The notes under the pieces were generated by a model. That model made no database searches and was not told the DNA's origin. It was given only the letters and a program-made list of their open reading frames with translations. 27,197 nt of DNA from a virus: the IMG/VR virus record IMGVR_UViG_3300046507_000741, positions 1 through 27,197 of that record; one strand, 5' to 3'. Made by a program: the position numbers and the translations under genes. Below are positions 1-27,197 of the stretch, piece by piece (position 1 is the first letter of the stretch; every line of letters starts with the position of its first letter).

Positions 1-39
1 GGCGAGCGTGTTGGGCATTCAGAACTCCAGGGTGAGGGT

Positions 40-56
40 GGCGAACCGCGTTCGCC
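40..56. repeat. Palindrome family copy (diverged, left edge)
   Basis: GGCGAAC-CGC-GTTCGCC is a 7-bp inverted repeat with a 3-nt centre. It matches the window-wide consensus TGCGAACCNGGTTCGCA at 13 of 16 non-centre positions. It lies 73 bp upstream of the plus-strand gene start at 129, so here it could act as an operator. Membership of the family is plausible but not certain because of the mismatches. Confidence 0.45.
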
Positions 57-84
57 TGTAGTCGCGGCTGACGTTCAAGTGACG

Positions 85-98
85 TCGCCACGTGGCGA
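85..98. promoter_or_regulatory. 14-bp perfect palindrome, operator candidate
   Basis: TCGCCACGTGGCGA reads the same on both strands. It ends 30 bp before the ATG at 129, a position typical for a repressor or activator site controlling that gene. No clear -35/-10 pair is visible around it. The operator role is inferred from position and symmetry only. Confidence 0.35.
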
Positions 99-128
99 TG
101 CTTAGATGGGCAAAAGGGAGATCAGCCG

Positions 129-737
129 ATGCAGGCCGTCGCGATTGCTTGGGACAAGTATGACGACGAGGCCAAACGCCTCGCAGAGATCGTCGAGGCC
201 TTCGGCGAGAAGCCGATCCGCGCTCAGCGGCAGCCGTTGGCGGGCCCGAACGACGTTCTCATGTGGATCGGCGATCCAGATCACTGGGCCACAGTCGGCC
301 TTGCTGTTCTGGTTTTCCTGCGCGGAAAGATCGCTGACGACGCCTATGATTTTCTCAAGAAGCGAATGCTGGCAAAGTTCGGAGGGCGGGCGGCCCCCGA
401 AGCTCCGGATGCGACCATCGAGGCAATTACCGCAATCGTGCGCGAAATGCGTGCCAAGGGAGGAACCTTTCAGCTCAAGGTCTCGTACGAAGCGCCGCCG
501 CCGGCCGGGGGCGACGCTGTCGTGATCGTGAGCCCCCTGATCCACTACTTCCCCCCGCTCGACGAGGGCGGAGCCGGAGAGATTATGGTCGCGCGACACC
601 TCGTGGAGACCGCCTTGAACGCAGAGACGCTGGCCACTGCCTCGCCCGAACGCGATGCTCTCTTAGAGGAGAGCAATTGGAGCGGCGTCGACCACATCCT
701 TGTGCTCCCCGATCCGCCAGGACAGGACGACGGCTAG
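129..737 (+). CDS. Hypothetical protein, convergent to the late operon
   Basis: A 202-residue protein I do not recognise. The start is chosen because a purine-rich Shine-Dalgarno (AAAGGGAG, 113-120) sits 8 nt before the ATG. Residues about 50-68 form a short hydrophobic stretch (WATVGLAVLVFLRG), followed by an amphipathic, lysine-rich helix; the C-terminal third is acidic. No catalytic motif is evident. It is the only plus-strand gene here and runs toward the end of the minus-strand lysis cassette, so it is either a phage accessory gene (moron) with its own promoter or the first flanking host gene. Two inverted repeats upstream (40-56 and 85-98) suggest separate regulation. That it is a real gene is well supported; its function is unknown. 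Confidence 0.7.
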   Translation: MQAVAIAWDKYDDEAKRLAEIVEAFGEKPIRAQRQPLAGPNDVLMWIGDPDHWATVGLAVLVFLRGKIADDAYDFLKKRMLAKFGGRAAPEAPDATIEAITAIVREMRAKGGTFQLKVSYEAPPPAGGDAVVIVSPLIHYFPPLDEGGAGEIMVARHLVETALNAETLATASPERDALLEESNWSGVDHILVLPDPPGQDDG

Positions 738-782
738 TCGATCAATCGGCAGACCTCTTTATCCCCGGCCCCGGCCCCGGCC

Positions 783-799
783 GCTTGCGCCACGCAAGC
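783..799. terminator. Hairpin between convergent genes, weak bidirectional terminator
   Basis: GCTTGCG-CCA-CGCAAGC is a perfect 7-bp stem with a 3-nt loop in the 69-bp gap between the convergent genes ending at 737 and 807. It is flanked by three tandem CCCCGG units (763-780). No T-tract follows on either strand, so it is not a canonical intrinsic terminator; it may still slow or end transcription, or shield 3' ends. Confidence 0.35.
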
Positions 800-806
800 C
801 GGAAGA

Positions 807-1097
807 TCAGGCAGGGTCGCTGCCCGACCGCTGCGCGGCGTGCGCGATATCAAGCGCCCTGGTGGTCTGTTCGCGCGCCTCGGCCGTGGCCTTGCTCGAC
901 GTGTAGAGGAAGCCGAGCACGCTGTTGAGGAAGCCCGTCACCACGATGGCGCTGGCCAGCGTCTTGAAGAACTCCGACGGCTCGACGCCGGGCGCGGGTT
1001 TAGCCAGCCACAGCACCCATCCGCTCATCAGATACATTCCCACGGCCATCCAGCCGCGCTGGTCGGGCCAGCCCGGCCCCTTGAATGACGAAGTCAT
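807..1097 (-). CDS. Putative holin, two transmembrane segments
   Basis: This 96-residue protein has two hydrophobic segments (about residues 15-32 and 46-66) separated by a short Pro-rich turn, and a hydrophilic helical tail. That layout and size fit class II-type phage holins, which form inner-membrane lesions that time lysis. Its ATG overlaps the stop of the upstream coiled-coil gene as ATGA (1094-1097), so the two are probably translationally coupled. It is the last gene of the rightward-starting late operon, a common place for holins. The family was not identified by name, so the holin call rests on topology, size and context; another small membrane protein is possible. Confidence 0.55.
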   Translation of the reverse strand: MTSSFKGPGWPDQRGWMAVGMYLMSGWVLWLAKPAPGVEPSEFFKTLASAIVVTGFLNSVLGFLYTSSKATAEAREQTTRALDIAHAAQRSGSDPA

Positions 1098-1555
1098 GCT
1101 GTCTCTCCCATGGGTTTGAGTTCCCCGTCCTTCAGTTCGAAGAAGGCGGGTTCCGCCGGCAGCTCCATGCCGCTGGCGATCATTTGTCGGCGGTGCGCTG
1201 CGATCGTTGCTTCGAGCTGGCGGTTTCGGCCGCGCAGGAGGGCGATCTCAGCGTCCTTCTGCGCTACGGTCAGGGCGTTGCTGTGCTGAATGTCGTGAAT
1301 TTCTTGGCGGAGCTTCTCGACCTCGGCGACCCAGTGATCGACCTCTTCGCGAAGACGCTGGATGATGTCAGCGGTCTCTTCCCGGACAAGCCGCGCCAGG
1401 TCGAGTTTTGCGACTTGGCGAGCCGCGGCTGAGGCTACGGCGTCCGCGCGCCGCTTGGAGCCAGCATCCAGCCACTTATTGAGGGCCCATCCGGCAGCTG
1501 TCGCGACGGCGACCACATGCGCCCAATACTTTTCGATCGCCGTGGGGAGATCCAT
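1094..1555 (-). CDS. Membrane-anchored coiled-coil protein, i-spanin candidate
   Basis: A 153-residue protein with one N-terminal hydrophobic segment (about residues 10-27) and a long charged heptad-like region (about 50-125) rich in Glu, Arg, Leu and Gln. A single N-terminal anchor followed by a periplasmic coiled coil is the architecture of Rz-type inner-membrane spanins, which link to an outer-membrane lipoprotein to disrupt the envelope. A lipoprotein gene lies 0.4 kb upstream (1983-2159), although not overlapping as in lambda Rz/Rz1. A strong Shine-Dalgarno (AGGAG) stands 8 nt before the ATG. The holin candidate follows with an ATGA overlap. Alternative: a generic phage coiled-coil structural protein. 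The spanin role is inferred. Confidence 0.5.
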   Translation of the reverse strand: MDLPTAIEKYWAHVVAVATAAGWALNKWLDAGSKRRADAVASAAARQVAKLDLARLVREETADIIQRLREEVDHWVAEVEKLRQEIHDIQHSNALTVAQKDAEIALLRGRNRQLEATIAAHRRQMIASGMELPAEPAFFELKDGELKPMGETA

Positions 1556-1608
1556 TGCACGCTCCTACCTCCCGACCGCACGGCCCGGGCAATGGCTGTT
1601 GGTGAAAG

Positions 1609-1995
1609 TCAGGTGGAGATCGAAACCCAGCCCGGCCCGCCGGCCGCCTGGCGCTTGATCCAGGTGTAAGGCAGCACCGCCCACGGCTCGACGAAGGGGC
1701 GGCGGTTATCGAGCACATAGACGCCCTGGTCGGTGTCGACGGTCAGGACCGCGTGCCCCTCGCCCGAGGGCACGGTGCAAACGGCCAGGCGAAGGGCGGA
1801 GACCGGCCAATCCAGGGCGAGCAACGCCTGGCGCTTGGCCAGGGCGTAATCCTCGCAATCGCCTTGGCGGTCAGCGACCGTCCACAGCTCCTCGACGCCG
1901 TACAGCGACAGGTCGGTGCGATAGCCGACCCGGGCGTTGACGTCTCGCTGAACGGACTCGAGCTGCCGCCAGCGCTCGCCGGTCAGGGTGAACAT
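1609..1995 (-). CDS. Transglutaminase-like cysteine peptidase (BTLCP/LapG-type)
   Basis: A 128-residue protein carrying the signature of bacterial transglutaminase-like cysteine peptidases (DUF920 group). The GDCEDYALAKR motif places the catalytic Cys at residue 47; His81 in GHAVL and Asp96 in VLDNR complete a C-H-D triad. Characterised relatives such as LapG are periplasmic and cut surface adhesins. Members are usually longer with a signal peptide; this one starts almost directly at the catalytic domain and has no signal peptide, so it either acts in the cytoplasm, is released at lysis, or works in the virion. It overlaps the preceding lipoprotein gene by 13 bp. Its place among lysis genes makes a murein-peptide or envelope-protein target plausible, but no substrate can be read from the sequence. 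Confidence 0.75.
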   Translation of the reverse strand: MFTLTGERWRQLESVQRDVNARVGYRTDLSLYGVEELWTVADRQGDCEDYALAKRQALLALDWPVSALRLAVCTVPSGEGHAVLTVDTDQGVYVLDNRRPFVEPWAVLPYTWIKRQAAGGPGWVSIST

Positions 1996-2159
1996 GACGG
2001 GTCACCCTGGTGGACGGCGCAGAACGCCGCCCACCCCGGCGGAGGGGCCGCGATCGGACCATCCGCCATCTGCCCCGACGCCGGCGGCGCCGAGGCACAG
2101 CCGACCAGGATCAGACCGGCGACCAGGAGGCCGCCGCGCTTGAAGAACAGCTTGCACAT
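1983..2159 (-). CDS. Small lipoprotein (58 aa), o-spanin-like candidate
   Basis: A short gene that size filters easily miss. The product begins MCKLFFKRGG, then has a hydrophobic stretch ending in the lipobox LVGC with the lipidated Cys at residue 21. The mature part is only 38 residues, rich in Pro, Ala and Gly, with two more Cys (47 and 56). A good Shine-Dalgarno (GAGGAG) precedes the ATG by 6 nt. It starts 26 bp after the SGNH hydrolase gene and its last codons overlap the peptidase start at 1995 in another frame. Small Pro-rich lipoproteins in lysis cassettes are often outer-membrane spanins (Rz1-like). That role is inferred; it could instead be a lipoprotein moron that changes the lysogen surface. 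Confidence 0.7.
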   Translation of the reverse strand: MCKLFFKRGGLLVAGLILVGCASAPPASGQMADGPIAAPPPGWAAFCAVHQGDPSCSP

Positions 2160-2185
2160 GATGGTCTCCTCGCGGCCCGCCCCGA

Positions 2186-3745
2186 TCAGGCGGCCAGAGC
2201 GTCGGGCACGGCGACATTGTCGTTCGCGCCGACCAGCACCGCCGGCGGCAGGGCGAAGTTGTCGTTCGCCCCGACCACCACGCCACGCTCAGCCACGATC
2301 GTACGCAGCCACTTGACGATGTCGTCGGTCAGACGGCGGGCCAGATAGGTGTGACCGACGACGCCGGGGTGGATCAGGTCGTTGACGAAGTAGAGGTCCG
2401 AGTTGCCGCCGGTGGAGTTGACCGCCCAGGCGTCGACCGTGGCCGTGACCGCCCCGGTCCAGGACAGAGCGGTCGAGCCGTTGGTCAGGGTCGCGGCCTT
2501 GTTGACGCCGCCCGTCGCCGTCTGGAACGTGACGGTGTAGGAGCCCGTCGCGCCGCTCCAGGCGGCCGTCAGGGTGGCGCTGGTGGCCGCCGTCGGGGCG
2601 CTGGTGAACGTCAGCGGTCCGGAGCGGGCGAGACCGCCGTAGCCGGCCCCGACGCCGTTCTGCCAATTCTCGGCATAGGTGTCGATGAACAGCATGCGGT
2701 CGTCCTTGACCGCGTCGAAGCCGGCCTTGACCGCGTCGGAGATCGCCTGCGAGGGCGCCTGTCCCGGACCGCGCCAGGGACCGGTGACCACGAACAGAGC
2801 GTTCGGCTGGAGGACGCGGGCACGGGTCAGCGTGGCCTTGACCGCCGTGGTGATGTCGGCCGGGACCGCCGACCCGTCGTTGATGCCGAACGACCAGCCG
2901 ACGAGGGCCGCGTTCGGGTAGTCCGCCAGCATCTCGACCCGTGGCACGGCGTCATTCGGCGCGCCGGCCAGCCACCCCGTCCCGCCGATGCCTGCGGCGA
3001 CGGTGTTCCAGTTGTTCATCCGGCCCAGCTGCATGATGTAGCCGTCGCCAGGGTTCAGCAGGTCGCCGTAGGGAGGCCCTTCGCCCCAGCTGTCGGCTTC
3101 CCAGATGACGAGAGGGCCGATGACGGGGGCCGGCCAAACCGAGTACGGCTTGCGGACCGTGATCCCGGTGATGGTCGTGGTGGCCTTGTTGAAGCGGAAC
3201 TCGATCCGGCGCAGCTTGGCCGAGCCGAGGGCGACCTTCTTCTGAACATTCGGCGTGACGGTGTTGAACGGGCTGCCGGCCAGCGGCTTGCCGTCGGCAT
3301 AGATCTCGTAGCGCCCGGTGTTGGCGTAGAACTCGAAATCCGGCGCGTCGGTGTAGCAGACGAAGCCGCCGTTGTTGTACCGGACCCTAAGCGCGGCGGT
3401 CGGGCTCTTGCCGCCGCCGACCGGGTTGCAGTTGGCGGGGTCGTTCAGGAACTTGCCGCCGTCATAGTCCAGGCCGGTGAGCTGCGAGACCTGGGTGGTC
3501 TCGGTGACCGTCGCCGGGACCGTCACCGACGGGTCGTAGCCCTTGTCGACGCCGGCCAGCAGGCGGGCTGCGAGGGTGTATTTCGAGACGGCGACCTTGC
3601 TGGCGCTCACGCCGCTCAAGGCAGCCTTGGCGGCGGGGCCGTCGACCTGGGCGAAGGCTTGCGGGGTGAAGGCGGGCTGCGCGCAGAGCAACAGCACGCC
3701 GAGGGCGGCGAGGATCGCCGTCCTGATGCGTTTGACGATCGTCAT
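2186..3745 (-). CDS. Secreted SGNH/GDSL-type hydrolase with Ig-like insertion
   Basis: A 519-residue protein. Residues 1-32 form a signal peptide (likely cut after AFA). A beta-rich N-terminal domain (about 100-205) precedes an SGNH hydrolase core: Ser219 in WEADSWGEG (the usual GDS is ADS here), a block II Gly in GIGG, Asn289 in SFGIND, and Asp456/His459 in NDLIHPG. An Ig-like segment (about 374-437) interrupts the core between blocks III and V. The C-terminus carries two VGANDN motifs 14 residues apart. Such enzymes remove O-acetyl or other ester groups from polysaccharides; beside a tail spike this suggests capsule or exopolysaccharide de-esterification. The ATG overlaps the upstream stop (ATGA). 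The fold is a confident call; the substrate is unknown. Confidence 0.8.
   Translation of the reverse strand: MTIVKRIRTAILAALGVLLLCAQPAFTPQAFAQVDGPAAKAALSGVSASKVAVSKYTLAARLLAGVDKGYDPSVTVPATVTETTQVSQLTGLDYDGGKFLNDPANCNPVGGGKSPTAALRVRYNNGGFVCYTDAPDFEFYANTGRYEIYADGKPLAGSPFNTVTPNVQKKVALGSAKLRRIEFRFNKATTTITGITVRKPYSVWPAPVIGPLVIWEADSWGEGPPYGDLLNPGDGYIMQLGRMNNWNTVAAGIGGTGWLAGAPNDAVPRVEMLADYPNAALVGWSFGINDGSAVPADITTAVKATLTRARVLQPNALFVVTGPWRGPGQAPSQAISDAVKAGFDAVKDDRMLFIDTYAENWQNGVGAGYGGLARSGPLTFTSAPTAATSATLTAAWSGATGSYTVTFQTATGGVNKAATLTNGSTALSWTGAVTATVDAWAVNSTGGNSDLYFVNDLIHPGVVGHTYLARRLTDDIVKWLRTIVAERGVVVGANDNFALPPAVLVGANDNVAVPDALAA
2217..2282 (-). repeat. Two 24-bp repeats encoding VGANDN motifs
   Basis: Positions 2217-2240 and 2259-2282 are near-identical at DNA level (about two mismatches) and 42 bp apart, in frame. 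They encode the two VGANDN units at the C-terminus of the SGNH hydrolase, suggesting a recent in-frame duplication or a selected short anchor motif. Confidence 0.6.
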
Positions 3746-4560
3746 TGGAAGAACCCGAAGGGCATGGACGTGCCGCCGTAGACCGACACCGTCAGGCGAT
3801 AGAGGACCCCGGTTTGAGCCTCATAGAGGGTCTCGTTGGCCAGGGTGGTGAAGCTGTAGATGGTCGATCCGGCCGCGGTGATCGGCAACCAGGTCGTGCC
3901 GCTATCCAGCGAGCGAGCCAGGTAGACCGTGCTCCCGCCGAGGCTGGACCCCGGCGTGGTCGAGCCGGTGGCGTAGAGCGTCAGATTGAACGGCCGGCCC
4001 GCCGCCGGCGCGAAGGTGGCCGAGCTGGTCACGGACGACAGCGTGCCCGTGACCGCCGTCACGCCGCTGGCCGACCAGGCCGGCTTGGTCAGGTCATTGT
4101 GCACCGTGTCCAGCTTGTTCGCCGCCGTGGCCTGGGCGGCGGCGGTGGCGAGGCCCGTGACCTTGCCGTCGATCGACGCGAGGCTTCCATTGGCCGTGGC
4201 CTGGTTGGCGGCCGTCGAGACGCCCGAGAGTGTCACCGCCAGCGGCGCGGCCAGCAGCGCTCGCACCTGTTCCAGCTTGGCGTCGGTCGCCAGGGCCGCC
4301 GTGGTCAATTGAGCCTGGGTCAGGCCGTTGGTGACGACCGTCCCGTCACCCAGCACCAACACGGCGATGGGAGCACCGCCGGAGGTCTTGCCCTCCATCA
4401 CGTGGCAGGGGTGATAGACCTCCGCGACGTTGACCGAGCACGTCGTCAGCACATGGCCGGCGGCGTTCTTGATCGAGATGTCGTCCGCCCTCGCCTGGGC
4501 GACGCCCAAGGCGAAGGCCGCGACGGCCAAGGCCGCCGCGATCCTTTTGAACCGAAACAT
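3742..4560 (-). CDS. Signal-peptide phage protein of unknown function
   Basis: A 272-residue protein. Residues 1-25 are a clear Sec signal peptide with an A-R-A cleavage site before DD. A central region (about 110-165) is made of Ala/Thr/Asn-rich, helix-prone segments with repeated NQATANGSLASIDGK-like units typical of phage spacer helices. The C-terminal half is beta-rich with many Ser/Thr/Gly and ends in Phe-Gln. A Shine-Dalgarno AGAGGA lies 8 nt upstream of the ATG. It sits between a cadherin-like tail protein and the SGNH hydrolase, overlapping the latter by ATGA, so it probably belongs to the same adsorption or surface-modification module. No enzymatic motif was seen. It could be a virion fibre component or an exported surface protein. 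Confidence 0.7.
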   Translation of the reverse strand: MFRFKRIAAALAVAAFALGVAQARADDISIKNAAGHVLTTCSVNVAEVYHPCHVMEGKTSGGAPIAVLVLGDGTVVTNGLTQAQLTTAALATDAKLEQVRALLAAPLAVTLSGVSTAANQATANGSLASIDGKVTGLATAAAQATAANKLDTVHNDLTKPAWSASGVTAVTGTLSSVTSSATFAPAAGRPFNLTLYATGSTTPGSSLGGSTVYLARSLDSGTTWLPITAAGSTIYSFTTLANETLYEAQTGVLYRLTVSVYGGTSMPFGFFQ

Positions 4561-4575
4561 GGATGTTCCTCTGGG

Positions 4576-5361
4576 TTAGATGACGGTGAACAGGGCGTTG
4601 CCGTCTTCGGAAAAATCGAGCTCACCGTCGGTGACGACGTTGACCACTGTGAGGGTGAACCCGGCGCGCAGGCGGGTGTCGCCGTCGTCGACGGCGCCCT
4701 CGACCACAATGTCGACCGAAGGCTCGGCCGACGCGTCGGCCTGTCGGGCCAGGATCAGCTTGAAGCCGTCCTCGATCTCGATCAGGCCGTCACCGTCGTT
4801 GGCCAGGCTGTAAGTCAGCTCGGCACCCGGGGGATCGACGCTCAGCAATCCCACGACGGCGCCCGGTTCGAGATCTTCCATGAACTCGCACGCCGAGACT
4901 TGGATTTGCGGCACGATGCTGGTCAGGCGCCCGCCTGCGGTTCGGACGATGCGCGTCGCGCTGACGGCCCGCGTCAGCACGCTCCGCCCGGCGTCATGGC
5001 CCACCCGGGCCTTGCCGATCGGCACCGCCGAGACGGCGAACAGCACGACAACCTCATCAGTGCCATCGGCCCAGCTCAGGAACAGCGCGCCATCGTAAGT
5101 CCCCTCAAGCCACACTTCCCGCACCAACTTATCGACCGTAAACCGGACGACGTTCGGGGTCAGGACTTCCAGGTTCTCACCCAGGTCGTAGCTGAGGGAC
5201 GCTGCAGGGTCTCCACGGCGCTCCAGCTGCACGCGCGCGGCGACGACCTGGCCGAGAGGCTCGGGTGTACCGTCGCCGTGCTCCAGCACCCAGTCGTACG
5301 AGAAGTCCGCGCCGAGGATCGCGACATAGGGCGAAACCTCGCGCGCTGGGGCGAAAGCCAT
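4576..5361 (-). CDS. Tail-associated protein with cadherin-like C-terminal domain
   Basis: I place the start at 5361 (261 residues) because ACGGAG lies just upstream, while the upstream in-frame ATG at 5376 has no ribosome site. The N-terminal half is beta-rich and reminiscent of domains that precede receptor-binding modules in baseplate proteins. Residues about 165-245 contain features of cadherin-like repeats (AELTYSLANDGDG, then alternating acidic and hydrophobic strands), a fold often involved in calcium-dependent adhesion. It follows the tail spike gene by about 40 bp and precedes the signal-peptide protein. A structural adhesin or spike accessory role is likely; no enzyme motif is visible. 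The family is not recognised with certainty. Confidence 0.6.
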   Translation of the reverse strand: MAFAPAREVSPYVAILGADFSYDWVLEHGDGTPEPLGQVVAARVQLERRGDPAASLSYDLGENLEVLTPNVVRFTVDKLVREVWLEGTYDGALFLSWADGTDEVVVLFAVSAVPIGKARVGHDAGRSVLTRAVSATRIVRTAGGRLTSIVPQIQVSACEFMEDLEPGAVVGLLSVDPPGAELTYSLANDGDGLIEIEDGFKLILARQADASAEPSVDIVVEGAVDDGDTRLRAGFTLTVVNVVTDGELDFSEDGNALFTVI

Positions 5362-5403
5362 GGCGTGCTCCGTCATTGTTGAGGGCGTGAGTTGACGCCA
5401 GCG

Positions 5404-7995
5404 CTAGGCCGCGTCTGCGGTCTCGCAGAGCCAGGAAGAGCCGGTCCACCGGACGTGCATCCACGCCCCGGCGGTCGGCGCCCAGGTCGTCAGACCGGCG
5501 ACGTGGCGCAGCGGATAGTTGGTCTCGGTGGACGACCCGACCACCCGCACCACCTTGGGCTGGGTGAAATCGAAGCTGGCGTTGTTGTTGTCAATCAGGA
5601 TCGTGAAGCTCAGACCCTTCCGCTCGGCCGCACCGACCGTGGACGAACGCATGTGGGTCAAGGTGTAGGCGGCAGCCAGCGCCAGGCGCATGACCTTGTA
5701 GGCCTGCCAGGCGATGCGGCGGCCGACGACGTCGCTGGCGGTCGTGATGACATCCTGACTGACGGTGACGGTCTCTTCGCCAATGAACGGCTCCAGATAG
5801 CCGGTCGAGCCGATCAGCGCCGAATGACCCTGCATGCCCGGCGCGGCGATGACGCCCGTGCTGGTGGTGACTTGGCCGGCGTGCACGGCGCGGACCAACT
5901 GGTTGTGGCAGTCGGCGTGGGTGCGGACCAGAGTCGCGTCTCGGATTTCGATGACCGGGGTCTGAGCGCCGTCGCCGCTAGTGTCCGCCCCGCCGATCGC
6001 CGATCGCTCGCCATAGGACTTGGTGGTGTCCAGGCCCCAGTTCTCGATCCGAACACCCAGCACCCGCAAGTTCCCGGCCGCGTAGTTGCAGGCGATAGCG
6101 TTCTCTTGCGTGTTGGAGATCGTGCCCCGCACCTCGGCCGAGAAGAACGGGTGAACGCCCCAGCGAGCCCCGTCTATCACCGCGTCCACCGTGGCGTAGA
6201 GCCCCCCCGTGCTGACGGCCGAACCGGACGCGTGGCGCACCTCGCCCTGGAAGCGGTGATAGACCAGCGCGCCGACCGAGTAGTCGACGATGGTCTGTAT
6301 GGCCGACCGGACGAAGATCCCCTCGACCGTGATCGGCGTCGTCGCCGTTCCGCGCACCGAGCAATTGGCGATGTCGGCCTGAGGCGCCTTGATCTGCGGC
6401 TCGACCGCCAGGCCGTTGAGGGACTTGGTGACATGGACGTTCGTCATCGACACCCGGCCGGGCAAGTTCTCGACGTCGCCCATCTCGGCGTTGACCTGGA
6501 CCACGCCGTTGTCCATCGACAGGTTCGAGATGGCGACCGAGATATGCTTGGCCCCCGCCGCCCGCCTGGAATTAGCCCGGACGAACAGGTCTCCGACGTT
6601 GGTGCTGCTGAAGGCGGCGCTGTCCAACTTCATGTCGACGTTAGTGATTTTGACCTCTTCAGACTCCTCGATGTGGATGCCCGCCTCGGCCCAATTCAGG
6701 CCGTTGTAGCCGTCGATGTAGCAAGCCGTGCGGCTGGCGACGATCGGGTCGGTGTCGTTGATGTCGGTGTGCGCGGTGATGTGGTGCGAGCCGCCCTCGG
6801 CGTCGATGCCACGGAAGAACGACCGCCCCATGTAGTTGGCCCGCGCCGCGAAATAGTGCGCCTGATCGGTGTGGGCGACCCACTGCATGGGATAACCGCC
6901 GCGCGCGCGACAGTCGCGGAACGTCGTGGTCTCGCAGTTGCGGGCGTCGACCCCAGTGTGGATGGTGTCAATGACCAGGACGTTTTCGACCAGCACCTGT
7001 TCGTAGCCTTGGGCGACGATCAGGCGGCCATAGCCCTTGTTGGCCGACGAGCCGCCATGGGTCAGCTGATACTCGTACTGCGCCTGGTTGCCCGCGCGGT
7101 TGCCGTCCAGGATGCCGCCGCCGTGCAGGTGGAAGAACCTGTTGACCGTGGCTTGGGCGTCCGTCCCCGCGAAGTACATCAGGCAATAGTGCGTGTTGTC
7201 GGCCATCCGCAGCGTCGCGCCGTTCAGGTCGAAGTCGACCCAGCCCCGCAGGGTGAACATCGCGTGCGACGGGCGGTCGACCCGGTCGGCCATGCCGCCG
7301 CTGTCGAACAGGTAGGTGGCCTTGCGCCGGCAGACGATGCTCAGCGCGTCAGGCGCGGCATAGGCCATGCGCTGCCAGGCCGACTTGTCGTTCGACGTTC
7401 CGTCGCCATAGGCACCGAACCATTCGGGGCGAAGGGTCTGACCGAGGGTGATCGTGAACGCGACCTTGTCGTCAGCCACGGCCAGGCGCGTCGCGCCGTC
7501 CGCCGCCCAGCCGCCGAAGATCGGATGGTGACCCGCGTCGATCTGACCGGTGATCGTGATGCGAACCGGGTTCGCACGGAGGAGGAGACCGCCCGGCAAG
7601 ACTTTCAAGGGCGCGGCCAGGGTTAGGTCAGACCCAATCTTGTGTGGCCGGGTGATCAGCAGGGTCGTTCCGGCGGCCACCGCAGCCGCATCGGCAGCCG
7701 CGAGGGCGGCCCGATCGTCAGCCACGCCATCCCCGACGGCGCCATGCGCCAGGGGCGTTACATAACCCGCCGACCCGCGCGCGGCATAGGACTCCAGCAC
7801 GGCCGGACACGGCACCAGAACCGTGCCGCCGCCCGCCACGGGCAACGGGTAGAGGCCATCTCCACCCGGTCCGCCCGTCGGGGCGCCGACCGACCAGGCA
7901 TAGTAGCCCGTCACCGCCGTATCGATCTTGTCGACCAGGCTCGCGCCCGCCTCGACCAGCTGGGGCAAGGTCATGCCATCGACGTCCAGCGGCAT
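5404..7995 (-). CDS. Tail spike, pectate-lyase-like beta-helix
   Basis: An 863-residue protein starting at the ATG that overlaps the preceding stop (ATGA at 7992-7995). An N-terminal connector (1-75) is followed by the pectate-lyase-3 entry motif HGAVGDGVADDRAAL (84-98) and, at about 175-215, a second similar one, EWFGAYGDGTSNDKSAWQRM. The middle is a long parallel beta-helix with Gly/Asn/Asp turns and ladder-like repeats. The C-terminal approximately 130 residues look like a separate trimerisation or chaperone domain. Proteins of this type are trimeric tail spikes that bind and often depolymerise capsule, exopolysaccharide or LPS. The active residues cannot be assigned from sequence. Together with the SGNH hydrolase it suggests a phage that must cross a decorated polysaccharide layer. 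One palindrome copy lies inside it (7559-7577). Confidence 0.8.
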   Translation of the reverse strand: MPLDVDGMTLPQLVEAGASLVDKIDTAVTGYYAWSVGAPTGGPGGDGLYPLPVAGGGTVLVPCPAVLESYAARGSAGYVTPLAHGAVGDGVADDRAALAAADAAAVAAGTTLLITRPHKIGSDLTLAAPLKVLPGGLLLRANPVRITITGQIDAGHHPIFGGWAADGATRLAVADDKVAFTITLGQTLRPEWFGAYGDGTSNDKSAWQRMAYAAPDALSIVCRRKATYLFDSGGMADRVDRPSHAMFTLRGWVDFDLNGATLRMADNTHYCLMYFAGTDAQATVNRFFHLHGGGILDGNRAGNQAQYEYQLTHGGSSANKGYGRLIVAQGYEQVLVENVLVIDTIHTGVDARNCETTTFRDCRARGGYPMQWVAHTDQAHYFAARANYMGRSFFRGIDAEGGSHHITAHTDINDTDPIVASRTACYIDGYNGLNWAEAGIHIEESEEVKITNVDMKLDSAAFSSTNVGDLFVRANSRRAAGAKHISVAISNLSMDNGVVQVNAEMGDVENLPGRVSMTNVHVTKSLNGLAVEPQIKAPQADIANCSVRGTATTPITVEGIFVRSAIQTIVDYSVGALVYHRFQGEVRHASGSAVSTGGLYATVDAVIDGARWGVHPFFSAEVRGTISNTQENAIACNYAAGNLRVLGVRIENWGLDTTKSYGERSAIGGADTSGDGAQTPVIEIRDATLVRTHADCHNQLVRAVHAGQVTTSTGVIAAPGMQGHSALIGSTGYLEPFIGEETVTVSQDVITTASDVVGRRIAWQAYKVMRLALAAAYTLTHMRSSTVGAAERKGLSFTILIDNNNASFDFTQPKVVRVVGSSTETNYPLRHVAGLTTWAPTAGAWMHVRWTGSSWLCETADAA
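7559..7577. repeat. Palindrome family copy, perfect 17-bp core
   Basis: TGCGAACC-G-GGTTCGCA at 7560-7576 matches the consensus exactly on both arms. It lies inside the tail spike gene, where it encodes A-N-P-V-R, the same reading frame as the terminase copy. Because other copies use another frame, conservation acts on DNA rather than on protein. Confidence 0.8.
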
Positions 7996-8417
7996 CAGAC
8001 GAACTCCGGCATCGCGGGCTCGGTCGGGTTCAGCGGATCGGCCTCCGTCGCGGGCCAGTCCAGCAACGCCTGCCGATAGCCGGTCAGCACGGTCTGCTGC
8101 TCGATCGACAGGGTGTCCCAGCGCAGGGGGTTGTTGACGATCGGGTCGACGCGGTCGCGGAGCAGAACGTCGCGCCGCACACGCAGCCGCACCTTGGCCA
8201 TGGCGACTTCGCGCGCCGCGATGATTTCGGGCGGGATCGGGACAAGCCTGCTGTTCTCGACGAAGTGGGTGGCGTCCCAGTCCACGCGAAAGGTGTCGAC
8301 CTCGACATAGGGCTCGAACCACGCCCAAGGCGACGGTCGGGAGCGAAGTTTGCGAGTCCCGGTGATCGCGCCGCTGAACGGGTGACCTGGGGCGTTGGCG
8401 AAGGTCACGACAATCAT
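7995..8417 (-). CDS. Phage tail assembly chaperone-like protein
   Basis: A 140-residue protein. The ATG at 8417 overlaps the stop of the J-like gene (ATGA) and is preferred over the in-frame ATG four codons earlier. The N-terminus is beta-rich with a W-x-W-F motif; residues about 75-125 resemble the tail_APC domain found in small proteins next to tail fibre genes (RRDVLLRDRVDPIVNNP, then TGYRQALLDWP). Such proteins assist folding or attachment of the neighbouring fibre or spike, here the tail spike that starts in the overlapping ATGA. The domain call is by pattern and the chaperone role by family. Confidence 0.65.
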   Translation of the reverse strand: MIVVTFANAPGHPFSGAITGTRKLRSRPSPWAWFEPYVEVDTFRVDWDATHFVENSRLVPIPPEIIAAREVAMAKVRLRVRRDVLLRDRVDPIVNNPLRWDTLSIEQQTVLTGYRQALLDWPATEADPLNPTEPAMPEFV

Positions 8418-11400
8418 TTGTAGAACCACTCCGTGAAGAGGTTTCGGTAGGTGTAGTAGTCGTCGGGCTTGGTGTTCCCGATCAGGGTCACCGTGCAGGG
8501 ACCCGCCGGAACTTCGAGCGCGCCGGTGATGGCCAGGACCGAGGTCGCGACCACGCCGCCGGCCTCGTTGAGGTTCACCTGGGTTCCGTTGATCAGCAGC
8601 CGAAGCCGCGACTGGTGGTAGGACGGGCCGTTGCCGCCGCCGTCCAGGAAGGCCACGTCGCCCTCGGCGCGAACCCGGGCCGGGTCATCCAGGTCGAATT
8701 CCTGTTCGAACAGCGTGACATCCGACCCGGTCCCATAGACCGTGCTCGATGCGCCGCTGATCTCATTGTCCGAGACGTTGTGGTCGGCGATCCGGCTGGT
8801 GGTCACGCCACCGACCCGCAGGTGAACGGTGTCGATCGAGTCGGCGATGATCTTTTGCGCATACAGGTCCGCGCCGAAGGTCCAGCGATCGTTGGGCTCG
8901 TCGTAGGTCAGCAGGTAGACCGGGCTGGAACCGTCCAGGCGCACGAAGCGGTAGTAGTCAGCGATGAAGTTGACCGCGCTCGTCTCGGTGACCCCGTCGA
9001 CCGTGATCTCCATCCCGCCGATGGCCTTGAGCGTGCCACCGACCAGCGACTGGACGCTAAGCGCCCACCGACCGTAGGCGCCGTCGATGGCCTCCTTCAG
9101 TTCGGTGACCGAGACCGTCCCGTCGCCTAGGGTCGACTCCACGTACTCGATGAACGACCCGAGGGTGTGGCCGCTAGTCGCCAGGACGACGGAGGCGGCC
9201 ATGATCCAGGCCGTACCGGCGCCGTTCTTGGCGCCCAGCAGGGTCAGGAGGCCAGCATAGGCTTCGTTCGCCTCGATCCTCTGCTCGATCTCTTGCGTGA
9301 GCACCGTGCCGATCGGCACGCCGTCCAGATAGGTGCTGGCGTCGATATAGGCCCGAGCCAGAGCACCGCGGAGGATTTCCGCAAGAATCTGTTCGGCGTT
9401 GGTGGCCAGGTCGGAAATAACTTGTGCCGCCGGCACCTCATGGACGTGGGCGGTGTCGTTCGCGGTGTGATCGCCGGTGACGTCCGCGCCATCCTCGGGC
9501 CGTTGGCCGTCGTCGTCCTGCACGCCGCTCCAGGGGACGCTGGTCGCGCCGCTGGCCGTTGAAGCGCCGGTGTTCACCAGGGTCCAGTCCGAGGCTTCGA
9601 CCTCGCGCGAGGGGTCGGCCAGGGGCACCAGGCGGGCTTCCAGCGCTGACGAAGCGGCCACGCCGTTGGTGGTGATCAAGACGCCGCGATCGATCTCCTC
9701 GCGGCCCGTGACGGCGGTCGGCGTGACATCCGCCTCGCCGGCCGCCCGGACCTCCAGGCGAACGCCCAGGACGGCCGGATCGACCGGCGTCGCCCACTCC
9801 CCCTTGATGGCGGGCGCGGACGAGCCGTCTTCACCGACCAGCGACACGGTCGACACAACGGCTCCCGGCAAGCCCAGAGGCCCCGGCCGCGCCGCTTCGG
9901 GCGGTGGCGGCGTTCCCGGGACCAGCTCGTCGACCGCCGCGTTCCACGTGAACCCGCTGGCGGCGATCTCACGCAGCGCCAGGGTCCGGCGCCAGGACGG
10001 CGCGCGAGACCAAGCCTCGACGCGGTAGACCACCCGGCCACCACCATGACGGCGGTCGGACGTCCAACCGATCCAGTCGCCCTCCTCCAACCCCGAGAAG
10101 CGCGGGCCCAGGACGATAGTGGACCGGCGCTCCATGCGCCCCAGCCGGCGCTCGATCTCCGCGCAGCGCTGGGCCTGGGTGCCAGAGGTGACCAGGGACA
10201 GAGTCAGCGGGCTCTCACGCGGTCCGTGGTCGTCCTGGATGTCCAGGATGGAGCGGCGGATCGGGGCCGCATGATCGCTCCAGCCCTGGGTCGGCTCGAT
10301 GTAGCGTCCGACCACGCTGTTGACGCGCTGCGTGTCGGGCAGGAAGCGGTCGAAGGTGGCCTTCTCGCCGACAACCAGGTCCAGGTCGGTGATTTCCACC
10401 ACCGTGCTCTTGGCCTGCCCCGGCTCGACCTCCACCCCGCCCTCGCGCTGGACGATCACGCCGGCCATGGCGGCGGCGAAGTACTCCTCCACCGTGTCGC
10501 AGGTCTCATCGGCCCGGATCACCCCGCCGACGCGATAGCGCGGCTCGGTCCCGCCGGCCTTCAAGGCCACGGCCTCGTCGCAGACGTTGGCGGCGGCGAA
10601 GACGCGCTCCGGCGGGGCCTCGACGGCGGTCAGGCCGCGCCCGACCAGCAGGTGCTGGGGCTGGTCGACCTGGTCCAGCGCATAAACGCCCCGGACCCAG
10701 TTGTAACGGCAGATCGCCGCGTTCTCCGTCCAGCTCCAAGTCGCCGGGGCGTTCCAACGATGTGTGCCGTCCGGATCGCCACCGGGCACGGTGTTGTCCA
10801 GGCGCGGGTCGTAGCAGCGCTTTCCCCGCACCACGAACTTCACCGAGGGCCGCCCCTGCGGCCAGACCTTGGAGTCGGCCTTGTACGAGAACCAGGCCTT
10901 GGCCACGCCCCTTGCGCGGTCCAGATCCCCGAAGCCGGCGGCGGCGAAGCGGGCCGGCGGCGCGACGTCTTCGTCGGCGTTGACGAACTCGATGTCGAGG
11001 CAGTCGTTGAACCCGGCTTGCAAGCCGTTGCCGGCGAACGGGTAGTACGTGCTGTCGATGTAGTAGCCTTCCAGTGCGTCGAGCACGTGGTCAGCCAAAG
11101 CCATCTCCAGGCATTCCCAGTCGGTGCCGTACTCGCCGCCGTAGTTGCAGGCCGACATCAGCGAACCGCCAGTGCAGGCCCGACCGAAAACCACCTCGCG
11201 AGGGCCTTCGCCGACGCTGATCGTCGTGACGCTGGCTTGGCGCTCCTGGGCCTTCTGCTTGGATTTCGTCAGCTTGGAGAGGGCATAGGCCCCCGCCATC
11301 TGAAGGGCCGTGGTGATCACGAATGTCGCGATCGTCGCAGCCGTCCCGGTCAAACCGATGGCGACGACGATGGAAGCGCTGATCGGGTCGGCCTTGGCCT

Positions 11401-11479
11401 GTGCGGGGGTCCAGAAGAGCGCCGAGGCGCAGACGCTGGCCGCGAGCCAGCGCCGCAAGGACATCGAGGCGCGCGCCAT
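8414..11479 (-). CDS. J-like central tail tip / host-specificity protein
   Basis: A 1021-residue protein at the lambda J position, directly after a K-like gene and overlapping it by ATGA. The N-terminus is unusual: residues 1-30 resemble a Sec signal peptide (Arg-rich, hydrophobic, AQAKA), and a second hydrophobic stretch spans about 35-66. The following 500 residues fit the phage-tail_3/gp27-like hub region of J homologues, including Cys-containing segments and a WIGWTSDRRHGGGRV stretch. The C-terminal part (about 640-800) has the DxSTYLDG and collagen-free helical segments common in J-type proteins, then a beta-rich tip. It should form the central fibre that contacts the host receptor and helps eject DNA. 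Confidence 0.8.
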   Translation of the reverse strand: MARASMSLRRWLAASVCASALFWTPAQAKADPISASIVVAIGLTGTAATIATFVITTALQMAGAYALSKLTKSKQKAQERQASVTTISVGEGPREVVFGRACTGGSLMSACNYGGEYGTDWECLEMALADHVLDALEGYYIDSTYYPFAGNGLQAGFNDCLDIEFVNADEDVAPPARFAAAGFGDLDRARGVAKAWFSYKADSKVWPQGRPSVKFVVRGKRCYDPRLDNTVPGGDPDGTHRWNAPATWSWTENAAICRYNWVRGVYALDQVDQPQHLLVGRGLTAVEAPPERVFAAANVCDEAVALKAGGTEPRYRVGGVIRADETCDTVEEYFAAAMAGVIVQREGGVEVEPGQAKSTVVEITDLDLVVGEKATFDRFLPDTQRVNSVVGRYIEPTQGWSDHAAPIRRSILDIQDDHGPRESPLTLSLVTSGTQAQRCAEIERRLGRMERRSTIVLGPRFSGLEEGDWIGWTSDRRHGGGRVVYRVEAWSRAPSWRRTLALREIAASGFTWNAAVDELVPGTPPPPEAARPGPLGLPGAVVSTVSLVGEDGSSAPAIKGEWATPVDPAVLGVRLEVRAAGEADVTPTAVTGREEIDRGVLITTNGVAASSALEARLVPLADPSREVEASDWTLVNTGASTASGATSVPWSGVQDDDGQRPEDGADVTGDHTANDTAHVHEVPAAQVISDLATNAEQILAEILRGALARAYIDASTYLDGVPIGTVLTQEIEQRIEANEAYAGLLTLLGAKNGAGTAWIMAASVVLATSGHTLGSFIEYVESTLGDGTVSVTELKEAIDGAYGRWALSVQSLVGGTLKAIGGMEITVDGVTETSAVNFIADYYRFVRLDGSSPVYLLTYDEPNDRWTFGADLYAQKIIADSIDTVHLRVGGVTTSRIADHNVSDNEISGASSTVYGTGSDVTLFEQEFDLDDPARVRAEGDVAFLDGGGNGPSYHQSRLRLLINGTQVNLNEAGGVVATSVLAITGALEVPAGPCTVTLIGNTKPDDYYTYRNLFTEWFYK

Positions 11480-11886
11480 CAGACGGCGCTCCAGGACCGC
11501 AGCATGACCGAGCGAGGCAGGCGGATCAGACCGTGCTCGCCGGGGCCGACCAGGGTTTCGCCCTCGATGACCATGACGGCCAAGCCGGTCGCGGTCCGCA
11601 CCAAGCCGCCGTCGCCCCGGGCGGCCCGCGCGGGGGCGATCGGCGTCAGGACGGTGTCGACAGCCGACTCGAGTCCGCCCAGGCGCTTGAGAACGCGCAG
11701 CGCGCCGCGCGGCGAGGTCCAGTCAGGCAGCGCGGCCAGGCGGTCCACGCCGGTCTGCGCCAGCACCGCGCCGCCGAAGAAGCTGATGCAGTCATTCGCG
11801 CGCTTGCCCCATGCGAACCCGGTTCGCATCCGGGACTCGATGAACGCCACTAGCGCGTCGTGGTCACGCGCCTGATCACTCGACAT
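11479..11886 (-). CDS. DUF6950-like protein (K-like, NlpC/P60-related)
   Basis: A 135-residue protein started at the ATG at 11886, overlapping the upstream gene by 11 bp; a longer in-frame upstream extension is read out of the previous gene and is rejected. The motif FAWGKRANDCISFFGGAVL (residues 24-42, Cys33) is the characteristic DUF6950 signature, which resembles a short NlpC/P60 peptidase core. The lambda K protein at this position also has an NlpC/P60 domain. It likely sits in the tail tip and may act on peptidoglycan during entry, though a full Cys-His-His triad is not obvious here and it may be structural only. A perfect palindrome copy (11811-11829) encodes M-R-T-G-F-A inside this gene. 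Confidence 0.7.
   Translation of the reverse strand: MSSDQARDHDALVAFIESRMRTGFAWGKRANDCISFFGGAVLAQTGVDRLAALPDWTSPRGALRVLKRLGGLESAVDTVLTPIAPARAARGDGGLVRTATGLAVMVIEGETLVGPGEHGLIRLPRSVMLRSWSAV
11811..11829. repeat. Palindrome family copy, perfect 19 bp
   Basis: ATGCGAACC-C-GGTTCGCAT, arms of 9 bp with a single-base centre, inside the DUF6950-like gene. It is read as M-R-T-G-F-A, a different frame from the copies at 7559 and 23563. Confidence 0.85.
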
Positions 11887-12520
11887 AAGCCGCCAGCCCC
11901 GTGTGTTGGTAGAAATTGCTGACCAGGGCGTTCGGCACCGCCGACGCGGCGCGCTGGGGCGGCTTGCCACCCCAGTTCAGGGTGATTTCGCCGGCATAGG
12001 CGACTTGCTTGAAACCCCCGTCCGAGCCGACGATCAAGCGCTGGTCCGCGTCCGTGCGCATGCGGCCCGACCGCCGTCCCAAGCCGCGAACCGAGCCCTC
12101 GATGTTCAGCGTGATGGCCGACGTTCCGCCGATCTCATCCTCGATCGGCATCCGGTCGCAGCGGCCACGCAGCGCGACCTTCGCCGACAGCATGGTCGAG
12201 CCGGTCTGATCGAACAGCAGTTCGTACAGAACGGCTGGCGCGCCGCGCACCGACAGCGTGTCGACCAGGGCCAGGATGTTGGGATCGACGCCCGAGAGCG
12301 TCAGGGTCGCGCCTTGCTCGGCGGTGCCCAGCTGCCCTCCGGCGACCGAGGCCAGGCCCCGGTCGCCGATCGGTTGGAAGGTCTTGCCGTCCAGCTCCAG
12401 GACGTAATGGCCGCCCCAGACGCCCCACGGGCCCGTGGCAAGGTCCAAGTACAGCGCACCCACGGCCAAGGCCGTGCCGTCGTCCAGGGCGGCCTGGGTG
12501 GCTTCCGAATAGGTATGCAT
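11876..12520 (-). CDS. Minor tail protein (L-like position)
   Basis: A 214-residue protein. I choose the ATG at 12520 because GAGGG stands 9 nt upstream, overlapping the stop of the previous gene; the in-frame extension to 12610 is coding sequence of that neighbour. The sequence is beta-rich, with a W-G-V-W-G-G motif near residue 35 and an acidic IEDEIGG segment near 135, and ends in YVE. It lies between the tape-measure/distal-tail genes and the K-like gene, the place of lambda L. It probably forms part of the tail tip hub. No Cys cluster like the lambda L iron-sulfur site is visible. The family name is not certain. Confidence 0.6.
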   Translation of the reverse strand: MHTYSEATQAALDDGTALAVGALYLDLATGPWGVWGGHYVLELDGKTFQPIGDRGLASVAGGQLGTAEQGATLTLSGVDPNILALVDTLSVRGAPAVLYELLFDQTGSTMLSAKVALRGRCDRMPIEDEIGGTSAITLNIEGSVRGLGRRSGRMRTDADQRLIVGSDGGFKQVAYAGEITLNWGGKPPQRAASAVPNALVSNFYQHTGLAAYVE

Positions 12521-12530
12521 GGGACAGCCC

Positions 12531-13208
12531 TCAGGGCAGGAGTTGCTGCAGGGCCTTGATCTGGCCGGTGATCGCCGTCTGGCGGGTCTTGCCGCCCATC
12601 TGGGTTTCACCAGGGACCAGCTTCATCAGACAGTTGGGCCGATCGAGATTGGCCACGGCCCCAATCGGGACGAGGGTGGTGGGAAGCGGCGGCTCGACCG
12701 TGACCACCAGCTGACCCGCCCCATTGGCGACCAGCGGCGCGTCGACCGACCGCACCAGCGCGCGGCGCGCCTGACCGCTCGTCACCCACTCGAAGCCCAC
12801 ATAGTCGCCCCAGGTGAACACGAAGCCGGCCGGCAAGCCGGTGAGGGTGAGCACATCGCGCGTGCCGTTGACGGACCAGGTCGTGGCCTTGCCATCGAAG
12901 GCGCCGCCGCCGGCGCGGACCATCCCGCCCAGGCCGTCAGGATAGGCGCGAGGGTACGGCCGGGCTTGCTCACAGCCGAAGAACAGCCGGCCAGGGCCAC
13001 GCTGGGCCGAGACCCACGCGCGCCACTCGTCGGCCCGATCCTGACCAACCGTTGGCAAGGTCCAGTCAGCGCCCCAGAGCGGGAAGCCCGCCGTGATGCC
13101 GCCCAGCCGTCCGACGGCCTCCGGCGACAGGTAGTCGACGCGCTGGATCTCGAACGATTCTTTGATCACGCCCGCCAGGGGCATGGCGCGTGGGAAGATG
13201 ATCGCCAT
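12531..13208 (-). CDS. Minor/distal tail protein (M- or Dit-like position)
   Basis: A 225-residue beta-rich protein directly downstream of the tape-measure gene (stop-to-start gap 3 bp). Dit or M-type proteins that cap the tape measure and connect tube to tip are normally encoded here. Visible features are an N-terminal strand-rich region with WGADWTLP, several Gly-rich turns around residues 95-105, and a Gln/Lys-rich helical C-terminus. No enzymatic motif. The call rests mainly on gene order and size; sequence recognition is weak. Confidence 0.6.
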   Translation of the reverse strand: MAIIFPRAMPLAGVIKESFEIQRVDYLSPEAVGRLGGITAGFPLWGADWTLPTVGQDRADEWRAWVSAQRGPGRLFFGCEQARPYPRAYPDGLGGMVRAGGGAFDGKATTWSVNGTRDVLTLTGLPAGFVFTWGDYVGFEWVTSGQARRALVRSVDAPLVANGAGQLVVTVEPPLPTTLVPIGAVANLDRPNCLMKLVPGETQMGGKTRQTAITGQIKALQQLLP

Positions 13209-13211
13209 GCG

Positions 13212-15671
13212 TTAGGCCACCTTGATGGTGCGGCGGGCCAGACCGTCATTCACCGCGGCCGTCACCCGGCTTTGGAAATTGGCTTCCATCGCCGCGAGCT
13301 GGGCGCGCAAACGCCCGATTTCCTCGCTGTCGCCGCCCGTCACGGTGAGAACCGGAGCGAAGGTCGCCGAGACGCTGACCGGGCCGTTACCGCCGCCGGT
13401 GATCGCCGATCGCGCCTGCATGGCGGCGCGGTCGTTGGCGGCGGCCATGGCGACCGACGACTGGTGGTCATAGACCTTCGAACCCTTGGGAAGGTCGATC
13501 AGCTCGGCTCCCTCTTCGCCGACCCAGGTAAGACCGCCACGCCAGTTGTCGGTGCCGTTAGCGTTCGCACCAAAATAGTGCGCGGCTGCGTTGACCGCCG
13601 TGTCGATCCAGCCCGACTTGGAGCCGTCCTTCTTTCCGAACGCGGCATTGGTGATGCTGTCTGCCAAGGCCGAGGCGGCAGCGTACTTCAGGCGGTCGGT
13701 GAACACGTCGAAGAAATCGCCGCCGGTCATGCCCGCCATCAAGCCGTCGTGCAGGGCCTCGCCCGAGTTGACGCGCAGGTCCTCGATGAACGCCGTCGTC
13801 GCCGTATAGGGGACGATGTCCGCGCCGCTCAGGGCTTTGGAAACACGCTCGGACGAGGACACGAACTGATCCTTCGCGAGCTCGGCGTCGGAATAGGCCT
13901 TCTGGACCGCCGCGAACTCCGCCTCCATCTCGGCGGCCACCTGTTTGTTCGCGTCGCGCCAGGCCACCGCCCACCTCACGCCGTCGCGGGTGGCCGAGAC
14001 GATCAACTGCTGGATGCGCAGCTGGCGTTCGGCGTAGTCGATCGCCGATGGATCGTTCAGGGCCTTGGCGATGTCGAGCTGCCCGCGAAGGCCTTGGGTC
14101 TTGAGCTCCTGGGCCTTGCGCTCGGCTTCGGCCGCCTCGCGGGCCTCCTTCGCCTGCTCCCGCACGCCCTTCGCGGCGTCGGACGAGGCCTTTCGTTGAG
14201 CACGGGCCAGGGCGGCGGCCTGCTGGGCGGCGGTCTTGTAGCCCGCGCCTAGGGCGTTTATCTGGCTATCCAATTCCTTCAGCGCCGCCTTGCTGGCCGC
14301 GTCGTTGACGCCCAGGCCCACCAGCTTCTCGCGGTCCGCCTTGAGACCCGCTAGCTTCGTATCGTTCGGATTGTACTGGTCGACGAGCTTTTGGCGATCG
14401 ACGCTGCGCTGGCTTAGGCCAGCAGCCTTCAGGCGCACTTGTTCGGCGGCATAGCGCCGATTTATCTCTGCAATCTCGCGATCAAATTCGGTGATTAGGT
14501 GGTCTGAGCCACCGAACATTTTTCGCTGTTCCTTCGCCTTGGCGGCGCGAAGGTCCGCGAGACGCTGCGCATCGTCTCCTCCCGTCATTGCGCGGTCAAC
14601 GGCCCGGCCGACTGCATCCCAGGTATTGGAAGCAATCCGCCCAAGGCCTTCGAGCGCATGGCCCCAGCCGGTAGTCGCCGCGCTGGCGGCGAGCAGCGAG
14701 CCCTCAAGTTTGTCCACGAGGATGGCTTGCGCTTCTGCCTCCCGGCCAGCGCGGGCCAGGTTCTCGATGTGGCGCAACTCGCTGGCGTCCAGGAAGTGCA
14801 GCTTGTCGTTCAGGTCCGCCGCACCTTTCGCCGGATCGGCGAACGCCGCGCCCAGTTCCTTGGTCGCCGCCGTGGCGTCCTGGCTGGTGGTCAACGCATA
14901 ACGCTGCGTCAAGCCGATCAGGTCGTCGAGCACCTGGCCACTGATGCGGCCGGTCTGGACATAGGCGATGCCCGCCTCGCGCGCCGCCCGAACGCTCATC
15001 TCGCCGGCCTTGGCGCCGGCATCTGCGGAAGCCGCCAGTTGATCGGCGGTCACTCCCGATGCCGCCCCGAGGCCCTGGGTGGCGACCGTCATCTTGACGG
15101 TTTCCGCCTCATACTGCGCCTGGGCCACAGCCAAGGCGACTACAGCGCCGGCCGTCGCGGTGACGCCTACACCCAGAGCGATCATCGCTCCCGACGCCTT
15201 GAACCCGCTGGTTGCCACGGCGTCGAGGATTTGCGGGCCTTGCTGGAACAGGATGGTATCGGCACTCGCACCACCAGTGGCCGAGGTGAGAATGTCCGCC
15301 CCCTGACGGAACAGGTTTGTCACGCCCGCTCGCTGCTGGCGGGTCATGCCCTTCCCTCCCGCTGAGAAGGCCTCAGCTGAGTCCCGCGCCGACTTCTCGC
15401 CGCCGCCATTCACACCGAGAATGGCGTTGAACTTGGCTTGGTGCTCCTGCTGGGTCTCATACTCCCGCGCCGCCTTAGCCATTTCCTTGTATTTGGCCAT
15501 CTGGCGGGTGGCGGCGTCTTCTGCCTTCTTGGCCGTCACGGCGGCGGCGTCGAATGCGCCGCCGATATCCTTACCGGCCTGCTGGCCGGCCGTAGCGACC
15601 TCGGTGAAGTCGCGTTTGACCTCGGCCTTGCCCTCGGTGTTCAGGCGAATGCCGACCTGGCGGGTGGTCAT
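13212..15671 (-). CDS. Tail tape-measure protein
   Basis: An 819-residue protein, long and largely helical, with a hydrophobic segment at about 160-184 and extended Ala/Lys/Glu-rich coiled-coil stretches (about 430-580). Residues about 105-350 resemble the prophage tail-length tape-measure domain (TMP_2), including LDASELRHIENLARAGRE. Its length should set tail length: at roughly 1.5 angstrom per residue this predicts a tail of about 120 nm. The ATG overlaps the stop of the frameshifted T frame (ATGA at 15668-15671), which strongly supports the T reading described separately. It acts inside the tail tube and is ejected with the DNA. Confidence 0.85.
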   Translation of the reverse strand: MTTRQVGIRLNTEGKAEVKRDFTEVATAGQQAGKDIGGAFDAAAVTAKKAEDAATRQMAKYKEMAKAAREYETQQEHQAKFNAILGVNGGGEKSARDSAEAFSAGGKGMTRQQRAGVTNLFRQGADILTSATGGASADTILFQQGPQILDAVATSGFKASGAMIALGVGVTATAGAVVALAVAQAQYEAETVKMTVATQGLGAASGVTADQLAASADAGAKAGEMSVRAAREAGIAYVQTGRISGQVLDDLIGLTQRYALTTSQDATAATKELGAAFADPAKGAADLNDKLHFLDASELRHIENLARAGREAEAQAILVDKLEGSLLAASAATTGWGHALEGLGRIASNTWDAVGRAVDRAMTGGDDAQRLADLRAAKAKEQRKMFGGSDHLITEFDREIAEINRRYAAEQVRLKAAGLSQRSVDRQKLVDQYNPNDTKLAGLKADREKLVGLGVNDAASKAALKELDSQINALGAGYKTAAQQAAALARAQRKASSDAAKGVREQAKEAREAAEAERKAQELKTQGLRGQLDIAKALNDPSAIDYAERQLRIQQLIVSATRDGVRWAVAWRDANKQVAAEMEAEFAAVQKAYSDAELAKDQFVSSSERVSKALSGADIVPYTATTAFIEDLRVNSGEALHDGLMAGMTGGDFFDVFTDRLKYAAASALADSITNAAFGKKDGSKSGWIDTAVNAAAHYFGANANGTDNWRGGLTWVGEEGAELIDLPKGSKVYDHQSSVAMAAANDRAAMQARSAITGGGNGPVSVSATFAPVLTVTGGDSEEIGRLRAQLAAMEANFQSRVTAAVNDGLARRTIKVA

Positions 15672-16386
15672 GTCCGTGGCCTCCAGGCGAAGACGATGTA
15701 GGGCTCGATGTCGGCCGCGACCTCGATCGTCATGGCGACGTCGACATCCAGGCTCTGGGCGACCAGGGCCACGGCGGGAAGGTCGAGGGCGTAGGGTCCG
15801 TTCAGGTCGCTGCGCAGCTGACGCTCACACAGCTGGAGGGCCGCCCAGACGGCCTCGCCCTCTTCGGTCAGGCAGGCGTTGCGGACGTTCGGGCACTTCC
15901 CGCAGATGGATTCGCACGCGGCGCAGAAGTCCCGGCCGCCCCACGCTTCGCCGAGGTCGCCGTCTTGGCCGTCCTGGCCTTCGTCGTCTTCCGCGCCCCC
16001 GCCGCCGGCATAGCGCCAGCGGGCAAGGGCGCGGATACGTTTTTTTCCGCATCCCGCGTCAGGATCGGGATGACGAAGCCCTGGTCGATGGCGCGATAGG
16101 CCTCCGGCACCTCGGTCATCAACATCTCCAGGCTTTGCGGCGTCAGCTCCAGGAGCTGCCCGTCCTCGTCGCCCACGCCCTCCCAGGACAGCGCGCCCCA
16201 GGCGGCCAGCGCCACCGTGAACGCGACGCTCGCGTCGGCGGCGTCGCCACCGGCCTCGACGACGACGCCCGCCGCGCGTCGGCCGGCGACAACCCCTGCC
16301 GTGGGCTTGTCGGAGCGGAAGAGGATGGCCGCGCCATCGGGAAGCGCGACCCGGATATCCGGACGGCCGGAACGAACTCTCAGCAT
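15668..16386 (-). CDS. Tail chaperone G-T, made by -1 ribosomal frameshift
   Basis: Reading zero frame from 16386 to the slippery heptamer at 16045-16039 and then slipping back one base gives a 239-residue fusion: 116 residues of G plus 123 of T. The T frame has no stop from 16039 until TGA at 15670-15668, which overlaps the tape-measure ATG exactly as in lambda, where T ends just before H. The T part has an acidic Gly-rich linker, a Cys cluster (Cys155, 158, 162, 165, 172) and a helical region (AVWAALQLCERQL) then DLPAVALVAQSLDV resembling DUF1799-type T proteins. G-T recruits tail tube subunits onto the tape measure. There is no independent start with a ribosome site for T. Confidence 0.8.
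15868..16386 (-). CDS. Tail assembly chaperone G (unshifted product)
   Basis: The 172-residue zero-frame product. Residues 1-112 have the look of siphophage G-type tail chaperones (a WEGVGDEDGQLLELTPQSLEML core). After the slippery site the zero frame continues for 56 low-complexity residues rich in Ala, Thr, Lys and Arg before stopping at 15868, so this segment overlaps the T frame. G coats the tape measure before tube assembly and is absent from the finished virion. The Shine-Dalgarno is weak (GGGG about 10 nt upstream), and a palindrome copy lies in the leader (16411-16429). Starts just downstream of the tail tube gene. Confidence 0.75.
   Translation of the reverse strand: MLRVRSGRPDIRVALPDGAAILFRSDKPTAGVVAGRRAAGVVVEAGGDAADASVAFTVALAAWGALSWEGVGDEDGQLLELTPQSLEMLMTEVPEAYRAIDQGFVIPILTRDAEKNVSAPLPAGAMPAAGARKTTKARTAKTATSAKRGAAGTSAPRANPSAGSARTSATPA
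16039..16045 (-). other. Programmed -1 frameshift site A-AAA-AAC
   Basis: On the minus strand the zero-frame codons are GCG GAA AAA AAC, so the X-XXY-YYZ heptamer A-AAA-AAC is perfectly phased. It lies within a run of seven A. About 15 nt downstream a GC-rich segment (CCCGC ... GCGGG with an inner GGC/GCC pair) could form a stem-loop that stimulates slipping. The heptamer is canonical; the efficiency in this host is unknown. Confidence 0.8.
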
Positions 16387-16410
16387 GGATGGAACCCCGA
16401 AGATTGGAGG

Positions 16411-16429
16411 ATGCGAACCAGGTTCGCGT
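16411..16429. repeat. Palindrome family copy between tail tube and G genes
   Basis: ATGCGAACC-A-GGTTCGCGT matches the consensus at 15 of 16 arm positions. It occupies most of the 42-bp non-coding gap and touches the tail tube stop codon. This non-coding copy shows that the element is not just a by-product of protein conservation. In mRNA it would fold as a hairpin 25 nt before the G start. Confidence 0.8.
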
Positions 16430-17718
16430 CAGTAGGCGTCGACGTCGTTGACCAGGGTGACGACCAGGGCCTTTTGGCCTTGGGCCGGATAGGCCTGGCA
16501 GTTGAACGTCTGCTGGATGCCGCCCGGGCCGCTGATCGAACGCTTGGTCTTGGGCAGCCGGACCGCCTGCATTCGCATCGTCAGGCCCTTGCCCGGCCCC
16601 TTCGACCAGCCGAGCGAGACGTCGACCGCCTGTTTGTTGACGGCCTTCTGCTGGAGAGACCGGTCCTTGAATCGAACGGTGAACGACGGGGTGATCGTGC
16701 AGTTCGCGCCGTCCGCGCCGTCGATCCGCCCGTCGGGACGGATGTTCTCGGCCTTCTCCAGGTTGTTGCTGAAGTTCATGTTGGCCGTCACCACTTCGCC
16801 CAGTGGGACGCCCGCGTCGGTGATCTCTCCCGCCGCCTGAGCGAACAGTTCCAAGACCAGCTCCGTCAGGGCGCCGGCCACGCTGGCGTCCGCCTCGGCC
16901 TCGCCCTGACAGACCAGGTTGACCGTGGCCCGCAGCCCGCCGGAGCGCTGCATGGCGATGGCCAGGGTGTTGCCCATCGCGCCGTAGTTCATGGCCGACG
17001 CCGGCACCTCGGGATTGGTGATTTCGATGCAGGCGTCGGGCAGAGTCTGCGCAGCCGACATGAAGACGTGGTTGTAGGGGCCGACCGCGGAACCGCCCGC
17101 CAGTGTCGCACCGGACACCGTGGCGTTCGAAGTGCCGCCCGCCGCGATCGTCATGGCGTTGCCGCCGACGCCGATCGTGTCATGGGTGACCTTGATCGTC
17201 GAATAGGTCCGGTCGGTCGAATAGCTGGCTGCCGCGACCCCGGCGACGGCGCTGGCGTTCAGCGCCCAGACCGTGTTTCGAACCGTCTCGGCCATGTTCG
17301 CGCCGATCAGGATTTCGTTCGCGGCCGGGGCGGCGGCCTTGTAGGTGAAAATCTGACCGCCCACGGTGATCGTTGCGTTCGCCGCCGGTTGCGCCGTGAA
17401 GGTGTAGAGGCCCGTGGCGGCGACGCCTTGTGTCGTGGTCGGGGCGCCAAAGACCAGCTTCAGCCACTTGCCGAAGTTGCGCACATCGACCGGCACGGTC
17501 ACGTCGCCGTCGTTGTCGACCGGACCCTCTTCGGGTTGCTGCGGATCGCGGCCGAGACCCAGGATGCCTGGGTCGGTCAGCTGCTGCTCTTCGCCCAGGT
17601 TGGCCGAATTGAACGGCACCTTGGTGTACGCCCCGCCAGCCTCGATGGCCCCGTAGACGCCGGTGGAATTGAAGGCGAGCGCCATCACAGCGTTCGCGCC
17701 GAAAGCGCGGCGACCCAT
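16429..17718 (-). CDS. Major tail tube protein with inserted Ig-like domain
   Basis: A 429-residue protein in the lambda V position. The N-terminal (1-100) and C-terminal (about 215-429) parts fit the phage tube_2 family, with characteristic strands (VPFNSANLGEEQ, NGDVTVPVD-like and VRFKDRSLQQKAVN). Residues about 113-209 form a separate repetitive beta domain (ATITVGGQIFTYKA ... GGNAMTIAAGG ... VSGATLAGG), a module often inserted in tail tube proteins to decorate the tail surface. It polymerises into the hollow tail tube. A Shine-Dalgarno (TGGAGA) lies 8 nt upstream. The unusual length for the family is explained by the insertion. Confidence 0.85.
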   Translation of the reverse strand: MGRRAFGANAVMALAFNSTGVYGAIEAGGAYTKVPFNSANLGEEQQLTDPGILGLGRDPQQPEEGPVDNDGDVTVPVDVRNFGKWLKLVFGAPTTTQGVAATGLYTFTAQPAANATITVGGQIFTYKAAAPAANEILIGANMAETVRNTVWALNASAVAGVAAASYSTDRTYSTIKVTHDTIGVGGNAMTIAAGGTSNATVSGATLAGGSAVGPYNHVFMSAAQTLPDACIEITNPEVPASAMNYGAMGNTLAIAMQRSGGLRATVNLVCQGEAEADASVAGALTELVLELFAQAAGEITDAGVPLGEVVTANMNFSNNLEKAENIRPDGRIDGADGANCTITPSFTVRFKDRSLQQKAVNKQAVDVSLGWSKGPGKGLTMRMQAVRLPKTKRSISGPGGIQQTFNCQAYPAQGQKALVVTLVNDVDAY

Positions 17719-17743
17719 GTTCAGTCTCCAGGAATGTGGGCGC

Positions 17744-18190
17744 TCAGCCCAGGGGATTGGAAGTGGTGTAGGTGACCAGGACGCCGACCTCGGCCCAGGC
17801 CAGGGAGGGCGCGCCCAGGGTGTCGACCTGGTCGGTGTTGGGGGCCTCGACTTCGATGAAGTCGGCCAGTCCGCCCAGGAACGGGTCCCGGCCGATGCGC
17901 GCCGCGAACGGGACCAGCATCACCCGGAGGGCTTCCCGCGCGTCGTCGTTCTGAAACGGCGCGATCTCCAGGACGATGCGATGGGTGTAGATGTACCGCA
18001 GCGGCGAAAGGATCACCTCGGGGTCGCCCGCATCGCCATCGCGCATGACCACCAGGCCGCCCGGCTCCATTCGAGTCGGCTTGCCCGTGTCGCCAGCACC
18101 GGGGCGCGTCACCTTGGCGCCGGAAAAGACCTCATCGAGCATGGCCTTGAAGCGGGCCAGCACGATTGACGGCGTCGCCTCCATGGTCAT
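17744..18190 (-). CDS. Tail terminator-like protein (U-like)
   Basis: A 148-residue protein. I use the ATG at 18190, which overlaps the previous stop (ATGA at 18187-18190); longer in-frame extensions fall in the upstream gene. The central part (residues about 60-110) has IYTHRIVLEIAPFQNDDAREALR, typical of small alpha/beta tail-terminator proteins, and the end is a strand-rich VGVLVTYTTSNPLG. It sits between a Z-like and the tail tube gene, matching lambda U, which caps the growing tail. No known domain name is certain; gene order is the main evidence. Confidence 0.65.
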   Translation of the reverse strand: MTMEATPSIVLARFKAMLDEVFSGAKVTRPGAGDTGKPTRMEPGGLVVMRDGDAGDPEVILSPLRYIYTHRIVLEIAPFQNDDAREALRVMLVPFAARIGRDPFLGGLADFIEVEAPNTDQVDTLGAPSLAWAEVGVLVTYTTSNPLG

Positions 18191-18861
18191 CTCCAGTGTT
18201 TGGTCAGCAAGGCCGGGTGCCGGTTGGTGGCGCGATCGGCGGCGCTGTCGACGTCGAAGCGCTTGGCCAGGCGCACTTGGCGCACCAGGATGAACACCAC
18301 GATGGTCTGGCCCGACGGGCCGTAGAGCTTGCTGCCCCGGCCCTTGGGTTGGTAGCGCGCCGCCCGGCCCAGCGCGTCCCGCTTGGCCGTGTCGACCACC
18401 AGCAAGCTGGGCTTGTTGTGTTGGTAGACGAACCGAAGCTTGAGCCCAGTCCGTCGTTCGAAGCCGCCCGGCGTCACCCGGGCCGTCTTGCCTTGCCGGC
18501 CGCCGAGTGCGGCGGCGCCCGCGACCGGCGCTCGCTGCCCGGCCGCCTTGGTGGGGATGGCCAACCACAGGCCATCGCGGGCGCGGATCGTCACGCCACG
18601 GTCGAAGGCGTCGATCAGGACCGGGGCCTTGGTCCAGACCCAGCCGGCGGGATCGAGGCTATTCTGCCCCTGCGGGTAGACCTTGGATTTCCAGGTCTTG
18701 CCCAGCCGGTTGCCGAGACCGGAGGCCTGGACGATTTCGCCCAAGTCCACCTTGAGCAGCTGGGTCCCCTCGACCATCGCCGCCGTCACGAAGCTGGCGA
18801 CGTCCTCCTCCAGCTCGGAGTAGGCGTCGGCGAAATTGTCGACGCCCGCGCGAACGCGCAT
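18187..18861 (-). CDS. DUF6441-like phage protein (Z-like tail completion)
   Basis: A 224-residue, Lys/Arg-rich protein starting with an ATG that overlaps the upstream stop (ATGA at 18858-18861). The N-terminal approximately 75 residues (helix, then ASGLGNRLGKTWKSKVYP) match the pattern of the DUF6441 family of phage proteins found between head-tail joining and tail terminator genes. Positively charged C-terminus. Probably a tail completion protein acting at the head-tail joint, equivalent in position to lambda Z. The biochemical role is inferred from order. Confidence 0.65.
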   Translation of the reverse strand: MRVRAGVDNFADAYSELEEDVASFVTAAMVEGTQLLKVDLGEIVQASGLGNRLGKTWKSKVYPQGQNSLDPAGWVWTKAPVLIDAFDRGVTIRARDGLWLAIPTKAAGQRAPVAGAAALGGRQGKTARVTPGGFERRTGLKLRFVYQHNKPSLLVVDTAKRDALGRAARYQPKGRGSKLYGPSGQTIVVFILVRQVRLAKRFDVDSAADRATNRHPALLTKHWR

Positions 18862-19190
18862 CAGATCGCCTCGGTTTGCGCCTGACAGACCCAGTCCAAT
18901 CCGAACCGGGTTCGGATCGGCTCACCGATGATGCTGTAGGCCTCGGACCGGTCGGGGATGCGCAGGAAGTCGCCTTCGCGAGGCGCGGCGACCTCGGTCG
19001 GGCGAACGCGGAAGATCGCCGTGCCCACGATCACCTGGCCCTGGCCGAAGTCCTGAATCTCGCTGTCGGTCAGGCGGATCACCGTGACCGGAAGCTTTTC
19101 GCCGCCGGCCACGGGGTCCCATTCGGCCGCCTCACCATAGGTGCGGTAGACGCTGGCCTGTAGGCGAGCGTCGCGTTCGGCCACGCTCAT
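18861..19190 (-). CDS. Head-tail joining protein (FII-like)
   Basis: A 109-residue protein between the DUF2190 gene (2-bp gap) and the DUF6441-like gene. It has the beta-barrel character of small head-tail stopper proteins: strands around PVTVIRLTDSE, GQVIVGTAIFRVRPTEV and AYSIIGEPIRTRFGLDWVCQA. Lambda FII, which seals the portal and binds the tail, has similar size and place. A palindrome copy (18899-18917) encodes I-R-T-R-F-G near its C-terminus. Family assignment is by pattern and order. Confidence 0.65.
   Translation of the reverse strand: MSVAERDARLQASVYRTYGEAAEWDPVAGGEKLPVTVIRLTDSEIQDFGQGQVIVGTAIFRVRPTEVAAPREGDFLRIPDRSEAYSIIGEPIRTRFGLDWVCQAQTEAI
18899..18917. repeat. Palindrome family copy with compensatory change
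   Basis: ATCCGAACC-G-GGTTCGGAT is a perfect 9-bp-arm palindrome. Compared with the consensus it has a G-to-C change in the left arm matched by a C-to-G change in the right arm, so symmetry has been kept while the base changed. Located in the FII-like gene. Confidence 0.75.
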
Positions 19191-19192
19191 GA

Positions 19193-19528
19193 TCAGATGG
19201 TCGGGATCAGGCGAACCTTGCCGACCACGTCGCCGGCCAGCTGATCCGCGACGACAACGCCGGCCTTTTGCAAGGCGCCGGCCGTCTTGGTGAAATTCTT
19301 GGCGGCGTCGTCCCAGTACACGACATCGCCCGTGGCCCAGGCCTGGCCCGCGACCTTCACGATGTTCCAGCAGCCATTGACCTTGCCCGTGAAGGGCAAG
19401 CCCGCCGCCGCCGTCACCTGAGCGACAGCGATGATCGAGCCGATCTTGACCGGGACACCCGAGACCACGCCGCCGGCTGGGGCGGTCAGGTCGAGGGTGT
19501 TGCCGTCCGAGTAGTAGTTCTTGCTCAT
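19193..19528 (-). CDS. DUF2190 family capsid-associated protein
   Basis: A 111-residue protein that fits DUF2190: an N-terminal tail, then VVSGVPVKIGSIIAVAQVTAAAGLPFTGKVNGCWNIVKV and the GDVVYWDDAAKNFTKT core, ending in VGKVRLIPTI. Family members are short beta-rich proteins encoded beside the capsid gene and thought to decorate or stabilise capsids, corresponding to lambda D or FI in position. A strong Shine-Dalgarno (AGGAG) is 7 nt upstream. It follows the capsid gene after a terminator, so it may have its own expression level. The role is inferred from family and order. Confidence 0.8.
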   Translation of the reverse strand: MSKNYYSDGNTLDLTAPAGGVVSGVPVKIGSIIAVAQVTAAAGLPFTGKVNGCWNIVKVAGQAWATGDVVYWDDAAKNFTKTAGALQKAGVVVADQLAGDVVGKVRLIPTI

Positions 19529-19627
19529 GACCGTTCTCCTGTTGAGGTCTGGTTTGCCGGTCAGTCCGGGTCCGGCGCGGACATCGGACGCTCGCGATGG
19601 CGCGGGCGTCGGAGATCTGCGGCGGGG
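19529..19627 (-). other. Non-coding gap before the DUF2190 gene
   Basis: This 99-bp part of the 150-bp gap holds the Shine-Dalgarno for the DUF2190 gene and no convincing gene. A promoter that restarts transcription after the terminator would be expected here, but I see no clear -35/-10 pair. Confidence 0.4.
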
Positions 19628-19657
19628 AAAAAGAAGGGGCCGCCCGAAGGCGACCCC
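19628..19657 (-). terminator. Intrinsic terminator behind the capsid gene
   Basis: On the minus strand GGGGTCGCC-TTCG-GGCGGCCCC forms a 9-bp stem (one G-U pair) with a UUCG tetraloop, followed by TTCTTTTT. It begins 22 nt past the capsid stop (19679) and lies inside the late operon. It would reduce read-through into DUF2190 and tail genes, raising capsid over tail expression. Confidence 0.85.
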
Positions 19658-19678
19658 AGTTGGCGCTGGCGGGAGGGG

Positions 19679-21220
19679 TTAGGCGCCGGCGTTGCGGTAG
19701 CCGAAGCGGAACTCGGTCGCGCCGCAGCCGAAGTCGTGTTCCAGGCTGATCTTCGCACCTTGCTGACCGAAGACGTCCTGGACCTTCAGGCGGGGGGCCT
19801 TGAAGCCGTCGAGCAGCCCCCAGGTCCAGTTCGTGCCAAAGGCCGGGGCGGTGTACAGCTCCCAGGCGTTGCCGGTCAGCTGCCCGCCGACGACCAGGCG
19901 CAGCTTGCCCGCGAACGGGTTGGCCTTGGCCACATCGTTGATGACGACCTGGGCCAGCGCCATTTCGGCTTCGGTCTCCTTGTCGGGCGACACCAGCAGG
20001 ATGGCGGGGGCCAGGCCCATCTGTTGGCCGCCCATGTTCTTCATCTTGCGCAGCTTCGCACGGCCAGCGCCGAGGGCGGCGGTCGTGATCGCGGTGCCGC
20101 CGGCGTCATAGTTGCCGTGGGTGGCCGCATGGAACACCGTCGCGCCGTCGTTCAGCACGGGGCCTAGGCCGGCGGCCACGTTCTTCATGGCGAAGAACGT
20201 GATTTCCTCGAACAGGGCGACCGCCATGCCCTGGTTGCGCAGCACTTGGTCGATGGCCCCCAGATTGTCGTTGACCATCAGCTGGCGCGACAGACCGAAT
20301 TGGATGCCGTAGGCGCCCACCGCGACCGTCTCTTGCTTTTCGCCGAAGGTGCCGAACTTGATCTCGCCGGCCTCGCCCACGGGCAGGAGCTGCGGGAAGT
20401 CGCCAGAACGCAGGACCGTATGGGGACGGAAGTCGCTGAAGGTCATCTCCGAAGCGATCTCGCGATAGACCGGCGCGGCGACCTGGTAGTTGTCCTCCAG
20501 ACGGGTGTTCAGGGCGCCGCTCAGCAACAGCGGAAAATCGCTGGTGGTGTGGAAGGCGCGCTCGAACACCTCGACCCGATCGGCGGCGCTGCGGGGCATC
20601 TCGCGTTCGCCCAGCGACACGGCGGCCAGTTCGGCGAGGCTGTTGCGCATGTACTGGCGCGAGACCTCCGGAACATCATCGACCTTCGTCGTGCGACGCA
20701 GGTTGTGCAGGATGGCTCCACGGATGCCGTCGTGAGTGCTTTCGCGCTCATCGCCGACGCGGGCGCCGGCCCCGGCCGCGAGACGGCTGCCGCCGGTGCC
20801 GGACTGACGGGCGACAGCGGCGGCCAGGATGGCGTCGCTGATCTGGGCGCGGGTGCTGTTGGGCGCGCCCAGGAGATCGCGGACCTGGGTTTCGACCCCC
20901 ATGGCGCGGGCCTGGTCCTGAAGTTCAAGCACGTCGCCCGCGGTCAGCACGACAGCGCCGCGCTCGCGGGCGCCATCGGCGGGGTTGATGACCGTCGGGG
21001 CCGCCGGAGCGGCCTGAACGGGCGCGGGGAGCAAGGCGGCGATGGCGGCGCGCGTGGCGACGTCGGAAACCGAGGCCAGCAGTTGCTCGCGGGTCTGGGC
21101 TTGCGTCACGACAGGCGGCAGCAGGGCGGCGACGGCGGCACGAGTGCCTTCGTCGGCGATAGCGGCGAGCAGTTGCTCGCGGTCGGTCACCGGATTCCCG
21201 GCGTTGTTGGACTGCGACAT
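19679..21220 (-). CDS. Candidate nested product: scaffold plus capsid from an internal start
   Basis: Within the fusion gene an ATG at 21220 (Met193, followed by SQSNN) is preceded by AGGAG at 21234-21230 with 9-nt spacing. Translation from it would give a 513-residue protein without the protease domain. In lambda the scaffold Nu3 starts inside gene C in frame in the same way. Such a nested start would supply many capsid subunits with few protease copies. The ribosome site is visible; its use is inferred. Confidence 0.5.
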   Translation of the reverse strand: MSQSNNAGNPVTDREQLLAAIADEGTRAAVAALLPPVVTQAQTREQLLASVSDVATRAAIAALLPAPVQAAPAAPTVINPADGARERGAVVLTAGDVLELQDQARAMGVETQVRDLLGAPNSTRAQISDAILAAAVARQSGTGGSRLAAGAGARVGDERESTHDGIRGAILHNLRRTTKVDDVPEVSRQYMRNSLAELAAVSLGEREMPRSAADRVEVFERAFHTTSDFPLLLSGALNTRLEDNYQVAAPVYREIASEMTFSDFRPHTVLRSGDFPQLLPVGEAGEIKFGTFGEKQETVAVGAYGIQFGLSRQLMVNDNLGAIDQVLRNQGMAVALFEEITFFAMKNVAAGLGPVLNDGATVFHAATHGNYDAGGTAITTAALGAGRAKLRKMKNMGGQQMGLAPAILLVSPDKETEAEMALAQVVINDVAKANPFAGKLRLVVGGQLTGNAWELYTAPAFGTNWTWGLLDGFKAPRLKVQDVFGQQGAKISLEHDFGCGATEFRFGYRNAGA

Positions 21221-21796
21221 AGCGCGGGTCTCCTGGATGATGCAGGGGTGCAAACCGTGGTCCGACCGAACCCCTGCGTTCGGGTCGGCGGCGATGGGGA
21301 CGAAGGACGCTTCGGTCAGTTTCCAGCGCACGGCGCGATAGACCGGGATGTCGCCTTCGAAGCGCTCGAGAAGAAGTTCCTGGATGGCGTAGCCGGCGGA
21401 GGCCGGCGGCGCGGTTTGGGCCGCGACCTCGGCCTCCAGCGACCGGGCCGCGTCCGATTGGCCGAAACCGGCCACGATGATCAGTTCGCGGTTTTCGAGG
21501 CGGGCGCTGTTGACGATGCCCAGCATGTCGGCCAGCTCGTACCGACCATGGCTGTCCAGCAGAGGGCAGTTGCCCGGGGCGACCATGCTCAGGTCGACGG
21601 CCGACGGCGAGCAGTCGAGGATTTCGTAATAGGCGCGGGCCTCGATCCCGATTTTCCAACCCGGCATCAGGATCGGGGTCTCGGTGACCAGGCGCATCTC
21701 GACGGTGCGCGCCTCGGCGTCATAGCTGGACGCCGAAACGGCACGGCGTGACACCCCGGCGGCGATCGACCGCCGGGTCATTTGGGCTTGGGGCAT
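19679..21796 (-). CDS. Prohead protease-scaffold-major capsid fusion
   Basis: A 705-residue protein. Residues about 20-190 are an HK97-type prohead protease: His83 in LLDSHGR and Ser164 in LTEASFVPIAADPN are the catalytic pair. A helical linker (about 190-290) with two 30-residue repeats (REQLLA ... TRAAxAALLP) resembles a scaffold or delta domain. Residues about 290-705 look like an HK97-fold major capsid protein (DVPEVSRQYMRN, an N-terminal arm, then FPLLLSGALNT ... VNDNLGAIDQVLRNQG ... WTWGLLDGFKAPRL). Protease-capsid fusions are known in this phage group. Start at 21796 has GAGG upstream. An internal start at 21220 probably gives a second, protease-less product. Lies 15 bp after the portal gene; a terminator follows. 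Confidence 0.85.
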   Translation of the reverse strand: MPQAQMTRRSIAAGVSRRAVSASSYDAEARTVEMRLVTETPILMPGWKIGIEARAYYEILDCSPSAVDLSMVAPGNCPLLDSHGRYELADMLGIVNSARLENRELIIVAGFGQSDAARSLEAEVAAQTAPPASAGYAIQELLLERFEGDIPVYRAVRWKLTEASFVPIAADPNAGVRSDHGLHPCIIQETRAMSQSNNAGNPVTDREQLLAAIADEGTRAAVAALLPPVVTQAQTREQLLASVSDVATRAAIAALLPAPVQAAPAAPTVINPADGARERGAVVLTAGDVLELQDQARAMGVETQVRDLLGAPNSTRAQISDAILAAAVARQSGTGGSRLAAGAGARVGDERESTHDGIRGAILHNLRRTTKVDDVPEVSRQYMRNSLAELAAVSLGEREMPRSAADRVEVFERAFHTTSDFPLLLSGALNTRLEDNYQVAAPVYREIASEMTFSDFRPHTVLRSGDFPQLLPVGEAGEIKFGTFGEKQETVAVGAYGIQFGLSRQLMVNDNLGAIDQVLRNQGMAVALFEEITFFAMKNVAAGLGPVLNDGATVFHAATHGNYDAGGTAITTAALGAGRAKLRKMKNMGGQQMGLAPAILLVSPDKETEAEMALAQVVINDVAKANPFAGKLRLVVGGQLTGNAWELYTAPAFGTNWTWGLLDGFKAPRLKVQDVFGQQGAKISLEHDFGCGATEFRFGYRNAGA
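21026..21184 (-). repeat. Tandem 90-bp repeat in the scaffold linker
   Basis: Two in-frame units (21184-21116 and 21094-21026, period 90 bp) encode the 23-residue pattern REQLLA-x2-xD-x2-TRAA-x-AALLP. They form amphipathic helices in the scaffold-like linker and look like an internal duplication that has since diverged. Confidence 0.65.
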
Positions 21797-21811
21797 CTGA
21801 GACCTCGGTTG

Positions 21812-23302
21812 CTAGGCGGCTTCTGCCCTGGGGGCGATGTAGCCGGCGGGCGGTTGCAGGCCGCCGGACCCGTTGATGCGCCGCGGATCGGCGTCGCTGG
21901 TGACGCCATCCTTGTCGAAGGCCTTGTTGATCAGGACCTGTTTGGCGACAGCGGTCTCCAGGGTCTCGCCACGGGCGGCCAGGGCCTCGTGCAGCGCGCC
22001 CGGGATGGCGCGGGCCTCCATGACCTGGGCGGCGATATCCTTCAGCGGATCGACCCACGGACGCGGCGGCGGCGTGAACACCGCCGTGACGGTCGCCAGG
22101 GCAGGGATGCGCAGCTCAAGCGCCGCGCGCCACATCACGCGGCGGAATTCCGGCTCCAGCCAGTGCGGGACAATCATGTTGGCGTGCCAGTCGTCGAGCA
22201 GCTTGTAGAAGACGACGATGGCGGCGCGCAGGCTCGAATAGTTGGCTTGGCTGACGTCCCCAGTCAGCAGGTGGGCAGGCAGGCCAAACGCGGCGGCGAT
22301 GGCCATCAGCTGGCGCAACAGGAAGGCGTCGCCGTCACCGGACGAGGATGGGTTGATGACGGTGGGGGCTTCCTCACCGTCCTCGCCATACATGATGGTG
22401 CCGGGCTTGATGGTCTCTTGAACCGGCCCCGGCCGATCCCCGGACTTGCGCACGCCGAGGGCCGCTGCGACGCCGTCAGCTTTTCGGCGGAACAAGGCAA
22501 AACACGCCTCGATCCGCTTCTTGACCCGGATGGAGGTCTCGATCTCAGCGACGTCGCGCAGCTTGCGCAAGCCCGCGTGGAACCACGGCACTCCCCGCGT
22601 CTGGCCAGGCCGGAGCGCTTCGAACAGGTGATCGACGTCGCGTGCATCGACCCGGATGGGCTGCGACTTGCGGCCGCCCAGGGCGTCGCCGGGGTGGTCT
22701 TCGTAAATGTGGTAGGCGACGCGGCGACGCCTTGCGTCCATCTCGACGCCGCCGACGATCCGCCCGCCGTTGTCGAGACGACGGTTGATGTCGGCGAGGT
22801 GGTCGCCCTCGTAAATCTGATACGCGGCGTTCGGAACGCCATCCTCGGACGACCAGACGCGCAGGACCTCGCCGCGTTCGATCGTGCTGCGCACGCCCAG
22901 CTTCTGGGATCCGTAGTGATCCTCGCGACCGTCCATGCGCTTCTTGACGTGCGCATCCCAAACGGTCTGGGCAATCTTGGCCGTGGCCGGATCGGCGTGG
23001 ATGGCCCGAGCCGCGATGCCGTCGCCGACCAGCCAAGCCGTCAAGTTGCGCAGCGCCGTGGCCGCATAGCAGTTGTCGCGGACCATCTGACCGCAGCGGG
23101 CGCGCATGGTCGGCAAGTCGTTGAGGATTTCGGCGTCGGCCGAGCCGTTGGTCGCCTTCCAATCCGAGGTCAGGCGGCCCCGCTCAGCGAGGGCATAGGC
23201 GCGCTCACCTTCCATGCCCTTCAGGGCGGCATAGTTCTGCTTCCAGGCCTCGCGCCGAGCGGCGGCCTTCGGCGAAATGCGGGCCAGCGTTTCGGTGAAC
23301 AT
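21812..23302 (-). CDS. Portal protein (lambda gpB family)
   Basis: A 496-residue protein beginning MFTETLARISPKAAARREAW at 23302, where the ATG overlaps the gpW-like stop (ATGA); the longer in-frame extension to 23383 is antisense-like padding inside the gpW-like gene. It matches the lambda-type portal family: a RARCGQMVRDNCYAATALRNL segment, RGEVLRVWSSEDG, DHLFEALRPGQTRGVPWFHAGLRKLRD, the YGEDGEEAPTVINPSSSGD loop and the FGLPAHLLTGDVSQANYSSLRAA motif. Twelve copies form the DNA entry channel at one capsid vertex and the docking site for terminase. Ends 15 bp before the protease-capsid fusion. Confidence 0.9.
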   Translation of the reverse strand: MFTETLARISPKAAARREAWKQNYAALKGMEGERAYALAERGRLTSDWKATNGSADAEILNDLPTMRARCGQMVRDNCYAATALRNLTAWLVGDGIAARAIHADPATAKIAQTVWDAHVKKRMDGREDHYGSQKLGVRSTIERGEVLRVWSSEDGVPNAAYQIYEGDHLADINRRLDNGGRIVGGVEMDARRRRVAYHIYEDHPGDALGGRKSQPIRVDARDVDHLFEALRPGQTRGVPWFHAGLRKLRDVAEIETSIRVKKRIEACFALFRRKADGVAAALGVRKSGDRPGPVQETIKPGTIMYGEDGEEAPTVINPSSSGDGDAFLLRQLMAIAAAFGLPAHLLTGDVSQANYSSLRAAIVVFYKLLDDWHANMIVPHWLEPEFRRVMWRAALELRIPALATVTAVFTPPPRPWVDPLKDIAAQVMEARAIPGALHEALAARGETLETAVAKQVLINKAFDKDGVTSDADPRRINGSGGLQPPAGYIAPRAEAA

Positions 23303-23514
23303 CAGTCGCACCCGAAGGTCGCGAGGGTCACGCCGTAGACCTCGCCGCCGCCCGGGCTCGCCTGGGTCTGCCGCGAACGGCAATAGGCCAGGGCGCGCAT
23401 CAGGTCATCCATGCTGCGATAGGTGACCTCGCGTCCGTCGGATTTGATCGTCAGCTCGCCCGAGGCGACGGCCTCCTCCAGAGCGGCGATTTTGGCGGCG
23501 TAGTCGGTTGCCAT
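23302..23514 (-). CDS. gpW-like head-tail joining protein
   Basis: A 70-residue protein started at ATG 23514, which overlaps the terminase stop (ATGA); a GTG three codons earlier is less likely. Layout is that of lambda gpW: an N-terminal helix (YAAKIAALEEAVASGE), a beta hairpin with ELTIKSDGREVTYRS and a second helix (MDDLMRALAYCRS). It closes the DNA-filled head and forms the platform for tail attachment. Gene order terminase-W-portal matches lambda A-W-B. It also overlaps the portal start by ATGA. Confidence 0.8.
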   Translation of the reverse strand: MATDYAAKIAALEEAVASGELTIKSDGREVTYRSMDDLMRALAYCRSRQTQASPGGGEVYGVTLATFGCD

Positions 23515-25481
23515 CACATCCACTCCTCTTCGATGACGATCCAGTCGGCCGTCGTTTCGTCCATGCGAACCGGGTTCGCATTTTGCTCCGGCGCCGCCGC
23601 CGGCTCGGAGGCGGGCGTGGCCGTTGTCATCATCAGGTCTTCGAGGTCGAGCTGAGACGCCTCGGGCGGCTTCTCGCGCTCCTGCTCCAGCTCATCCCAC
23701 AGGGCGTCAGGCAAGTTGCGAGCGCCGAGGCGGATCGCGGCGGCCTCGGCTTGGAGATGGGTGTCGAGCCCTTCGTTGGCCTGGGCCGGATCCTTGACCC
23801 ACTGGTGAACGGTGAACCCGTCACGACGCTTGACCGGCTTGCGGCGCTCCGCCGTCAACTGGCGGAAATATTCGTCGTCCAGGCCGGTCGGGAAGCCGAC
23901 GTGGCCGCGCTCCAGCGGGTCGGTCTTTTGCAGGTTGCGATACAGCGCCAGCTTCAGAACCGAGGTCCCGAAGGTGTAGAACCGCCGCGAATATTTCAGC
24001 AGCTGACCTTGGGCGCCGCGTTCGCGCTTGACCCTTTGCAGCAGCGGGGCGTGGTCGCTGTTCGCGCCACGCACCATGATCACTCGCGACGCCGGCCACT
24101 TCCGCGCCCAGCTCCAGACGTCCTCGGTGTAGGCGTTGCCGTCGATGGCCAGCATGTCGAGCTGCAAGCGACGGCCGTGGGCGTTGACCCAGGACTGAAC
24201 CATCAAGGCGTCCAGTTGGGCTTGGCATTTCGGGTCGCTGATGTGGCCCTGATAGACCATGTAGTCGATGACGAACCGCCGTCCGTCGCGGGTGTAGGCG
24301 ACGATCTGGACCTCGACCCGGTCGCCCTGACAGTCGACACCGGCCACGATCAGCAGACCGCCGGCCGGTACCTTGCCCTTGGGGTAGTGGGACTCTGCTG
24401 CCCGATCCCTCAGCGTCTCCCATGGCACGGCCTCGCCGGTCGCCTGATAGGCGCGGCCCACGACGTCGTTGAGAAAGGTTTGCTCGGAAGCGGGATCGCC
24501 CTTCGCCTTGAACCAAGCTCGCGCGATCCGCTCCCAGCTCTGGAGCACGCTGTAGGCGGACCAGAACTCACCGAACGACCGGTGGAAGCGCATCATCTTC
24601 GGGTTGCGGGCCTTCCAGCGCCAGCGCGCCAGCATGGCCGGACGGTGATGTTCTTCGATCAGGGCGCCGCATTCCACGCACGAGAAGCCCGCCTTCTCAG
24701 GCTCGGCTTCATCCAGCAGGGCGAGCATGTTCTCCCATTCCAGGCTCTGGAAATGGTCGCAATGCGGACACGGCACCTCCGGCACTTCCTGGCTGCCGGC
24801 GAGCATGCTCTTGGTGATCCGGCATCCCGGCATGACCATCGGCGTGCTGATCTTGACGATCTTGGCGAACTCGTGGGCCTGGCTGCGAGTGTCGGCCTGG
24901 GATTCAGGGTCTCCGGCCGCGTTCATTTCCCACTTGGCCAGATCGTCCTGGACCTGGCGCTGCACCGTCACCATCGACAGCGACGCCGGGGAGTTGGCGC
25001 CGGAGACGAGGATCGCGCCTTGGCCGTCCACGCGCTCCTTGTAGAGGACGCTGTCGGACCCATCGCGGGACTTCTGGGGGAAGAGGCGGGCCAAGGCCGT
25101 CGTGGCCTTGAGCATCGGCGCCAGCTTCATCTTCGACCAACGCTGGGCGTTGTCGATGGTCGGGTGGTTGTACATGAAGTCGCCCGGGTCCATCGCGAGC
25201 GACCCGAGGGTGAAGATGTTGGCGAGGACCGTTCCGCCCAGCTGAGCTGACTTGCAGACGGTGACGATGCGACAGGGATCGTCCGGCGACATGGCGCGGA
25301 GGATTTCGTCGAAGTACGGAAACAGCGCGCGATTGTACGGTCCCGGGTGCGGGCTCTCGCGCTTGGTGAAGACGATGTTCTCGACCGCCCAGGCCAGATA
25401 GTCGACCGGAGGCGGCGGCTTCAGCGCCCGCGCCATGGCTTCCTGGACCATGCGCGCGGCGTTCGCCACGAAGAGCTTCAC
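23514..25481 (-). CDS. Terminase large subunit (GpA family)
   Basis: A 655-residue protein of the lambda gpA family. The ATPase Walker A-like motif is at residues 76-84 (CKSAQLGGT), acidic residues QDDLAKWEM (178-186) take the Walker B region, and a Zn-finger-like pair CPHC (238-241) with CVEC (268-271) is typical of the family. The nuclease half has GVDCQGDR (Asp383) and AIDGNAYTEDVWSW (445-458). It cuts concatemers and pumps DNA into the prohead. Starts 1 bp after the small subunit stop. A perfect palindrome copy lies near its 3' end (23563-23581). Confidence 0.92.
   Translation of the reverse strand: MKLFVANAARMVQEAMARALKPPPPVDYLAWAVENIVFTKRESPHPGPYNRALFPYFDEILRAMSPDDPCRIVTVCKSAQLGGTVLANIFTLGSLAMDPGDFMYNHPTIDNAQRWSKMKLAPMLKATTALARLFPQKSRDGSDSVLYKERVDGQGAILVSGANSPASLSMVTVQRQVQDDLAKWEMNAAGDPESQADTRSQAHEFAKIVKISTPMVMPGCRITKSMLAGSQEVPEVPCPHCDHFQSLEWENMLALLDEAEPEKAGFSCVECGALIEEHHRPAMLARWRWKARNPKMMRFHRSFGEFWSAYSVLQSWERIARAWFKAKGDPASEQTFLNDVVGRAYQATGEAVPWETLRDRAAESHYPKGKVPAGGLLIVAGVDCQGDRVEVQIVAYTRDGRRFVIDYMVYQGHISDPKCQAQLDALMVQSWVNAHGRRLQLDMLAIDGNAYTEDVWSWARKWPASRVIMVRGANSDHAPLLQRVKRERGAQGQLLKYSRRFYTFGTSVLKLALYRNLQKTDPLERGHVGFPTGLDDEYFRQLTAERRKPVKRRDGFTVHQWVKDPAQANEGLDTHLQAEAAAIRLGARNLPDALWDELEQEREKPPEASQLDLEDLMMTTATPASEPAAAPEQNANPVRMDETTADWIVIEEEWM
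23563..23581. repeat. Palindrome family copy, perfect 19 bp
   Basis: ATGCGAACC-G-GGTTCGCAT, arms of 9 bp, near the 3' end of the large terminase gene, encoding A-N-P-V-R-M. Identical arms to the copy at 11811-11829, which is read in another frame. Confidence 0.85.
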
Positions 25482-25482
25482 G

Positions 25483-26109
25483 TCAGACGCCCTCGGACCG
25501 GTCGTCTTCGAGCACCGTCGGCAGGCGCTCAGCGGCCCGCCCTAGGGCCTCTGTCGCCCGTGCCCTGACCGCGACGAACTCGGTTCGCAGCAGGTGCAGG
25601 ACGTCCCTGTTGGGCAGCTCGTGCTTGGCGGCAATCGCTTTGGCGAAGTCCGAAAGCGCGCCCTCGAACACCGTCACCATCGCCGCCGCCATGCCCGCCA
25701 CGGCGATCTGGACGTCATGGGCCCGGACATAGTCGCCGCGCCCCTCCAACTCCTTGCGCGCCGCGTCGCGGTTCTTGAACTCGACCTCGCGCAGCTTCTC
25801 GCGCTTGATCTGGGCATCGACGCTGTCGCTCAGCGGGGGGAGGGTGGCCCCGCCGGCAATCAGCGTCGGCGACTTTTCGGAATTTTCCAGATTGGTCGCC
25901 AGACCATTCCCGAACCGCTGACCGACGTCCATCCGCTCGCGGATTTGGGCCTTGGCCAGCGCCACCCTGATCCGAGCCGACCGGCCTTCGCCCTCGATCG
26001 CGTCGGGGGTAATTTTGCCCTCAGAAATCATCTGCGAGACGCGGCCGGGCGAGACGCCCAGGTGCTTGGCGAACTCGCCTTTCGGCAGAGTAAGGGCGGC
26101 TTCGGCCAT
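25483..26109 (-). CDS. Terminase small subunit-like protein with HTH
   Basis: A 208-residue protein. The start chosen is ATG 26109 because AAGGGAG (26124-26118) lies 8 nt upstream; a GTG six codons earlier would overlap that site. Residues 10-32 form a helix-turn-helix (KGEFAKHLGVSPGRVSQMISEG), as in Nu1-type small terminases that bind the cos or pac site. The rest (about 75-200) is helical and Lys/Arg/Ala rich, with a REKLREVEFKNRDAARKELE segment typical of this group. It would recognise phage DNA and load the large subunit, whose gene begins 1 bp later. A weak palindrome copy lies at 25573-25589. Confidence 0.75.
   Translation of the reverse strand: MAEAALTLPKGEFAKHLGVSPGRVSQMISEGKITPDAIEGEGRSARIRVALAKAQIRERMDVGQRFGNGLATNLENSEKSPTLIAGGATLPPLSDSVDAQIKREKLREVEFKNRDAARKELEGRGDYVRAHDVQIAVAGMAAAMVTVFEGALSDFAKAIAAKHELPNRDVLHLLRTEFVAVRARATEALGRAAERLPTVLEDDRSEGV
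25573..25589. repeat. Degenerate palindrome family copy
   Basis: The right arm GGTTCGCA is perfect and the left arm matches at 5 of 8 positions (13 of 16 overall). It is read L-R-T-E-F in the small terminase, the same frame as the copies at 11811 and 18899. It may be a decayed member or chance. Confidence 0.35.
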
Positions 26110-26261
26110 GGCTTTAGCTCCCTTCACGAGGGCGGCTTTAGGTCTTTAGGCTTCCCGAACCCGCCCAGACTGGTGAACTAATGCGCTCAGCCTCACCGCA
26201 TAGGGCCGGGGGCGGGGGAGGACCCGCGCGTCTAGGGCCTAGGCCATTGAAAAGGCAAAGG
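26110..26261 (-). promoter_or_regulatory. Control gap upstream of the terminase operon
   Basis: This gap between the upstream terminator and the small terminase start should hold the late promoter. Visible elements are CTAAAGC-type heptamers on the minus strand at 26117-26111 and 26141-26135 and a related CTAAAG at 26149-26144, and the palindromes CTAGG-G-CCTAG (26232-26242) and GGCCTAGGCC (26236-26245). No convincing -35/-10 pair was found, as is common for activator-dependent late promoters. Confidence 0.45.
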
Positions 26262-26291
26262 AAAACCCGCCGCGGTTGGGCCGGGCGGGCT
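26262..26291 (-). terminator. Intrinsic terminator upstream of the terminase operon
   Basis: On the minus strand CCCGCC pairs with GGCGGG across a 12-nt loop, extended by a G-T and an A-T pair, and is followed by TTTT then CCTTT. It ends transcription of the gene at 26329-27165 and insulates the terminase operon, which therefore needs its own promoter. Confidence 0.7.
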
Positions 26292-26328
26292 GCTTGGCGC
26301 GACTTCGACGCCTGTCCTTTATATGCCC

Positions 26329-27165
26329 TTAGCGTTCCCCGATTCGCAAGCCGCCGTTGGCCTTGAGCGCAGCTAAAGCGATGCGAAGCGCGAGCTTTAG
26401 GGCCTCAAGATTGGAGCGGTTGGTGTTGCCACCGGCACCGAGGGATCGAACGGTGTGGCCCTGACCCGCGACCGCCCGAAGCACGGCCAAGGCGCGGCCT
26501 GAAGCGTCGGCGTGCTGGACCGCGCGGTCCACGCCGGTGAGGCGGACGCCGGCATAGGCGCGGAGCAGACCATGGGCCACGGCGCCGTGGGTGCTGGCGC
26601 GGACGGCGCGGGGACGTTCCTCCAGCTGCGACCCCAGACCCGAACCTGGTCCGCATTCCTCGAACAGCAACCGATAGGCCAGGCCCACCTTGGCCTCCTC
26701 CTCGGTGATGGCCTTGGCTTCGAACAGGGAGGCCAGGCCGTCACGGGCCTTGATCCGGCGCAGGCCCAGCGGCGTGGCGGCATCGACCCTGTCCGCCGCG
26801 CGCCCCGAGGCCGCCGCCTTGATCTGACGGTCCAACCCACGCACCGCCTGGTCCTGGGCGTCGGTACGGCGGCGCACGCCGAGCAGGGCCTCGCGATCAG
26901 CCCGGAGGGCGGCCAGGTGCGCCGCCGCCGCCCAGGCCACCGCCCCGCTCGCCGCGCCGGACATGTCGTCGTGGACGATGCTGGCCATGCGATAGGCGTC
27001 GGCGAGGGCCTCACGCTTGGCGGCCCTGGTCTTGAACGGTCCCTGTTCCAGCCGGAAAGCGGCTTGCAGCCGCGACCGCTGGTCCTCGGACAAGCCGAGG
27101 TGATCGGCGTTGCGGAGCAGGTGCTCCGCCAGGGTTTCAGTTCTTTCTCTTTCGATGAATGTCAT
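26329..27165 (-). CDS. Possible DUF6456-like protein upstream of terminase
   Basis: A 278-residue, Ala/Arg-rich, mostly helical protein. The N-terminal approximately 100 residues show helices with HLAALRADREALLGVRRRTDAQ. Residues about 165-275 (LAYRLLFEECGPGSGLGSQLEE ... GVDRAVQHADASGRALAVLRAVAGQG ... LKLALRIALAALKANGGL) follow the layout of DUF6456-type domains seen in alphaproteobacterial prophages just before terminase genes. A role in late-gene control or packaging is possible but not shown. No Shine-Dalgarno is obvious before the ATG at 27165. Its end carries an inverted repeat (26362-26409) and a terminator follows. The gene is real; the family call is tentative. Confidence 0.5.
   Translation of the reverse strand: MTFIERERTETLAEHLLRNADHLGLSEDQRSRLQAAFRLEQGPFKTRAAKREALADAYRMASIVHDDMSGAASGAVAWAAAAHLAALRADREALLGVRRRTDAQDQAVRGLDRQIKAAASGRAADRVDAATPLGLRRIKARDGLASLFEAKAITEEEAKVGLAYRLLFEECGPGSGLGSQLEERPRAVRASTHGAVAHGLLRAYAGVRLTGVDRAVQHADASGRALAVLRAVAGQGHTVRSLGAGGNTNRSNLEALKLALRIALAALKANGGLRIGER
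26362..26409. repeat. Nested inverted repeat with CTAAAGC arms
   Basis: Outer arms CTTGAG/CTCAAG and inner arms CTAAAGC/GCTTTAG flank a 14-nt centre at the 3' end of the DUF6456-like gene. The same CTAAAGC word recurs in the gap before the terminase gene. It also encodes a repetitive LEALKLAL/LAALKA segment, so coding constraint may contribute. Confidence 0.45.
26639..26655. repeat. Degenerate palindrome family copy
   Basis: CCCGAACC-T-GGTCCGCA matches the consensus at 13 of 16 arm positions, inside the DUF6456-like gene. Membership is uncertain. Confidence 0.3.
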
Positions 27166-27197
27166 TTCAAGACCAAGGGTCAGGAGGGGAAGCGAAG

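Follow-up and report, generated by a model that had tools for sequence, protein, structure and literature searches.

The tail assembly chaperones G and G-T of phage lambda are reportedly the subject of work by Levin et al. (1993) and by Xu, Hendrix and Duda (2004, 2013). It is established that lambda G/G-T frameshifting occurs and is widely conserved (PMC5009743). In phiCbK-like Caulobacter phages, a pre-tape measure chaperone that also has a longer form, produced via AAAAAAC, or via GGGAAAC in Colossus, was described in 2012 (PMC3556154), and for Rhodobacter phage RcKemmy and other RcC phages the frameshift has been termed usual (PMC8601537). The arrangement considered here is thus already known, as published Caulobacter and Rhodobacter phage genomes describe the same frameshift. 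We analysed a 27,197-nucleotide stretch of viral DNA (IMG/VR virus record IMGVR_UViG_3300046507_000741, positions 1 to 27,197; hereafter the window). Judged by its sequence, this Caulobacter-type siphophage very probably makes G and G-T by lambda-like programmed −1 frameshifting at A-AAA-AAC, followed by a hairpin.

The window shares with lambda the gene order, a heptamer of the X-XXY-YYZ form close to the 3' end of G at which a −1 shift takes place (in the window, by prediction), and a T frame whose end overlaps the tape-measure start. It differs in the heptamer, which is G_GGA_AAG in lambda (located at 610-616 of locus L151) and A_AAA_AAC in the window, and in having a T with a four-cysteine motif and a strong downstream hairpin. 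A preliminary description had likened the locus to lambda G/G-T. Gene order, the family match of G and the conserved heptamer bear this out, but sequence similarity to lambda T is undetectable (hhalign probability 0.4%, E 0.14, with a single lambda sequence as the comparison). We regard the window T as equivalent to lambda T in position and mechanism, and not as demonstrably homologous to it.

With RcKemmy, the window shares a homologous T (28% identity), the gene order and a conserved hairpin; the RcKemmy heptamer differs (GGGAAAC), and its record annotates the tail assembly chaperone as a joined gene. Two Ccr phage pre-tape measure chaperones are weak fold matches of the window T. The phiCbK-type phages are large, and their likeness to T was assessed by fold, with a weak match.

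Gene order and the slip site

The genes run, on the minus strand, tail tube, G, T and tape measure. The upstream neighbour of G encodes the tail tube protein (16429..17718; PF18906 Phage_tube_2, E 1e-34), and the gene following T encodes the tail tape measure protein (13212..15671; PF06791 TMP_2, E 1e-35). Gene G itself (15868..16386, minus strand) starts with the ATG at 16386 and stops at 15868. Its zero-frame product of 172 codons matches the profile of phrog_313 'Tail assembly chaperone' (E 7e-7), a family matched by 32 of the 38 aligned G sequences (best 1e-18). The AlphaFold model of G (pLDDT 83.6) is of low confidence after about residue 117, which is the slip site, suggesting a folded domain of residues 1-117 with a disordered tail behind it. 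The HK97 tail assembly chaperone 2OB9 was the top VIA-align row for G (Z 4.5, below 5; rmsd 4.9; 93 of 107 residues aligned) and was absent among the Foldseek matches listed for G. PDB sequence searches with G and T gave nothing useful. The minus strand also encodes, towards the end of the structural module, a transglutaminase-like cysteine peptidase (1609-1995; Peptidase_C93/BTLCP, E 1.5e-40).

The slippery heptamer A-AAA-AAC (16039..16045, minus strand) lies near codon 115 of the 172 in G and is in phase with it, the G codons being AAA (16044-16042) and AAC (16041-16039); both the position and the phase given in the preliminary description were verified. The site forms a run of seven A (16046-16040). 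AAAAAAC occurs once in the window, counting both strands, with 0.78 expected by shuffling. The lone heptamer is near its chance count, but it is in phase and in precisely the expected gene. A second in-phase heptamer-like site, GGGTTTC at 12017 on the minus strand (ORF 11876-12610), has a 55-codon open −1 frame and is probably due to chance.

The T frame (15668..16045, minus strand, −1), reached only by the shift, runs for 123 codons past the site and ends in a TGA (15670-15668) that overlaps the tape-measure ATG (15671-15669) as ATGA (15671-15668). From the preceding stop at 17182 as far as the slip site, this frame contains no ATG, GTG or TTG, and past the site none occurs until codon 91 of 125. 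The frame is startless, as had been claimed, and its length and its overlap with the tape-measure ATG also agree with the preliminary description. The expectation that gene callers would miss T also held: it is absent from a listing of ORFs of at least 60 codons, and the Nostoc and Synechococcus phage records show a shortened ORF only. In this GC-rich genome, 25% of codons drawn at random from the neighbouring genes likewise have a −1 frame that stays open for 125 codons or more, so the openness of T is weak evidence by itself and its significance rests on the relatives.

Conservation of the heptamer and the hairpin

Family searches in viral contigs, bacterial genomes and phage records provided 149 T-relative loci. 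A motif search of genome contigs yielded no relatives when the window T was the only query and 64 when the family alignment was used. All 149 T-encoding loci, and the window, carry a canonical heptamer at the same position (AAAAAAC in 127 of these 150 rows, GGGAAAC in 18 and AAAAAAA in 5). The rows comprise 116 distinct 66-mers, and the 149 loci are not all independent, some being one prophage present in two collections. The search pattern was restricted to T frames with Lys-Arg, which excluded heptamers ending in G and biased the last base to C or A, but it left free the first three bases (XXX) and the choice between AAA and AAG. XXX was always AAA or GGG, and the YYY codon was always AAA, whereas lysine elsewhere in the T frames was encoded by AAA and AAG in the ratio 52:110.

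A second search dispensed with the motif requirement and covered whole genomes, 299 of them in the family of Caulobacter sp. BP25. Ten of the 299 had an intact T match, and all ten carried AAAAAAC or AAAAAAA at the exact site. The comparison with relatives proposed in the preliminary description thus found neither T-frame stops nor loss of the heptamer in close relatives. A tube homologue lies upstream in 140 of the 149 loci, and in 124 of the 150 rows a long downstream ORF has its start overlapped by the T stop or no more than 60 nt from it. One genome of the BP25 family (G113) contains a decayed T-like match with stops (L162), probably the remnant of a prophage or a spurious match. An upstream SD-like stimulator was not enriched (8% observed vs 21% in shuffles), and no Rfam family covers the slip site. 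In E. coli, A_AAA_AAC is less shifty than A_AAA_AAG (PMC5009743), which counts against the frameshift reading.

A putative stimulatory hairpin was predicted 3' of the slip site (15990..16035, minus strand) from folding energy, shuffles and relatives. Its lower stem begins 3 nt past the heptamer, and the core common to the relatives begins at about +8. The window hairpin has a folding energy of −43.9 kcal/mol (z −5.5 vs dinucleotide shuffles) and also stands out against synonymous randomisation of the T codons (z −3.05, P = 0.007; family mean z −2.1). Nearly all relatives have a strong stem-loop after the site; for the named 13-pair stem, 87.5% of cells were paired, compared with 41-56% for slid versions. 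Covariation in the stem was modest, with four pairs changed on both sides and a score reached by 8 of 500 shuffles. RNAalifold found no structure in the mixed alignment (A3), probably because the extra codons of the Caulobacter-type members shift the 3' arm. In the subset alignment (A4) it returned only four pairs, in another register, and did not recover the full stem. The hairpin likely stimulates the shift.

Selection on the T frame and the encoded protein

We estimated dN/dS in the part of T that does not overlap G. Pairing the window with each of its three nearest relatives gave 0.13-0.36, and the pair of loci L003 and L004 gave 0.03; the overall range was 0.03-0.46. For the zero-frame tail of G past the site, values were 1.2-1.6. 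T is under purifying selection and the zero-frame tail of G is not. Thus, the shifted frame is the constrained one, and the AlphaFold model of G, folded only to about residue 117, agrees with this. Conservation reaches the slip site, K2 and R3 of T being invariant in 51 sequences.

The Pfam family DUF7697 (PF24752) was matched by 45 of the 51 aligned T sequences (best 1e-28) and DUF1799 (PF08809) by 8 of the 51 (best 2e-5). The window T itself had no match to DUF7697 up to E 1 and was below detection for DUF1799, so it is tied to DUF7697 through its relatives only. Both are Pfam families described as of unknown function. In some phage records the T domain, which DUF7697 appears to represent, is truncated.

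The structure model of T has a pLDDT of 87.8. Enterobacter phage F20 supplied the best BFVD fold match of this model (Foldseek), a tape measure chaperone (E 0.016, probability 1.00, TM about 0.4), and annotated tape measure chaperones of T1-like phages were the model's best viral fold matches, all weak by E-value; a PDB fold search with T gave nothing useful. A four-cysteine motif lies at residues 41-51 of T (window 15671-16045), with three of the cysteines invariant in the 51 aligned sequences. By pattern search, a motif of the CxxC(x3)CxxCP type is present in 126 of 132 distinct T sequences, and the remaining six have cysteines at wider spacing. We would guess that these cysteines form a metal site.

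Alternative explanations and meaning of the locus

The fusion could be produced without ribosomal slippage if RNA polymerase slipped on a run of A. The window site is a seven-A run and A7 is present in 125 of the 150 rows, which favours this, but the 18 GGGAAAC rows have three A only and fit tandem tRNA slippage instead, and the downstream hairpin is maintained. We therefore consider polymerase slippage very improbable. It is less probable still that T is translated alone from an internal or non-canonical start, with no fusion made. Nostoc and Synechococcus phage records do annotate a short separate ORF inside T; these ORFs, however, lack the beginning of T and its cysteine motif. In the window T, the first ATG, GTG or TTG is codon 91, and the invariant K2 and R3 carry conservation right up to the slip site. 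Least probable of all is a chance heptamer beside a chance open frame in GC-rich DNA, despite the quarter of neighbouring codons with an equally open −1 frame. Comparative data already refute it: T is under purifying selection, its relatives have family matches, and the same heptamer accompanies them at about 150 loci.

Programmed ribosomal frameshifting is thus the explanation that we favour, and we infer the shift, its efficiency and the resulting protein contacts as follows. Most ribosomes would translate G and terminate at 15868. A minority, aided by the hairpin immediately 3' of A-AAA-AAC, would slip back one base at that heptamer and read on in the T frame, yielding a 239-residue G-T fusion (116 residues from G, 123 from T). 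If lambda is a guide, the tape measure protein would be coated by G and by the G portion of the fusion, T would recruit tail tube subunits and so start polymerisation, and both chaperones would leave afterwards.

The points that are new are small: the DUF7697 assignment, the four-cysteine motif and the conserved hairpin. We think it rather probable that, throughout the siphophages of alphaproteobacteria, DUF7697 represents the T domain of tail assembly chaperones and is made by frameshifting only. It would then be a variant of T with four cysteines, perhaps binding metal, and in alphaproteobacterial hosts its production would depend on A_AAA_AAC or G_GGA_AAC together with a fixed hairpin that is also coding-constrained. 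These results correct an annotation gap, that of a conserved startless domain missed or truncated by gene callers, and assign a likely role to Pfam DUF7697. The set of about 150 members, with its fixed heptamer and hairpin, is a natural dataset for −1 frameshifting outside E. coli.
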